From: Tumebacillus lacus
GTDB taxonomy: Bacteria; Bacillota; Bacilli; Tumebacillales; Tumebacillaceae
NCBI RefSeq assembly: GCF_026410385.1
Contig: NZ_JAPMLT010000001.1
Span: forward strand, 124,001 to 188,000
Direction of reading: 5' to 3'
Length of the DNA stretch: 64,000 nt
Made by a program: the position numbers and the translations under genes. Position 1 is the stretch's first letter; each line of letters starts with the position of its first letter. The notes below the pieces were generated by a model. That model did not search any database. It had not been told where the DNA came from and saw nothing but the letters and a program-made list of their open reading frames with translations. Below are positions 1-64,000 of this stretch, piece after piece.

Positions 1-889
1 TCTTGATCACAGGCAGGCCGTCGACCTCGGTGTTAAAACTGACCAGTTTGCCAGACTCAGACGCCCGTTCGATGCTGGCCTGATCCTGCGAATCGTCTTG
101 ATAGTTGTAGTCGCCAAACAGGATCGGTCGATTTGCAAGCTCGATGTACTCGACTCCGTTGTTTTTCGTGATGATCGGATCCTTGCCGAATGTGCGCGGG
201 TTGAACCCGGTGATTTCCAGCAGCGCACCGTTGTCGGCGAGCGTCTTGTCGATGACCGCCTTGGGCCCGGTCAGCCGCTCAAACTCGCGGACATCGACAT
301 CATTCACGTACGGATCGATGATATAGTTGGTCGTTCCGTCATAGTAGTAGCCCCATTTGCTGAGATGCACCGGATCGGAGCTGGCCACGTCGATCGGACC
401 GGACCAGTAGTTTGGCAGTTTCTGTCCTTGCGTGATGCTGACAGCGTGGGTGTCGAGCAGTTGCCACAGCGCCGTGTACCAAAAGCCCCAGTCTTTGGTG
501 CTCAGGTTGATCTCCTTTGGATCGGACGATTTCAAGCCGACGATGTCATCGCCGACCGGCGCGAACAACGTGATATCGGAGATGCCCAACTTGTCGGCGA
601 GCGTGCGCAGTTCTTCGTTCGTCACCTTGTTGATGTCCGGATCGAGGGCATGCAGCGCTGCGACGGCAGCCACGCGCAACTCCCGACCGATCAGATCTTC
701 CACTTGTCGGGCTCCTGTCTCCGAACTCTCGATGGCGATACGCACTTCCTTTGCGATCATCTCCATCTGATGCTCTTGATCTTGCACCAGCGCATCTCGA
801 GCTGAGAAATAATACAATGCGTTGTTTGCGATCAGAAAGACGGTGACAATCAAGGAAATAACGGTGGTTAGTTTTGTTTTGATCGACAA
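1..889 (-). CDS. Membrane sensor protein with extracytoplasmic domain, C-terminal part cut by window edge
   Basis: The frame stays open to the left edge (about 296 codons), so the protein is incomplete. It starts at TTG with GGAGGGG a few bases upstream. Residues about 5-28 form one hydrophobic helix, followed by an acidic extracytoplasmic region with no Cys that resembles a dCache-type ligand-binding domain (segments such as KDWGFWYTALWQ and WGYYYDGTTNYIIDPYVN). This layout is typical of methyl-accepting chemotaxis receptors, but GGDEF, HD-GYP or kinase outputs share it, and the output domain lies outside the window. It is divergent from the permease gene to its right. The sensor role is fairly secure; chemoreceptor is a guess. 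Confidence 0.7.
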   Translation of the reverse strand, partial: MSIKTKLTTVISLIVTVFLIANNALYYFSARDALVQDQEHQMEMIAKEVRIAIESSETGARQVEDLIGRELRVAAVAALHALDPDINKVTNEELRTLADKLGISDITLFAPVGDDIVGLKSSDPKEINLSTKDWGFWYTALWQLLDTHAVSITQGQKLPNYWSGPIDVASSDPVHLSKWGYYYDGTTNYIIDPYVNDVDVREFERLTGPKAVIDKTLADNGALLEITGFNPRTFGKDPIITKNNGVEYIELANRPILFGDYNYQDDSQDQASIERASESGKLVSFNTEVDGLPVIK

Positions 890-989
890 ACAGACCCCTC
901 CAAACCATACTCTTGTTAACCCATTCGACAGTGGTCGACAAATTCCTTTTAACAGGCAGGGGAAGGATTGATAAAAGAATGGCAGATTC

Positions 990-1018
990 TTGTCAATTCG
1001 TATCTTTCGACGTATCAT
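990..1018 (+). promoter_or_regulatory. SigA-type promoter of the lactate permease gene
   Basis: TTGTCA and TATCAT, each one mismatch from consensus, are separated by exactly 17 bases. The predicted start of transcription lies about 17 bases before the ATG of the permease gene, leaving a very short leader that is almost only the ribosome binding site. Confidence 0.6.
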
Positions 1019-1041
1019 CGGGGAAAGAGGGGTGTTGCCGA

Positions 1042-2562
1042 ATGTGGGAATCGAGTCTCGGTTTGTTGCCTGTCGCCGTCATTCTGCTGCTGTTGTTTGG
1101 GTTCAAGCAGACGGCGACCCGCACCGCACTGGGCGGATACGTGATCGCTCTGTTACTTACGTTCGCCGTACCTGCCTTTTCGCTCGGACTGCCGGGGATC
1201 TGGCATGCCTCCGTGCAGGGGGTACTGACGACATCGCTCGTCGCCTACGTCTTGCTTTTTGGTATTTTCCTTTATCATTTAATGAAAGAAAAAGAAATCA
1301 TCCCGTCCATCGCCGCCTTCGTCGCCCGTTCGACAGACGACCCGGTGCGGCAGGTGTTGATCCTCTGCGTCGCCTTTTCGCCGCTGGTCGAGTCGGCGAG
1401 CGGTTTTGGGGTGTCTGTCATCGTCGTAGCCCCGATCTTGGTCGCGCTCGGGTTTCGCCCCTATCGCGCTGCGCTGCTTTCGCTGATCTCTATGTTCGCT
1501 GTGCCTTGGGGCGCGATGGCAACCGGCATGGTGGTCGGCGCGTCGCTCTCCGATCTGCCTCTGCGTACCATCGGCGTGTGGACGGCAAATCTTACGGTGC
1601 CGACCTTTTTCTTTTTTGTGCTCTTGCTCGTCTGGTTGGCCGGCGGCTGGCAGGGCGTGAAGAAGAGGGGGGCGGAGGCGTTGTTCCTCACCGCTGTGCT
1701 GGGTGCGTCCGTCTACCTGTTTAACGCCTGGGTCAGCGTCGAACTGGCCGGTGTTTTCGGCGGGCTTGTCACGCTGTCTGTCGCTCTGACTCTGGTTCGG
1801 CTCTCCGCGTCCCGAGCGGCAAGGCAGGCTGTCGACGGCGTCAGGGAGACGGCGGCAGATGTTGAGGCGGCGCCCGCTTACTCTTTGTTCAAAGCGATGA
1901 GCCCGTATCTGTTTCTGACCGTCTTTTTGTTTTTGACCCGGTTGATCCCGCCGCTGGAAGCATGGCTGCGCAGTCATGCGCGATTGGAGTTTGCGAGCTA
2001 TTCCTTTTCGTTGCCCTTGCTTTACTCGCCGGGCTTTGCGTTGGCGGTGACCTGTCTGTTTACTTGGTGGTTCTTCCGCCCAGATCGGGGCATGGTCGGC
2101 CGTGCCGCGCGGGCGACTGTCAAGCAATGGGTGTCGGTCAATCTCTCTACTGTCGCGTTTGTGGCGATGTCGGAGGTGATGGCGATGTCCGGCATGACGG
2201 CGGCGCTCGCCACAGTGACGGCCGCCTTGTTCGGGTATTGGTTCCTCGCCCTCTCGCCATGGGTCGGCGGGCTCGGCGGTTTTCTGACCGGGAGTAATGC
2301 GGGGTCCAATGCGATGTTTCTCAACTTGCAAGTCGCGGCAGCCGCCCAGTTGCGTCTGCCGCCGGAACTGTTCGCGGGCGTGCAAAATGCGGCAGCGTCG
2401 CATTTGACGATGGCCTCGCCGTCTCGCGTGTTGCTCGGTGTCACCGTATTGAACATCCGCGAGCAAGAGAACCGACTGCTGCGGCACATGATGGGGGTGG
2501 GTGCAGCGACGTTATTGTTGCTGACGGGCCTAGCACTCGCGTTTTCATTTGTCGCATCGTAA
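1042..2562 (+). CDS. lctP: L-lactate permease family transporter
   Basis: Membrane protein of 506 residues in the LctP family, which imports L-lactate or glycolate with protons. About 12 hydrophobic helices are visible. Family motifs are present: VESASGFGVSVIVVAP near residue 120, the PWGAMATGM stretch, and LGGFLTGSNAGSNAMF in the C-terminal third. The length is slightly below the usual 530-560. The ATG at 1042 is chosen because AGAGGGG precedes it; an upstream in-frame ATG would add 43 non-hydrophobic residues without a good ribosome binding site. It has its own promoter and is followed by the nitrate reductase promoter. The substrate is inferred from family only. Confidence 0.85.
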   Translation: MWESSLGLLPVAVILLLLFGFKQTATRTALGGYVIALLLTFAVPAFSLGLPGIWHASVQGVLTTSLVAYVLLFGIFLYHLMKEKEIIPSIAAFVARSTDDPVRQVLILCVAFSPLVESASGFGVSVIVVAPILVALGFRPYRAALLSLISMFAVPWGAMATGMVVGASLSDLPLRTIGVWTANLTVPTFFFFVLLLVWLAGGWQGVKKRGAEALFLTAVLGASVYLFNAWVSVELAGVFGGLVTLSVALTLVRLSASRAARQAVDGVRETAADVEAAPAYSLFKAMSPYLFLTVFLFLTRLIPPLEAWLRSHARLEFASYSFSLPLLYSPGFALAVTCLFTWWFFRPDRGMVGRAARATVKQWVSVNLSTVAFVAMSEVMAMSGMTAALATVTAALFGYWFLALSPWVGGLGGFLTGSNAGSNAMFLNLQVAAAAQLRLPPELFAGVQNAAASHLTMASPSRVLLGVTVLNIREQENRLLRHMMGVGAATLLLLTGLALAFSFVAS

Positions 2563-2594
2563 ATTATCATTTTAACAATTGAATCTTGATAATT
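2562..2594. promoter_or_regulatory. Inverted repeat AATTATCA / TGATAATT, candidate operator
   Basis: Perfect 8-base arms at 2562-2569 and 2587-2594 flank the predicted -35 element of the nitrate reductase promoter. It could be an operator, or, because the left arm touches the permease stop codon, part of a weak transcript end. There is no match to the TnrA site TGTNAN7TNACA. Confidence 0.35.
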
Positions 2595-2608
2595 ATTTAT
2601 GATATGAT
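2579..2608 (+). promoter_or_regulatory. Predicted promoter of the nitrate reductase-transporter operon
   Basis: TTGAAT at 2579-2584 and TATGAT at 2603-2608 with an 18-base spacer. Transcription would begin near 2615, so the RNA would start with the leader hairpins described next. Confidence 0.5.
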
Positions 2609-2618
2609 CAATTGCAAG

Positions 2619-2680
2619 AGGAGCCACTATCAGCTCCTGATTTCGAAAGAGCAGTTTCGGAGTCAGGAGTTGTTTCTTTA
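2619..2680 (+). promoter_or_regulatory. Structured leader with two mutually exclusive hairpins before nitrate reductase
   Basis: AGGAGC (2619-2624) can pair with GCTCCT (2633-2638). CTCCTGA (2634-2640) can instead pair with TCAGGAG (2663-2669), with an inner stem CGAAA/TTTCG (2644-2648, 2655-2659). The two hairpins share 2634-2638, so they cannot form together. The longer one is followed by a U-rich run (2670-2679), like an attenuator. This resembles a switchable leader; the signal it responds to is unknown. Confidence 0.45.
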
Positions 2681-2696
2681 AGGAGAAGTGATCGCG

Positions 2697-4817
2697 ATGC
2701 AGTCTCTACTGACCACCACCAACGTGTTGAGCCACTGCTGTTTTTGCTCCATGCAGTGTGCGCTGGAACTGACGGTCGACGGGGACGAGGAGATCGTCCG
2801 CGCCCACCCTGCGCCCGCGTTTCCGGTTGCCAGCGGCAAAGCGTGCGCCAAAGGGGTTTTCGCTCATGAGCATGCCCGGCACCGGGAACGATTGACGACG
2901 CCGCTGTTGCGGCAGGGGGATCGCTTTGTGCCGATCTCTTGGGAGGAGGCGCTGAATCGGATCACCGAGCGATTCCGATCCCTGCAGGACCAATACGGCC
3001 GGGACAGTGTCGCCGTGTTCGGCGGCGGTTCACTGACCAATGAAAAGGCGTATCTGCTCGGCAAATTTGCCCGCGTCGCGCTCGGCACGGCAAACATCGA
3101 TTACAACGGGCGTTACTGCATGTCCTCGGCCGCAGCGGCGCTGAACAAAGCGTTCGGTCTCGACCGGGGGATGACCGTGCCGCTGTCGGACATTCCACTG
3201 GCACGCTGCATCCTGATCGTCGGGTCCAATATCGCCGAGTGCCAGCCGACGATGATCCCGTATCTGCGCCAAGCGAAGGCGGGCGGTGCCAAAGTGATCG
3301 TGGTCGACCCGCGCCGCACTCAGACGGCAAAAGGGGCCGATCTGCATGCGGCCGTCCGTCCGGGCAGCGATGTCGCGTTGATGAACGGCATTCTGCACAT
3401 TCTTTTGCGCGATGATTTGATTGACTGGTCGTTCATCGAAAAACGCACGCTCAGCTTTGAGGCCGTGCGGGAGACGGTCGCCGCCTATACCCCGGAGCGG
3501 GTGGCGGAGGTCACCGGCGTTCCGGCTTCGGACATCGAGCAGATCGCCCGATGGTACGGCACAGCTGAGACGGCGATCATTTTCACGGCGCGGGGCATCG
3601 AACAGCAGGCGCGCGGTGTCGACAACGTGTTGGCTTGCATCAACCTCGTGCTTGCCACAGGTCAGATCGGACGGCCGGGGAGCGGTTTTGGTGCGGTCAC
3701 CGGTCAGGCCAATGGGCAAGGGGGACGCGAGCACGGCATGAAAGCGGACCAATTGCCGGGCTATCGTATGATTGACAATCCAGTCGACCGTCAGCACATC
3801 GCAAATGTGTGGGGAGTTGACGAGAGAGAATTGCCGGGGAAAGGGATGTCTGCGTATGAGTTGTTCGAAGGAGCAGATCGCGGCGACATCCGGGGGATGT
3901 TCGTGATGGCGTCCAATCCGGCCACGTCCAGCCCCAACACACACTTGGTCAAACGGGCTTTGCAAGATCTCGATTTTCTCGTGGTCACCGACCTGTTTCT
4001 CACTGAGACGGCGCAGTTCGCCGATGTGGTGCTGCCAGGGTCGGCGTGGACGGAAGATGAAGGTACGATGACCAACCTCGAAGGGAGAATCGTGCTGCGC
4101 CGCGCCGCCCAACGCCCGCCGGGAGAGGCACGCCTCGACTGGCAGATCCTCTGTGAACTGGCTGAGCGGCTGGGAAAAGGGAGCTTTTTTGCCTTCGAAG
4201 AGACGGAAGATATCTATGATGAACTTCGGCGGGCCAGCGCGGGCGGGCGGGCCGACTATGCGGGAGCGAGCTATCAAAAGATCGCGGAACAGCAAGGCGT
4301 GTTCTGGCCTTGCCCGAATGAGTCACACAGCGGGACGGAGCGGATGTTTGCCGATTCGTTCGCTCACCCGCACGGCAAGGCGGTCTTTCACGCCGTCACA
4401 CACCGCCCGCTGTCGGAAGAGCCGGATCGCGATTATCCGCTCCATCTGACGAACGGACGGTTGCTTCATCACTACCTGACCGGCGTGCAGACCCGCCGCA
4501 CATCTCGCCTGCACGCTCGCGATCCGCATCCGCAGGTCGAGATGCACCCGGCCACGGCAGCTCGCTACGGCGTGGTGGCTGGCGAGACGGTGGAGATCGC
4601 GACGCGGCGGGGGAGTGTTCCGATGCGGGTGAAGATCACCGCCGACATGCGGGAAGACCTGCTGTTTGCTCCGATTCATTGGGAACATGCCGAGTCGATC
4701 AATCTGCTGACCTTGGCGGATCTCGACCCGATCTCTCGGATGCCGGAGTTTAAACACTGTGCGGCTGCGTTGCGAAAATGGAAGGGCGATTCAGTACTAG
4801 GAGGTGTCCGCGTGTGA
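2697..4817 (+). CDS. nasC: Assimilatory nitrate reductase catalytic subunit (molybdopterin, 4Fe-4S)
   Basis: Protein of 706 residues that reduces nitrate to nitrite in the cytoplasm using a bis-MGD molybdenum centre. C14-x2-C17-x3-C21-x28-C50 binds the 4Fe-4S cluster at the N-terminus, and C141 in GRYCMSS is the likely Mo ligand. The molybdopterin oxidoreductase core follows (VGSNIAECQP, VVDPRRTQTA, TDLFLTETAQFADVVLP), then the C-terminal MGD-binding barrel. No signal peptide is present. The length matches B. subtilis NasC (about 710). ATG 2697 is 10 bases after AAGGAGA; the GTG nine bases earlier is too close to it. The next gene, a nitrate transporter, overlaps the stop. No electron-transfer partner or nitrite reductase is adjacent. 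Formate dehydrogenase is a less likely alternative. Confidence 0.88.
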   Translation: MQSLLTTTNVLSHCCFCSMQCALELTVDGDEEIVRAHPAPAFPVASGKACAKGVFAHEHARHRERLTTPLLRQGDRFVPISWEEALNRITERFRSLQDQYGRDSVAVFGGGSLTNEKAYLLGKFARVALGTANIDYNGRYCMSSAAAALNKAFGLDRGMTVPLSDIPLARCILIVGSNIAECQPTMIPYLRQAKAGGAKVIVVDPRRTQTAKGADLHAAVRPGSDVALMNGILHILLRDDLIDWSFIEKRTLSFEAVRETVAAYTPERVAEVTGVPASDIEQIARWYGTAETAIIFTARGIEQQARGVDNVLACINLVLATGQIGRPGSGFGAVTGQANGQGGREHGMKADQLPGYRMIDNPVDRQHIANVWGVDERELPGKGMSAYELFEGADRGDIRGMFVMASNPATSSPNTHLVKRALQDLDFLVVTDLFLTETAQFADVVLPGSAWTEDEGTMTNLEGRIVLRRAAQRPPGEARLDWQILCELAERLGKGSFFAFEETEDIYDELRRASAGGRADYAGASYQKIAEQQGVFWPCPNESHSGTERMFADSFAHPHGKAVFHAVTHRPLSEEPDRDYPLHLTNGRLLHHYLTGVQTRRTSRLHARDPHPQVEMHPATAARYGVVAGETVEIATRRGSVPMRVKITADMREDLLFAPIHWEHAESINLLTLADLDPISRMPEFKHCAAALRKWKGDSVLGGVRV

Positions 4818-6034
4818 ACATTCGCACCTTTGCCAAAGACGGCCACTGGCCGACGCTTTTCTCTTCGTTTCTTTACTTTGACGTTTCCTTTATGATCTGG
4901 GTGCTGCTCGGGGCGGTATCGACCTTTATCACCGCCGACTTTGGTCTGAGCGCTTCCCAAAAAGGCATGCTCGTCGGCATTCCGATCCTCGGCGGCGCAC
5001 TGCTGCGCATTCCGCTTGGCCTGTTCGCAGATCGCTACGGAGGCAAACGGGTCGGCTTGATCGGCATGGCGGTGACGATGATTCCCCTGCTGTGGGGTTG
5101 GCTGTACGGACAACATTTGAGTGAACTGTATGCGTTCGGGCTCTTGCTCGGCGTGGCGGGGGCTAGTTTCTCCGTCGCTCTGCCGCTGGCGAGCCGATGG
5201 TACCGTCCGGAGCATCAGGGTCTTGCGATGGGCATCGCCGGGGCGGGCAACAGCGGCACCGTGTTGGCGACGCTGTTCGGACCGCGCCTCGCCGAACACT
5301 TCGGCTGGCATGCGGTGTTTGGATTTGCGCTCTTGCCGCTGTTCGCTGCGTTCCTCGTGTTTCTGCTCTGCGTGAAAGAGAGTCCGAACCGCCCGCAACC
5401 GCAAAAGATCGTCGAGTACCTCACGATTACCAAACGCAAAGAAACGTGGCTGTTCAGCTTTTTCTACTCGCTGTCTTTCGGCGGCTTTGTCGGACTGACC
5501 AGCTACCTGTCGCTGTTTTTCGTTGACCAGTACGGCATCTCCAAAGTCCAAGCGGGCGACTTTGTCACCCTGATCGTCTTTGGCGGCAGTTTTATCCGTC
5601 CCATCGGCGGGTACCTGGCCGACCGCTTTGGCGGCTCGAATCTGCTCGTGCGCCTGTTCGCCCTCGCCGGGCTGGTGCTGATCGGCGTCGGATTTTTACC
5701 GACCTTCTGGGTCTGTTTCGTGCTCTTGTTCCTCACGTTGCTCCTGTTCGGCGCGTGCAACGGGTCCTTGTTCCAAGTCGTCCCGACCCGATTCCCGCGC
5801 GAAGTCGGCGTGATGACCGGTTTCATCGGCGCGGCCGGGGGACTGGGCGGTTTCTTCGTCCCGATGATCCTTGGAACGCTCAAAGACTGGACCGGCTCCT
5901 ATTCGTACGGCTTTTGGTGGTTCGCCCTCACGGCATTCGCCGCGATGGTCGTTCTGATCGCACTGCAACGCGACTGGAAACGCCAAGCTTCATTGCTTAC
6001 TTCCACGGTCCAGACAAAAGCAAAAGCCACCTGA
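4814..6034 (+). CDS. narK: NarK/NasA-type nitrate or nitrite transporter (MFS)
   Basis: Membrane protein of 406 residues from the nitrate-nitrite porter branch of the MFS. Diagnostic glycine-rich nitrate signatures are visible in helices 5 and 11: GIAGAGNSGTVLATLFGP and GFIGAAGGLGGFFVP. The conserved FDVSFMIWVLLG helix 1 and the RIPLGLFADRYGGKR loop also fit. The GTG start overlaps the reductase stop by four bases (GTGA) with GGAGGTG seven bases upstream, so the two are translationally coupled. It probably imports nitrate for the reductase; nitrite export cannot be excluded. The stop codon lies inside the following terminator hairpin. Confidence 0.9.
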   Translation: MNIRTFAKDGHWPTLFSSFLYFDVSFMIWVLLGAVSTFITADFGLSASQKGMLVGIPILGGALLRIPLGLFADRYGGKRVGLIGMAVTMIPLLWGWLYGQHLSELYAFGLLLGVAGASFSVALPLASRWYRPEHQGLAMGIAGAGNSGTVLATLFGPRLAEHFGWHAVFGFALLPLFAAFLVFLLCVKESPNRPQPQKIVEYLTITKRKETWLFSFFYSLSFGGFVGLTSYLSLFFVDQYGISKVQAGDFVTLIVFGGSFIRPIGGYLADRFGGSNLLVRLFALAGLVLIGVGFLPTFWVCFVLLFLTLLLFGACNGSLFQVVPTRFPREVGVMTGFIGAAGGLGGFFVPMILGTLKDWTGSYSYGFWWFALTAFAAMVVLIALQRDWKRQASLLTSTVQTKAKAT

Positions 6035-6058
6035 TGTTTCTTCATCAGGCGGCTTTTT
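6022..6058. terminator. Bidirectional terminator between nitrate transporter and MFS gene
   Basis: AAAGCC and CCTGATG on the left pair with CATCAGG and GGCTTT on the right around a six-base loop, with A and T runs on both sides. It serves two converging genes, and both stop codons fall inside it. Confidence 0.85.
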
Positions 6059-7256
6059 GTTTGTGCCCGTCGTACGCGATCGGACTGCGCAGTTGCAGCC
6101 ACGAGTAACGGAGGGCAAAGAAGAACGCGACGGCAGCAAACAGCAAGATCATCGGTTTGAAACCGATCGTGTCGAGAAACAGTCCGGTCAACAGCATGAA
6201 CACCTGGAACAACACCCGGTCCATCATGCCGCGGAAGGAGAAGAACCGACCGTGATACTCTTTGGGCACCGTCGTTTGGAAAAGCGTCGCCACCAGCGGG
6301 TACAACACACCCGCACTGATGCCAAACAGCCCAAAGGCAAAGATCGGAGCCCATTTCATTTCCGCCGGGTAGAGCGCCAAGGTGGCCACCCCGATCATCA
6401 GAGAGCAGAACACGAGCAGATTGAGCAAGTTGCGACCTTTGGCCGCGCGGCGGGCGAGGAAGGCGCCGACCATGAAGGAGAGACCTTCGACCGTGTACAG
6501 CACCCCTTTGACCGTCGGGTCCTGCTGGATCTCGCTGACCGCGATCACCATCAGATTGAAACTGCCGATAAAGATCGAGGGAGCCAGCGTCAACAGCAAC
6601 GCCATCACGATTACCGGCGATCCGGTGATGATCGGAAGCACGTCTTTAAATTGTGTCGATTGCTTTTTGCCGGATTTGTCTGGCACTCGTTCGATCTTTT
6701 CCTCCACCTGCAACAGCATCGGCGTAAACTGCATGAGTACGTACAAGACCAACGCGAGCAAGTAGAGGCTTTGCAGGCTTACCGAGACGAGCAGCACGCC
6801 GCCAGCCGCGGTGCCAAGGATGCGGGACACTGTGCCGACGTTCATGTGAAAGCCGTTGGCTGACGTCAGGTGCTCCTCTTTGATGATCATCGGGAGCAAA
6901 GACTGCAGGGCAGGGAAGTAGAACGCCGACGCGGCGCCGACCATCATCGTATAGCCGAGCATCCACCAGACCGAGTCGGTCTGCAGGGCGATAAGCATCG
7001 AGCCGACGGCGACGATGCGGGCAAACCCGGAGACGAACAGCACTTTGCGCTTCTCCGTTCGGTCGACGACCTTGCCCGCCAGCGGCCCGAACAGAACCGC
7101 CACAAAAGCGGCCGTCATCAGCAGACACGCCTTGAGAAAGTCGGAGGGCACGTTTTGTTGCAAAAACTCCAAGTTGCCGATCAGCCCGAACCACAGCGCA
7201 AGACCGGCGATCGCTTCATTGACCATTAATATCCAGAAATTTCGATTGTTCCACAT
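6045..7256 (-). CDS. MFS transporter, drug or siderophore exporter type
   Basis: Protein of 403 residues with 12 predicted membrane helices, resembling the enterobactin-exporter-like MFS branch (MFS_3). It has a typical loop after helix 2 (GPLAGKVVDRTEKRK) and a long charged central loop (residues about 190-215, EKIERVPDKSGKKQS) between two six-helix halves. The start ATG has GAGGC about nine bases upstream, and TACAAT occurs about 30 bases before it. Substrate cannot be told from sequence. It stands alone between the shared terminator and a divergently spaced acetyltransferase gene on the same strand. Confidence 0.8.
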   Translation of the reverse strand: MWNNRNFWILMVNEAIAGLALWFGLIGNLEFLQQNVPSDFLKACLLMTAAFVAVLFGPLAGKVVDRTEKRKVLFVSGFARIVAVGSMLIALQTDSVWWMLGYTMMVGAASAFYFPALQSLLPMIIKEEHLTSANGFHMNVGTVSRILGTAAGGVLLVSVSLQSLYLLALVLYVLMQFTPMLLQVEEKIERVPDKSGKKQSTQFKDVLPIITGSPVIVMALLLTLAPSIFIGSFNLMVIAVSEIQQDPTVKGVLYTVEGLSFMVGAFLARRAAKGRNLLNLLVFCSLMIGVATLALYPAEMKWAPIFAFGLFGISAGVLYPLVATLFQTTVPKEYHGRFFSFRGMMDRVLFQVFMLLTGLFLDTIGFKPMILLFAAVAFFFALRYSWLQLRSPIAYDGHKQKAA

Positions 7257-7335
7257 GCGAAGTGCCTCAGTTTCCTATTGTATACGAAATATGCATCTGT
7301 ACTATTTCGTCGTTGAAACGGTCCTTCCCTTTTTT

Positions 7336-8223
7336 CTAAAAAGCGGCTGTGATCGGCAATTTGCACAATTCCGGCTCCAGTCCGACCGGACCGCGCACCA
7401 TCAATCGATTGCCCGTCGTCATCGGTACGGCTTCGTATGCCGTGATGCCAAACCGATCCGGGAAGAAGGAGAACTCGATCCGTGAGAAGGGGAGCCCGAT
7501 CTGAGCGAGGATCTCATCCAGCGATGGCAGTTTCGCCGCCACCACATCGAACAATCGCAACGTTTCGCCGTCCGTCTCAAAGACCACGACCGCGTGCAGA
7601 GCTTCCGAGTAATGGAGCCTCTCTTGGAAAAACGGGTTGTACAGATTCAAATAGAAGGAAGACGCATGATCGAGCGGCGCAAACTCGTGAGACAGCGGCT
7701 CGTATTGCCGGAACAGTTCGCGCACGATCTCCAGATCGGCTTCCTTGAAGAAGTTTATTTTGCGCACTTTTTGTGTCTCTTGTGCAGGCACAGGACGCAA
7801 CGGGGCGAGGAAACGATGCTCCTCCACGACGCGGAAACCAAACGGGGTATACAAAGCTGGCGATTCGGTCTGCAAAAACGCAGCTTCAAACTCCTGATCG
7901 ATCTCCTCCAACATCTTTGCAACCAACTTTTTCATCAAGCCTTGCCCGCGATGCTCCGGGTGTGTCATCACCGACTGGATGCCGGCAGCCGACACGCGTC
8001 TCCCTTTGATACGCATCGGCAGAGAGAACATTGAGGCGTTCGCTACTGCCATCTCGCCGTCAAACAGCGTATACGGACAGTAGGTAGGATTCCAAAATCC
8101 GCGCTGATGGAAATCTTTCAAGACCTCGACGGGAATCCCGAACACCGCTTCAAACAACGGATATAAATATTCTCGTCGGGTCTCGTCGTTCGAGTAGCCG
8201 GAGCGATAGTCAAATCTCTGCAT
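7336..8223 (-). CDS. GNAT family N-acetyltransferase, Eis-like
   Basis: Protein of 295 residues. The acetyl-CoA binding part is visible at residues about 80-110 (GIQSVMTHPEHRGQGLMKKL, with the R/Q-x-x-G-x-G/A pattern as HRGQGL). The extra C-terminal half and the total length fit the two-domain Eis/YhbS-like acetyltransferases that modify amines or antibiotics. ATG 8223 is chosen because AGGAGG lies 12 bases upstream; longer frames run through the msrAB terminator and are not credible. The acceptor substrate is unknown. It lies downstream of msrAB on the same strand but behind a terminator. Confidence 0.8.
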   Translation of the reverse strand: MQRFDYRSGYSNDETRREYLYPLFEAVFGIPVEVLKDFHQRGFWNPTYCPYTLFDGEMAVANASMFSLPMRIKGRRVSAAGIQSVMTHPEHRGQGLMKKLVAKMLEEIDQEFEAAFLQTESPALYTPFGFRVVEEHRFLAPLRPVPAQETQKVRKINFFKEADLEIVRELFRQYEPLSHEFAPLDHASSFYLNLYNPFFQERLHYSEALHAVVVFETDGETLRLFDVVAAKLPSLDEILAQIGLPFSRIEFSFFPDRFGITAYEAVPMTTGNRLMVRGPVGLEPELCKLPITAAF

Positions 8224-8248
8224 GATCTTTGTGGACCTCCTGCTGGTT

Positions 8249-8284
8249 CTAAAAATGAGCTCCCTGGCGAGACGCCAAGGAGCT
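8249..8284 (-). terminator. Terminator of the msrAB gene
   Basis: A 12-base stem (arms 8258-8269 and 8273-8284, one G-T pair, three-base loop) is followed on the minus strand by a T-rich run. It lies seven bases after the msrAB stop. Confidence 0.85.
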
Positions 8285-8290
8285 GAGCAG

Positions 8291-9247
8291 TCAGGCTTTT
8301 GTGAAGAGGTGGAGATAGTCGCCGTATCCTTCTTGTTCCAGCTCTTCTTTGGGAACAAAGCGGAGCGAGGCCGAATTGATGCAATAGCGCAGACCGTCCG
8401 GGCCCGGGCCGTCGTCAAACACATGGCCGAGGTGGGAGTCCGCCTCTTGACTTCGCACCTCGGTGCGGATCATGCCGTGGCTGGTGTCGATCTTTTCTTT
8501 GATAGTCGACTTTTGAATCGGCCGGGTAAAACTCGGCCAGCCGCAACCGGCGTCATATTTGTCCAGCGAAGAAAACAGCGGCTCGCCCGAGACGATGTCC
8601 ACGTAGATGCCTTCGCCTTCATGGTCCCAAAACTCGTTGCGGAACGGCGGCTCGGTGCCGTTTTCCTGTGTGACCGCGTACTGCATCGGCGTCAGGCGGC
8701 CGCGCAGTTCCTGCTCGTCCTTTTGCACCGACCAATGGCGCTCAAGAAACGCATCGCGGCCCGAGCCGTGTCTGTACATTTTATAGCGCATCGGGTTCTT
8801 TTTGTGGAAATCCTGATGATACTCTTCCGCCGGGTAGAACGGGCCGACGGGCACGATCGGGGTGACAATCGGCTTGTCAAAACGTCCGCTGGCAGCCAGT
8901 GCCCGCTTCGACTCTTCTGCGAGACGCGCCTGCTCCTCGCTGTGGGTAAAGATCGCCGTCCGGTAGGAGTACCCCCGGTCAAAAAACTGGCCGCCCTCGT
9001 CTGTCGGGTCGATCTGACGCCAAAACACATCGAGCAGTTTGGTGTAGGGGAACACGTCCGGGTCAAACGTGATCTGCACCGCTTCGGCGTGACCGGTGGT
9101 CTCCGAGCACACTTCTTCATAGGTCGGGTTTTCTTGATGGCCGCCGGTGTAGCCGGAGACGACTTTCAAAATGCCCGGTTGCTCTTCAAACGGGGTCACC
9201 ATGCACCAAAAACAGCCGCCGGCAAACGTTGCCACTTGTTCGCTCAT
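8291..9247 (-). CDS. msrAB: Bifunctional peptide methionine sulfoxide reductase MsrA-MsrB
   Basis: Fusion of 318 residues that repairs both stereoisomers of oxidised methionine. MsrA occupies residues about 1-160 with the GCFWC motif (catalytic C12, C15 nearby) and EEYHQDF. MsrB occupies about 175-315 with [16 protein letters not shown] and the catalytic C289 in [11 protein letters not shown]. The usual zinc CxxC pairs of MsrB are not seen. The start ATG has GGAGGTTG eight bases upstream. No signal peptide is present, so it acts in the cytoplasm. It is a single-gene unit with its own terminator. Confidence 0.95.
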
Positions 9248-9362
9248 CGAAACAACCTCCTTTTTCTCTACAAAAATCCAGATATAGTAAATGTAGCATA
9301 TCTCGGTCACACATGCGCGGGAAAATGCGACAAAATCTCTTCTGCAAGAGCGTCTCACACGA

Positions 9363-10907
9363 TCATTCCCAATACTTGCGGTCCAGACTCCGATACTGCA
9401 CCGCTTCCGCCAGATGATGCGCTTGGATCTCGGAACTGATCTCCAGATCGGCGATGGTGCGCGCCACTTTTAATATCCGCTCATAGGCGCGGGCTGACAA
9501 TCCCAGGAGATCGAACGCATCGCGCAGCAGAGCGGCGGCATCGGCGGAGAGTGAGCAGCAGTCGCGTGTGTCGGCGGGATTCATCCCTGCGTTGAGCGGA
9601 AAGGGGCGGCCGGGGAAGCGGGCGCGTTGGATCTCGCGGGCGAGCAGTACGCGCTGGCGGACCGTGGCGGATGTTTCGCCGTCGACCGGGCCGACCAGAT
9701 CTTCGTGTTTGACGCGAGGGACTTCGATGTGCAGGTCGAGCCGGTCGAGCAGCGGGCCGGAGATTTTGTGACGATAGCGGGAGATCTGAGCGGGGGAGCA
9801 AGTACAGGGTTTGAAATCGGAGCCAAAGTATCCGCAGGGGCAGGGGTTCATGGCCGCGACGAGGACGAAGCGGGAGGGGAACGTAAAGGCCGCCTGCGTG
9901 CGCGAGATCGTCACGCGGGCGTCTTCGAGCGGTTGACGCAACACTTCCAAGGCTCCTTTGCTAAACTCGGGGAGTTCGTCCAAAAACAGCACGCCGCCGT
10001 GGGCGAGCGAGACTTCACCAGGCTGTGGGATCGTGCCGCCGCCGATCAGCCCGCCGGCCGAGATCGTGTGATGCGGCGTGCGAAACGGCCGGGTGCGGAT
10101 CAGGCCGCCCAGATGCGCCCCTTTGCCGGAGACGCTGTACACCTGCGTCACCTCCAGCGACTCCTCCTCGGTCAGCGGCGGCAGGATCGTCGGGAGTCTC
10201 TTGGCCAGCATCGTTTTGCCGCTGCCCGGCGGACCGAGCAACAGCGCGTTGTGTCCGCCCGCTGCGGCGATCTCCAAGGCTCGTTTGACATGGTGTTGGC
10301 CTTTGATGTCGGCAAAATCCAGCGCTTCGCCAGCGTCCGAACTGCCTGACGCCGAATCGTCTCCGTAGCAGGGAGGCGCCATCGGCGCGATCACCCTCTC
10401 GCCGCTCAGGTGCAGGCAGGCGTCGCGCAAGGAGCGCACCGGGATAACTGTCAGTTGACTGACGACTGCAGCTTCCTGTGCATTTTCGGCTGGGACCAAG
10501 AGTGTGCGCAGTCCTTGTTCGCGCGCGGCGAATGCCATCGGCAACATCCCCCGCACCGGGCGGACTGTTCCGTCGAGAGCCAATTCTCCGACAGCTGCCG
10601 TCTCACGCAGCGCATGTTCGGGCAGCGTATCGGCGGCCAGGAGGATGCCGAGGGCGAGACACAAATCAAATCCGGAGCCTTCTTTTCTGACGTTTGCCGG
10701 GGCGAGATTGGCGGTGATCCGTTTCAGTGGAAACTCAAAACCGCTGTTGCGCACCGCCGCCCGCACGCGGTCTTTTGCTTCGCGAACCGAACTGTCAGGC
10801 AGTCCGACCAGATCAAAGCTCGGCAGCCCGTTCGCGAGGTCCAGTTCCACCTGAACGGCGATACCGTGCAGCCCGAGAAGTGCGATTCCGTACACATGTG
10901 CATACAT
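9363..10907 (-). CDS. comM: ComM/YifB family AAA+ Mg-chelatase-like ATPase
   Basis: Protein of 514 residues. The N-terminal ChlI-like domain ([32 protein letters not shown]) is followed by an AAA+ core with Walker A GPPGSGKT at residues 225-232, Walker [11 protein letters not shown], and a Cys-rich NPCPCGYFG segment with further Cys about 12 residues on, typical of this family. In naturally competent bacteria ComM is a helicase that supports branch migration of incoming DNA. In many Bacillales relatives this gene lies near sucCD-dprA, as here. The start is supported by AGGAGG seven bases upstream. Confidence 0.9.
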
Positions 10908-11064
10908 AAAGAAACCTCCTGTGCTGAAGTAAAGTGTCGGGTTTTGCGAAAATTGTTTAAGACTTGATGGTTTTCGTGCGCATGTTCGTCAACTTTTGCA
11001 TACAATAAAGAGAGCGATTGGACCAAAATAAATTGTGACAATTCTTCGAACCGAGCTGAGCTAA

Positions 11065-11093
11065 TAGCATTACTGGAGATTTTGGCTTATAAT
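11065..11093 (+). promoter_or_regulatory. Possible promoter of the 43-residue zinc-ribbon gene
   Basis: A perfect TATAAT at 11088-11093 lies 45 bases before the TTG start. The -35 position at 17 bases (TAGCAT) is a poor match, so only the -10 is convincing. Confidence 0.35.
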
Positions 11094-11138
11094 GAAGAGA
11101 GTTAACAGAATGGAAACTGGGAGAAGGGGGTGAAAGGG

Positions 11139-11270
11139 TTGGAGTTTGTGTGCCTCGAGTGTGGTGGTTTTTTCGAGGGCGACGAAATCCGCCGTTCTAA
11201 GAACCGTTGCGAAACATGTGAAGATGTGAATCCTGACGAAGAACAAGGAGACCTTCATGGCAACCTCTAA
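11139..11270 (+). CDS. Zinc-ribbon micro-protein, 43 residues
   Basis: Very small protein with two CxxC pairs (C6, C9 and C24, C27 in CLECGG and CETCED) that would bind one zinc ion, then a strongly acidic tail. The TTG start has AAGGGGGTG six bases upstream; an in-frame GTG at 11130 inside that purine run is the alternative. A TATAAT lies upstream and a long hairpin follows the stop. Function unknown. A regulatory or protein-binding role is plausible for such a ribbon, but nothing nearby shows its partner. Confidence 0.65.
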   Translation: MEFVCLECGGFFEGDEIRRSKNRCETCEDVNPDEEQGDLHGNL

Positions 11271-11289
11271 TACGAGCGAGAGCCCATCG

Positions 11290-11337
11290 TAAACGCCCCC
11301 AAAGGCTAGCGGACGCGCTAGAATTTGGGGGCGTTTA
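11290..11337. terminator. Long palindrome, probable transcript end
   Basis: Perfect 14-base arms TAAACGCCCCCAAA (11290-11303) and its complement (11324-11337) enclose a second stem CTAGCG/CGCTAG (11306-11311, 11316-11321). It is very stable but is not followed by a T run on either strand. It lies 19 bases after the zinc-ribbon stop, so a terminator or 3-prime protecting hairpin is likely. Confidence 0.6.
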
Positions 11338-11407
11338 GTCATTGTCGCCTTGACGCACAATAAGAGCGAACCCCAACTCTCAACACAAAGAGGAGGAGAC
11401 ACCGCCA

Positions 11408-11620
11408 ATGATCCAAGTATCGCTCTATCCGGATAAGATGGAGAATGCGCGGGAAGCCCGATTGCTCGCACAGTTTGATCGAAGCGGCGAGGTGTACCGG
11501 GCGCAAATGTCTGAGGGGCAGTTCGAAGAGTTTTGCAAGGTTAACAATCTGATTCTCTATCGCGATCGTTTGAAAAACTACCAGGACGGCATGGTGTGGG
11601 GAGAGATCAGCGAAGTTTGA
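11408..11620 (+). CDS. Small protein of unknown function, 70 residues
   Basis: The ATG follows GAGGAGGAG at about nine bases, a good ribosome binding site. The product is charged, soluble, without Cys or membrane segment, and appears mixed alpha-beta. I do not recognise the family. The last 14 bases overlap the end of the convergent gene on the other strand. The preceding palindrome separates it from the zinc-ribbon gene. No clear promoter is visible beyond a TTGACG at about 11353 that lacks a matching -10. Confidence 0.6.
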   Translation: MIQVSLYPDKMENAREARLLAQFDRSGEVYRAQMSEGQFEEFCKVNNLILYRDRLKNYQDGMVWGEISEV

Positions 11621-12023
11621 TCCGGTTGTAGCCGGAGAACGTCTTTAATTGGTCGAGTAATTCTTGGTGCCATGCTTCGTCTTCCAGCGATTTGGCCACG
11701 TTGATCATGTCGAGCAAGGTGTCGACCTGCTCGGGCAGGACGCGGCGACCGCTGCGAATGCGCTCGTCATCGGGGTAGCGTTTGAGCACCGTGTCGATCT
11801 TCCCGTAGCCGACCACATCTTTGAGCGATGTGACTTTGACGCGGTCCGACTCGCAGTTGTGCGAGTGCATGATGTAATCAAACTCGACATCGGGGGCGAT
11901 GTGGCTTTTGTGGCAGGTGGGGCAGACGAGCATGGGCACGTCATGCACGAGCACTCCTCCTTCGGAGTAGATGCTGCGCATCATCGCAACCATCGTCAGT
12001 CCGCAGCAAAAGTCTTGGTTCAT
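11607..12023 (-). CDS. Zinc-ribbon protein, YgiT-like, unknown function
   Basis: Protein of 138 residues. The N-terminus holds C6, C7 and a second pair C34-P-T-C37 (LVCPTCHKS) preceded by VLVHDVPM, the spacing seen in YgiT-type zinc fingers found on antitoxins and small regulators. The rest (residues 45-138) is helical and charged and has no helix-turn-helix that I can recognise. The N-terminal pair is adjacent Cys rather than CxxC, which is odd. Its start lacks a strong GGAGG, though a G-rich run (GGGGGGGGAGC) lies just upstream. It converges on the 70-residue gene. No toxin partner is next to it. Confidence 0.6.
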   Translation of the reverse strand: MNQDFCCGLTMVAMMRSIYSEGGVLVHDVPMLVCPTCHKSHIAPDVEFDYIMHSHNCESDRVKVTSLKDVVGYGKIDTVLKRYPDDERIRSGRRVLPEQVDTLLDMINVAKSLEDEAWHQELLDQLKTFSGYNRIKLR

Positions 12024-12060
12024 CGAGCTCCCCCCCCTTTTTTCATCGTAAGCGTATCAC

Positions 12061-12089
12061 AAACCCCCTAGGTCACTAGTGGGGTTTTT
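12061..12089. terminator. Hairpin terminator, likely for the molybdopterin-fold gene
   Basis: AAACCCC plus CTAG pair with CTAG plus GGGGTTT around a four-base loop. The T run is better on the plus strand (five T), but the only gene reading toward it from nearby is on the minus strand, about 100 bases upstream. Confidence 0.55.
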
Positions 12090-12191
12090 CACATGTTCTG
12101 CAGGTGGAACCGCTCCCGAGTCAGGATGCCCTGCTCGTGGCGGATTCACACCTGTTTTACCATATGCCTGTGCGAAAAACAGGGTGCCAGC

Positions 12192-12647
12192 CTACAGTTC
12201 GGCAGGCGACACCATGTTTTTAAATCCGAACGTCGCTTCTTGCTCCGGTGCGGTGTGCTTAACGAACTCGATGCGGACCACCGATTTGACGTTGAGGCAG
12301 TCGCTCGAACCGTCCGGCACCAGCAGGCGCACGGGGAAGCCCTTTTTCAGCGGCTCTCCGTCCTGTTGGAACAACAGCAGAGCCTGTCCCAGATCGCCGA
12401 CGGGGACGGTCGCTTGAAATTCGTCGCTAGCGTGAAAAACGGCGTGCGTGCACTCCGTTAAGGGCTTACACATTTCGAGAAGCGAAGAAAGGGGAGTCGC
12501 AATTCCGGAAAACGTTGGTACAATAGGAGTTACATCCATGTGCGGTCCGAGCGCTCCATCCTGAAAATCTGCATAGTGCAGGTCGCGCTCGTCTGCTACC
12601 AGACCACGTACTTGCACGAGAAACAACCTCTTACGATCTTCTGTCAT
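12192..12647 (-). CDS. Small molybdopterin-binding (SUOX-fold) domain protein
   Basis: Protein of 151 residues. The C-terminal half reads like the end of the sulfite-oxidase molybdopterin domain: HASDEFQATVPVGDL, then LFQQDGEPLKKGFPVRLLVP and LNVKSVVRIEF. Cys are C60, C66 and C117; the usual catalytic Cys context of sulfite oxidase is not obvious, so it may bind but not catalyse, or use C66. No signal peptide or heme domain is present. The start has GAGGTGA eight bases upstream. It is divergent from an MFS gene with only 49 bases between starts. Physiological reaction unknown; a role with the nitrate reductase cofactor is only speculation. Confidence 0.6.
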   Translation of the reverse strand: MTEDRKRLFLVQVRGLVADERDLHYADFQDGALGPHMDVTPIVPTFSGIATPLSSLLEMCKPLTECTHAVFHASDEFQATVPVGDLGQALLLFQQDGEPLKKGFPVRLLVPDGSSDCLNVKSVVRIEFVKHTAPEQEATFGFKNMVSPAEL

Positions 12648-12654
12648 CTTTTGT

Positions 12655-12668
12655 TCACCTCAAGGTGA
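12655..12668. promoter_or_regulatory. Inverted repeat TCACCT-CA-AGGTGA between divergent starts
   Basis: Six-base perfect arms with a two-base centre lie in the 49-base gap between two divergent genes. It overlaps the ribosome binding site of the minus-strand gene, so it may be chance. Confidence 0.25.
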
Positions 12669-12696
12669 TTGTACCGCACAGAAAGAAGGAAAGTCT

Positions 12697-13908
12697 ATGC
12701 AACTTTGGAAACGCAACTTGTTTGTGCTGTGGTTTGCAAACTTTACCGTCATGGCAGGAATGAGTCTTGTCATGCCGTTTCTGCCCTTGTACATCCATGA
12801 ATTGGGCATCACCGATCCTGTCGAGTTGACCCGGTGGTCGGGGTTGGTGTTTTCCGCCACGTTTATGACGTCGGCGATCTTTGCGCCGATCTGGGGCGCG
12901 GTGTCAGACCGGACGGGGCGCAAGGTGATGCTCTTGCGCAGCGCGATCGGCATGTCGGTCGTCATGCTCCTGATGGGGTTTGCCACCTCCGTCGAGCACC
13001 TGTTCTTTCTGCGGCTCGCGATGGGCATCATCTCCGGGTTTATCCCGGCTGCCGTCGCGCTGCTCGCCGCCAATACGCCAAAGGAACATGTCGGCTATGC
13101 GCTCGGCACCTTGCAGACGGGCGCGGTGTCCGGTCAGATCATCGGCCCGTTGCTCGGCGGAGTGCTGGCGCATTTCATGAGCTTCCAGCACGTGTTTTGG
13201 GTCACATCGGGCCTGTTGCTGGTGGCTTCGGCCATCGTGTGGGTATACGTCAAAGAAAATTTCAAAAAGCCGGAGCCAAAGACTAAGGAGGAGCGGGTGA
13301 AAGTCTCGCCCTTTGCCAACCTGCGCCATCTCAAGGCGATCTGGCCGCTGTTTGTCTGCTCGTTTGGCATCACCTTCGCGATGATGATGGTCAATCCGCT
13401 GATGTCGGTCTACGTGGCCGAACTGGCGCCGACAGCCGAAAATATCGCCTTGTTTGCCGGTCTTGTCACCGCTTCGACCGGGGTGGCGAACATCCTGTTC
13501 TCGCCGCGCTTTGGCAAGCTCGGCGACCGCATCGGATACAAGCGGGTGCTGCTCGCCGCGCTGCTTGGCGGATCGCTGATGTATCTGCCGCAAGCGTTCG
13601 TCGCCACGCCATGGCAACTGGTGGCTTGTGCGTTCGGCTTTGGCATCTGCGTCGGCGGTCTCCTGCCTCAGGTCAATTCGTTGCTGCGGTCGCTGGCCCC
13701 GCAAGAGGTGCAAGGGCGCGTCTTTGGATACAACACCTCCGCGATGTTTATCGGCAACATGGCGGGGCCGAACGTCGGCGGCTTTGTGGCGGGGGCGTTC
13801 GGGCTGCACTACATCTTCTTTGTCTCCTCGGCGATCCTGTTCCTGAACGCGATCTGGCTCAAGTTTGCCGTGCCCGGACAGAAGCCCTTGTCAGAAACAG
13901 AAAAATAG
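12697..13908 (+). CDS. MFS multidrug exporter, DHA1 type
   Basis: Protein of 403 residues with 12 predicted helices. The motif A loop between helices 2 and 3 is clear (GAVSDRTGRKVMLLRS), and the drug-antiporter motif C appears in helix 5 (GQIIGPLLGGVL). A second motif-A-like loop follows helix 8 (GKLGDRIGYKRVLL). These place it near the Bacillus MdtG/YkuC-like exporters. The start ATG has AGAAGGAAAG close upstream. Exported compound unknown. The lipoprotein gene follows after 52 bases and may be cotranscribed. Confidence 0.85.
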   Translation: MQLWKRNLFVLWFANFTVMAGMSLVMPFLPLYIHELGITDPVELTRWSGLVFSATFMTSAIFAPIWGAVSDRTGRKVMLLRSAIGMSVVMLLMGFATSVEHLFFLRLAMGIISGFIPAAVALLAANTPKEHVGYALGTLQTGAVSGQIIGPLLGGVLAHFMSFQHVFWVTSGLLLVASAIVWVYVKENFKKPEPKTKEERVKVSPFANLRHLKAIWPLFVCSFGITFAMMMVNPLMSVYVAELAPTAENIALFAGLVTASTGVANILFSPRFGKLGDRIGYKRVLLAALLGGSLMYLPQAFVATPWQLVACAFGFGICVGGLLPQVNSLLRSLAPQEVQGRVFGYNTSAMFIGNMAGPNVGGFVAGAFGLHYIFFVSSAILFLNAIWLKFAVPGQKPLSETEK

Positions 13909-13960
13909 GAAATGCTATATAGAAGAGGCAATTGATAGACCAGAGAACGGAGGAACTACC

Positions 13961-14419
13961 TTGCGCCAGAACAAACAACGGATGAGAGGCGTATGGACGG
14001 CGGCTTTGCTAGGAGCCGCGCTGCTGACGGTCGGGTGCGGTCCGCAACAGACGCCGGGGACACAGCCGGGCAGCGGCAATGAGCAGAGTGCTGTCCAGTC
14101 GTTTGACGATCTCGCCAACACCGATAAATTGGTGCTGACGACCAAGGCGGACACCGATCTGCCGCACACGTGGACGTACACCGGGGAAGACGCGAGAACC
14201 CGCGTGGTCAAACTGATCCCGGTGCTCCAGCAAGGCAAGGAAATGACGGTCGACAAAGCACCGTCCGGGGTACCGTACGTGCAGTTTATCTTCGACGTAA
14301 AAGGCGGGAAGGCGGTCCTCAACGTCTACACAGACCGCTTTGAGTTCAACAAAAAATGGTACGCGCTCGACAACGCGCCGGAAGCGACCTACGGGTCGGT
14401 CAACGAATTGCGCAAATAA
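13961..14419 (+). CDS. Predicted lipoprotein, unknown function
   Basis: Protein of 152 residues with a lipoprotein signal: basic start, hydrophobic WTAALLGAALLTVG, and lipobox Cys at residue 26. A Gly/Gln/Pro-rich linker follows, then a compact domain (residues about 45-150) with no family I recognise. The TTG start is chosen because CGGAGG lies eight bases upstream; the next in-frame ATG, seven codons later, would shorten the basic region. It would sit on the outer face of the membrane. Terminated by a strong hairpin beginning at its stop. Confidence 0.75.
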   Translation: MRQNKQRMRGVWTAALLGAALLTVGCGPQQTPGTQPGSGNEQSAVQSFDDLANTDKLVLTTKADTDLPHTWTYTGEDARTRVVKLIPVLQQGKEMTVDKAPSGVPYVQFIFDVKGGKAVLNVYTDRFEFNKKWYALDNAPEATYGSVNELRK

Positions 14420-14476
14420 AACAGACACCCTTTTCACCGGACGTTTCAGCCGGGAGAGGGTGTCTGTTTGTTTACG
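14418..14476. terminator. Bidirectional terminator between lipoprotein and nitroreductase genes
   Basis: AAACAGACACCC at 14418-14429 pairs with GGGTGTCTGTTT at 14458-14469, with an inner CCGG/CCGG stem, flanked by A/T runs on both sides. It serves convergent genes. Confidence 0.85.
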
Positions 14477-14482
14477 GCAGTT

Positions 14483-14968
14483 TTACGGCAGTCGATGCAC
14501 TTTGGCCGAGATCTCCGTGCGCGGCTTCATTTCCGGCCATTCAGTCGGATAGCCGACCGGCAGGATCGCGATGATCTCATGAGCCGGACCGAGGCCGAGG
14601 ATCTCATGCACACGCGGACTCCACCCGATGGAAGCCCAGCCGGTGCCGACGCCTTCCGCATAGGCGGCCAGCAGGAAGTTTTGCACAAAGCAGGTCGCCG
14701 CTTGCAGATGCTCGTCGCGGTCGACGGTCGACTTGGCCGGCGTGGAGACGATCGCCAGCACGGTGGGAGCCCCGCCAAAGTCATTTTTGTGCGCGATCTG
14801 CTCCCGCGTCTGTGCCCCGAGAAAATGGATTTCCCAGGGCTCGGTCATCCGGTGGTTGGGCGCGTAAGAGGCCGTCTCTAACCACGAGAGGATCTTTTGC
14901 TCATCGACAGGGTCGGGCTTGAAACTTTTCACGTTGCGGCGTCCTGTAATCGCCTGAATTACATCCAT
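14483..14968 (-). CDS. Nitroreductase family protein
   Basis: FMN-dependent oxidoreductase family member of 161 residues, which is short (typical 180-220). Visible features are the N-terminal ITGRRNVKSFKPDPV, the FMN-contact ASYAPNHRMTEPWEIHFL, and the GVGTGWASIGW to ILPVGYP C-terminal part. It likely uses NAD(P)H on nitro or quinone compounds; physiological substrate unknown. GAGGGG lies about seven bases before the ATG. Single gene, convergent with the lipoprotein gene. Confidence 0.88.
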   Translation of the reverse strand: MDVIQAITGRRNVKSFKPDPVDEQKILSWLETASYAPNHRMTEPWEIHFLGAQTREQIAHKNDFGGAPTVLAIVSTPAKSTVDRDEHLQAATCFVQNFLLAAYAEGVGTGWASIGWSPRVHEILGLGPAHEIIAILPVGYPTEWPEMKPRTEISAKVHRLP

Positions 14969-15069
14969 TTTAAATTCCCCTCTCTTAACTTCGGCTTCTC
15001 TATTTTATATTGTATGCGATAATGAGATATTTTTGTATCCGAAATTTTGTCGAGATCGTGATTTTCGGT

Positions 15070-15098
15070 TTGTAATTTGCCAGTACTTCCATTATCCT
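15070..15098 (+). promoter_or_regulatory. Predicted promoter of the 79-residue protein gene
   Basis: TTGTAA at 15070-15075 and TATCCT at 15093-15098, each four of six to consensus, have a 17-base spacer and lie 40 bases before the start codon. Confidence 0.35.
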
Positions 15099-15138
15099 AG
15101 AACAGGATGACTTTGTTGGGGAAGGGAGGCAGAAACAG

Positions 15139-15378
15139 ATGGACAAGGCTGCCGTCCGCGAGATGGTGATCACCAAGGTCAAGGAAGAGCTCTATCTCGA
15201 TGAAAAATTTGTGGTCGCCACTCTGGAAGCGATGGAAAAAGAACTGGGCGACGAACTGTACGGCAAAGACACGATCGCTGAAGTGGTTGCCCGTATTTTG
15301 GACATCATGGATGACGAACAACCCGATTGGCAATCTGACAAGTCGGGCCTCACCGATAAACCGGTCAAGAAACTGTAG
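15139..15378 (+). CDS. Small acidic helical protein, unknown function, 79 residues
   Basis: The ATG follows AGGGAGG at about nine bases. The product is mostly helix with many acidic and basic residues (TKVKEELYLDEKFVVATLEA) and ends in a lysine-rich tail. No Cys, no membrane helix, no family recognised. It is followed after 64 bases by the 54-residue zinc-ribbon gene and then sucC, all in the same direction. Confidence 0.65.
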   Translation: MDKAAVREMVITKVKEELYLDEKFVVATLEAMEKELGDELYGKDTIAEVVARILDIMDDEQPDWQSDKSGLTDKPVKKL

Positions 15379-15442
15379 CATTCGCCGGGGAAGGAAGACG
15401 CATACTACCCCTATCTGCCATTACTGAAAAGGAGTGAGTGGA

Positions 15443-15607
15443 ATGGAAAACGAGTATGCTTTGACTTGCACGATGTGCGGACGTACCGATGAGGTGGAAG
15501 GCACAAACGTGGCACAGGTGACGGCTGCCAAGCACGGCGGCTCCGTCCACATCTGCGAAACTTGCAAGCGCAAGGTGCAGGTGGAGAGCGAAAATAAGTT
15601 CAAATAG
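15443..15607 (+). CDS. Zinc-ribbon micro-protein, 54 residues
   Basis: Two CxxC pairs, C9-x2-C12 in CTMCGRT and a second pair in HICETCKRK near residue 36, would bind one zinc ion, followed by a basic and acidic tail. AAGGAGTGAG lies about nine bases before the ATG. Small ribbon proteins like this are widespread in Bacillales but mostly uncharacterised. It lies just before sucC; the 123-base gap to sucC has no clear promoter. Confidence 0.7.
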   Translation: MENEYALTCTMCGRTDEVEGTNVAQVTAAKHGGSVHICETCKRKVQVESENKFK

Positions 15608-15730
15608 TCTTTCTTCTTTAAATCTGACAGATTTTCGACGAATGCAGCAGGGGAATGACGAACGAAGTCGAATTATCATTTTTGGTGTTGTACCATTTTT
15701 CACGTTCATAAGTAAGGAGGAAGCGGGAGA

Positions 15731-16888
<1,158 letters not shown>

Positions 16889-16909
16889 TCGGGTAAGGAG
16901 GTATTCCCA

Positions 16910-17812
16910 ATGTCGATTTTGATCAACAAAGACACAAAGGTCATGACCCAAGGCATGACGGGTAAAACGGGCCTTTTCCATACGCTGCAAGCTGTTGAAT
17001 ACGGCACCAACATGGTAGCAGGCGTTTCGCCGGGCAAAGGCGGCACGGTCGTCGAAGGCATTCCGGTGTTCAACACCGTTCTGGAAGCGAAAAACGCAAC
17101 CGGCGCCAACGTCTCCGTCATCTACGTCCCGCCGGGCGGCGCGGCTGACTCGATCATGGAAGCGGTCGACGCAGACCTCGATCTCGTCATCTGCATCACC
17201 GAGGGCATCCCGGTCCTCGACATGGTAAAAGTTCGCCGTTACATGGAAGGCAAGCGCACCCGCCTGATCGGTCCGAACTGCCCGGGCGTTATCACGCCGG
17301 GCGAGTGCAAGATCGGCATCATGCCGGGCTACATCCACACCCCGGGCCGCGTGGGCGTCGTCTCCCGTTCCGGTACCCTCACCTATGAGGCTGTTTACCA
17401 GCTGACCACGCTGAACATCGGTCAATCGACCGCTGTCGGCATCGGCGGCGACCCGGTTAACGGCACCAACTTCATCGACGTTTTGGAACTGTTCCAAAAC
17501 GACCCGGACACCGATGCGATCATCATGATCGGCGAAATCGGCGGCACCGCGGAAGAAGAAGCGGCTGAGTGGGTCAAGGCAAACTGCACCAAGCCGGTCG
17601 TCGGCTTCATCGCCGGCGCGACCGCACCGCCCGGCAAGCGCATGGGCCATGCCGGCGCGATCATCTCCGGCGGCAAAGGCACCGCAGCTGAGAAGTTCAA
17701 GGCGATGGAAGCAGCGGGCATCCGCGTCGCTCCGACCCCGTCCGACCTCGGCTCGACCATGTATGAGCTGCTCAAGGAAAAGGGCATTCTCGAAAAAGTG
17801 CTCGTGAAGTAG
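16910..17812 (+). CDS. sucD: Succinyl-CoA ligase alpha subunit
   Basis: Subunit of 300 residues that carries the phosphohistidine. H247 in [13 protein letters not shown] is the phosphorylated residue by comparison with known enzymes. The N-terminal CoA-binding Rossmann fold ([20 protein letters not shown]) and [10 protein letters not shown] are clear. TAAGGAGG lies eight bases upstream of the ATG. It forms an operon with sucC, and a terminator follows 19 bases after the stop. Confidence 0.98.
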
Positions 17813-17831
17813 TGCGAGTTTCATACGCTTG

Positions 17832-17872
17832 AAAGAAAAGAGAGCTCCGGCATACGGAGGTCTCTTTTCTTT
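17832..17872 (+). terminator. Terminator of sucCD
   Basis: AAAGAAAAGAGA plus CTCCG pair with CGGAG plus TCTCTTTTCTTT (one opposed G-G in the stem), giving a T-rich 3-prime arm. It ends 22 bases before dprA. Confidence 0.8.
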
Positions 17873-17894
17873 ATCTCGGAGAGGGGGAACGGAT

Positions 17895-19004
17895 GTGCGG
17901 GACGCGGACGTGTTGTTGTGGCTGTCGTGGACGCCGGGTGTCGGCGGGAGGACGGTGCAGCGGTTGCAGGAGTGTTTCACCGATTGGCGGGAGGTGTGGG
18001 AGGCGGATCATGGTGCGTTGCGGGCGGCGGGTGTGCGACCGCAGATCGTCAAGGAACTGTGTCGGTCGCGGACTGACTTTGACCCGGCAGAGGTCAGGAG
18101 CCGCCTGCAGGGGGAGGGGATCCGCTACTTTTCCATGGCGGACCGCGAGTATCCGGCTTCGCTGCGCCATCTCTTCGACCCGCCTGCGGGGCTGTTTGGC
18201 CGGGGAGAGTGGCCGGCGACGGGGGAGCGGGCATTGGCTGTGGTCGGTCCGCGCACGCCGACCGTCTACGGACGCACCGTCGCGAAAAAGTGGGTCGGTG
18301 AACTGGCGGAGCGGGGACTGACCATCGTCTCAGGGCTCGCTCGCGGGATCGACACGGTCGCGCACGAAGCGGCGGTGACTGCGGGCGGTCAGACGGTCGC
18401 CGTGCTCGGCAGCGGCCTGCTGCGGCTTTATCCGCCGGAGAACGCCCGCCTCGCCGAGCGGATCGCCTCCGGGCATGGTCTCGTCGTCTCGGAGTATCAC
18501 CCGCTTACACCGGGCAAGCCGGGGCACTTTCCCGTTCGCAACCGCCTGATCGCCGGGCTCTCGCAAGGCGTGTGGGTCGTCGAAGCCGGAGAGCGCAGCG
18601 GGTCGCTGATCACCGCCGATCTCGCTTTGGAACAGGGTTGTGATGTGTACGCGTTGCCAGGTCCCGTGACTTCCCCGCAGAGCGTCGGCACGAATCGTCT
18701 GCTCCAGCAAGGGGCAAAACTAGCGGCGAGTCCGAACGATATCTGGGAGGATTATGCCGGCGCGATTCCATCCGTTTTTCCTGCATCATCGCAAGGGCAG
18801 ATCTTGCCGGTGCCACCACTCTCTTCCGCGGAAGAACGGCTGCTCGACGCGATGGGCTGGGAGGCGGTGCACCTCGATCTGATCGCCGCCCGCACCGGCT
18901 TTTCGCCGGGGCCGCTCTATGCGGAATTGATGAAGTTGCAACTGCGCGGCGTGATCGCCGCTGTGCCCGGCGGACGCTTTGCCAGGATCGATTCGACAAG
19001 ATAA
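17895..19004 (+). CDS. dprA: DNA processing protein DprA (Smf)
   Basis: Protein of 369 residues that loads RecA onto incoming single-stranded DNA in transformation. An N-terminal helix-hairpin-helix-like part (LSWTPGVGGRTVQRL) is followed by the Rossmann-like DprA core with GLARGIDTVAHEAA, VLGSGLLRLYPPEN and PVRNRLIAGLS, and then a C-terminal winged-helix-like segment (LDLIAARTGFSPGPLYAELMKLQLRG). GTG 17895 is chosen because GAGAGGGGGA lies just upstream and the family begins at this point; a longer frame would run through the sucD terminator. GC content is higher than in sucCD. Confidence 0.95.
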   Translation: MRDADVLLWLSWTPGVGGRTVQRLQECFTDWREVWEADHGALRAAGVRPQIVKELCRSRTDFDPAEVRSRLQGEGIRYFSMADREYPASLRHLFDPPAGLFGRGEWPATGERALAVVGPRTPTVYGRTVAKKWVGELAERGLTIVSGLARGIDTVAHEAAVTAGGQTVAVLGSGLLRLYPPENARLAERIASGHGLVVSEYHPLTPGKPGHFPVRNRLIAGLSQGVWVVEAGERSGSLITADLALEQGCDVYALPGPVTSPQSVGTNRLLQQGAKLAASPNDIWEDYAGAIPSVFPASSQGQILPVPPLSSAEERLLDAMGWEAVHLDLIAARTGFSPGPLYAELMKLQLRGVIAAVPGGRFARIDSTR

Positions 19005-19018
19005 GACAGGAGTATAGT

Positions 19019-19048
19019 TTGACAAAGGAATAGCTATGCTCTTATTAT
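19019..19048 (+). promoter_or_regulatory. SigA-type promoter of topA
   Basis: A perfect TTGACA (19019-19024) is followed at 18 bases by TATTAT (19043-19048). The topA start lies 57 bases further on. Confidence 0.65.
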
Positions 19049-19104
19049 TAGAAAAGCATTCCAAACCATAAAAAACCCAAATAAAAAGGAAGGGAGGAGA
19101 AGTC

Positions 19105-21213
19105 GTGGCCGATTATTTGGTAATCGTCGAGTCACCCGCCAAAGCAAAGACCATCGGCAAGTATCTCGGCAAGAAATACGTGGTCAAAGCCTCGATGGGA
19201 CACGTGCGCGACCTGCCGAAATCTCAGCTAGGCGTTGATGTGGAGTCCGGCTTCTCTCCGAAATACATAACCATTCGTGGAAAAGGCGACGTATTAAAAG
19301 AATTGCGAGACGAGCGCAAAAAGGTCAAAGCCGTCTATCTGGCGGCCGACCCCGATCGCGAAGGAGAGGCGATCGCTTGGCATCTTGCGCACATCCTCGA
19401 TGTGGAGCCGAGTGCCAACTGCCGCGTCGTGTTTAACGAGATCACCAAGGATGCCGTCAAAGACGCATTCAAGCATCCGCGCTCGATCGATATGAATCTG
19501 GTCAACGCCCAGCAGGCGCGTCGGATCCTTGACCGTCTCGTCGGCTATCAGATCAGCCCTTTATTATGGAAGAAAGTCAAAAAAGGGCTGTCGGCCGGCC
19601 GAGTCCAATCGGTCGCCGTTCGGCTGATTATCGACCGGGAAAACGAGATTCGCGCGTTTACGCCGGAGGAGTATTGGTCTTTGACTGCGCAGTTCCGCAT
19701 GGAGAAGTCCAAGTTCGAAGCGAAGTTCCACGGGTTCGGAGAGGAAAAGGGAGAATTAAAATCGGAGGCGGACGTCAAGGAAGTTCTCAAACGCCTGGAG
19801 AACCAGTCCTACCGTGTCCAGTCAGTCAAACAGACCGAGCGGCGGCGCAATCCGTCCGCACCGTTCACCACTTCCACCTTGCAACAGGAGGCGGCGCGCA
19901 AACTGAACTACCGGGCAGCCAAGACGATGTCCCTCGCCCAGCAACTCTATGAGGGCATCGACATCGGCGGCGAAGGCACGGTCGGTCTGATCACCTATAT
20001 GCGTACCGACTCGGTCCGCATCTCGCCTGTCGCGCAGGAAGAAGCCCGCGAGTACATTCTCGAGGAGTACGGCCCGGACTATTACCCAGCTGAGCCCCGC
20101 AACTATGCGACCAAGTCCAAAGGCGCGCAGGAAGCGCATGAAGCGGTACGTCCGACCTCAGCGATGCGCCACCCGGAAAAGATCAAAGAATTCCTGAGCC
20201 GGGATCAATTCCGCCTCTACAAACTGATCTGGGAGCGCTTTGTTGCCTCGCAGATGGCGTCCGCCGTGCTCGACACGATGACCGTCGACATCTTGGCAGG
20301 CGACGTCCGCTTCCGGGCGACCGGTTCCAAGATCAAGTTCCCCGGCTTCATGACCTTATATATAGAAGGAAATGATGAGGGAGGCGGCGATGAGGATGAA
20401 AAGTTCCTGCCGCCGTTGACCGAAGGGCAAGAGTTGAAAGCGCCTTCCCTCGAAGAAAAACAGCACTTTACACAGCCGCCGCCACGTTACACCGAGGCGC
20501 GTCTGGTCAAGACGATGGAGGAGATCGGCATCGGCCGTCCGTCCACCTACGCTCCGACGCTGGAGACGATTCAAAAGCGCGGGTACACGCTGCTCGAAGA
20601 AAAACGCTTCGTCCCGACGGAGCTCGGCGAGATCGTGCACGAGATGATGAGGGAGTTCTTCCCGCAGATCATCGATGTCGACTTCACCGCCAAGATGGAG
20701 AACAACCTCGACGACGTGGAAGAAGGCGACATCGACTGGGTCAAGGTGCTCGGTCAGTTCTACGGCGACTTTGAAAAAGACCTCAAAATCGCGGAAGAAG
20801 AGATGAAGCACGTCGTGCTCGAAGAGGAAGAGTCTGATGTTCCTTGCGAGAAATGCGGGCGTCTGATGGTGTTCAAACACGGCCGCTTCGGCAAATTCCT
20901 CGCTTGCCCGGGCTTCCCGGACTGCCGCAACACCAAGCCGATCCTCAAAGAGATCGGCGTCGCCTGCCCGAAATGCAAAGTGGGCTCGCTGGTGGAGCGC
21001 AAAGGCAAACGCCGCCGCGTGTTCTTCGGCTGCGACAAGTACCCGGAATGCGACTTTATCATCTGGGATCGTCCGGTCGGTCGTGCTTGCCCGTCTTGCG
21101 GCGACACGCTGGTGATCAAGCGTACCGGCAAAGGCGAAGGCAAGGAAGTTATCCAATGTGTAAATACTGAATGTGACCATAAAGAAGAAGTGACCGAGGG
21201 CAAACAGGACTAG
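19105..21213 (+). CDS. topA: DNA topoisomerase I
   Basis: Type IA topoisomerase of 702 residues that relaxes negative supercoils. The Toprim domain is N-terminal ([30 protein letters not shown]). The catalytic tyrosine is Y298 in LITYMRTDS. The C-terminus has three Cys4 zinc motifs starting with CEKCG, CPKCK and CPSCG between residues about 575 and 700. GTG start with GGGAGGAG eight bases upstream. It leads the topA-trmFO-xerC-hslVU-codY series found in Bacillus. Confidence 0.98.
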
Positions 21214-21249
21214 TTTGCCCTTGTCCTTATTTTGAAAGGAGCCAACATC

Positions 21250-22563
21250 ATGTCGCAATCCATCACCGTTATTGGCGCGGGCCTTGCCGGGTCGGAAGCC
21301 GCGTGGCAAATCGCCAAGCGGGGCCACAAGGTCACTCTTTACGAGATGCGTCCCGTGCGCAAGACGGATGCTCATAAAACCGAAAACTTCGCAGAACTTG
21401 TTTGCTCCAATTCTCTGCGCGGCGCATCGCTCGCCAACGCAGTCGGCCTGTTAAAAGAAGAGATGCGGCGCCTCGACTCGGTGATCATCACCTCGGCGGA
21501 CGCCACGGCCGTTCCGGCGGGCGGAGCGCTCGCCGTCGACCGCGACATTTTCTCGGAGCGCGTGACCGAGCGGGTGCTCCAGCACCCGAACATCACCGTC
21601 GTACGAGAAGAGATCCAAGAGATCCCGCAGGACGGCATCGTCATCGTCGCCAGCGGACCGCTCACGTCACCTGCGCTGTCACAGCAGATCGCTGATCTGA
21701 CCGGTGAGGAGTATCTGTATTTCTACGACGCAGCCGCACCGATCATCAACAAAGAGACGATCGATTTTGATAAAGTGTTCATCGCATCCCGCTATGATAA
21801 AGGCGAGGCGGCGTACATTAACTGCCCGATGACAGAGGAGGAGTTCCACGCTTTCTATGAAGCGTTGATCACCGCCGAAGTCGTTCCCTTGAAAGAATTC
21901 GAAAAAGAGGTCTTCTTCGAAGGCTGCATGCCGATCGAAGTCATGGCCAAGCGCGGTCCGCAGACGATGCTGTTCGGTCCGCTCAAACCGGTCGGCCTGC
22001 CCGACCCGCGCACCGGCAAAACGCCGTACGCGGTCGTGCAACTGCGTCAAGACAACGCGGCGGCGACCCTGTACAACATCGTCGGCTTCCAGACGCATCT
22101 GAAATGGGGCGAGCAGTCCCGTGTCTTTAAGATGATCCCAGGGCTTGAAAACGCCGAGATCGTCCGCTTTGGCGTCATGCACCGCAACACCTACATCAAC
22201 TCGCCGAACTTCCTGAAGGCGACCTATCAGGCCAAAAAGCGGGACACGCTGTTCTTCGCCGGTCAGATCACCGGTGTGGAAGGCTACGTGGAATCGGCGG
22301 CGGCAGGTTTGCTCGCCGGCATCAACGCATCTCGTCTGCTCGAAGGCAAGGAACCGCTCGTCTTCCCGGAAGACACGGCAGTCGGCGCGATGGCGCACTA
22401 CATCACGCACACCTCCGCGAAAAACTTCCAGCCGATGAACGCGACGTTCGGTCTGTTGCCGCCGCTCGGAAAAAAGATCCGCAACAAGCAGGAGAAGAAC
22501 GAAATGATCTCCGCACGCGCCTTGGACAGTCTGGCTCAGTTCGTGGAAGCTCACGGCGTATAG
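21250..22563 (+). CDS. trmFO: tRNA (uracil-54-C5) methyltransferase, folate and FAD dependent
   Basis: Protein of 437 residues that makes ribothymidine at position 54 of tRNA using methylene-tetrahydrofolate and FADH2. The FAD-binding [11 protein letters not shown] motif is at residues 9-19; C52 in [10 protein letters not shown] and the Cys in EGCMPIE near residue 225 are the conserved cysteines of the family. ATG 21250 has AAAGGAG nine bases upstream and gives the family length; an ATG 18 bases earlier is inside that site. Confidence 0.97.
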
Positions 22564-22623
22564 GGAGCTTTTGCATAAACACGTCTGCCTCCGCATAGGG
22601 ATGCAGAAAAAGGCGGGATCATC

Positions 22624-23547
22624 ATGGAAGATCTTTTGATCTGGCCGCCGGAGATCGAGCACCTCATCGAGCTGTACATGCAGTATCTGCGTGTGGAAAA
22701 GCGAGTGGCCGATCTCACGCTGGACCATTATTTTTCCGATATCGAACAGTTTGTGGCGTTTATGATCGCAGAGGGCAAACGTTCGTTTGCTGAGATCGAT
22801 CACCTTGCCATCCGCACCTTCGTCGGACGGATGGCAAAAGAGCGGGAGAAGCGTACCATCGCCCGCAAAGTCTCGGCCCTGCGCTCGCTGTTCGCGTTTT
22901 TGCATCGCGAAGGCGTCGTGGAACGAAACGTGGCCAAACAGGTCCATCTGCCCAAGCTCGAACGACGGTTACCCAACTTCTTATACATCGATGAAGTGAC
23001 GCGCTTTCTGGAAGCGCCCGATCTCACCACGCCGCTCGGTCTGCGGGACCGAGCCCTGCTGGAACTGCTCTACGCGTCGGGCGTCCGTGTCAGCGAATGC
23101 GTCGGTCTGGATGTGTCCGATCTCGACATGAGCCTCGGAGCGGCGCTGGTGTTCGGCAAGGGCGGCAAGGAGCGTTACGTGCTGTTTGGCGGTCAAGCGA
23201 CGAACGCGTTGAAACAATATCTCACAGAGGCGAGGCCGCAATTGTGGCAAAAGGGACCGGGGGGCGAAAGCCACCCGCTCTTTTTGAATAAAAACGGTAC
23301 TCGCCTGTCCGATCGCAGTGTGCGACGCATCGTCGACAAATACGTATACCAAGTAGCGGGCATGAAAAAAATCTCCCCGCACACCCTTCGGCATACGTTT
23401 GCCACCCATCTGCTCGATCATGGAGCGGATCTGCGCGTCATTCAGGAGTTGCTCGGCCATGCCAGCCTCTCCAGCACGCAGATCTACACGCACACGACGC
23501 GCGAACATCTGGAGCGCGTGTACACAAAGGCCCACCCAAGGGCCTGA
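22624..23547 (+). CDS. xerC: Site-specific tyrosine recombinase XerC (CodV)
   Basis: Protein of 307 residues that, with XerD, resolves chromosome dimers at dif. An N-terminal SAM-like core-binding domain (residues 10-100) precedes the catalytic domain with RVSEC (first Arg), HTLRHTFATHLL (His and Arg), LLGH, and Y288 in STQIYTH. The ribosome binding site (AAGGCGGG) is weaker than its neighbours. Position between trmFO and hslV matches codV of B. subtilis. Confidence 0.96.
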   Translation: MEDLLIWPPEIEHLIELYMQYLRVEKRVADLTLDHYFSDIEQFVAFMIAEGKRSFAEIDHLAIRTFVGRMAKEREKRTIARKVSALRSLFAFLHREGVVERNVAKQVHLPKLERRLPNFLYIDEVTRFLEAPDLTTPLGLRDRALLELLYASGVRVSECVGLDVSDLDMSLGAALVFGKGGKERYVLFGGQATNALKQYLTEARPQLWQKGPGGESHPLFLNKNGTRLSDRSVRRIVDKYVYQVAGMKKISPHTLRHTFATHLLDHGADLRVIQELLGHASLSSTQIYTHTTREHLERVYTKAHPRA

Positions 23548-23565
23548 CGAGAGGAGCACGATCCC

Positions 23566-24108
23566 ATGAGTGAAAGTCAATTCCACTCGACGACGATCTT
23601 CGCAGTCAAAAAGGACGGTCAGGCGGCGATGGCCGGTGACGGCCAAGTCACCTTCGGACAAAATATGGTGATGAAAAACGGCGCCAAAAAAGTCAGACGG
23701 CTTTATCGCGGCGAAGTCGTCGCCGGTTTTGCCGGCGCTGTCGCCGACGCGTTCACCCTTTTTGAAAAATTCGAATCCAAACTTGAAGAGTTCCACGGCA
23801 ATCTGCAACGCGCCGCTGTGGAACTTGCAAAAGAATGGCGCATGAACAAGATGATGCGCAACCTCGAAGCGATGCTGATCGTGATGAATAAAGAGTCCTT
23901 GCTGCTCGTCTCCGGCAACGGCGAAGTGATCGAACCGGACGACGGCGTGCTGGCGATCGGCTCCGGCGGCTCCTTTGCGCTGGCGGCAGGCCGCGCCTTG
24001 GTCCAACACACGGAGCTGTCGGCTCGCGAGATCGCCAAGAACGCGTTGACGATTGCGGCCGATATCTGCGTCTACACCAACCACAACATCATCGTGGAAG
24101 AGATCTGA
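23566..24108 (+). CDS. hslV: ATP-dependent protease peptidase subunit HslV (ClpQ)
   Basis: Proteasome-like peptidase of 180 residues. Removal of the first eight residues would expose T9 as the catalytic N-terminal threonine ([10 protein letters not shown]), followed by [12 protein letters not shown]. It forms a double hexamer capped by HslU. GAGGAG lies eight bases upstream of the ATG. The ATPase subunit follows after 14 bases. Confidence 0.97.
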
Positions 24109-24122
24109 GGAGGCGAGAACCC

Positions 24123-25523
24123 ATGAAGATCCAATCGTTGACGCCGCGGCGCATCGTCGAAGAGCTCGACAAATACATCGTCGGTCAGAAAAACGCCAAA
24201 AAAGCGGTCGCCGTCGCCTTGCGCAACCGCTATCGCCGTGCGTTGTTGACCGATGAGATCCGCGACGAAGTCACACCGAAAAACATCCTGATGATCGGAC
24301 CGACCGGCGTCGGCAAAACGGAGATCGCCCGCCGGTTGGCGAAACTGACCGGCGCTCCGTTTATCAAGGTGGAAGCGACCAAATTTACTGAGGTCGGCTA
24401 CGTCGGTCGCGACGTCGAATCGATGGTACGCGACCTCGTGGAGACAGCGATCCGCATTGTCAAAGCGGAGCGGATGGAAGCGGTAGGGGAGCAGGCCAAA
24501 GAAATGGCGGAGGAACGTCTGATTTCTGTGCTCGTGCCCGATCCGGCAAAAAATAAAAATTTCAAAAATCCGTTAGAAATGCTCTTTAGTGGCAATGCTG
24601 GTAACCATCAAGAAGAAAACGCACAGGAATCGTATGAGATCCGCCAGAAGCGAAACGACGTGCGAAACCGGCTCCGTGCAGGTGAGATGGAAGAACAGTT
24701 GGTCGAGATCGAAGTCGAGGACCATGCGCCGGGCATGATGGATATGCTCGGGGTCCCTGGCATGGAAGGTCTTGGCATGGGCAACATTCAAGAGATGCTC
24801 GGCAACATGATGCCCAAGCGCCGTAAAAAGCGCAAAGTCACCATTGCTGAAGCGCGCAAGCTGCTGGCTGCGGAAGAGGCGCAAAAGCTGATCGATATGG
24901 ACGAGGTGACGCAAGACGCTGTGCAGCGCGCCGAGCAGTCGGGGATCATCTTCCTTGACGAGATCGACAAGATCGCCGGCAAAGAGCGCGGCGGCGGCCC
25001 GGACGTATCCCGCGAAGGGGTGCAGCGCGACATCTTGCCGATCGTCGAAGGCTCGACGGTAACGACCAAATACGGCCCGGTGAAGACCGATCACATCCTC
25101 TTCATCGCAGCCGGGGCGTTCCACATCTCGAAGCCGTCCGACCTGATCCCCGAGTTGCAAGGGCGCTTCCCGATCCGGGTGGAACTGACCAGCCTCTCTG
25201 CTGAAGACTTCCAGCGCATCCTCACCGAGCCGAAAAACGCCCTGATCAAACAGTACACCGCCTTGCTTGAGACGGAAGGGGTCAAGGTCGAGTTTACCGA
25301 GGACGCGCTGTTTAAGCTCGCTGAACTCGCCGCCACCGTCAACCGAGAGACGGATAACATCGGAGCGCGCCGCTTGCACACGTTGCTGGAAAAGCTCCTT
25401 GAAGACCTCTCCTTCGAAGCGCCGGAAGTCCTGCTCGACAAAGTGGTGATCACACCGGCTTACGTTTCGGAAAAACTGGAAGGCATCGTCAAGAACAAGG
25501 ATCTCAGCCAATTCATCCTGTAG
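24123..25523 (+). CDS. hslU: HslU (ClpY) ATPase subunit of HslUV protease
   Basis: AAA+ unfoldase of 466 residues. Walker A is GPTGVGKT at residues 59-66, Walker B is IIFLDEIDK around residue 280, and a variable I-domain (residues about 110-240) contains a Met-rich stretch ([17 protein letters not shown]). The family C-terminal tail ending SQFIL, which inserts into HslV, is present. GAGGAGGCGAG precedes the ATG. Confidence 0.97.
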
Positions 25524-25555
25524 CCGTTTTCCGCACAGGAGGTTAACAGGCTGAC

Positions 25556-26320
25556 ATGGAATTGTTGAGCAAAACGCGGGTCATCAATCAATTGTTGCAA
25601 CGATCCGATACAATGAGAGCAGAGCATCACGAACTGATCCACACGCTGCGGGATATGACCGCAGCGAACGTCTTTTTGATCGATCCGGAAGGGATGGTGC
25701 TCGCCTACGCGGCGGCTGAGACTTTCGACCTAGTCGCCCCGCCTGGTGAGAGCGGACCGAACCGCATCCCGGCCGAGTATCTGACCAAACTGCGGCGTGA
25801 AGAAGAAACGCTCTCCAACATCCAAGAAACCACCCCGTTTTGCGCAGGATCGGAAGGTCCGCAAGCTTACGCAACGTATATCCCGGTGATGGGCGGCAGT
25901 GCCCGCCTCGGGACGCTGATGCTGACCCGGCACAGCAGCGGGCTGACAGAGGAGGACATCGTCCTCGCTGAATACAGCGCGACTGTGATCGGTTACGAGA
26001 TGAGTCGCGTCAACGCCAACAAGCTGGTGCAAGAGGGTCGGGATCGCTCGGTCGTGCAGATGGCTGTCGATTCGTTGTCTTTCAGCGAACTGGAGGCTGT
26101 CGACCACATCCTTACCGAATTGAACGGACGCGAAGGTCTGCTCGTCGCATCCCGTATTGCCGACCGCGTCGGCATCACGCGCTCCGTCATCGTCAACGCG
26201 CTTCGCAAATTGGAAAGCGCAGGCGTTGTAGAAGCGCGCTCGCTGGGTATGAAAGGTACGCATATTAAGATTCTGAACGAGAAGTTATTGCCTCTTCTGG
26301 AAAACATGAAGTCGAAATAA
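25556..26320 (+). CDS. codY: GTP-sensing global regulator CodY
   Basis: Repressor of 254 residues that senses GTP and branched-chain amino acids. The N-terminal GAF domain spans residues about 1-150; the winged helix-turn-helix is near 200-235 (VASRIADRVGITRSVIVNAL, then ESAGVVEARSLGMKG). CAGGAGG lies 13 bases before the ATG, slightly long. It ends the cluster, with a strong terminator between it and the flagellar operon, so unlike some relatives it is not obviously read through. Confidence 0.98.
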   Translation: MELLSKTRVINQLLQRSDTMRAEHHELIHTLRDMTAANVFLIDPEGMVLAYAAAETFDLVAPPGESGPNRIPAEYLTKLRREEETLSNIQETTPFCAGSEGPQAYATYIPVMGGSARLGTLMLTRHSSGLTEEDIVLAEYSATVIGYEMSRVNANKLVQEGRDRSVVQMAVDSLSFSELEAVDHILTELNGREGLLVASRIADRVGITRSVIVNALRKLESAGVVEARSLGMKGTHIKILNEKLLPLLENMKSK

Positions 26321-26327
26321 AACAAAG

Positions 26328-26357
26328 AAGCGCGGATGCAATCCGCGCTTTTTTTTA
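26328..26357 (+). terminator. Terminator after codY
   Basis: A perfect 10-base stem AAGCGCGGAT/ATCCGCGCTT with a three-base loop, followed by eight T. Confidence 0.95.
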
Positions 26358-26450
26358 TATTTTTATGTAAAAAAATCGGGAGATTAGCAGGATGTTGTCG
26401 AATTGGGGGCGAAAGACCCTAGAGAAAATAAAACGTTGCAGGTAAAATGG

Positions 26451-26478
26451 TCAATAGGCTTTATGCGCGTGTCGGTAT
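26451..26478 (+). promoter_or_regulatory. Candidate SigD-type promoter of the flagellar operon
   Basis: TCAA (26451-26454) and GTCGGTAT (26471-26478) with a 16-base spacer resemble the SigD consensus TAAA-N15-GCCGATAT (six of eight in the -10). The rest of the 228-base gap between codY and flgB is AT-rich, with a TAAAAT at 26518 that could be a SigA -10 but has no good -35. Confidence 0.4.
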
Positions 26479-26548
26479 ATGCAGGATTTTCTCATATCAT
26501 GACGAAAAGAAATACGTTAAAATACTGAAGTAGAGGATGGTCCTTATT

Positions 26549-26959
26549 ATGTCGATCATCAGCAATCAATCGATCAATTTGCTGGAGCGTTCGCTCGATG
26601 CTTCGAGTCTGCGCCAAAAAGTATTATCGAATAACATCGCCAATATCGACACGCCAAACTTCAAACGAAGCGATGTAGCGTTCGAAAAGATTTTGCAACA
26701 GACGCTTGCGGGTGAAACGCTGGCCGGCCGCCGCACGAATGAGCGGCACTTGGAGATCGGACATGTCTCGATCTCCGACGTGAGCCCGGAGGTGTATACC
26801 GAGCGTAACACCACGCTGCGCAATGACGGCAACAACGTCGACATCGATTCCGAGATGACGAGCCTTGCGACCAACCAGATCCAGTTCAACGCTCTGGTAC
26901 AGCAGATCAATCATCATTTCGGTTTGCTCAAGTACGCCATCAGCGAAGGGAAGCGATAA
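26549..26959 (+). CDS. flgB: Flagellar basal body rod protein FlgB
   Basis: Proximal rod component of 136 residues, exported through the flagellar type III gate. The N-terminal rod motif LSNNIANIDTPNFKR (residues 28-42) and the C-terminal helix LVQQINHHFGLLKYAIS are typical. ATG 26549 is chosen because AGAGGATGG lies nine bases upstream; an in-frame ATG four codons earlier is inside that site. First gene of the fla/che operon; flgC starts two bases after its stop. Confidence 0.95.
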   Translation: MSIISNQSINLLERSLDASSLRQKVLSNNIANIDTPNFKRSDVAFEKILQQTLAGETLAGRRTNERHLEIGHVSISDVSPEVYTERNTTLRNDGNNVDIDSEMTSLATNQIQFNALVQQINHHFGLLKYAISEGKR

Positions 26960-26961
26960 TC

Positions 26962-27420
26962 ATGGGATTGTACGACAGCATTAACATCAGCGCCTCGTCG
27001 CTGACGGCGCAACGTCTGCGTTTGGACGTGATCTCGAACAACATCGCCAACGCAAACACCACCCGCGGCATCGACGGACAGCCGTTCCGCCGCCAGATCG
27101 TTTCGTTCGGTGAGCGGACCGCTCAGCCGTCGTTCAGCAACGTGCTGGCGCAAGAGTTGGGTCAAGCACCGGGGCAAGGGGTTCGCGTCACGTCCATCGG
27201 CCGCGACCAGTCGCCGTTTAAGCTCGTCTATGATCCGAATCACCCGGATGCGGTGAAAAATCCGCAAGACCCGATGTTCGGGTATGTGCGGATGCCAAAT
27301 GTAAACGTCGCGACGGAGATGGTTGACATGATCTCCGCTTCCCGCTCGTATGAGGCGAGCGTCACTGCGATCAACGCAGCAAAATCTCAAGCCATGAAGG
27401 CGCTTGAGATCGGTCGATAG
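26962..27420 (+). CDS. flgC: Flagellar basal body rod protein FlgC
   Basis: Rod protein of 152 residues. ISNNIANANTTRGIDG at the N-terminus and EMVDMISASRSYEASVTAIN near the C-terminus are the paired helical motifs of axial proteins. The stretch FGYVRMPNVNVATEM matches the family. It assembles with FlgB, FlgF/G-type rod proteins and FliE. Confidence 0.96.
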   Translation: MGLYDSINISASSLTAQRLRLDVISNNIANANTTRGIDGQPFRRQIVSFGERTAQPSFSNVLAQELGQAPGQGVRVTSIGRDQSPFKLVYDPNHPDAVKNPQDPMFGYVRMPNVNVATEMVDMISASRSYEASVTAINAAKSQAMKALEIGR

Positions 27421-27431
27421 GAGGAGTAAAG

Positions 27432-27740
27432 ATGATCAACTCGGTTAACAAACTGCTGCCGACCGGCGGCCTCGATGCAGTCAAAGCTCTGAACCCGGCT
27501 GCTCAGAAGGCGGTTTCCGGTCCTTCTTTCACCGACTACCTGACGAAAGCGTTGGAACAGGTGAACACACAGCAAGTGCAAGCGGAAAAATTGACGGCCG
27601 CGCTGGCGACCGGGCAAGCGCCTGATCTGCACAGCGTCACGGTGGCCGCGGAGAAGGCGACGATTTCCTTCCAACTCGCGGTGCAAGTCCGGAATAAGGC
27701 GATGGAAGCGTATCAAGAGATCATGCGCATGCAGATATAG
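27432..27740 (+). CDS. fliE: Flagellar hook-basal body protein FliE
   Basis: Adapter of 102 residues joining the MS ring to the rod. The C-terminal LHSVTVAAEKATISFQLAVQ segment and the ending YQEIMRMQI are diagnostic. AGGAGGAG lies five bases upstream of the ATG. A 65-base gap, the second largest in the operon, separates it from fliF; I saw no structure in it. Confidence 0.95.
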   Translation: MINSVNKLLPTGGLDAVKALNPAAQKAVSGPSFTDYLTKALEQVNTQQVQAEKLTAALATGQAPDLHSVTVAAEKATISFQLAVQVRNKAMEAYQEIMRMQI

Positions 27741-27805
27741 TGTACGTACTTTCTTTCATTTTTATGGGTGTTCGTTTTAGAAGTGATGGATGACGGGGTG
27801 ACATT

Positions 27806-29332
27806 GTGAACCAACAGCTTAAGCAACTGTTTGAGAAACTTACGGGGTACTGGAAGCAACTTGAAAGAAAACAAAAACGAAACTTAATCCTGGTTGCTGT
27901 CTTTTTTCTGGTGACGGTCTCCCTTCTGAGCTGGTTCGCATTTCGACCTAACTATGTCGTCGTGCTGGCAAATCAACCGCCGGAGAGTTTGGGCGTTGTT
28001 CAGCAAAAGCTTGAAGAGCTGAAAATTCCGAACGAAGTCGGCCCGGACTCGATCTCCGTACCGGAGCAATACCAGTACGAAGCCCGCATGGGACTGGCGA
28101 TGGCAGGTCTGCCGCAATCGGGCGCACCGGGTTACTCAGTGTTCGACTCTGCGCAGTTTGGCATGACGGAGCAGGAGTTTAACGTCCGAAACAAGCAAGC
28201 TTTGGAAGGCAACATTCAAAACACGATTGAAACGCTGCAATACGTCAAAGAAGCGCGCGTGAACATCGTGCCGGCCAAAGAAAAACTGTTTGTCTCCGAG
28301 CAGGACCAAAACGCCAAAGCATCCGTCGTGTTGATGGTGGAGCCGGGCAAAGCGCTCACCGCCGATCAGGTACACGGCATCCAACAACTGGTGTCTCACT
28401 CCGTAGCCGGACTGAAAGCAGAAAGCGTCGCCATCGTCGATCAAAACGGCGTGCGACTGGTCGATGAAGCAGGGGAAGTGCTCGTCCAAGGCGGCGGCAA
28501 CAACCCGCAGTTGACCAAACAACAGCAGATCCAGATTCAAGTGGAAAAAGAAACTACTATAAAGATTCGAAACGCTTTGGAGCGTTTAGTCGGTCTTGGC
28601 AACGTCGATGTGATCGTAAATGCGGATGTTGACTTCGACCAGCGCTCTTGGACCGATAAAAAAATGACTCCGATCGCCGGCACGACCGACGGTGCAGTCA
28701 TCTCCGAGCGGAACATCGAAGAGGAGAGCGAAGGGCAAGGGGCAGGCGGTCCTCCGGGTTCGCAATCCACCGATCCGAACGCTCCGAACTATGTGGCACC
28801 TGATGCAGGCGATACCAGCGCCTCCAAAAAAGACAGCACGATCAACCGCGAATGGAACACCTACACAGAAAACGGCGCAAGCGCGCCTTACAAAGTCAAC
28901 GCGTACACCGTTTCGGTTCTGATCAACGACCCGAATCTCTCGGAAAACCGCAAAACGGAGATCAAGCAGTTTGTTTCCACCGCCATCGGTCGCACCAATG
29001 ACGGGGCAGCAGATGACTCGATCACCGTCACCGGAGGACAGTTCCAAGCTCCGGCCAATCCGTTTGAGAATGAAGCGTTCTACACGCAACCGTGGTTCTT
29101 TGGCGCGATGGCAGCGGCGCTTGTGTTGCTGGGCGGCGGTCTGTATGCAGTCTCCCGTCGTCGCAAAAACGCAGCGGTCTTGCCGCAAGAGGATGCTCCT
29201 CGTGTGGTCGAGCAACCAACGATTGTCGAAGAGACAGAAAACCAGAAGATGCGCAAACAACTGGAAAAGCTCGCATCGAACAAGCCGGAAGATTTTGTCA
29301 ACCTGTTGCGTACTTGGTTGGTAGAAGAGTAG
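27806..29332 (+). CDS. fliF: Flagellar MS-ring protein FliF
   Basis: Membrane ring protein of 508 residues. Two membrane helices lie at about 30-50 and 428-450, with the periplasmic-type ring-building motifs between (LEELKIPNEV, RVNIVPAKEKLF, LVSHSVAGLKAESVAIVDQNG). The cytoplasmic C-terminus that binds FliG ends in a conserved charged motif (NLLRTWLVEE). A Gly/Ser/Asp-rich flexible segment near residues 310-345 is variable in the family. GTG start after GGGGTG. Confidence 0.96.
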   Translation: MNQQLKQLFEKLTGYWKQLERKQKRNLILVAVFFLVTVSLLSWFAFRPNYVVVLANQPPESLGVVQQKLEELKIPNEVGPDSISVPEQYQYEARMGLAMAGLPQSGAPGYSVFDSAQFGMTEQEFNVRNKQALEGNIQNTIETLQYVKEARVNIVPAKEKLFVSEQDQNAKASVVLMVEPGKALTADQVHGIQQLVSHSVAGLKAESVAIVDQNGVRLVDEAGEVLVQGGGNNPQLTKQQQIQIQVEKETTIKIRNALERLVGLGNVDVIVNADVDFDQRSWTDKKMTPIAGTTDGAVISERNIEEESEGQGAGGPPGSQSTDPNAPNYVAPDAGDTSASKKDSTINREWNTYTENGASAPYKVNAYTVSVLINDPNLSENRKTEIKQFVSTAIGRTNDGAADDSITVTGGQFQAPANPFENEAFYTQPWFFGAMAAALVLLGGGLYAVSRRRKNAAVLPQEDAPRVVEQPTIVEETENQKMRKQLEKLASNKPEDFVNLLRTWLVEE

Positions 29333-29344
29333 GAGTGACTGCGC

Positions 29345-30355
29345 GTGGCACGCACACAAAAATTGACCGGACGTCAGAAGGCGGCGGTCCTGCTCGTGTC
29401 CTTGGGGCCGGAAATCGCTTCGAAGATCTTCAAGCATCTGCGCGAAGAAGAAATCGAACAGCTGACACTGGAAATCGCCAACGTTCGAAAGATCGAATTT
29501 GAACAGCGCGAAGATATTTTGGAAGAATTTCATCAGATCGTCATGGCACAGGAGTTTATCTCGCAAGGCGGGATCGAGTATGCCAAGGACGTTCTGGAGA
29601 AAGCGCTCGGCCCGCAGAAGGCAGTTGACATCATCAACCGTCTGACCGCGTCGTTGCAGGTTCGACCTTTCGACTTTGCACGCAAGGCAGATCCCAACCA
29701 GATCTTAAACTTCATTCAAAATGAACATCCGCAGACGATTGCACTGGTGCTTTCCTACTTGGAGCCGGTACAGTCGGCGATGATTCTCTCCGCTTTGCCG
29801 CAGGACAGCCAAGCGGAGATCGCGCGTCGCATCGCGACGATGGACCGCACCTCTCCGGAGGTGATCAACCAAGTGGAGCGTGTGCTCGAGAGCAAGCTCT
29901 CGCAGATGTCGCTGCACGACTTTTCCGCCGGTGGCGGTGTCGACGCGATCGTACAGATCCTCAATGGTGTCGACCGCTCGACAGAAAAGACGATCCTCGA
30001 GTCGCTCGAGTTGCAAGACCCGGAGTTGGCCGAGGACATCAAAAAGCGCATGTTCGTCTTCGAGGACATTGTCAACCTCGACAACCGCGCCATCCAGCGC
30101 GTCATCCGCGACGTGGAGACCAGCGACCTCGCACTCTCGCTCAAAGTGTCGAGTGAAGAGGTGCAGGAAGTTATCTTCCGCAATATGTCGAAGCGCATGG
30201 CGGAAACGTTCAAGCAGGACATGGAATTTATGGGTCCGGTCCGACTGCGCGACGTCGAAGAAGCGCAACAACGCATCGTGGGCATCATCCGTCGCCTCGA
30301 AGAGAGCGGCGAGATCGTGATCGCCCGCGGTGGAGGAGACGATATCATTGTCTAA
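29345..30355 (+). CDS. fliG: Flagellar motor switch protein FliG
   Basis: C-ring protein of 336 residues that contacts FliF, FliM and the stator. The N-terminal domain (LTGRQKAAVLLVSLG), the middle EHPQTIALVLSYL motif, and the torque-generating C-terminal domain (FVFEDIVNLDNRAIQRVIRDV with its charged residues) are all visible. GTG start, TAGGAGTG upstream. fliH begins inside its last codons. Confidence 0.97.
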   Translation: MARTQKLTGRQKAAVLLVSLGPEIASKIFKHLREEEIEQLTLEIANVRKIEFEQREDILEEFHQIVMAQEFISQGGIEYAKDVLEKALGPQKAVDIINRLTASLQVRPFDFARKADPNQILNFIQNEHPQTIALVLSYLEPVQSAMILSALPQDSQAEIARRIATMDRTSPEVINQVERVLESKLSQMSLHDFSAGGGVDAIVQILNGVDRSTEKTILESLELQDPELAEDIKKRMFVFEDIVNLDNRAIQRVIRDVETSDLALSLKVSSEEVQEVIFRNMSKRMAETFKQDMEFMGPVRLRDVEEAQQRIVGIIRRLEESGEIVIARGGGDDIIV

Positions 30356-31118
30356 ACTGTTCAAAGCCAGCCGTACGTCGATGACACCTGAAGCGTATCA
30401 GATTCAAGTGACCCGTTTTGTCAAAGACGCGCCGGCTGTGCCGATCGATCCGGAATGGGAGATGGCGCGTCAAGCCGCCTTCCGTGAAGCGGAGGCGATT
30501 CGTCAGCAGGCTCGCGAAGAAGCGGCGCAGCTCGTGGGACAAGCACAAGAGGAAGCGATGAACCTCCTCACCCGCGAGCGCGAGCGCGTCGAATCGATCC
30601 TGTTGACGGAGATCGAAACAGCGAAGGCACAAGGTTATGAAGACGGCCGCCTGGCTGCCGAACAACAGGTCGCCGCGGAGTGGAGCACTCGCTTCGATGA
30701 AGTTGAGCAATTGCATCATCTCGCCGTCGAGGAGCGCCATCGCTATCTCGCCGAGTCGGAACCCATGCTCGTCGAACTGGCGGTCGCGGTCGCCCGCAAG
30801 ATCATTCACCAAGAACTGTCCGTCTCCTCGGAGTGGGTGTCGCAGGTAGTCAGCCGCGCGTTGGAAGAGATTCACGACGCAGGCAAGATCGAAGTGCGCG
30901 TCCACCCGGCCGACTACGAGACGGTACAAGCGCGCCGGGAAGGACTGCGCAAAGAGGTACCGGGTCAGAGTGAACTGTTGATTCTGCCGGATCGCGGCGT
31001 TGACCGGGGCGGATGTGTGGTACAGACTGCCTTTGGCAACGTCGACGCGCGCCTTGACACTCAGTTGGAAGAGGTGAAAAAGGCTCTGCAGGAAGTCGCT
31101 GCCGGGCTGAAGCCATGA
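30348..31118 (+). CDS. fliH: Flagellar export ATPase regulator FliH
   Basis: Protein of 256 residues that binds FliI and the C ring. A long charged coiled coil (residues about 35-130, rich in Glu, Arg and Gln) resembles the b/E-stator subunits of ATP synthases. The C-terminal globular part has [13 protein letters not shown] and the [13 protein letters not shown] helix. TTG 30348 is preferred because GGAGGAG is 10 bases upstream; a GTG 18 bases earlier is the alternative. It overlaps fliG by eight bases and fliI by four. Confidence 0.85.
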
Positions 31119-32440
31119 CCCAACAAGTGAGACTTGAGCAATACCTGCGCCGTCTAGACCGGACGAGAACGATCCGCGTCAACGGCAAGGTCAGCAAAGT
31201 AATCGGGCTGACGATCGAATCGAAAGGCCCGACGGTCACGCTCGGCGATGTTTGTAAGATCGAACGGGACGAGTCCCATGCGATCCTTGCCGAAGTGGTC
31301 GGATTTCGCGAAAACAACGTGCTGTTGATGCCGTTGGGTGACCTTGGCTCCATCGGTCCCGGCTCTGACGTCGTCGCCACCGGCGGCGAACTGAAAGTCC
31401 CGGTCGGACCGCATCTGCTCGGGCGCGTTCTCGATGGACTCGGCAACCCGATTGACGGTAAAGGACCGCTGCTCTCGCCGGAACACTATCCGGCGACGCA
31501 ATCGCCGCCCAACCCCTTGACCCGCAAGCGCATCTCTGAGCCGCTCTCGGTCGGCGTTCGCGCCATCGACGGTCTGCTCACAGTCGGTCGTGGACAGCGC
31601 ATCGGTCTGTTTGCCGGTTCCGGGGTAGGCAAAAGTACCCTGCTGGGCATGATGGCTCGCAACACATCGGCCGATATCAACGTGATCGCGCTGATCGGTG
31701 AGCGTGGGCGGGAAGTGCGCGAGTTTATCGAGAAGGATCTCGGCCCCGAAGGTTTGGCCCGCTCGGTGCTCATTGTCGCCACCTCCGATCAACCGCCGCT
31801 CGTCCGTCTCAAAGGCGCACAGGTCGCCACTTCAATCGCTGAATATTTCCGCGATCAGGGACAGGATGTCGTGTTGATGATGGACTCGGTCACCCGCTTT
31901 GCGATGGCGCAGCGGGAAGTGGGCCTCGCCGTCGGTGAACCGCCGACGACTCGCGGGTACACACCGTCCGTCTTTGCGATGCTGCCGCGGTTGCTGGAGC
32001 GGGCGGGGACGGGGATGCAAGGGACGATCACCGCGTTTTACACCGTGCTGGTCGACGGCGACGACATGAACGAGCCGATTGCCGATGCCGTGCGCGGGAT
32101 CTTGGACGGTCACATCGTGCTCTCCCGCCAGTTAGCGAATCGAGGTCATTTTCCGGCTATCGACGTGCTGGCCAGCGTCTCCCGCGTGATGAGCGACCTC
32201 GTCGCACCGGAACACGGCAAAGCGGCGAACACGCTGAAAAAACTGTCCTCGATCTACAAGGACGCAGAAGACCTGATCAACATCGGGGCGTATCAGCGAG
32301 GAAATAACTTCCAGATTGACCGCGCCATCCAATATGCGTCCAAAGTGGAGCAGTTCACCGCTCAGGGCACGCATGAGCGCTCCGATCTGGCGAGTGCCAC
32401 GCAGACGCTCATCGAGACGTTCGGAGGGGTAGACGTATGA
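31115..32440 (+). CDS. fliI: Flagellar export ATPase FliI
   Basis: F1-beta-like ATPase of 441 residues that energises substrate release for export. Walker A is AGSGVGKS at 167-174; [15 protein letters not shown] and [19 protein letters not shown] are family signatures. Its ATG overlaps the fliH stop, and its stop overlaps the fliJ start, so FliH-FliI-FliJ are translationally coupled, in line with their shared complex. Confidence 0.97.
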
Positions 32441-32880
32441 CGATTCGATTGTCCTCCTTGCGCAAGATCACCGATATCAAAGGCCGGATGACACAGCAGG
32501 CGACCCTGCACTACAGCGAGTCGTTGCGTGACTTGGAAGCAGAGCAGGCTCGGTTGCGCGAGATCCAAGCGCAGCACGAAGGCGACGTCGGTGAGTTTTT
32601 CGACATGACGAGCCGCTCGGTTTCTGCTCAAGACCTCCATGCGTGGACGCTCTTTTTCAAATCGCAACGAGCACAGATCGAACACCAGCACAAAGCGGTG
32701 CAAAAGCAAGAAAAGGTGTGCCATGAACGCAGAGAAGCGCTAAACGAACGCTATCTGGATGAGAAAAAGTGGTCGCGCCTTTCGGAACGCCGCGTGTTGG
32801 AGCATCGTCAGCTCATGGAGAAATTGAGCCAGGACGCGCTGGACGAGATCGCTGTGTCCGGCCGACACACGAGGGGGTGA
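32437..32880 (+). CDS. fliJ: Flagellar export chaperone FliJ
   Basis: Coiled-coil protein of 147 residues, almost entirely charged helix, matching FliJ in size and position. It acts like the central stalk of the FliHI ATPase and escorts export substrates. GGAGGGG lies eight bases before the ATG. Sequence conservation in FliJ is low, so the call rests mainly on position and coiled coil. Confidence 0.88.
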
Positions 32881-32889
32881 GGTAGGATC

Positions 32890-33483
32890 ATGGAAGCGGA
32901 AACTCACCGCTACGGAAAGTTGGAATGGCTGTTTTACATCGTGGTTCTGCCGCTGCTGTTCACCGCGCTGTTGTCCGGTATCATCCTCCAATTCTTAGGG
33001 GTGGATGTGACGGGGAAGATTGCGTCGGGTGCCAAGCAGATCCCGGGCGTTTCTTATCTGTTCCCTTCTGAGGAACAGGCGATGCCTGTGACGGCCGAGG
33101 CAGAAGAGCAACAGAAACAAGAGTTGAACGATCAAATGCAAGCGTTGGAATCTGAAAACAAACAGTTGGAGGAAGATCTGACGAAGAAAAATGCGGAGAT
33201 CGACCGCTTGAAGAAGCAGGTCGATTCGCTGAAGAAAGCCAAAGAGGGCGATCCAGGAGCAGGCGCATCCGCTACTTCGGTGGAACCGAAAACGGTGGAC
33301 CCGCTGACCGAACAGGCCAACGTGTACGCAGAAATGTCCTCTTCGAAGGCGGCAGCGATCATGGTCGAGCTGTCCGCTTCGGAAGCAAAGCGCATCTTGG
33401 ACAAGATGAACAGCGAACAAAAAGCTTCGATTCTGGAAAAGATGGAGCCCGCCATTGCCGCTCAGATTTTGGCAGCGAAATAA
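32890..33483 (+). CDS. ylxF: YlxF/MotE-like membrane protein of the flagellar operon
   Basis: Protein of 197 residues with one membrane helix (residues about 14-36, LFYIVVLPLLFTALLSGIIL), a coiled coil (about 70-120, EQQKQELNDQMQALESENKQ), and a C-terminal MgtE_N-like helical domain with SSSKAAAIMVELSASEAKRI and EKMEPAIAAQILA. This is the layout of B. subtilis YlxF and of MotE-type proteins. It precedes fliK as in Bacillus. Exact role unknown; a part in stator or hook assembly is inferred. Confidence 0.82.
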   Translation: MEAETHRYGKLEWLFYIVVLPLLFTALLSGIILQFLGVDVTGKIASGAKQIPGVSYLFPSEEQAMPVTAEAEEQQKQELNDQMQALESENKQLEEDLTKKNAEIDRLKKQVDSLKKAKEGDPGAGASATSVEPKTVDPLTEQANVYAEMSSSKAAAIMVELSASEAKRILDKMNSEQKASILEKMEPAIAAQILAAK

Positions 33484-33509
33484 CGTTGTTGAGAGGAGGT
33501 GAAACAGAT

Positions 33510-34817
33510 ATGGACATGATGACGCTGAGTAATGCACTTGTCGGCACAACGAACGCCGCTCTGCCCACTGCAAAAGGGGGCGCCGGATCGATGACGGTCG
33601 ACGGCAACGGCAATCCGTTTTCCGCACTCCTGCAAGCGCTCGGTTTGTCACTGGGTACCCAGGGAGACGCAGGACAAAAGAGTCCTTCGGGACTTCTGGA
33701 AATGCTGACGGCACTCTCCGGAAGCCTCTCGCCGCTGACAGTCAACCAAACGGGTCAACAAGGATCGGCGACGCCGACTTCTGACGGACTGATTGAAGTG
33801 ATGATCGGTGAGCAAAAACTCACCCTCGATCTGAAAGATCTTCCGTTCAGCCATGAGGACATGGCTTTGTTGTTACAGCAATTCGGACTGGCTCCGGCCC
33901 TTGTGACCGTACTTTTGGAAAATCCAAAAGGGAAACTTTCGCTCACGCTACAGGACAACCCGGAACTTGGTCTGGAACTGAAAAGCGCCTTGACCCAGAT
34001 GGTGCAGTCGATGGCCGATCAACCGTCGATCCTCCTCGCAGCAAACGAGAAAGTGGCAGCCTTGATGAAGGAGATCTTCGCTCAACTGAAAGTCGCGCAG
34101 CCGCAGACCAACGCGGCAGCAGGTGAACCGACGGCAGAGGTCGCGCCGCAATCGTCAGCCGCATTCGGAAAGCTCCAAGCGACGCTCTCCACGCACACGG
34201 TTCGCGCAGTTGTCACGATGGCTGAAAGCGGGTCGTCCGATCAACTGTCGAATGGACAGTCCGCCGCACAGTCTGCTGCGGCTGGCATCGGGGCACAACC
34301 GCATTTGGTCACTCGCACGATCGTTGGCGAACCTGCCGTCGTGACGATGCAAGGAGACCAGTTGGCAGCAGAATTGCCCGATATGATTATCAAGCGCGCT
34401 TCGCTTCTTGAAGCGCCGGGACGTCACGAGTTCCGCATCATTCTTGAACCGGCAGGCCTCGGTGAGATCGAAGTGATCGTGCAAAAGATCGGTGATCGCA
34501 TCTCGTTGCAGATCGCTGCCGAAAACACGGCTTCCAGAGCACTGATCGACGCCGGCCTCCAGAGCTTGCGCGCGCAGTTCCAAGCGCAAGGGATCCAATA
34601 TGACCGCATCGACGTCACCGCCCAGAGCGGGAACGGTCAAAACGATGCGAACTCCGGCCTCCCGCAAGAGCGCGGCGGCCAGCAACAAGGTCAATCCGGT
34701 CATTCGTCGGGACGCCCCGGCGGGGACTCAGCAGCCTTTAGCCTCGATGGCTTGGAAGCTGCAGACACAGCTCTGGAAGAAGCGACACCGGCTGACGGGC
34801 TCGATGTGACAGCTTAA
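33510..34817 (+). CDS. fliK: Flagellar hook-length control protein FliK
   Basis: Protein of 435 residues. The C-terminal Flg_hook domain is clear at residues about 300-375 (APGRHEFRIILEPAGLGEIE, then LQSLRAQFQAQGIQ), which switches export specificity when the hook is complete. The N-terminal two thirds are low-complexity, rich in Ala, Gln, Leu and Gly as expected for the ruler part, and the tail after 380 is Gly/Gln/Ser-rich. ATG 33510 is chosen for GAGAGGAGGTG upstream. Confidence 0.9.
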   Translation: MDMMTLSNALVGTTNAALPTAKGGAGSMTVDGNGNPFSALLQALGLSLGTQGDAGQKSPSGLLEMLTALSGSLSPLTVNQTGQQGSATPTSDGLIEVMIGEQKLTLDLKDLPFSHEDMALLLQQFGLAPALVTVLLENPKGKLSLTLQDNPELGLELKSALTQMVQSMADQPSILLAANEKVAALMKEIFAQLKVAQPQTNAAAGEPTAEVAPQSSAAFGKLQATLSTHTVRAVVTMAESGSSDQLSNGQSAAQSAAAGIGAQPHLVTRTIVGEPAVVTMQGDQLAAELPDMIIKRASLLEAPGRHEFRIILEPAGLGEIEVIVQKIGDRISLQIAAENTASRALIDAGLQSLRAQFQAQGIQYDRIDVTAQSGNGQNDANSGLPQERGGQQQGQSGHSSGRPGGDSAAFSLDGLEAADTALEEATPADGLDVTA

Positions 34818-34843
34818 GACGGCTACCCTAGGAGGGCAATGGA

Positions 34844-35290
34844 ATGGCGGACAATGTTTCACTCAATCCCAATCTCTACTCACGCAACGTAACTTCCTCT
34901 GGCAAACGCGAGTTGGACAAAGATGCGTTCATGAAAATTCTTGTCACCCAACTCCAGCACCAAGACCCTTCGCAGCCGATGAACGACCGCGAGTTCATCT
35001 CGCAGATGGCGCAGTTTTCTTCGCTGGAGCAGATGAACAAAGTGGCGGCGTCGAATGAACAATTGTTCCGGCTTGGCGCAATGCAACTTGGCGCACAGAT
35101 GCTCGGCACCACCGTCACGTGGCGTGACGACAAAGGCGCGGAGAAGTCGGGTGCTGTCAGTGGCATCAAAACGCAAAACGGCTCTGTCATGGTGCAAGTG
35201 GGCGATCAATTGATCGACCTGTCCGCTGTTGAACAGATCAAGCCGCAACAGCCGCAAGCCGCGCAGTCAGAAGAGCCTTCTGCTGTGTAA
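34844..35290 (+). CDS. flgD: Flagellar hook cap protein FlgD
   Basis: Hook-capping scaffold of 148 residues. KDAFMKILVTQLQHQDPSQP and the following EFISQMAQFSSLEQM are the family signature. A Tudor-like C-terminal part (VTWRDDKGAEKSGAVSGI) follows. It is short, like Bacillus FlgD, lacking the larger proteobacterial C-terminal domain. AGGAGGG precedes the ATG. Confidence 0.95.
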   Translation: MADNVSLNPNLYSRNVTSSGKRELDKDAFMKILVTQLQHQDPSQPMNDREFISQMAQFSSLEQMNKVAASNEQLFRLGAMQLGAQMLGTTVTWRDDKGAEKSGAVSGIKTQNGSVMVQVGDQLIDLSAVEQIKPQQPQAAQSEEPSAV

Positions 35291-35316
35291 GATCATTTCT
35301 TCCAGGGGGTGAAGAC

Positions 35317-35712
35317 GTGAGCCAGGATCATTTTTTGCGTCCTGTATCGCTTCCGGTCTCGCCTCCGAACGGCCTCGCTCTGAAGAAGGGCGGTTTGTCT
35401 GGAACTCCCCCTGTCTCTTTTCAGGACGAACTGAACAAAGCTTTGCAATCGCAGGCTCAGGTCGTCACTTTCTCCGCCCATGCGATGGAGAGATTGCGCA
35501 GCCGCAACATTCGCTTGACGCAAGACGATCTTGTGCGTCTTGGCAACGCCGTGGATAAAGCGGCGGCCAAAGGGGGACGCGAGTCTCTGGTGGTTTACAA
35601 GGACACCGCTTATGTCATCAGCATTAAAAACCGGACGGTGATCACAGCGGTCGACACAGCTCACATGAAAGATCATGTGTTCACGCAGATCGACAGCGCC
35701 GTCTTTGCCTGA
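35317..35712 (+). CDS. Flagellar operon protein, TIGR02530 type
   Basis: Protein of 131 residues. The segment VVTFSAHAMERLRSRNIRLT, then VDKAAAKGGRESLVVYKDTAYVIS as a continuation, is the conserved core of this family, found beside flgD in many Firmicutes and spirochaetes. No membrane helix or Cys. GTG start after GGGGGTGAAG. Function unestablished; its constant place next to hook genes suggests a hook-assembly aid. Confidence 0.8.
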   Translation: MSQDHFLRPVSLPVSPPNGLALKKGGLSGTPPVSFQDELNKALQSQAQVVTFSAHAMERLRSRNIRLTQDDLVRLGNAVDKAAAKGGRESLVVYKDTAYVISIKNRTVITAVDTAHMKDHVFTQIDSAVFA

Positions 35713-35721
35713 ATCAATCAA

Positions 35722-35774
35722 AGAGCCGGACCATTCAATGGAAGCTCTGAGCCGCCGAATGACAGACGCGGCTC
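35722..35774 (+). promoter_or_regulatory. Tandem hairpins before the hook gene
   Basis: First hairpin: AGAGC (35722-35726) with GCTCT (35744-35748) and inner CCATT/AATGG. Second: GAGCCG (35749-35754) with CGGCTC (35769-35774). They fill the 87-base gap, the largest in the operon, just before the hook ribosome binding site. They may protect or process the RNA to raise hook protein output. No T run follows, so they are not a normal terminator. Confidence 0.45.
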
Positions 35775-35799
35775 CACAATTTGAGGAGGTAGCAGACAC

Positions 35800-36609
35800 A
35801 TGTTGCGTTCGCTTTATTCGGGTATTTCCGGGATGAAAGGGTTCCAAACCAAGCTCGATGTCATCGGTAACAACATTTCCAACGTCAACACCGCCGGCTT
35901 CAAATCCGGTCGCGTGATGTTCAAAGACGTGATGAGCCAAACGCTCCAAGGCGCAGGCGCGGGCAATGACAACTACGGCGGCGTCAACGCCAAGCAAATC
36001 GGCCTTGGCTCCACGATCTCGGCGATCGACACCGTCATGACCGACGGTTCGACCCAGACCACCGGCCGTCCGCTCGACTTTGCCATCCAAGGAAACGGCT
36101 TCTTCACCGTCGAAAACGGCGGCGGCGAGCGTTACTACACCCGTCAAGGCAATTTCTACTTTGACGCAAACGGCTTCCTTGTGAACAGCGATGGCTGGTT
36201 TGTCCTCGGCGCTGACGAAGGTCAGATCCAGATCGACGACATGAGTGCGGTTCAGTCGTTCTCCTTTGACACCAAAGGCATTCTGACGGTCGTCACCGCA
36301 GATGGCGAAGAACAACTCGGGCCGATCGGTCTGACCAAGTTTGCCAACCCGTCCGGTCTGGAGAAGGTCGGAGGCAGCCTGTTCAAGACATCTCCGAACG
36401 CCAACCCTGGAGACCCGGAGATCGGGGAGCCGGGCGATCCGGACCTTGGCATCGGCATGCTGATGGTCGGGGCGGTGGAGATGTCCAACGTCGACCTGAC
36501 GAACGAATTTGCCGAGATGATCGTCGCACAGCGCGGTTTCCAAGCGAACTCCCGCACGATCACCACCTCGGATGAAATTCTCCAAGAGGTTGTCAACCTG
36601 AAGCGCTAA
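35800..36609 (+). CDS. flgE: Flagellar hook protein, FlgE/FlgG family
   Basis: Axial protein of 269 residues. The N-terminal LYSGISGMKGFQTKLDVIGN and C-terminal EFAEMIVAQRGFQANSRTIT motifs form the D0 coiled coil; FAIQGNGFFTVENGGGERYYTR is the FlgEFG core. Length and position match the B. subtilis hook gene (264 residues, once called flgG). An odd acidic, repeat-like insertion lies near residues 200-215 (PGDPEIGEPGDPDLG). TTGAGGAGG precedes the ATG. Distal rod FlgG is the alternative name. Confidence 0.9.
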   Translation: MLRSLYSGISGMKGFQTKLDVIGNNISNVNTAGFKSGRVMFKDVMSQTLQGAGAGNDNYGGVNAKQIGLGSTISAIDTVMTDGSTQTTGRPLDFAIQGNGFFTVENGGGERYYTRQGNFYFDANGFLVNSDGWFVLGADEGQIQIDDMSAVQSFSFDTKGILTVVTADGEEQLGPIGLTKFANPSGLEKVGGSLFKTSPNANPGDPEIGEPGDPDLGIGMLMVGAVEMSNVDLTNEFAEMIVAQRGFQANSRTITTSDEILQEVVNLKR

Positions 36610-36628
36610 TCTATCGTGAGGTGATGGC

Positions 36629-36859
36629 ATGATTCGGGTCACCAAGTTTAACCGATCCGTATTCTACTTGAACGCCACGCTGATCGAGACGGTGGAATCG
36701 ACTCCCGACACCGTGGTCACTTTGACTACGGGTCGGAAGTTCATCGTCTTGGATTCGATCGAGGATGTTCTCAAACAGGTGGAATTGTACTATCGAAGCA
36801 TAGGGCTGGTTGGAGTACAAATCCAGCAGAAGGCGGAGGGTTCTGATGTTTCGGAATAA
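36629..36859 (+). CDS. swrD: FlbD/SwrD family motility protein
   Basis: Small protein of 76 residues with the family core VTKFNRSVFYLNATLIETVE and a conserved GRKFIVLDSIEDVLKQV. In B. subtilis SwrD (YlzI), encoded at the same place, raises flagellar motor power. GTGAGGTG lies seven bases before the ATG. Its end overlaps the start of fliL by 14 bases. Confidence 0.9.
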   Translation: MIRVTKFNRSVFYLNATLIETVESTPDTVVTLTTGRKFIVLDSIEDVLKQVELYYRSIGLVGVQIQQKAEGSDVSE

Positions 36860-37283
36860 ATTATTCAACATCGCACTGATACTCATTGTGGCAATCGCCC
36901 TGTTGGGCATTGTCGGGGTCGTCGCGTACAAGACGATGCTCGCCCCGACGGCAGAAGGGGAAGTGGAACTCCCGTCGCCGAAAGAAATGCTGGAAAGCCA
37001 GATGGATCTTGGCAAGATGACCACCAATCTGGCAGGAAACGGATTGATTCAAGCGAATTTCTCCGTACAGGGCGACAGCAAAGACGCGAAGAAGGAACTG
37101 GAAGAGCGCAAACTTCAAGTCAAAGACATCATCAACGCCGTCCTGCACAACACCACCACGGCCGACGTCTCCAAAGCAGACGGCCTCGCCAAACTCAAGG
37201 TGCGCCTGGTGGACGAATTGAACAAAGTGATGACCGAGGGCAAAGTCACAAACGTGTACATCTCCGACATCGTGGTTCAATAG
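36846..37283 (+). CDS. fliL: Flagellar basal body-associated protein FliL
   Basis: Membrane protein of 145 residues: short cytoplasmic start, one helix (residues about 8-30, IALILIVAIALLGIVGVV), and an extracytoplasmic domain ending VYISDIVVQ as in other FliL proteins. It surrounds and stabilises the stator. ATG 36846 has GGAGGG seven bases upstream; an upstream GTG/ATG frame inside swrD lacks such a site. Confidence 0.9.
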   Translation: MFRNKLFNIALILIVAIALLGIVGVVAYKTMLAPTAEGEVELPSPKEMLESQMDLGKMTTNLAGNGLIQANFSVQGDSKDAKKELEERKLQVKDIINAVLHNTTTADVSKADGLAKLKVRLVDELNKVMTEGKVTNVYISDIVVQ

Positions 37284-37313
37284 GACACTTCTTGGATAAG
37301 GAGGTGATGACTG

Positions 37314-38312
37314 ATGGCAGAAGTCTTGTCGCAAAATGAGATCGATGCCCTGTTAAACGCGCTCTCGTCTGGCGAATTAAACGCTGAAGAGATCCGCAAA
37401 GAGGACACCGACCGCAAAGTACGCAATTACGATTTCAAACGCGCGATGCGCTTCTCGAAAGATCACATCCGCAGTATCACGCGGATCTACGAGAACTTTG
37501 CGCGTCTGCTCACCACTTATTTTTCCGCACAACTACGGACGTTTGTGCAGATCAACGTCGTCTCGGTCGATCAGCTTCCTTATGAGGAGTTTATCCGCTC
37601 GATCTCGAAGATGACGATCCTCAACGTCTTTTATGTCAAACCGCTTGACGGCAAGTTCGTCATGGAAATCAACCCGAACATCGCCTATGCGATGCTCGAT
37701 CGATTGCTTGGCGGCTCGGGTGTCGGAGCTGACGAACTGAGAGATCTGACCGAGATCGAAATGACGATCATGGAGCGCGTGTTTGGACGGGCGCTCGACA
37801 ACTTCCAAGAAGCGTGGAAGGCGGTCGCGGAACTCGAGACGGAGATGGAAAATCTCGAAGTCAATCCGCAGTTCCTTCAGCTCGTCTCACCGAACGAAAC
37901 GGTGGCCGTCGTCTCGCTGTCGACCAAGATCGGCGAGACCACCGGAATGATCAACATTTGTATGCCGCATGTCGTCTTGGAGCCGATCGTGCCCAAGCTC
38001 TCCGCCCACTATTGGATGGGGAACATGAAGAGCAACAAAGACCACAGTGAAGACTGGGAAGCCATCCGTCAGAGCCTCGGCAAGACCAGCGTTCCGCTCG
38101 TCGCTGAGCTTGGCACTTCCACCATTTCAGTCGGCGAATTTTTGAGCTTGGCTGTAGGGGACGTTTTCACTTTGGACCAGGACGTAAACGCGAAAATCCG
38201 CTTGCAAGTCGGCTCGCGCACGAAATATCTCGGGCAGCCGGGCACGACGCGCGGACGGGTCGCGGTCCAGATTTCTACCGTACTGAATGAAGGAGTGGGC
38301 GAAGATGAATAG
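37314..38312 (+). CDS. fliM: Flagellar motor switch protein FliM
   Basis: C-ring protein of 332 residues. The N-terminal EVLSQNEIDALLNAL peptide binds phosphorylated CheY; the middle CheC-like domain and C-terminal SpoA domain (DQDVNAKIRLQVGSRTKYLG) are visible. TAAGGAGGTGATG lies close upstream. fliY begins inside its last codons. Together with FliG and FliY it sets rotation direction. Confidence 0.97.
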   Translation: MAEVLSQNEIDALLNALSSGELNAEEIRKEDTDRKVRNYDFKRAMRFSKDHIRSITRIYENFARLLTTYFSAQLRTFVQINVVSVDQLPYEEFIRSISKMTILNVFYVKPLDGKFVMEINPNIAYAMLDRLLGGSGVGADELRDLTEIEMTIMERVFGRALDNFQEAWKAVAELETEMENLEVNPQFLQLVSPNETVAVVSLSTKIGETTGMINICMPHVVLEPIVPKLSAHYWMGNMKSNKDHSEDWEAIRQSLGKTSVPLVAELGTSTISVGEFLSLAVGDVFTLDQDVNAKIRLQVGSRTKYLGQPGTTRGRVAVQISTVLNEGVGEDE

Positions 38313-39636
38313 AGATGTTTTGTCGCAACAGGAAATCGATGCCCTCCTCAGGCAGGGAAACAGCGACGATGAGATGGAGGACAATGCAGACGGGCTGAAA
38401 CTTTCGGACTACTTGACCGACTTTGAAGTGGATGCTCTCGGCGAGATCGGCAACATCTCCTTCGGTACGGCGGCCACCGCACTGTCCACTTTGCTGCGAC
38501 AAAAGGTGGACATCACCACGCCGCAAGTTCACGTCGTTGCCCGCTCTGCACTGAGTGCCGACTTCCCGCTGCCGCACGTGGCCATCAAGGTCGAATACAC
38601 CGATGGATTTATCGGTGCCAACGTGTTGGCGATTCAAGTGGAAGACGCGCAGATCATCGCAGACCTGATGATGGGAGGAGACGGTACGAGCGCTCCGACC
38701 GAGTTGAACGAACTGCATCTCTCGGCCGTCGCAGAAGCGATGAACCAGATGATGGGATCCGCTTCCACGTCGATGTCGACGATCTTCAACATGATGGTCA
38801 ACATTACGCCGCCTTATGTCGACGTGATGGACTTCGACAACAAGCAGACGATGTCGCTGTTCCCGGAAGACGAAGTCTTGATCAAGATCTCCTTCCGCCT
38901 GATCATCGGCACGCTGATCGATTCGCACATCATGCAGTTGGTACCGGTTTCGTTCGCCAAGAGCATGATCGACAAACTGACGGGCGGCATGGGCGATTCG
39001 ACCCCGCCTCCTGCTCCGGCGGTCGAAGAGCCGGTCTACAGCGCGCCTGCGCCGACCCCGGTCGCTCCGGCACCGATGGCAGCTGCACCGACGGCACCGC
39101 CTGTACAGGCACCGCCAGTCGAGATGCCGCCGGCCTATCCGCCGCAGCAACCGGTGTACGCGGAACAGCCGCCGGCCGGGTACCCGCCGCAATATCCTCC
39201 GCAGTATCCGCCTTATGGCTATCCGTATCCGCCGCAATACCCGCCGCAAGCCCCGCAAGGCTACGGTCACCTTGAAGCCGCAGCGGCGATGGCGCCTTCG
39301 CGTCCGGCCGCACCGCCGGTCAACGTGCAACCGGCCTCCTTCACCTCGTTCGACGGTGCAGACACCGCGAGCGGGCAAGGCAACCTCGACCTGCTGCTCG
39401 ACATTCCGCTTTCGATCACCGTTGAGTTGGGTCGTTCGAAGATGTTGATCCGAGACATTTTGGAACTGGTGCCCGGTTCGATCGTCCAACTGGACAAGCT
39501 GGCTGGGGATCCGGTCGATATCATGGTCAACAATAAGCTGGTTGCCAAAGGAGAAGTCGTGGTCATTGACGAAAACTTTGGTGTACGCGTGACTGACATC
39601 ATCAGCCCGTCGGAACGCGTTCGAAAATTACAGTAA
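38305..39636 (+). CDS. fliY: Flagellar motor switch phosphatase FliY
   Basis: Protein of 443 residues. The N-terminal NRDVLSQQEIDALL binds CheY-P; the CheC-like phosphatase part (residues about 35-230) has both active sites, EIGNISFGTA and AEAMNQMMGSA; a long linker (about 232-345) rich in Pro, Ala, Tyr and Gln with YPPQ repeats follows; the FliN-like SpoA domain ends the protein (LLLDIPLSITVELGRSKM). The linker makes it longer than B. subtilis FliY (378). ATG 38305 is preferred for GAAGGAGTG upstream; another ATG lies 18 bases earlier. Confidence 0.95.
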   Translation: MNRDVLSQQEIDALLRQGNSDDEMEDNADGLKLSDYLTDFEVDALGEIGNISFGTAATALSTLLRQKVDITTPQVHVVARSALSADFPLPHVAIKVEYTDGFIGANVLAIQVEDAQIIADLMMGGDGTSAPTELNELHLSAVAEAMNQMMGSASTSMSTIFNMMVNITPPYVDVMDFDNKQTMSLFPEDEVLIKISFRLIIGTLIDSHIMQLVPVSFAKSMIDKLTGGMGDSTPPPAPAVEEPVYSAPAPTPVAPAPMAAAPTAPPVQAPPVEMPPAYPPQQPVYAEQPPAGYPPQYPPQYPPYGYPYPPQYPPQAPQGYGHLEAAAAMAPSRPAAPPVNVQPASFTSFDGADTASGQGNLDLLLDIPLSITVELGRSKMLIRDILELVPGSIVQLDKLAGDPVDIMVNNKLVAKGEVVVIDENFGVRVTDIISPSERVRKLQ

Positions 39637-39654
39637 CCTTAGGGGGAAACAAAC

Positions 39655-40017
39655 ATGTCTCAGAAAATCCTCATCGTTGATGATGCTGCATTCATGCGGA
39701 TGATGATCAAAGAAATTTTGCACAAGAACGGCTATACCGTTGTCGGCGAAGCGCAAGACGGCGCACAAGCGGTTGAAAAGTACAAAGAACTCCGCCCGGA
39801 CCTCGTGACGATGGACATCACGATGCCGGAGATGGACGGCATTCATGCACTGAAAGAGATCCGCTCTTTCGACCCGAACGCAAAGATCATCATGTGCTCC
39901 GCGATGGGCCAACAAGCGATGGTCATCGACGCGATCCAAGCTGGCGCAAAAGACTTCATCGTCAAGCCGTTCCAAGCGGACCGCGTTATCGAAGCGATCA
40001 AAAAGACGCTCGGCTAA
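39655..40017 (+). CDS. cheY: Chemotaxis response regulator CheY
   Basis: Single-domain receiver of 120 residues. D9/D10 in IVDDAAFMR, phosphoacceptor D54 in LVTMDITMPEMDG, and K in DFIVKPF are all present. CheA phosphorylates it; in Bacillus CheY-P bound to the switch favours counter-clockwise rotation. TTAGGGGGAAAC precedes the ATG. Confidence 0.97.
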   Translation: MSQKILIVDDAAFMRMMIKEILHKNGYTVVGEAQDGAQAVEKYKELRPDLVTMDITMPEMDGIHALKEIRSFDPNAKIIMCSAMGQQAMVIDAIQAGAKDFIVKPFQADRVIEAIKKTLG

Positions 40018-40059
40018 ACGAAAATCACGAGCTGTCAACATCTTAGAAAGGGTGGGGTC

Positions 40060-40707
40060 ATGCGACCGTTTCGCACTTCTCGACGTATCCTCTGGTCTCT
40101 CACGGCGGCAGTTCTCTGGCTGTCCTCCCCATCCCGCGTGTTGGCGGTTGACGGCAGCGTGGAAGACGCGATCAATAAAGGGAACCCCGGCACAGCACCA
40201 GCTGCGCCGGGTGTGACCACCGGAGATACTTCGCTGTTGATGTCGATGATCCAACTGGTGTTTTCTCTCGGGATCATCATCGCGATCATCTATCTTCTGA
40301 TCCGATTCCTTTCCTCGCGTTCCAAAAACGCGTTCCGCGGCCATACCATGCAAAACCTTGGGGCGCAGTCACTGACAAACAACCGCTCTGTGCACATGCT
40401 CGCCATCGGCGACAAAGTGTATGTGCTCGGTGTCGGCGACAACGTCACACTGCTCGACACGATCACCGATCCGGACTTGGTCAATCAGGTGAAAGACGAT
40501 GCCGAGCCAACTTCGTCGCTCAACGGCAACGGCTGGCAGGGTCTGCAAGACTTGATTCAACGCCTGCGCAAGAAATCGAATCCGCAGGTGGAAGAGATCG
40601 GAATGCGGGACATCGGTTTCGATCAGGCACTGCGGGAGAAGCTGAACAACCTCAAGGAACAGCGGACCCAAAGCGCACAGGATTGGCAGGAAGGAAGGGA
40701 CCTATGA
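40060..40707 (+). CDS. fliO: Flagellar export gate protein FliO (FliZ)
   Basis: Protein of 215 residues with an N-terminal signal-like helix (residues 10-30, [20 protein letters not shown]), an extracytoplasmic Pro/Gly-rich stretch, a second helix (about 60-85, [20 protein letters not shown]), and a cytoplasmic FliO domain ([20 protein letters not shown]). It helps assemble FliP. AGAAAGGGTGGGG upstream. The B. subtilis equivalent was named FliZ. Confidence 0.9.
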
Positions 40708-41465
40708 TCAACAAGCACAGAGTCTTGATTCTTCTGTTCACACTGTTGCTCGCTGTGCTGTGGAACGTGCCGGTTGCAAATGCACAGGTCGTCATTCCCG
40801 GCATCGACGTGGGGGTTCGGACTTCAGACAATCCGGAAGATGTATCCAGTTCGCTTCAGATCATCATGATCTTGACGGTGCTCTCACTGGCACCGTCGAT
40901 CCTGATCCTGATGACGAGTTTTACCCGCATCGTCATCGTGTTGTCGTTTGTGCGCAACGCCTTGTCGTTGCAACAGATGCCGCCGACACAAGTCCTGATC
41001 GGGCTTGCGTTGTTCTTGACGATGTTCGTGATGTATCCGACGTTCACGCAGATTAACGATCAAGCGTTGCAACCGTACCTGAACGGTCAGCTCTCACAAA
41101 CGCAAGCGCTGGAGCAGGCGGCTGTCCCGCTCAAACAATTCATGGCCAAGCAGACTCGTGAACAGGATTTGCGCCTGTTCCTCGATTTCCGCAAACAGCC
41201 GATGCCGAGCACGGTGGAGGAGATCCCGATCACCACGCTGGTGCCGGCTTATACCATCAGTGAATTAAAGACTGCGTTTCAAATCGGTTTCATGATCTTT
41301 ATACCTTTTTTGATCCTCGATATGGTAGTCTCCAGCGTCTTGATGTCGATGGGGATGATGATGCTGCCGCCCGTGATGATCTCACTGCCGTTTAAGATCT
41401 TGCTGTTCGTCATGGTCGATGGTTGGTATCTCGTAATCAAGTCGCTCTTGAGCGGGTACCAGTGA
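40704..41465 (+). CDS. fliP: Flagellar export gate protein FliP
   Basis: Membrane protein of 253 residues with a cleavable signal (residues 5-24) and four helices. Family signatures are [20 protein letters not shown] and [20 protein letters not shown]. It forms the pentameric core of the export channel with FliQ and FliR. ATG 40704 overlaps the fliO stop, with GGAAGGAAGG just upstream. Confidence 0.97.
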
Positions 41466-41483
41466 TAGAAAGGTGGATGTGCC

Positions 41484-41753
41484 TTGAGCTCTGATTTCGT
41501 AATCACTTTGGGACAGAACGCGATCTGGACGTTGCTCATGTTGTGCGCACCGCTGCTTGGTATCGGTCTCCTGGTCGGTTTGATCGTCTCGATCTTTCAG
41601 GCCACCACACAGATTCAGGAACAATCGCTCCAATTTATCCCGAAACTCGTCGCAATTTTCGTCGCAATGATCGTATTTGGACCGTGGATGCTCTCTTTAC
41701 TTCTCGACTATACCCGAGGGATTCTCGGCAACCTCAGCACGTTCATCGGCTAG
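41484..41753 (+). CDS. fliQ: Flagellar export gate protein FliQ
   Basis: Two-helix membrane protein of 89 residues. The hydrophobic hairpin and the loop IVSIFQATTQIQEQSLQFIP are the family signature. TTG start with AAAGGTGG about seven bases upstream. Confidence 0.96.
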   Translation: MSSDFVITLGQNAIWTLLMLCAPLLGIGLLVGLIVSIFQATTQIQEQSLQFIPKLVAIFVAMIVFGPWMLSLLLDYTRGILGNLSTFIG

Positions 41754-41766
41754 AAGGGCGGATCGC

Positions 41767-42558
41767 ATGTTGACTCTGGTTGTGAACTATGCGGAGGTGT
41801 TTACCCTCGTACTCATACGCATGTCCGGTTTCTTTTTGATGACGCCGTTTTTGGGCGGACGCAATGTGCCGGCGATGGTGAAGATCGGTCTGATCTTCAC
41901 GTTGACCATCCTGGTCACGCCGGTTGTTGCGACGTCAGAATTGGTGGCACAATATCAAGGAATCGCATTTGCGAATCTGTTTTTGATCGTAATCAAAGAA
42001 CTGATGGTCGGTTTGACACTCGGTCTGATCGCCGCATTTGTCTTTGCAGCCGTGCAGGTGGGCGGTATGTTTATCGATATGCAGATGGGCCTTGCGATGG
42101 CGAACGTGTTCGACCCAGCCACCGGAGTAAGCACTCCGATCACAGGTCAGATCAAATACGCGTTCACGATGCTGTTGTTCCTCGGACTTGACGGTCATCA
42201 TGGACTGTTGACGGCGATTTTGCAAAGTTACACCTTTATCCCGGCAGGCGGGTTCCAGATCACAGGTGAATTGATTCAGGTCGTGCTGCAGACGTTTGGC
42301 ATGATGTTTGTGCTCGGGATCAAGATCGCGATGCCGGTTGTTGCGGCGTTGTTCCTCACGGATGTCGGCTTGGCGATCTTGTCTCGCGCCGTGCCGCAGA
42401 TGAACGTGTTTGTCGTCGGCATGCCGCTTAAGATCGGGGTGGGTCTGATCATGATCGTGCTTGCGATGCCGGCCTTCATCTACGTCCTTCGCGGGCTGTT
42501 CCATACGATGTTTCAACAGATGGATACGCTCTTGAGGGTGATGGGGGGATCGCTGTGA
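41767..42558 (+). CDS. fliR: Flagellar export gate protein FliR
   Basis: Membrane protein of 263 residues with six predicted helices and the family stretch GGMFIDMQMGLAMANVFDPA. It completes the export core and contacts FlhB. ATG 41767 has AAGGGCGG eight bases upstream; the longer frame overlaps fliQ and is not credible. The stop overlaps the flhB GTG. Confidence 0.96.
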   Translation: MLTLVVNYAEVFTLVLIRMSGFFLMTPFLGGRNVPAMVKIGLIFTLTILVTPVVATSELVAQYQGIAFANLFLIVIKELMVGLTLGLIAAFVFAAVQVGGMFIDMQMGLAMANVFDPATGVSTPITGQIKYAFTMLLFLGLDGHHGLLTAILQSYTFIPAGGFQITGELIQVVLQTFGMMFVLGIKIAMPVVAALFLTDVGLAILSRAVPQMNVFVVGMPLKIGVGLIMIVLAMPAFIYVLRGLFHTMFQQMDTLLRVMGGSL

Positions 42559-43643
42559 TACGCCTTGATCTCCAATTGTTTGCCGAGGGCGGCGGCGGTG
42601 AAAAAACAGAAAAAGCCACGCCAAAACGGCGGGATGACGCACGCAAAAAGGGGCAGGTCGCCCGCAGCCAAGAGCTGGGGCAAGCGATCGTGTTGCTGGT
42701 GGGACTCTTGTCACTCAAGCTGTTGTCCGGCTTGTACATGACAGAGCTATCCAACTTGTTCCGCCGCGAACTGTCTTTGGAACTCATGTATGAGTTGAAC
42801 GAGCAGTCTGTCGTCCCGCTCTTTTTGCATCTAAGTATCGTGCTTGCCAAACTGATTTTCCCGCTCATGCTCGTCGTGCTCGTCATCGGCGGGCTGGTGG
42901 CTTACCTGCAGGTAGGCGCCCTGTTTACGCTCAAACCGATCACACCTGACTTCAAAAAAATCAACCCGATCCAAGGGTTCAAGCAAATGTTTTCGATGCG
43001 CTCGTTCGTCGAACTGATCAAGTCGCTGCTCAAAATGTTGATCGTCGGCTTTATCGTCTATAAAGAGCTGGAAAGTGACTGGAAACGAGTCACGCAACTG
43101 GCAACGATGGAAGTGTCAGACACTTTTCGTTTGGTCGCTCACCTCTCCTTTGAGATCTTCTGGAAGGTAGGGGTCGCGTTGCTTGTCCTCGCGATCTTCG
43201 ACCTGTTCTACCAGCGCTTCGACTATGAGAAGCAGATGAAGATGTCCAAACAGGAGATCAAAGAGGAGTTCAAACAGACGGAGGGGAGCCCGGAAGTGCG
43301 GGCGAAGATGAAGGAGCGGGGGCGTCAGATGGCGATGCGCCGCATGATGGCCGACGTGCCGCAGGCGGACGTTGTCATCACCAACCCGACTCACTTTGCC
43401 ATCGCCATCCGCTACGATGCGGAAAAGATGGACACCCCGTATGTTCTCGCAAAAGGCGTGGATGAATTGGCACAACGCATCAAGCAAGTGGCCCGCGACG
43501 CGAACGTCGTGCTCGTCGAAAACAGGCCGCTCGCTCAGACCCTGTATAAAACGGTCGAGATCGGCGACGCGATACCGGGTGAACTGTTCCAAGCGGTTGC
43601 CGAAGTGCTGGCGTACGTATACCGACTGAAAGGGAAAGCGTAG
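42555..43643 (+). CDS. flhB: Flagellar export switch protein FlhB
   Basis: Protein of 362 residues: four membrane helices in the N-terminal two thirds, then a cytoplasmic domain with the self-cleaving motif N277-P-T-H280. Cleavage after N277 lets FliK switch export from hook to filament proteins. The start EKTEKATPKRRDDARKKGQV is typical. GTG start with GGGGGG upstream, overlapping fliR by four bases. Confidence 0.97.
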   Translation: MIRLDLQLFAEGGGGEKTEKATPKRRDDARKKGQVARSQELGQAIVLLVGLLSLKLLSGLYMTELSNLFRRELSLELMYELNEQSVVPLFLHLSIVLAKLIFPLMLVVLVIGGLVAYLQVGALFTLKPITPDFKKINPIQGFKQMFSMRSFVELIKSLLKMLIVGFIVYKELESDWKRVTQLATMEVSDTFRLVAHLSFEIFWKVGVALLVLAIFDLFYQRFDYEKQMKMSKQEIKEEFKQTEGSPEVRAKMKERGRQMAMRRMMADVPQADVVITNPTHFAIAIRYDAEKMDTPYVLAKGVDELAQRIKQVARDANVVLVENRPLAQTLYKTVEIGDAIPGELFQAVAEVLAYVYRLKGKA

Positions 43644-43659
43644 GTAGGGAGGGAACGCA

Positions 43660-45693
43660 TTGAAGCTGAAAGACTTAGGCGTGATCGGGGCTGTCATCGG
43701 AATTGTCATCATGATGGTCATTCCTTTGCCTACCGGTTTGCTCGATTTTCTGATCGTGATCAACTTAAGCATCGCGCTGACGATTTTGCTGGTTGCGATG
43801 AATACGAAAGAGCCGCTCCAATTTGCGATCTTTCCGTCACTGTTGTTGCTCACGACCTTGTTCCGCCTTTCGCTGAACGTTTCGTCGACCCGCGCCATCC
43901 TCTCGACAGGGGAGGCCGGGAACGTCATTCATACGTTCGGCACGTTCGTTATCGGCGGAAACGCAGTGGTCGGGATCATCGTGTTCCTGATTCTCGTCAT
44001 CATTCAATTTATCGTCATCACCAAAGGTTCGGAGCGCGTGGCGGAAGTCGCGGCCCGCTTTACCTTGGATGCGATGCCGGGCAAACAGATCGCGATTGAC
44101 GCCGACCTGAACGCCGGTTTGATCAACGAAAAAGAAGCGCGCGCTCGCCGTCAAAAGATCGAGGGTGAGGCGGACTTCTACGGCGCGATGGACGGTGCGT
44201 CCAAGTTTGTCAAAGGTGACGCCATCGCCGGGATCATCATCGTCATTATCAACATCGTCGCCGGTTTCATCATCGGTGTCGCGATGCGCGGCGAGTCGGC
44301 ATCGGAAGCGATGACGACCTACACCATCCTCTCGGTCGGTGACGGTCTGGTCTCGCAGATTCCGGCTTTGCTGATCTCGACGGCGACCGGTCTTGTCGTC
44401 ACTCGCGCCGCGTCTGACGGCAACCTGAGCGATGACCTGATGAAACAGCTCTTCGCCTATCCGAAGATGCTCTACATCGTTGCAGGCGTGATGGCAATGC
44501 TCGGCCTGTTTACTCCGATCGGCGTCATTTCGACATGGCCGGTCGCAGGTCTCATCGCCTTTGGCGGCTTCCGCATGCAACGCAACATGAAATTGGAGAC
44601 GATCCGCGAGTTTGAAGAAGCGGAAGAGAACAAGCAAGAAGAAGTGCGCAGCCCGGAGAGCGTGATCTCGTTGATCCACGTCGATCCGATTGAGTTTGAG
44701 TTCGGTTACGCGCTGATCCCGCTCGCCGATGTCAATCAGGGCGGTGACCTGCTCGACCGAGTCATCATGATCCGCCGCCAGTTTGCGATGGAGATGGGCT
44801 TGATCGTTCCGGTCATTCGCATCCGCGATAACATCCAACTGCGGCCGAATGAGTACGTGATCAAGATCAAAGGCAACGAAGTGGCGAGAGGCGAATTGCT
44901 GCTCGACCACTACCTGGCGATGAGTCCGGGCTACGACGACGAGTCGATTGTCGGGATCCCGACCAAAGAGCCCGCGTTTGGACTGCCGGCGCTGTGGGTC
45001 GCGGACAACATGCGCGAACAGGCGGAGTTTGCCGGATATACGGTCGTCGATCCGCCGTCTGTCGTGGCCACGCACCTGACCGAAGTGCTGCGCCGCCACG
45101 CTAGCGAACTGCTCGGCCGCCAAGAGACCAAGCAACTCATCGACTCTTTGCGCGAAAACTATCCGGCGCTGGTCGACGAACTGGTTCCGAATCAGATGGC
45201 GGTCGGCGAGATCCAGAAGGTGCTCGTCAATCTGTTGCGCGAGAAGATCTCGATCCGCGACCTCGTCACCATCATGGAGACGCTGGCCGATACGGTACTG
45301 TACACGAAAGATCCGGATATTCTCACCGAGTATGTTCGTCAGTCGCTCGCCCGTCAGATCACCAACCAGTACAAAGGGCCCGGCGGTCCGGTGCAAGTGA
45401 TCACGTTGAGCCCAAACGTGGAGAAACTGATCGTGGAAAACATTCAGTCCTCCGACCAAGGCACGTATCTCGCGCTCGATCCACGCGTGTCGCAACAGAT
45501 CTATCAGCGGCTCGCCGAGCAGGTGCAGCAGTTGACCGTGATGGGACATTCGCCGATCCTGCTGACCTCGCCGAACATCCGCATGCATATGCGCAAATTG
45601 ATCGAGCGCGTGTTGCCCGATGTGGCCGTTCTGTCGTTCAATGAACTGGATGCAAGTGTGGATGTACAAAGCGGAGGGGTGGTGAACCTGTAA
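43660..45693 (+). CDS. flhA: Flagellar export gate protein FlhA
   Basis: Protein of 677 residues. Eight N-terminal membrane helices include the FHIPEP region (FRLSLNVSSTRAILS and ATGLVVTRAASDGNLSDDL) with the proton-conducting loop (DAMPGKQIAIDADLNAGLI). The cytoplasmic half forms the nonameric docking ring for export substrates. TTG start with GGGAGGG eight bases upstream. It overlaps flhF by one base (TAATG). Confidence 0.97.
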   Translation: MKLKDLGVIGAVIGIVIMMVIPLPTGLLDFLIVINLSIALTILLVAMNTKEPLQFAIFPSLLLLTTLFRLSLNVSSTRAILSTGEAGNVIHTFGTFVIGGNAVVGIIVFLILVIIQFIVITKGSERVAEVAARFTLDAMPGKQIAIDADLNAGLINEKEARARRQKIEGEADFYGAMDGASKFVKGDAIAGIIIVIINIVAGFIIGVAMRGESASEAMTTYTILSVGDGLVSQIPALLISTATGLVVTRAASDGNLSDDLMKQLFAYPKMLYIVAGVMAMLGLFTPIGVISTWPVAGLIAFGGFRMQRNMKLETIREFEEAEENKQEEVRSPESVISLIHVDPIEFEFGYALIPLADVNQGGDLLDRVIMIRRQFAMEMGLIVPVIRIRDNIQLRPNEYVIKIKGNEVARGELLLDHYLAMSPGYDDESIVGIPTKEPAFGLPALWVADNMREQAEFAGYTVVDPPSVVATHLTEVLRRHASELLGRQETKQLIDSLRENYPALVDELVPNQMAVGEIQKVLVNLLREKISIRDLVTIMETLADTVLYTKDPDILTEYVRQSLARQITNQYKGPGGPVQVITLSPNVEKLIVENIQSSDQGTYLALDPRVSQQIYQRLAEQVQQLTVMGHSPILLTSPNIRMHMRKLIERVLPDVAVLSFNELDASVDVQSGGVVNL

Positions 45694-46973
45694 TGCTCGT
45701 CAAACGCTATCTGGTCAAAGAGATGCCCGAGGCGGTCGCATTGATTCGCGAGGACCTCGGCAAAGACGCTGTCATCTTGTCGACAAAGAAAGTGCAGAGC
45801 CGCGGATTCTTCGGACTGTTCGCCAAATCGCAGATTGAAGTGGTCGCTGCCGCCAATGACGTCGAGACCGCTCCACCCGCTCGCAAGACCACGGCGACGG
45901 CTGTACAGGAGCGCCCGGCTCCGGCCGCTCTGCCTGCCGGGCAGGTGGCGCGGCCGGCGGCACTCGGCGCTTACCAACAGGCGGCCAACCCGTCGTCGGC
46001 CACCGCAGTCGCCGAACCTGAACGGCCAATTCCAGCTCCTGTTTCGGTGCCGGTTGCTGTTCAGATGAAACCGATGAGTGCCGAATTGGCCGACCGGGAT
46101 GAAGTCCTTAAAGAGGTGCAGGAACTCCGCTCGTTGCTGCGGGGCATGCTCAAAACAGCATCTGTGCAGTCGATGTTGCCGGAGTCGGTGTTAAGCGTGC
46201 GTCGGCAACTGATCGAGAACGATGTCGATGAAGAGGTGGTCGACGGGCTGATCGAGCGGGGGATTAAACATTTCCATGAAGTTAACCAGATCTCTGAGCA
46301 GGAATTTCGAGGTATTCTGACAAAATTTATAAAGGAGGAATTGGATGCGGTGGCCCAGCCGTCGCAGATCTCGGCCACCACACGCGTCTGCGCGTTTGTC
46401 GGACCGACCGGCGTCGGTAAAACGACGACGATTGCCAAGCTGGCAGCCGAGCAAGTGTTGACGCGCGGCAAGCGCGTCGGGCTGATCACCGCTGACACGT
46501 ATCGGATCGCCGCTGTTGAACAGCTGCGGACGTACGCCAATATCCTCAACGTGCCGCTGGAGGTCTGTTACTCGCCGGAAGACGCGCAACGCGCCTTGGA
46601 ACGCTTGGCAGACCGTGACCTGATCTTGGTCGATACGGCGGGACGCAACTACGGTGACCTCTTAAACGTCAATGAATTGAACACCTACCTGCAAGTGTTG
46701 AAGCCCGATGAGACGTATTTTGTCGTCTCGCTGACCACCAAGCCGGCCGACCTGTTGAAGATCGTGAACAATTTTTCTCAAGTGGACATCCACAAGTTCC
46801 TGTTCACCAAACTGGACGAGACGAGAACGTACGGTTCAATCTACAACTTGGTCTCCCGCTACCAGATTCCGCTTTCCTATCTTGCGACAGGTCAGAACGT
46901 GCCGGATGATATCGAGGCCGTTTCCACCGAGAAGCTCGCGAAATTGATAGTGGGTGAAGAGTGCTATGAGTGA
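45693..46973 (+). CDS. flhF: Flagellar SRP-like GTPase FlhF
   Basis: GTPase of 426 residues that sets flagellar position and number. The N-terminal B domain (LVKRYLVKEMPEAVALIRED) is followed by an Ala/Pro-rich linker (about 60-130) and the NG domain with [10 protein letters not shown] near residues 236-246, ITADTYRIAAVEQL and LVDTAGRN. GGAGGGGTGG lies upstream. FlhG, its activating partner, follows with overlap. Confidence 0.96.
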   Translation: MLVKRYLVKEMPEAVALIREDLGKDAVILSTKKVQSRGFFGLFAKSQIEVVAAANDVETAPPARKTTATAVQERPAPAALPAGQVARPAALGAYQQAANPSSATAVAEPERPIPAPVSVPVAVQMKPMSAELADRDEVLKEVQELRSLLRGMLKTASVQSMLPESVLSVRRQLIENDVDEEVVDGLIERGIKHFHEVNQISEQEFRGILTKFIKEELDAVAQPSQISATTRVCAFVGPTGVGKTTTIAKLAAEQVLTRGKRVGLITADTYRIAAVEQLRTYANILNVPLEVCYSPEDAQRALERLADRDLILVDTAGRNYGDLLNVNELNTYLQVLKPDETYFVVSLTTKPADLLKIVNNFSQVDIHKFLFTKLDETRTYGSIYNLVSRYQIPLSYLATGQNVPDDIEAVSTEKLAKLIVGEECYE

Positions 46974-47850
46974 TCAGGCAGAGCGTTTGCGTTCGCTGGT
47001 AGCCAAGCGGAGTCACCAACCTGCGATCAACACCCGCGTGATCACCGTCACCAGCGGGAAAGGCGGCGTCGGTAAATCCAACTTCACCCTCAATTATGCG
47101 CTTGGCTTGACGGCGCAGGGGAAAAAGGTCGTCGTGCTGGATGCGGACGTCGGTTTTGCCAACATCGACGTCCTGATGGGCATCAAGCCGAAAAAGACGC
47201 TCGCCGATCTGATCCGCAGGGAAGCTGATCTGTGGGAGATCCTCGAAACGGGTCCGAACGGCGTCCAGTTTATTGCGGGCGGTTCCGGCTTTCAGGAATT
47301 GCTCGAAGTGCGCACCGAGGAGTACGACTATCTCGTGTCGCAACTGGGACAACTGCAAGGACAGGTCGATTACGTATTGATCGACACCGGAGCCGGTCTG
47401 AACCACCAGACGTTGCGTCTGTTGCTGGCGTCCGACGAGATCCTCGTCGTCGTCACACCGGAGCCGACTGCAATCACTGATGCGTACGCCTTGATCAAGA
47501 CGGTGGCGAACCGTCACCCGGAGGCAAAGTTGAAACTGGTGATCAACCGTGTAGAGAGCGCGGCGGAGGGACGCGAGACGGCCGAAAAGATCCGCTTGGT
47601 GGCGGAGCGATTTTTGGATTTGAAGCTCCCTACGCTCGGCATCCTGCCTGATGACCCGATCGTCTCGAAGGCGGTGCGGCGTCAAACGCCGTTTCTGCTC
47701 TCGCATCCGGATTCTCAAGCCAGCAGGAGCATCTTGAAACTGATTCAGGAACAGTTGCACGGGGAACGCTTGCACGACATGTCCAAAACGGACGGTCAGG
47801 GCCACGGTGTAAAGCAATTTTTACATCGCATGGTTCGGCTGTTCCGATAA
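46966..47850 (+). CDS. flhG: MinD-like ATPase FlhG (YlxH)
   Basis: ParA/MinD family ATPase of 294 residues. The deviant Walker A is GKGGVGKS at 31-38; VVLDADVGFANIDVLMG and DYVLIDTGAGLN follow. N-terminal QAERLRSLV matches the activator helix that stimulates FlhF GTPase. A C-terminal amphipathic segment (GVKQFLHRMVRLF) would bind membrane. ATG 46966 lies in the last codons of flhF; a GTG 12 bases earlier is possible. Confidence 0.95.
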   Translation: MSDQAERLRSLVAKRSHQPAINTRVITVTSGKGGVGKSNFTLNYALGLTAQGKKVVVLDADVGFANIDVLMGIKPKKTLADLIRREADLWEILETGPNGVQFIAGGSGFQELLEVRTEEYDYLVSQLGQLQGQVDYVLIDTGAGLNHQTLRLLLASDEILVVVTPEPTAITDAYALIKTVANRHPEAKLKLVINRVESAAEGRETAEKIRLVAERFLDLKLPTLGILPDDPIVSKAVRRQTPFLLSHPDSQASRSILKLIQEQLHGERLHDMSKTDGQGHGVKQFLHRMVRLFR

Positions 47851-47878
47851 ACTCGGTAGTTAAGGGATGTTAGACAAG

Positions 47879-48940
47879 ATGAACCGGATCAAAGTTCTCG
47901 TCGTAGACGATTCGGCGTTGATGCGACGCATCATCAGCGACATATTTTCGAAAGAGCCTGATATTGCCGTTGTCGGGACGGCGCGCAACGGAAAGGAAGC
48001 TCTCGAGGCGATTCCCAAGCTCAATCCCGATGTGATCACGCTCGACATTGAAATGCCAGTCTTGACCGGATTGGAAGCGTTGCCGATGATCTGGCGGAAG
48101 TACAAAATCCCCACGATCATGCTCTCCTCTCTGACGCAAGACGGAGCCGTTGCCACGATCCAAGCGCTGGAACTCGGCGCATTTGACTTCGTGGGCAAGC
48201 CGTCCGGTTCGATCTCGCTCGACCTTGCCAAGGTCGGCCACGAACTGATCGGAAAAGTTCGGGCGGCCGCCAAAAAGGAACAGGTCGTCCGGAGCACGAA
48301 ATACTTCAGACCGCTGCCGCTGCCGATCCCGGAACCGCCCAAACCGGTACCGACCGGCAATCGGGTGGAGGAGATCATCGCGATCGGCACGTCCACTGGC
48401 GGTCCGCGCGCGTTGCAGGTGGTTTTGTCCCACCTGCCCGCCACCTTGAAAGCAGCTGTCGTGGTGGTGCAACACATGCCGCCTGGGTTTACGAAATCAC
48501 TGGCACAGCGTCTGGATCAGATCTGTCAGGTGCGCGTTCACGAAGCGGAGCACGGACAGGTCCTGCAAGAGGGACATGTCTATATCGCGCCGGGTGACTA
48601 CCATTTGAGTATCGTTGAACACCGACCCGGAGTGTTCGAGACCCGTCTCAACCAACAACCGCCGCTCGGCGGTCATCGTCCGGCTGTCGACATCCTGTTT
48701 GATTCCGTTGCCGAACTCAAACAGGTGCGGCTGCGGGCCGCAATCTTGACCGGCATGGGGGGCGATGGCTCCAACGGCATGGTCAAGATCAAACAGCGAG
48801 GCGGCTTCACCATCGCAGAGGCACAAGAGTCTTGCGTGGTGTTCGGAATGCCGCGCATGGCGATTGCCAAAGGATGTGTGGATTCGGTCGTCCCGCTGGA
48901 CCGAGTGGCAAACGAATTAACCAAGGCTTGGACACGCTAG
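47879..48940 (+). CDS. cheB: Chemotaxis protein-glutamate methylesterase CheB
   Basis: Protein of 353 residues: receiver domain with phosphoacceptor D56 (ITLDIEMPVLTG), a Pro-rich linker (PLPLPIPEPPKPVP), and the methylesterase domain with catalytic Ser in IGTSTGGPRAL, His in QHMPPGFT and Asp in LTGMGGDGSNG. It removes methyl groups from chemoreceptors for adaptation. TAAGGG lies 12 bases before ATG 47879; ATG 47867 touches that site and would add four residues. Confidence 0.95.
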   Translation: MNRIKVLVVDDSALMRRIISDIFSKEPDIAVVGTARNGKEALEAIPKLNPDVITLDIEMPVLTGLEALPMIWRKYKIPTIMLSSLTQDGAVATIQALELGAFDFVGKPSGSISLDLAKVGHELIGKVRAAAKKEQVVRSTKYFRPLPLPIPEPPKPVPTGNRVEEIIAIGTSTGGPRALQVVLSHLPATLKAAVVVVQHMPPGFTKSLAQRLDQICQVRVHEAEHGQVLQEGHVYIAPGDYHLSIVEHRPGVFETRLNQQPPLGGHRPAVDILFDSVAELKQVRLRAAILTGMGGDGSNGMVKIKQRGGFTIAEAQESCVVFGMPRMAIAKGCVDSVVPLDRVANELTKAWTR

Positions 48941-48954
48941 GAGGTGTTCGTGAT

Positions 48955-51030
48955 ATGGACATGAGTCAATATCTGGAAATGTTCATCGAAGAATCGAAAG
49001 AGCATCTGCAGGCGATCAATGACAGCCTGCTCGCGCTGGAACAGTCGCCCCAATCTCTCGACATCGTCAACGTGGTTTTCCGTTCCGCTCACACGCTCAA
49101 GGGCATGGCGGCGACGATGGGCTTCGAGCAGATGGCGCATCTGACACATGAGATGGAAAACGGTCTCGACTTGATGCGCGGCGGTAAACTGGCCGTCACG
49201 AGCCATGTGATGGACGTGCTGTTCGCTTGCGTCGACGTACTGGAAGCTCAACTGACGCTGATCATCGAATCGAGCACAGATGTCGGCATCGACATCGCAG
49301 GTCCGGTCGAACAGATGAAGGCGGTCGTTTCCGGCAAGCCGGTCGTGGCAGCCGCAACTCAAGTTTCGGCAGGGGAGGCACCGGTTGCTGAAGCGGCGGT
49401 CGGGGTCGACTTTAACGAATATGAATCGGCGATCCTGCAACAGTCGAACCAGAGCGGTTTCACCGCTTACAAAATCGTTGTTACGCTGACAGAATCTTGC
49501 GTCCTGCGCGCCGCTCGCGCCTACATGGTGTTTGATGCGTACGAGCGCGTTGGCGAAGTGATCAAGTCGGAACCGCGCGTCGAAGATCTCGAAGAAGAGA
49601 AATTTGACCGCGAGTTTATGATCATCCTCGTCTCGCAGCGCGAAGAAGAAGAGTTGCGTCAAACCGGCCTCAACGTTTCCGAAGTCAACTCGGTCACGAT
49701 CACCAAGGTCGGAGCGGAACAGATCGCCGCTGTCGTGGAAGCGCCGCAAGAGATCGCGGCAGCATCGGCTGTCGAAACCGTTCCTGCCCCGGCTCCGAAA
49801 CAGGAGGAAAAACCGGCGCTTGTGGAAGCGGCTGCCGCTGGCAAAGCCGCGATGCAGGAGACGAAAAAGGTACAGCTAGGCAAATCGGTGCGCGTTGACA
49901 TCGATCGTCTCGACGTACTGATCAACTTGTTCTCCGAATTGGTCATCGACCGCACTCGCCTCGAACAGATCGCTCGCGAGTTAAACCACCAAGACCTTGT
50001 GGAAACGGTCGAGCATATGAGCCGGATCTCCACCGATCTGCAGAACCTCGTCATGACGATCCGCATGGTGCCGGTCGACACTGTGTTCAACCGCTTCCCG
50101 CGCATGGTCCGCGACTTGGCTCGCGATCTCGGGAAAAAGATCGACTTTGTCATCCGCGGTCAAGAGACCGAACTTGACCGTACCGTCATCGACGAGATCG
50201 GGGACCCGCTTGTCCATCTTTTGCGCAATTCGCTGGACCACGGCGTCGAACTGCCGGACGTCCGCAAAGCAAAGGGCAAGGAAGAGGTCGGCAAAGTTGA
50301 ACTGGTCGCCTTCCATTCCGGTAACCACGTCTTTATCGAAATCACTGATGACGGGAATGGCATCGACCGCGAAAAAGTTTTGAAGAAAGCTATCTCCAAC
50401 GGCATCGTCGATGAAAAGCTCGCGAGCACGCTCACCGATTCGCAAGTGTTCGATCTGCTGTTCCACTCCGGCTTCTCGACTGCTGACAAGATTTCCGATG
50501 TTTCAGGTCGCGGCGTCGGTCTCGACGTGGTCAAGACCAAGATTGAATCGCTCGGCGGACGCGTCGTCACGCACTCCACGCCGGGCAAAGGGACGAAGTT
50601 CAGCATCCAATTGCCGCTGACCCTCTCCATCATCCAAGCGATGCTCGTGCAGATTTCTGAGGAAAAATACGCGATCCCGCTCTCCTCGATCATCGAGACG
50701 GCGATCATCCGCAAAGCGGACATCAAGAAAGTCCACAAGCAAGCGGTCATCGACTTCCGCGGCCGCGTGGTGCCGCTCCTCTATCTGGAGGACGTGTTCA
50801 ACATCCCGCGCGAAACGGCGACCGATCTGGAAGAAGAGAACGTCGTCATCGTACGCAAAGGCGAAAACATGGCGGCTCTGGTCGTCGACTCGTTTATCGG
50901 TCAGCAGGAAGTTGTCCTGAAATCGCTCGGCAAATACCTGACCGGTACCGTGTTTGCAATCTCCGGATCGACGATCCTGGGCGATGGACAAGTGGCGCTG
51001 ATCATGGATTGCAACGCTTTGATTCAATAA
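48955..51030 (+). CDS. cheA: Chemotaxis histidine kinase CheA
   Basis: Kinase of 691 residues. P1 holds the phosphorylated H46 in RSAHTLKGMAATMGF; P2 (about 140-250) binds CheY/CheB; P3 dimerises (LINLFSELVIDRTRLEQIA); P4 has HLLRNSLDHG, DDGNGID and GRGVGLDVVK; P5 is CheW-like at the end. An Ala/Glu-rich linker separates P2 and P3. CTAGGAGGTG lies 11 bases before ATG 48955. Confidence 0.97.
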   Translation: MDMSQYLEMFIEESKEHLQAINDSLLALEQSPQSLDIVNVVFRSAHTLKGMAATMGFEQMAHLTHEMENGLDLMRGGKLAVTSHVMDVLFACVDVLEAQLTLIIESSTDVGIDIAGPVEQMKAVVSGKPVVAAATQVSAGEAPVAEAAVGVDFNEYESAILQQSNQSGFTAYKIVVTLTESCVLRAARAYMVFDAYERVGEVIKSEPRVEDLEEEKFDREFMIILVSQREEEELRQTGLNVSEVNSVTITKVGAEQIAAVVEAPQEIAAASAVETVPAPAPKQEEKPALVEAAAAGKAAMQETKKVQLGKSVRVDIDRLDVLINLFSELVIDRTRLEQIARELNHQDLVETVEHMSRISTDLQNLVMTIRMVPVDTVFNRFPRMVRDLARDLGKKIDFVIRGQETELDRTVIDEIGDPLVHLLRNSLDHGVELPDVRKAKGKEEVGKVELVAFHSGNHVFIEITDDGNGIDREKVLKKAISNGIVDEKLASTLTDSQVFDLLFHSGFSTADKISDVSGRGVGLDVVKTKIESLGGRVVTHSTPGKGTKFSIQLPLTLSIIQAMLVQISEEKYAIPLSSIIETAIIRKADIKKVHKQAVIDFRGRVVPLLYLEDVFNIPRETATDLEEENVVIVRKGENMAALVVDSFIGQQEVVLKSLGKYLTGTVFAISGSTILGDGQVALIMDCNALIQ

Positions 51031-51046
51031 GAGGAGGGGCCCCTGT

Positions 51047-51523
51047 ATGTTGGAGCACAAGGATATCGTAGAAGAAATCAAAGTCATCGTTTTCCGTCTC
51101 GTCGATGAAGAGTACGGCGTGGAAGTCGCTCAAGTCCGGTCGATTGAGAAAATGCAGAACATCACCCGCGTACCGCGCACCCCGGAGTTTGTCAAAGGCG
51201 TCATCAACCTGCGCGGCGTCGTCACCCCGATCATCGACCTGAAGACCCGCTTTGACCTCGGCGTCGAAGAGTACACCGACTCCACCCGCATCATCATCGT
51301 GGCTGTGGACGATATGGAAGTCGGTCTGATCGTCGATGCGGCAAACGACGTCATCGACATCGCAGTCAACTCCATCGAACTCCCGCCGGCGGTCGTTGGC
51401 GGCATCAAAGCCAACTACCTGCGAGGTGTGGCCAAACTGGAGGATCGCCTCCTGATCCTGCTCAACCTGGACAAAGTGCTCTCTCAAGAAGAGATCCAAG
51501 CGATGTCCACGCTGGAGCGCTAA
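51047..51523 (+). CDS. cheW: Chemotaxis coupling protein CheW
   Basis: Adapter of 158 residues linking receptors to CheA. VFRLVDEEYGVEVAQVRSIE, RVPRTPEFVKGVINLRG and VVTPIIDLKTRF are its signatures. GAGGAGGGG lies upstream of the ATG. Confidence 0.97.
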   Translation: MLEHKDIVEEIKVIVFRLVDEEYGVEVAQVRSIEKMQNITRVPRTPEFVKGVINLRGVVTPIIDLKTRFDLGVEEYTDSTRIIIVAVDDMEVGLIVDAANDVIDIAVNSIELPPAVVGGIKANYLRGVAKLEDRLLILLNLDKVLSQEEIQAMSTLER

Positions 51524-51528
51524 CCGTG

Positions 51529-52155
51529 ATGAACGACGAGATTCGGAATCTGGGAGAGTTTGGGCTCAGCGTCCTGCGCGAAGTGGGAAATATCGGAGCA
51601 GGACATGCAGCGACTGCGCTTTCGCAGTTGTTGCACTCTGAGATCCAAATGAACGTCCCGCGAGTGGCGGTCGTTTCCTTTGACGAGATCTCAGATGTGG
51701 TCGGCGGCTCGGAGCAATTGGTGATCGGCATCTTCTTGCGAGTCGAAGGCGAGATTCCAAGCTCCATCTTCTTCCTCCTGGAGACGGAGAGTGCCAAGCG
51801 TCTTGTGGCCGGGCTGGTGGGAGATTTTGCTTCCAGTGAGGCGGAGGAGTTTTCTGAGATGGAGATCTCCGCTTTGCAGGAGATCGGCAACATCTTGGCC
51901 GGTTCCTATCTGTCTTCGCTGGCCGATTTCACGAAAAAAGAACTGTCGCCGACTCCGCCGGCCATCGCTGTGGACATGGCAGGCGCGATCTTGAGCATCG
52001 GTCTGATCCAACTGGGCCCGGCGGCCGACTACGCGCTGGTCGTCGACACCGAGTTTTTGCAAGGGGAACGCGAGATCAAGGGACATTTCTTCCTGTTGCC
52101 TGATCCCGGCTCCGTTCAGATACTCTTTGAATCACTAGGGGTGGAACTCGGATGA
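51529..52155 (+). CDS. cheC: CheY-P phosphatase CheC
   Basis: Protein of 208 residues with both CheC active-site motifs, EVGNIGAGHAATALSQL and EIGNILAGSYLSSL. It dephosphorylates CheY-P and is stimulated by CheD. Start may be ATG 51529 or the GTG one codon before; GGAG lies upstream within the cheW end. It overlaps cheD by four bases. Confidence 0.95.
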   Translation: MNDEIRNLGEFGLSVLREVGNIGAGHAATALSQLLHSEIQMNVPRVAVVSFDEISDVVGGSEQLVIGIFLRVEGEIPSSIFFLLETESAKRLVAGLVGDFASSEAEEFSEMEISALQEIGNILAGSYLSSLADFTKKELSPTPPAIAVDMAGAILSIGLIQLGPAADYALVVDTEFLQGEREIKGHFFLLPDPGSVQILFESLGVELG

Positions 52156-52634
52156 ACGTGATCAGAGTCGGCATGGCGGACCTGAACATCGCGGCAGCCC
52201 CCGATTCGCTTCGGACGACCGGGCTCGGCTCTTGCGTAGGGATTGCATTGTTCGATCCTCACGCGAAAGTGGCTGGGCTGGCTCACATCATGTTGCCAAC
52301 ATCTGCGAATGGGGCTGCGGAACAGAACCGCCCCAAATATGCAAATACCGCCGTTCCCATGCTGCTCGAGATGATGGCTCAGCGCGGGGCGGAAAGACGG
52401 CGGATCATCGCTAAGTTGGCAGGCGGGGCTCAGATGTTCACATTTGCAGGGCAAAGTGACCTGATGCGGATCGGGCCGCGCAATGTGGAGGCCGTCAAAG
52501 AAGCGCTGGCGCTCTTTACGATCCCGATCAAAGCGGAAGACACAGGTGGAAACTGTGGACGTACAATCGAGTTGAGCGGCCAAGACGGCTCGCTCCTCGT
52601 GCGTACGGCCAAGCAAGGAGTAATGACGCTCTGA
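52152..52634 (+). CDS. cheD: Chemoreceptor glutamine deamidase CheD
   Basis: Protein of 160 residues. The Cys-His catalytic pair is C28 in LGSCVGIALFD and H45 in AHIMLP. It deamidates receptor glutamines and binds CheC. The ATG overlaps the cheC stop, with TAGGGGTGG upstream. Confidence 0.96.
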   Translation: MNVIRVGMADLNIAAAPDSLRTTGLGSCVGIALFDPHAKVAGLAHIMLPTSANGAAEQNRPKYANTAVPMLLEMMAQRGAERRRIIAKLAGGAQMFTFAGQSDLMRIGPRNVEAVKEALALFTIPIKAEDTGGNCGRTIELSGQDGSLLVRTAKQGVMTL

Positions 52635-53047
52635 TGAATCGACAACAACAAGAGAACGACGGACTCGGTCTGCAAGTGGCGCTCGGTGTATTCGGTTTCT
52701 TTCTGGCGGGGGGCTTAAGCCTCGCTGGCGGCAACTCGATGACAACTTCGTTGCTGCGCGGCGGCATGGGGATGATCGGACTGTTTGCGCTCGGATACGG
52801 GCTCAAATTTGCCTGGAAGACGTTTGTGCACAGCAACCCTCCCACAGACTCGGCTGACGGCCAAGAGGCGGAACGTAATGAGACTGATAAAGAGGTTCGC
52901 GGGACGCACGTTGACATCGTACTCCCTGAAGAAGGGCCGGAGAACGGGGAGTTTGTTCCTTTGTCTCAATCGGTGAAACAAGAGCAATCGCTCAGCGACG
53001 TCGAGGCTCGCAAGTTGGCCGATGCGTTGCGGCACCTCAACGAGTAA
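52634..53047 (+). CDS. Two-helix membrane protein of the fla/che operon, unknown function
   Basis: Protein of 137 residues. Two hydrophobic, Gly-rich helices (about 12-34 and 43-62) are followed by an acidic cytoplasmic tail ending in a conserved-looking helix (LSDVEARKLADALRHLNE). The ATG shares one base with the cheD stop (TGATG), and AAGGAG lies about ten bases upstream. B. subtilis has no gene at this place, where sigD follows cheD directly. Function unknown; coupling to cheD suggests a link to motility. Confidence 0.75.
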   Translation: MNRQQQENDGLGLQVALGVFGFFLAGGLSLAGGNSMTTSLLRGGMGMIGLFALGYGLKFAWKTFVHSNPPTDSADGQEAERNETDKEVRGTHVDIVLPEEGPENGEFVPLSQSVKQEQSLSDVEARKLADALRHLNE

Positions 53048-53084
53048 CTAGATAAAAGGATACGCACAGAAGGTGGTGGCACAG

Positions 53085-53873
53085 ATGCAGGAGTTGCAAC
53101 AGGCGGAGCATACAAACGACCTTTGGACACACTGGCAATCGACACAAGACAGGCAGTCGCGGGATGCTCTCGTTCTCGCTCATCTCCCGCTCGTGCAAAA
53201 AGTCGTGCGCAAGTTGTCGCGCAACTGGAACGGGGTCGTGAACGACGATGATCTGGTGGGCATGGGCACACTCGGTTTGATCGAAGCGATCGAACGGTTC
53301 GATCCAGGGCGCGGATATGAGTTCGTCACGTACGCCACCTGGCGTATTCGCGGCGCTGTCTTGGACGGACTGCGAAATTTGGATTGGGTGCCTCGCTCCC
53401 TGCGCAGCAAAGCGAAAGAAATGGAGACTGCGTACGCGGAGTTGGAACACAGACATTTGCGTTCTGCTCATGATGAAGAGGTCGCTGCTCATCTTGGGGT
53501 GTCTTTGAACGAATTTCAGCAGATGCTTTATGAGCTGTCTGTTTCGCCGCTCGTTTCGCTCGACGGTGTTTTGCCGACCGACGAGGGCGGGCAGGAAGTG
53601 CGTTTGGCAGATACGATCATCGATCCGAATGCGATCGAGCCGGATACGATGCTTGACCGCTCCAATGTGCAAGCGCTGTTGACCGGCGTGTTGAACCGGT
53701 TGCCCGACAAGGAGCGGCTGGTCGTTACTCTGCATTACTATGAAGAATTTTCGTTCAAAGAAATCGCAGAGATCCTCGAACTGTCCAGCTCGCGGATTTC
53801 GCAATTGCACACGAAGGCGATTTACAGGCTGCGCGGTGCGTTGAGCAGACGAAAACAGGAATTGAGAGCGTAG
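53085..53873 (+). CDS. sigD: RNA polymerase sigma factor SigD (FliA family)
   Basis: Sigma-28 factor of 262 residues. Region 2 (DDDLVGMGTLGLIEAIERFD, FVTYATWRIRGAVLDGLRN), region 3 and region 4 (LVVTLHYYEEFSFKEIAEIL, SSSRISQLHTKA) are complete. It drives late flagellar and chemotaxis genes. ATG 53085 has AGAAGGTGGTG eight bases upstream; two in-frame GTG codons within that site would add three or four residues. Confidence 0.97.
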   Translation: MQELQQAEHTNDLWTHWQSTQDRQSRDALVLAHLPLVQKVVRKLSRNWNGVVNDDDLVGMGTLGLIEAIERFDPGRGYEFVTYATWRIRGAVLDGLRNLDWVPRSLRSKAKEMETAYAELEHRHLRSAHDEEVAAHLGVSLNEFQQMLYELSVSPLVSLDGVLPTDEGGQEVRLADTIIDPNAIEPDTMLDRSNVQALLTGVLNRLPDKERLVVTLHYYEEFSFKEIAEILELSSSRISQLHTKAIYRLRGALSRRKQELRA

Positions 53874-53898
53874 GGTTTCACTGTAGGGGGGGTTGACG

Positions 53899-55344
53899 AT
53901 GGCACTATCACAAGAAGAACTCCACTGGTGGGCGCAAAACGCAAAGATCACCGTCGAAGACGGGGGCCTTCACGGGTATTTGGTATTGCGTTCGGAGTTG
54001 TTGCAAGAAGAAAAACTTCCGGAGTTGAGCTTTGCCGGTCTGAGCGAGTTTTTGCGTCTGAACGGGATCACATACGGCATCGATATGGTCGCCTGTCAGC
54101 AGATTGTCATGAACCCGCGCGGATACATCGATGCGCGAGCTCGAATTGCATCGGGAAAAGAACAGATTCACGGTCAAAACGCTCAGATTGAAATTTTGGT
54201 CGACAATGAGCCGGACAACACGCCTCGCGTCTTGGAAGGCGGTCGTGTCGACTATTTTGACCTCGGTGCGGTGCGCACGATCTACAGAGGCCAGATCTTG
54301 GCCAAGCGCACACCTCCCACCGAAGGCATCGCCGGCATCTCTGTCAGCGGGGCGACATTGGTTGCCAAGCCGGGGCGTGACACGCGCTTGCCGCAGGGGA
54401 AGAATACGTCGGTCAGCGCGGACGGGCTGTTGCTCGTCGCCGATTCGGACGGGCATGTCTCCTACGCGCCAAGGGAGAATAAGATCAACGTCTTTGACAT
54501 CTTTGAAGTCAAAGGCGATGTTGACTTTTCTGTGGGAAATATCGACTTCCTCGGCAGCGTCTTGATCAGAGGCAGTATCCTGCCCGGCTTCAAAGTGGTC
54601 GCAGCAGGCGATATCGAAGTGCTCGGCAATGTGGACGGCGCCACGCTGGAAGCGGGGGGCGACATCCAGATCCGCGGCGGCGTGCAGATGCGCAACCAAG
54701 GCGCGATCAAAGCGGGTGGCACCGTTCGCGTTCGCTTCTTGCAAGGGGCAACTGCAGAGGCGGGGATGGACGTGCTGGTGCGTGACAGCATCATGCACAG
54801 CCATATTTCAGCAGGTCGCAACGTGCTGATGGAAGCGCAAAAGTCGGTCATCGTCGGCGGCCTTGTTCGCGCCGGCAACGAGATCCGCACCCGCACGCTC
54901 GGTTCGCCGATGGCGACGCCGACCGAGGTGGAAGTCGGGGTGCATCCGCACCTGCGCATTGAGATGGCGGAGATCCATGCCAAGCTCAAAGAGCTGCACC
55001 TGAACATCGATAAAACAAAAAAAGCGTTGGCGATGCTCGACAACATGGCCGGGCAAAACCCGTTGCCGCCCGACAAGCAACAACTGCGTCAAAGTTTGTC
55101 GCTGACTTATGATTTTTATCTGCACGAAGAGGAAGAATTGATGTACCGCCGTTCGGAGATCGAAGCGATCCTGCTCGACACGCGTCAGGCAAAAGTGTAC
55201 ACGCTGGAACAGATCTTTGCCGGTGTGAAACTGACGCTCGGTCAGAACGTGATGTTTGTTCGCGACCCGATGCGCGGTCCGCTTTTCTTTGAAATCTCAG
55301 ACGGCGAAGTGGTGGCTCGCACCACCTCCCACAACGGTCGTTAG
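53899..55344 (+). CDS. FapA family (DUF342) protein
   Basis: Protein of 481 residues. After a flexible start, a DUF342 repeat-like beta region is visible (GSVLIRGSILPGFKVVAAGD, then repeated GGDI/GG-V turns such as IKAGGTVRVRF and ISAGRNVLMEAQ), followed by a coiled coil (about 355-425) with KTKKALAML. It is cytoplasmic. Related genes sit beside sigD in several Bacillales, and other members regulate flagellar or polysaccharide functions, but no molecular role is established. GGGGGG lies seven bases before ATG 53899. Confidence 0.85.
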   Translation: MALSQEELHWWAQNAKITVEDGGLHGYLVLRSELLQEEKLPELSFAGLSEFLRLNGITYGIDMVACQQIVMNPRGYIDARARIASGKEQIHGQNAQIEILVDNEPDNTPRVLEGGRVDYFDLGAVRTIYRGQILAKRTPPTEGIAGISVSGATLVAKPGRDTRLPQGKNTSVSADGLLLVADSDGHVSYAPRENKINVFDIFEVKGDVDFSVGNIDFLGSVLIRGSILPGFKVVAAGDIEVLGNVDGATLEAGGDIQIRGGVQMRNQGAIKAGGTVRVRFLQGATAEAGMDVLVRDSIMHSHISAGRNVLMEAQKSVIVGGLVRAGNEIRTRTLGSPMATPTEVEVGVHPHLRIEMAEIHAKLKELHLNIDKTKKALAMLDNMAGQNPLPPDKQQLRQSLSLTYDFYLHEEEELMYRRSEIEAILLDTRQAKVYTLEQIFAGVKLTLGQNVMFVRDPMRGPLFFEISDGEVVARTTSHNGR

Positions 55345-55357
55345 GGAGGATGCTGAC

Positions 55358-55666
55358 ATGTCGCTGAAAAACGTGGAACTGCAAGTCGCCTTGCCGCGGA
55401 CGATCGAAAACAGCCGCAATGTGCAGAATCAGTTGCATCAGCACAATGTGCAAAGTGCGCTGAACGCCGAAGACTTGGCAAAACAGACGAGACAGACAAC
55501 ACAGACGGTCAGCAGCATGGAAGAGAACGCCCGCACGGAAAATCGGGAGCGCGAACGGCAACATGACCGCCGGGATCGCACGTTGCAAAAGCAGGAAGCT
55601 GCAAAAGCGGATGCGGACGCAGCTCCTCATCCCTACAAAGGGCATGTGTTGGACATTAAGATGTGA
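55358..55666 (+). CDS. Charged helical protein of the fla/che operon, unknown function
   Basis: Protein of 102 residues. The start LKNVELQVALPRTIENSRN may be a short folded part; residues 40-95 are a highly charged helix rich in Arg, Glu, Gln and Asp (ENARTENRERERQHDRRD). It ends in PYKGHVLDIKM. No Cys or membrane helix. GGGAGGATG lies eight bases before the ATG. I do not recognise the family by name; similar small proteins may exist in related sigD regions. Confidence 0.7.
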   Translation: MSLKNVELQVALPRTIENSRNVQNQLHQHNVQSALNAEDLAKQTRQTTQTVSSMEENARTENRERERQHDRRDRTLQKQEAAKADADAAPHPYKGHVLDIKM

Positions 55667-55701
55667 GTCAAGACTTTCAGAAGAGTGAGGACGAGACGGG
55701 A

Positions 55702-56205
55702 ATGGACCAACTGTACTTATACGTCGCATTGATCGGGGTCGGCTTCGTCCTGTTTGCGCTCACCCGAACAAAGGCCAAGACCGTCTCCCAAGCCACCGGA
55801 GCACCGCAGCAAGAGCGGGAACTGAAAATGGCACTCGATGAATTTATGAACGGGCTGGAAGAGGAGAACGCTCGGTTGCTCGACTCGTTCACCCGGTTGC
55901 AGGTCGAGTACAAGCAACAGTTCGGGACACAGCAACAACAGATCGAAGAACTGATCGAGCGTGTGGCCGAGTTGGAAGGTCGATTGACCGAGGTGGAAAC
56001 ACAGCCGTCAAGCCCGCCTGTGCCGGAGCCGAAGGTATCGACTGCACCGACGACCGTTTCTGGCTTTGCCTTTAACGAAAAATACGCCCGCGTCGCCGAA
56101 CTCATCAGGCAAGGGCAGACGCCGGAGCAGATCGCCCGCTTCACCGGCATCGGGATCGGCGAGATCCAAATGGTGATCGGGCTGAGCGAGCGGGAGGAGA
56201 GCTGA
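55702..56205 (+). CDS. swrB: SwrB-like membrane protein
   Basis: Protein of 167 residues with one N-terminal membrane helix (residues 2-20, DQLYLYVALIGVGFVLFAL), a coiled coil (about 45-105) and a C-terminal helical motif (FNEKYARVAELIRQGQTPEQ, then IARFTGIGIGEIQMVIGL) like that of SwrB (YlxL), which activates the flagellar export gate in B. subtilis. Size and place after sigD agree. ATG 55702 starts right at the helix; a GTG at 55663 overlapping the previous gene is the alternative but has no ribosome binding site. Confidence 0.75.
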   Translation: MDQLYLYVALIGVGFVLFALTRTKAKTVSQATGAPQQERELKMALDEFMNGLEEENARLLDSFTRLQVEYKQQFGTQQQQIEELIERVAELEGRLTEVETQPSSPPVPEPKVSTAPTTVSGFAFNEKYARVAELIRQGQTPEQIARFTGIGIGEIQMVIGLSEREES

Positions 56206-56672
56206 TGGATACACGGGCTCTCTTTTTAGGCGTAGGTTCAGGTCTGTTGGCTGCCACGCTGACGCTCGGCATCGGTCAGTCGTTGTCTTCAACCCAACCG
56301 GTCATGCCGGCGCCGATCCAGCAGGGAGGAGACTGGAAACAGGCGGCGGAGCAGGCCGGGATGGCCGTCTTGACCAAACAGGAACTCGACGAACGGCTGG
56401 CAGCAGCCAAAAGCGAGGGTGCCAAGCAGAAGGCGGAGGAACTGGCGCAGGTCCCTTCCGCGCCGCAGACCGTCTCTGTCTACATTCAGCCTGGAATGGG
56501 AACGAACGATGTGGCGCTGCTCTTGCAGGCGGCCGGTGTGCTTGCGAACGGCAACGAGCTGATTCGCTTGCGCCAGGGGCATCCCAATCCGATCCGTTCC
56601 GGCACGTATCAATTGCCTGTACATGGCGATCCGCAAGCTGTGTTAAAACAGATCGCGACACCGCCAAAATAA
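56205..56672 (+). CDS. Membrane-anchored protein with MltG-like segment
   Basis: Protein of 155 residues. One N-terminal helix (about 5-27) is followed by a charged stretch and a C-terminal part (VSVYIQPGMGTNDVALLLQA, then GNELIRLRQGHPNPIRSGTYQL) that resembles the LysM-like subdomain of endolytic transglycosylase MltG (YceG), but the catalytic domain is absent. It likely faces outward near peptidoglycan. ATG shares a base with the previous stop. Last gene before the operon terminator. Role unknown. Confidence 0.7.
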   Translation: MDTRALFLGVGSGLLAATLTLGIGQSLSSTQPVMPAPIQQGGDWKQAAEQAGMAVLTKQELDERLAAAKSEGAKQKAEELAQVPSAPQTVSVYIQPGMGTNDVALLLQAAGVLANGNELIRLRQGHPNPIRSGTYQLPVHGDPQAVLKQIATPPK

Positions 56673-56673
56673 A

Positions 56674-56710
56674 AACAACCGGGCGACACACTCGACCCGG
56701 TTGTTTTTTT
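56674..56710 (+). terminator. Terminator of the fla/che operon
   Basis: A perfect 10-base stem AACAACCGGG/CCCGGTTGTT with a 12-base loop, followed by a run of T. Confidence 0.95.
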
Positions 56711-56721
56711 CTTGGCAGCTC

Positions 56722-56750
56722 TTGCATAAGCTTGTTCCCCATGTTATATT
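56722..56750 (+). promoter_or_regulatory. SigA-type promoter of rpsB
   Basis: TTGCAT and TATATT with a 17-base spacer. The transcript would carry a leader of about 120 bases before rpsB. Confidence 0.7.
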
Positions 56751-56756
56751 AACTTC

Positions 56757-56877
56757 TGGTGTTATTACACTACACACGCTGCTCGACTCTTTCGAAGGTG
56801 CTTGTCTGCTACAGGTGAGTGTCGGGAGGGATTGACGGCAGCGGAGGACCCAAAACCAGAGAGGAGGTTGAAGATAC
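56757..56877 (+). promoter_or_regulatory. Leader of rpsB, possible autoregulatory RNA
   Basis: About 120 bases between the predicted start of transcription and the rpsB ATG. GCTGC and CGAC near 56780 can pair with GTCG and GCAGC near 56820-56840, giving a branched fold. Long leaders before ribosomal protein genes are often the binding site of the product; here this is inference only. Confidence 0.3.
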
Positions 56878-57576
56878 ATGGCGATCATCAGCATGAAACA
56901 ACTGCTGGAGGCAGGCGTTCACTTCGGTCATCAAACCCGTCGTTGGAACCCGAAAATGTCTCGCTATATCTTCACCGAACGTAACGGCATTTACATCATT
57001 GACCTGCAAAAGACTGTTAAGAAAGTCGAAGAGGCGTACAACTTTGTACGTGAACTGGCTGCTGAAGGCAAGTCCGTTCTCTTTGTAGGCACCAAGAAAC
57101 AAGCTCAGGATTCCGTTAAGGAAGAAGCTGAGCGCGTTGGCATGTACTTTGTCAACCAACGTTGGCTCGGCGGCACGCTGACCAACTTCTCCACCATTCA
57201 GAAGCGTATCACGCGTCTGATCCAGCTCGAAACGATGGAACAAGACGGCACTTTCGACGTACTTCCGAAGAAAGAAGTTATCGTTCTGAAGAAGGAAATG
57301 GATCGTCTCGTGAAATTCCTCGGCGGCATCAAAGGGATGAAAGATCTCCCGGGTGCTCTGTTCATCATCGACCCGCGCAAAGAGCGCATCGCGGTTGCTG
57401 AAGCTCGCAAGCTCGGCATCCCGATCGTTGCGATCGTTGACACCAACTGCGATCCGGACGAAATCGACTATGTCATCCCGGGCAACGACGACGCAATCCG
57501 CGCCGTAAAACTGCTGACCGGCAAAATGGCAGACGCGATCGTAGAAGGCAAGCAAGGCGAACAAATCGAGCAATAA
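56878..57576 (+). CDS. rpsB: 30S ribosomal protein S2
   Basis: Protein of 232 residues. [30 protein letters not shown] near the end and [20 protein letters not shown] are clear signatures. AGAGGAGG lies upstream of the ATG. Strong codon bias. It follows its own promoter; a terminator-like hairpin separates it from tsf. Confidence 0.98.
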
Positions 57577-57585
57577 TTTCTCAAG

Positions 57586-57635
57586 GGAGGGTGGCCTTCG
57601 GGTAAAGATGCCCGCGAGTGTCACCCTCCTTTTTC
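57586..57635 (+). terminator. Terminator or attenuator between rpsB and tsf
   Basis: GGAGGGTG pairs with CACCCTCC, with an inner CGGG/CCCG stem, followed by five T. It may reduce, rather than stop, transcription into tsf, which has no clear promoter of its own. Confidence 0.75.
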
Positions 57636-57689
57636 TTCGATGTAATCTTATGTCCGGATGGGCATGATAATCCTAAGGAGGCGACTGAA

Positions 57690-58343
57690 ATGAGCATCTC
57701 TGCTGCACTCGTAAAAGAACTGCGCGAAAGAACCGGCGCTGGTATGATGGACTGCAAAAAAGCTCTGGTAGAAACCAACGGCGACATGGAAAAGGCGATT
57801 GACTTCCTGCGTGAAAAAGGTCTCGCTGCTGCTGCTAAAAAAGCGGGCCGCATCGCGGCTGAAGGTCTCGTAGAGTCCTACATACATGCTGGCGGCAAAA
57901 TCGGCGTCCTGCTCGAAATCAACTGCGAAACCGACTTCGTTGCGAAAAACGATGACTACCGCGCATTCGTCAAAGACATCGCGATGCACATCGCAGCTGC
58001 GAAGCCGCTGTACCTGACCCGTGAAGAAGTCTCCCAAGAGACCATCGATCACGAGAAAGAAATCCTGCGCGCTCAAGCACTGAACGAAGGCAAGCCGGCA
58101 AACATCGTCGACAAGATGGTTGAAGGCCGCGTGCAAAAGTACTACAAAGAAGTTGTTCTGCTCGAGCAACCGTTCGTTAAAGATCCGGACAAGACGATCG
58201 AAACCATCGTCAAAGAAAAGATCTCGACCATCGGCGAGAACATCTCCATCCGTCGCTTCGTGCGTTGGGAAATGGGCGAAGGCCTCGAGAAGAAGGTCGA
58301 CAACTTCGTAGAAGAAGTTATGAGCCAAGTTAACAAAGGCTAA
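57690..58343 (+). CDS. tsf: Elongation factor Ts
   Basis: Guanine nucleotide exchange factor for EF-Tu, 217 residues, the short form common in Bacilli relatives with one core domain shortened. [20 protein letters not shown] and [20 protein letters not shown] are the family signatures. CTAAGGAGG lies upstream of the ATG. The typical Bacillus protein is about 293, so this one is closer to the compact type. Confidence 0.97.
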
Positions 58344-58363
58344 TTGTAACAACTTCTGTTGAA

Positions 58364-58391
58364 GGGAACACTCTCCGTGTTCCCTTTTTTT
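58364..58391 (+). terminator. Terminator after tsf
   Basis: GGGAACAC/GTGTTCCC stem with a five-base loop and seven T. Confidence 0.92.
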
Positions 58392-58430
58392 CAAGCGATG
58401 CAGGACTTAAGACAATCATGTAGAAATTAA

Positions 58431-59168
<738 letters not shown>

Positions 59169-59175
59169 ACGATAG

Positions 59176-59733
59176 ATGGTAAACGACATTCTGAAAGCTC
59201 TTGACGAGCGTATGGACAAAGCGATCAGCTCTGTCAAAGGGAATTTTGCCACCATTCGCGCTGGCCGTGCTACGCCGGCCCTGCTCGATCGGATTCAGGT
59301 GGAATACTACGGCAGCACGATGCCGATCAATCAGTTGGCAAACGTCTCCACACCGGAGCCGCGCATGCTGGTGATCACGCCGTGGGACAAAGGCTCGCTC
59401 GCTGAAATCGAGCGCGCGATCGTCAAGTCGGACCTCGGCATGATGCCGACCAACGACGGTTCGGTCATCCGCCTGTCGATTCCGCAACTGACGGAACAAC
59501 GCCGTCAGGAGTTGGTCAAACAAGTGAAAAAACTGGCGGAAGACGGCCGTATTGCCGTACGCAACATCCGTCGTGACGTGAACGATGAAGTGAAAAAGCT
59601 GGAAAAATCGGGTGACATCTCCGAAGATGACAGCCGTCGCGCACAAGAGAAAGTTCAGACTGTAACCGACCGCTTCATCGGGGAGATCGATAAATTGCTC
59701 ACCGCAAAAGAGCAAGAGATCTTGGAAGTATAA
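59176..59733 (+). CDS. frr: Ribosome recycling factor
   Basis: Protein of 185 residues that, with EF-G, splits ribosomes after termination. VKGNFATIRAGRATPALLDR, IRLSIPQLTEQRRQELVK and NIRRDVNDEVKKL are conserved. GAGGGGTGA precedes the ATG. A terminator follows. Confidence 0.98.
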   Translation: MVNDILKALDERMDKAISSVKGNFATIRAGRATPALLDRIQVEYYGSTMPINQLANVSTPEPRMLVITPWDKGSLAEIERAIVKSDLGMMPTNDGSVIRLSIPQLTEQRRQELVKQVKKLAEDGRIAVRNIRRDVNDEVKKLEKSGDISEDDSRRAQEKVQTVTDRFIGEIDKLLTAKEQEILEV

Positions 59734-59741
59734 GACCGTCG

Positions 59742-59772
59742 AAACCCCCCTCCGAGCGAGGGGGTTATTTTT
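59742..59772 (+). terminator. Terminator after frr
   Basis: AACCCCCCTC pairs with GAGGGGGTT around a five-base loop, followed by ATTTTT. Confidence 0.85.
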
Positions 59773-59789
59773 GACGTGGGGGACTGAAG

Positions 59790-60569
59790 ATGCTAAGCGG
59801 ACTAAAACGATTGTTCAAACGTACGCCCGAACCGAATCGGCAACTTGGCCCCTCTGACATCGATCTGGAGGCAGTGCCGAATCACGTGGCGATTATCATG
59901 GACGGCAACGGCCGCTGGGCCAAACAGCGGAACATGCCGCGCATCGCCGGTCATCGCGCCGGGATGCAGATGGTCAAAGAAATCACAAATGTAGCGGACG
60001 ACATCGGCATCAAAGTGCTGACTCTGTATGCGTTCTCCACGGAAAACTGGAAACGCCCGACAGAAGAGGTTGATTTCCTCATGCGCTTGCCGGAAGAGTG
60101 GCTGAAGAAGGAACTGGCGACGCTGATCGCACGCAATTGTCAGATCCGCATCTTGGGTGAAGTGGACCGACTGCCGGAACACACGCGCCGCGTTGTGGTG
60201 GATGCCGAGGAAAAGACCAAGGCAAACACTGGGCTGATTTTGAATATCGCGCTTAATTATGGCAGCCGTTTGGAGATCATAAACGCAATCAAGCAGATTG
60301 CCGGAGATGTGACCAGCGGCACTCTCTCGATTGATGACATCGATGAAGCGACCGTCGACCGTGCTCTGCTCACGAGCGGATTGCCCGATCCGGACTTGTT
60401 GATCCGGACCAGCGGCGAAGTGCGCCTGTCCAATTTCCTCTTGTGGCAATCGGCGTATACGGAGATGTGGTTCACAGACGTATACTGGCCGGACTTTAAG
60501 CGGGAGAATTTCTTGGAAGCGATCCGTGCCTACCAGGGCCGCGGGCGGAGGTTTGGCGGACTCAAATAG
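59790..60569 (+). CDS. uppS: Undecaprenyl diphosphate synthase
   Basis: Cis-prenyltransferase of 259 residues that makes the lipid carrier for peptidoglycan. Catalytic D38 is in IIMDGNGRWAKQR; FSTENWKRP, LIRTSGEVRLSNFLLWQ and the closing GRGRRFGG follow. GTGGGGG lies upstream. cdsA begins ten bases later. Confidence 0.97.
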   Translation: MLSGLKRLFKRTPEPNRQLGPSDIDLEAVPNHVAIIMDGNGRWAKQRNMPRIAGHRAGMQMVKEITNVADDIGIKVLTLYAFSTENWKRPTEEVDFLMRLPEEWLKKELATLIARNCQIRILGEVDRLPEHTRRVVVDAEEKTKANTGLILNIALNYGSRLEIINAIKQIAGDVTSGTLSIDDIDEATVDRALLTSGLPDPDLLIRTSGEVRLSNFLLWQSAYTEMWFTDVYWPDFKRENFLEAIRAYQGRGRRFGGLK

Positions 60570-60579
60570 GGGTGGCTGA

Positions 60580-61392
60580 ATGTTATTTCAACGGGTGCTG
60601 ACGGGAATCGTCGGCGGGGCTGCGTTTTTAGGAGCCGTCTTCTATGGCGGAGCACCGTTTACCTTCTTGATCATGCTGCTGGCCCTCATCGCGTTCAGCG
60701 AGATGGTCCATATGAAAAAGGTTTCTTCGTTCTCGCTGCCTGCATGTCTTGGGTACGCGGTGACGTTGTTCTACTGCAATCCGTTTTTGTTTGAATGGAT
60801 CGGAATCGAAGTGCCGGCGGGCGCCGTCCTGCCCGTGCTGTGGCTTATCGTGCCGTTGTTTTTGTTCTTATCAATCTCTGTGGCGTCGAAAAATCGCTAC
60901 ACGTTCCAAGACATGGCGTACCTGTTCACGGGGACGCTGTATGTCGGTCTGCCGTTCCAATGCGCATTGCTCCTGCGGGAGATGCCGGGGAACGGGCTTG
61001 CGTATTTTCTGTTCGTCATGGTCGTGATCTGGACGACCGACACGTTTGCGTACTTTGTCGGTCGGGCTTTGAAAGGGCCGAAGATCTGGCCTGCGATCTC
61101 TCCAAACAAGACTGTATCAGGTTCGATCGGAGGCGTGTTCGGCGCGTTGCTCGTCGGCGCGGTGTTTGCGACGGTTCTCGACCAGTCGTGGTTGCCTTGG
61201 ACGTTGCTGGCCGCCGTCCTGTCTGTGGCTGGTCAACTGGGGGACTTTGTGGAATCCGGGTTGAAGCGTGTGCTCGATGTGAAGGACTCCGGCACGATCC
61301 TGCCGGGTCATGGCGGGGTGCTTGACCGCTTTGACAGCTTTTTGTTCGCTGCTCCGATCGCCTATTATTTGATATTGATGTGGGCAACCTGA
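60580..61392 (+). CDS. cdsA: Phosphatidate cytidylyltransferase
   Basis: Membrane enzyme of 270 residues that makes CDP-diacylglycerol for phospholipid synthesis. About eight helices and the C-terminal signature ESGLKRVLDVKDSGTILPGH, then GGVLDRFDS, are present. AATAGGGGTGG lies upstream of the ATG. Confidence 0.96.
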   Translation: MLFQRVLTGIVGGAAFLGAVFYGGAPFTFLIMLLALIAFSEMVHMKKVSSFSLPACLGYAVTLFYCNPFLFEWIGIEVPAGAVLPVLWLIVPLFLFLSISVASKNRYTFQDMAYLFTGTLYVGLPFQCALLLREMPGNGLAYFLFVMVVIWTTDTFAYFVGRALKGPKIWPAISPNKTVSGSIGGVFGALLVGAVFATVLDQSWLPWTLLAAVLSVAGQLGDFVESGLKRVLDVKDSGTILPGHGGVLDRFDSFLFAAPIAYYLILMWAT

Positions 61393-61411
61393 CACGTTGC
61401 TTAAAAAATAG

Positions 61412-61444
61412 TTGTAACCAAACGCGGTTTGTTCCGTTGTAACC
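61412..61444. promoter_or_regulatory. Direct repeat TTGTAACC around a small palindrome before dxr
   Basis: Copies at 61412-61419 and 61437-61444 start 25 bases apart and flank CAAAC-GCG-GTTTG, an inverted repeat. The whole lies in the 67-base gap before dxr. Possible protein-binding site; chance is not excluded. Confidence 0.3.
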
Positions 61445-61459
61445 TATGAGGTGAACAAG

Positions 61460-62614
61460 ATGTCTCGCACAATCGCTCTGCTCGGCTCCACTGGCTCGAT
61501 CGGCACCATGACGCTTGATGTGGTGTCGGCGCACCCGGATCAGTTCCGGGTCGCAGGCTTGGCGGCCGGGCGCAACACCGAACTTTTGTTGGAACAGATC
61601 GAACGCTATCGCCCGCGCCTTGTCAGCGTGGCGACCGATGAGGGAGCCCGCATGGTCCGCGAACGCTTTGGTTCGCAGGTGGAAGTGGTGATCGGGCCGC
61701 AGGGCCTGGTGGACGTGGCGACGATGCCCGAAGTGGACATCGTCCTGACCGCCGTCGTTGGCGCGGCCGGGCTTCTGCCGACGCTCAAAGCGTTGGAGGC
61801 GGGCAAGGATATCGCGCTGGCGAACAAGGAGACCTTGGTAGCGGCCGGTCACTTGGTCACCGCATTGGCGAAAGAAAAAGGTTGCAAGATCCTGCCGGTG
61901 GACAGCGAGCACTCGGCGATCTTCCAATGTTTGCATACGGAGCGACCGGTTGACGTAGAAAAGATTATCGTCACTGCGTCCGGCGGCTCGTTCCGGGACA
62001 AAACCCGCGAAGAGATGGCCGTCGCCACCGTAAACGGGGCGCTCAACCACCCCAACTGGTCGATGGGGGCCAAGATCACCGTCGATTCGGCCACCTTGAT
62101 GAACAAGGGGCTGGAAGTGATCGAAGCGCACTGGCTGTTCGACATGCCGTATGACCGGATCGAGGTGGTCGTTCACCCGGAGAGCATCATTCACTCGCTG
62201 GTTGAGTTTGTAGACGGCTCCGTGCTGGCCCAGCTCGGCGAGCCGGACATGCGGATGCCGATCCAATACGCGCTGACCTACCCGACGCGGTTGCCGGGTC
62301 CCTATAGACGGCTCAATCTCGTGGAAGCGTCCCGACTGAATTTCCGCGCTCCGGATCTGGTGCGCTTCCCGTGCCTTGGCTATTGCTTTGATGCAGGACG
62401 GACCGGCGGTTCGATGCCGACGGTGTTGAACGCAGCCAACGAGATTGCCAACGGACTGTTTTTGCAAGAACAGATCGGATTTTTAGACATCGAACGCGTG
62501 ATCGCGACTGTGATGGACCGCCACAGCGTGCTGTCCCATCCGAGCCTCGATGAGGTGCTGGAAGCGGATGCGTGGGCGCGGCAGGAAGCGCTCGCCGTGG
62601 CGAAACAGTCGTGA
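61460..62614 (+). CDS. dxr: 1-deoxy-D-xylulose 5-phosphate reductoisomerase
   Basis: Second enzyme of the MEP isoprenoid pathway, 384 residues. The NADPH-binding [15 protein letters not shown] is N-terminal; [23 protein letters not shown] and the [20 protein letters not shown] active-site region follow. ATG 61460 has GAGGTG six bases upstream; the GTG three codons earlier overlaps that site. It feeds the same pathway as the next gene. Confidence 0.97.
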
Positions 62615-62642
62615 CAACTGCGAATTTGGGAGAGTGTACAAC

Positions 62643-63731
62643 ATGCTGACTCATCGCTCGATGACTCGTCCCGTACAGGTCGGTAACGTGACGATCGGCG
62701 GCAGCGACTCGGTCGTTCTGCAATCCATGACCATGACCAAGACGGCCGATGTGAAAGCGACCGTCGAACAGATTTTGCGCCTGGAAGAAGCGGGTTGTCA
62801 GATCGTACGGGTGACGGTCAACAACATGGAGGCGGCCGAGGCGATCAAGGAGATCAAAAAAGAGATCTCGATCCCGCTGGTGTCTGACATCCACTTTGAC
62901 TACAAGCTCGCTCTGAAAGCTGTTGAAAACGGCATTGACAAAGTCCGCATCAACCCCGGCAACATCGGCAAGCGGGAAAAGGTGCAGGAAGTCGTCAAAG
63001 CCTGCCAAGAACGGGGAGTGCCGATCCGAATCGGCGTCAACGCCGGTTCTCTGGAAAAGCACATCCTCGACAAATACGGCTACCCGACTGCACGCGGGAT
63101 GCTGGAGAGTGCGGAGTACCATGTCGGCATCTTGGAGGACCTCGGCTTTGAGGACATCATCATCTCGATGAAGGCGTCCGACGTGCCGCTGGCGATCGAA
63201 GCCTACACCTTGGCAGCGGAGCGGTTCCGCTATCCGCTGCACCTTGGCATCACCGAGGCGGGCACGCTGTTCTCCGGCACGGTGAAAAGCGCAGCGGGCC
63301 TTGGCGCCTTGCTGGCAAAGGGCATCGGTTCGACGATGCGCATCTCGCTGTCGGCCGACCCGGTGGAAGAGATCAAAGTCGGCCGCGAACTGCTCAAGTC
63401 GTTCGGTTTGGCCAGCAATGCGGTCACGCTGATCTCTTGCCCGACCTGCGGCCGAATCGAGATCGACCTGATCTCCATCGCCAATGAGATCGAGGAATAC
63501 GTCTCGAAGATTCAAGCTCCGATCAAGGTCGCCGTCCTCGGCTGCGCGGTCAACGGCCCTGGCGAAGCACGCGAAGCGGACATCGGCATCGCAGGCTCTC
63601 GCGGCGAAGGGCTCTTGTTCCGCCACGGTGAGATCGTGCGCAAGATCCCGGAAGCGACGATGGTGGAAGAACTGAAAAGAGAAATCGACGCCCTTGCCAA
63701 GCAGTACGAACTGACCGGATCGTTGAAGTAG
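62643..63731 (+). CDS. ispG: 4-hydroxy-3-methylbut-2-enyl diphosphate synthase (IspG)
   Basis: MEP pathway 4Fe-4S enzyme of 362 residues. TIM-barrel motifs VQSMT-type ([15 protein letters not shown]) and [12 protein letters not shown] are N-terminal; cluster ligands are C266 and C269 in SCPTCGR and C301 in [14 protein letters not shown] 62643 has GGGAGAG seven bases upstream. It stands directly after dxr where Bacillus has the RasP/RseP protease gene. Confidence 0.96.
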
Positions 63732-63735
63732 GTAA

Positions 63736-64000
<265 letters not shown>

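Follow-up and report, generated by a model that had tools for sequence, protein, structure and literature searches.

How can the small nitrate operon of Tumebacillus lacus be expressed when a strong terminator-like hairpin stands in its likely leader? We addressed this question in a window of 64,000 nucleotides (positions 124,001 to 188,000 of contig NZ_JAPMLT010000001.1, assembly GCF_026410385.1), and all coordinates given here are those of the window. A lactate-permease-like gene on the plus strand (1042-2562; PF02652, E 1e-57; start inferred) reaches 183.6 bits with TIGR00795, below the cut-off of 341.15. After 134 bases it is followed by a nasC-like open frame for the catalytic subunit of an assimilatory nitrate reductase (2697-4817, plus strand). 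NasC is the top NCBIfam model for its product (NF047855, 991.9 bits), under the equivalog cut-off of 1100, and an in-frame GTG at 2688 is a possible alternative start. The next gene (4814-6034, plus strand) encodes a NarK-like nitrate/nitrite transporter (PF07690; TIGR00886, 288.7 bits, under the cut-off of 311.7), and with nasC it forms a small nitrate-use operon. The nasC DNA has no near match in plasmids. Its ribosome binding site, AAGGAG, can be read directly at 2680-2685 on the plus strand. The likely leader upstream of this site contains the strong terminator-like hairpin, H2, and a weaker hairpin, H1, that competes with it. A leader peptide was rejected because the TTG frame at 2612 reaches 2869 without a stop ahead of nasC (frames of at least 80 amino acids were listed); the further start codons found by eye in 2609-2690 are a TTG at 2670, with three codons, and the GTG in the nasC frame.

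H2 (2631-2672, plus strand) is identified as intrinsic-terminator-like by its fold, by shuffling and by terminator scans. It has 18 continuous pairs, G-U pairs included, with a folding energy of -26.7 kcal/mol (z -7.7), which 0 of 200 shuffles match. As the preliminary description had it, this second hairpin is the longer one and is followed by a U-rich run ahead of the ribosome site: TTTCTTT at 2673-2679 on the plus strand, read directly and also supported by the terminator ranking, fills the seven bases between H2 and AAGGAG. When a script ranked 15 terminator-like structures across the 64 kb window, H2 came first both by tail score and by energy. A simple terminator scan of 2300-2900 returned one site, where shuffles hold 0.7 on average. 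What distinguishes H2 is thus the length of its stem, its energy and its tail rather than the number of sites.

The promoter scan, which covers sigma-70-type promoters only, found a promoter-like site by consensus at 2579-2608 on the plus strand (TTGAAT-N18-TATGAT, with TG ahead of the -10), from which transcription of nasC would be expected to start at about 2614-2616. Two more plus-strand sites upstream, at 2542-2570 and 2564-2593, share an equal score of 9/12 in the same scan. Because the consensus scan gave no plus-strand promoter-like site inside H2 or in the seven bases that follow it, the nasC mRNA must cross H2 whichever of the detected promoter-like sites it starts from. By its position, H2 is thus a candidate attenuator, regulated or not. 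An 8-base inverted repeat enclosing the -35, AATTATCA-N17-TGATAATT (2562-2594, read directly, no strand assigned), had also been pointed out, and it is present with arms at 2562-2569 and 2587-2594; it does not exceed chance, however, as an equally long repeat occurs in 105 of 1000 shuffles of 2560-2625, and we rejected an operator at this site on that ground. At 2564-2593 the repeat is promoter-like on both strands (TTATCA-18-GATAAT), probably as a by-product of its symmetry.

H1 (2619-2638, plus strand) is a 6-pair hairpin, AGGAGC-CACTATCA-GCTCCT, and a candidate antiterminator that emerges from folding with a modest excess over chance: alone it gives -8.3 kcal/mol, and 3 of 200 shuffles fold as well. 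The preliminary description proposed that the two hairpins exclude each other. Both are indeed present and overlapping, with the loops it stated (CACTATCA in H1 and GAGCAG in H2), but the overlap spans the six bases 2633-2638 rather than 2634-2638, and H1 blocks only the lower eight pairs of H2. When the chain was grown in steps of four bases, the best folds contained H1 at lengths ending at 2640-2668 and H2 from 2672 on. For the leader 2614-2697, the best fold (-31.1 kcal/mol) contains H2, and the best fold with H1 forced (-24.6) is 6.5 kcal/mol worse. H2 is therefore the default fold of the full leader; H1 would need help to win, and transcription should often end ahead of nasC. In the H1-forced fold, H2 keeps its upper ten pairs and is open at its base beside the U-run; bases 2669-2678, the U-run, pair with 2683-2692, part of the ribosome-site region, and this pairing might hinder translation in the H1 state.

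How often such an overlap arises by chance was assessed in several ways. When real 22-mers of the window were placed before H2, 283 of 9129 made an H1-like hairpin. Shuffles of 2609-2630 in the same place did so in 326 of 5000 cases when dinucleotides were kept and 66 of 5000 when mononucleotides were kept; for 2614-2630 the corresponding counts were 667 and 176 of 5000, and for 2596-2630 they were 84 and 45 of 5000. Since real 22-mers and shuffles also yield such hairpins, H1 is a modest signal. Among terminators with stems of 8 pairs or more, 2 of 17 in the window, namely H2 and one other, have a competing hairpin of 6 pairs or more upstream; the fetched loci, a set with some mutual overlap, gave 0 of 125. 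The other case in the window has a competing hairpin of 7 pairs and lies at 27058-27082 on the minus strand.

We tentatively read the nasC-narK leader as one of attenuator type, with H1 as the antiterminator, H2 as the terminator and some trigger; we place this reading only just short of probable. Under this model, H2 and the U-rich run would act as an intrinsic terminator in the 5' leader, predicted to be strong from its sequence, and would by default end many transcripts. H1 would be the first to form and, if held, would open the lower eight pairs of H2 beside the U-run, as an antiterminator should. The model calls for a factor that either keeps H1 in place or lets polymerase past in some other way, possibly an RNA-binding protein linked to nitrate or nitrogen state; the genome yielded neither an ANTAR nor a BglG-type protein for this role. 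The more specific proposal, an undescribed RNA switch unrelated to the ANTAR system of the order in which a nitrate- or nitrogen-linked factor holds H1 and so blocks the lower stem of H2, seems unlikely to us. The NIT nitrate-sensing domain has no match in the genome, and the control genomes also gave none, so this result is uninformative. The idea of a switch-like leader, raised at the outset, thus stands in its geometry, which suits a terminator that is contested by a hairpin upstream and lies where the nasC mRNA crosses it; it is weakened by the energy cost of the H1-forced fold and by the chance that H2 may be the terminator of the upstream gene.

That second point is the leading alternative: H2 may be an ordinary terminator of the lactate-permease-like gene, with the nas promoter lying ahead of it by happenstance, nasC expressed through constant partial readthrough and H1 a chance match to the 5' arm of H2. 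We regard this as quite possible, though clearly short of probable. H2 shares with plain intergenic intrinsic terminators its stem, loop, U-run and position downstream of a same-strand gene, and it starts 68 bases past the stop codon of that gene. Two scans found no other plus-strand terminator-like candidate between this stop codon and nasC; H2 is therefore the sole terminator candidate for the upstream gene, and the explanation stays close. The frequency of H1-like overlaps among real 22-mers and shuffles fits it as well, as does the failure to find a homologous leader. It sits less easily with the position of H2 within what is likely the leader of nasC and with the presence of a competing hairpin, seen in none of the 125 fetched-locus terminators and in 1 of the 16 others in the window. 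A strong terminator directly ahead of the next operon's ribosome site would also be expected to cost expression unless it is used.

Searches for the leader elsewhere returned little beyond the locus itself. A DNA search of 398 genomes of the class, an even draw from a larger group, found its own copy and, in four other genomes, stray matches 24-29 bases long, with at most two candidates per genome scored. Model R1 retrieved only its own copy from the class genomes, under stricter filters and mostly with 11 candidates per genome scored. A search of 86 nasC loci together with the window, 87 sources in all, matched both strands of the window and one site far from nasC with an E-value of 0.97, and had no hit at the leader in the 86 loci. 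Since the searches turned up no close relative that has the operon, the missing leader homologue is an absence of evidence. At E up to 1e-150, nasC is found in 6 of the 14 order genomes and, within the family of seven, in this genome only; the other six family genomes also gave no lactate-permease-like gene at 1e-20. With neither gene found in these six at those thresholds, the pair may have been gained together here or lost elsewhere. NirB had no match over the family cut-off in the own genome (best 119.8 bits); frames near 63254 of contig C4 and near 93662 of contig C12 of this genome (G000) match only the sirohaem-reductase part of the NirB profile, and family genomes without nasC also have frames matching only this part.

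Considerably less probable is that H2 is a 5' stem with a role in shielding the mRNA or in keeping the ribosome site accessible, where a CsrA-like protein might act on translation or stability. The genome does encode CsrA, and GGA triplets lie in the 5' arm of H1 (2620-2622), in the 3' arm of H2 (2666-2668) and in the ribosome site (2682-2684). These sites were judged by eye, however, and GGA triplets are common, while the U-run directly after H2 is required of a terminator but not of a stabiliser.

Nitrate leaders with a comparable layout occur in the order. ANTAR-target dual-hairpin leaders, such as those of Klebsiella nas (NasR) and Enterococcus eut (EutV), resemble the attenuator proposed here in having a small hairpin that reaches into the 5' arm of a terminator, in the nas case also ahead of a nitrate operon. 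The six-base loop rule of this class, A1 and G4, has mutational support according to PMC3369931. Dual hairpins with six-base A1/G4 loops were found upstream of nasC in order genomes G007, G008, G010 and, for one of its two copies, G009. In these four, the 3' arm of the small hairpin lies within the 5' arm of a terminator-like stem (by script in G007, by eye in G008, G009 and G010). The same nas leader topology in four order genomes indicates that attenuation of nas is a habit of that group. Such a pair is absent before the second nasC copy of G009 and before nasC of G013. Among the nasC loci, the dual hairpin is present at L003 and none is found at L007; A1/G4 pairs in L034, L052 and L082 have stems of 3-4 pairs and unrelated loops, and we took them as chance. 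Locus L033, with one base upstream of its match, falls outside the comparison.

The four genomes with these leaders also carry an ANTAR protein. The domain was found in 5 of the 14 order genomes (G007-G011), and in none of the seven family genomes, including our own, with an assembly completeness of 95.74%; the 14 control genomes gave no match, but the order relatives did. Model R2, built from three ANTAR leaders of the order, scores those three at 49-52 bits. The held-out leader of G007 scored 19.2 bits in its locus and was not recovered at E up to 1 when whole genomes were searched, a search in which stray matches in G009, G010, G011 and G013 reached 19.4-21.3 bits. R2 would therefore miss divergent ANTAR leaders, its silence in the own genome means little, and the argument against ANTAR rests on the protein and the loops. 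The preliminary description had already set this leader apart from the ANTAR class, and we agree: when the 500 bases upstream of this nasC were scanned by script, no pair of A1/G4 hairpins emerged. H1 does share 2633-2638 with the 5' arm of the terminator-like H2, a feature of the class that alone is insufficient for membership. A degenerate version of the ANTAR-type nitrate leaders seen in the order relatives, which would share the topology and the downstream gene, is very improbable, because the genome yielded no ANTAR protein, neither loop is A1/G4 (that of H1 has 8 bases), the second small hairpin is absent and the space between the expected start and H1 leaves no room for a first hairpin P1, and R2, weak test though it is, gives at most 4 bits in the window at 2500-2760.

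Other known leader types were also considered. Moco riboswitches can precede molybdoenzyme genes, and the leader here is far shorter than such a riboswitch. The preliminary description held that the RNA is not of this type and proposed a search with Rfam covariance models (Moco, ANTAR targets). The search named no family: nothing in the window reached a gathering threshold, and the Moco model had no match at E up to 5 in 2500-2760, in keeping with that judgement. Three microRNA models with E-values of 0.089-0.56 in 2500-2760 are far under their thresholds, and we read them as chance matches to the long stem. RAT leaders of the BglG/SacY type likewise have a small hairpin overlapping a terminator; they were rejected on the protein, since no CAT_RBD (BglG-type) protein was found in the genome, while controls match in 4 of 14. 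Judged by eye, H1 is presumably also unlike the RAT consensus. For the terms used, the titles and abstract openings retrieved from the literature (including those of PMC3369936 and PMC7496416) mention no non-ANTAR nitrate leader of such a kind.

What the locus means depends on the role of H2. If H2 is a regulated attenuator, as we tentatively propose, this is a nitrate operon with replaced leader control, for which its order relatives use an ANTAR protein and a dual hairpin. Neither ANTAR part was found here, yet a terminator stands before nasC, and the locus would then offer a small test case for the rewiring of leader switches. If H2 merely terminates the upstream gene, the arrangement is ordinary. 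Among the relatives, the nasC match of G007 (L006/L118) contains one TAA and is split into two open frames, so that it is possibly decayed or misassembled; the NarK-like gene of G007 matches in two separate pieces only.
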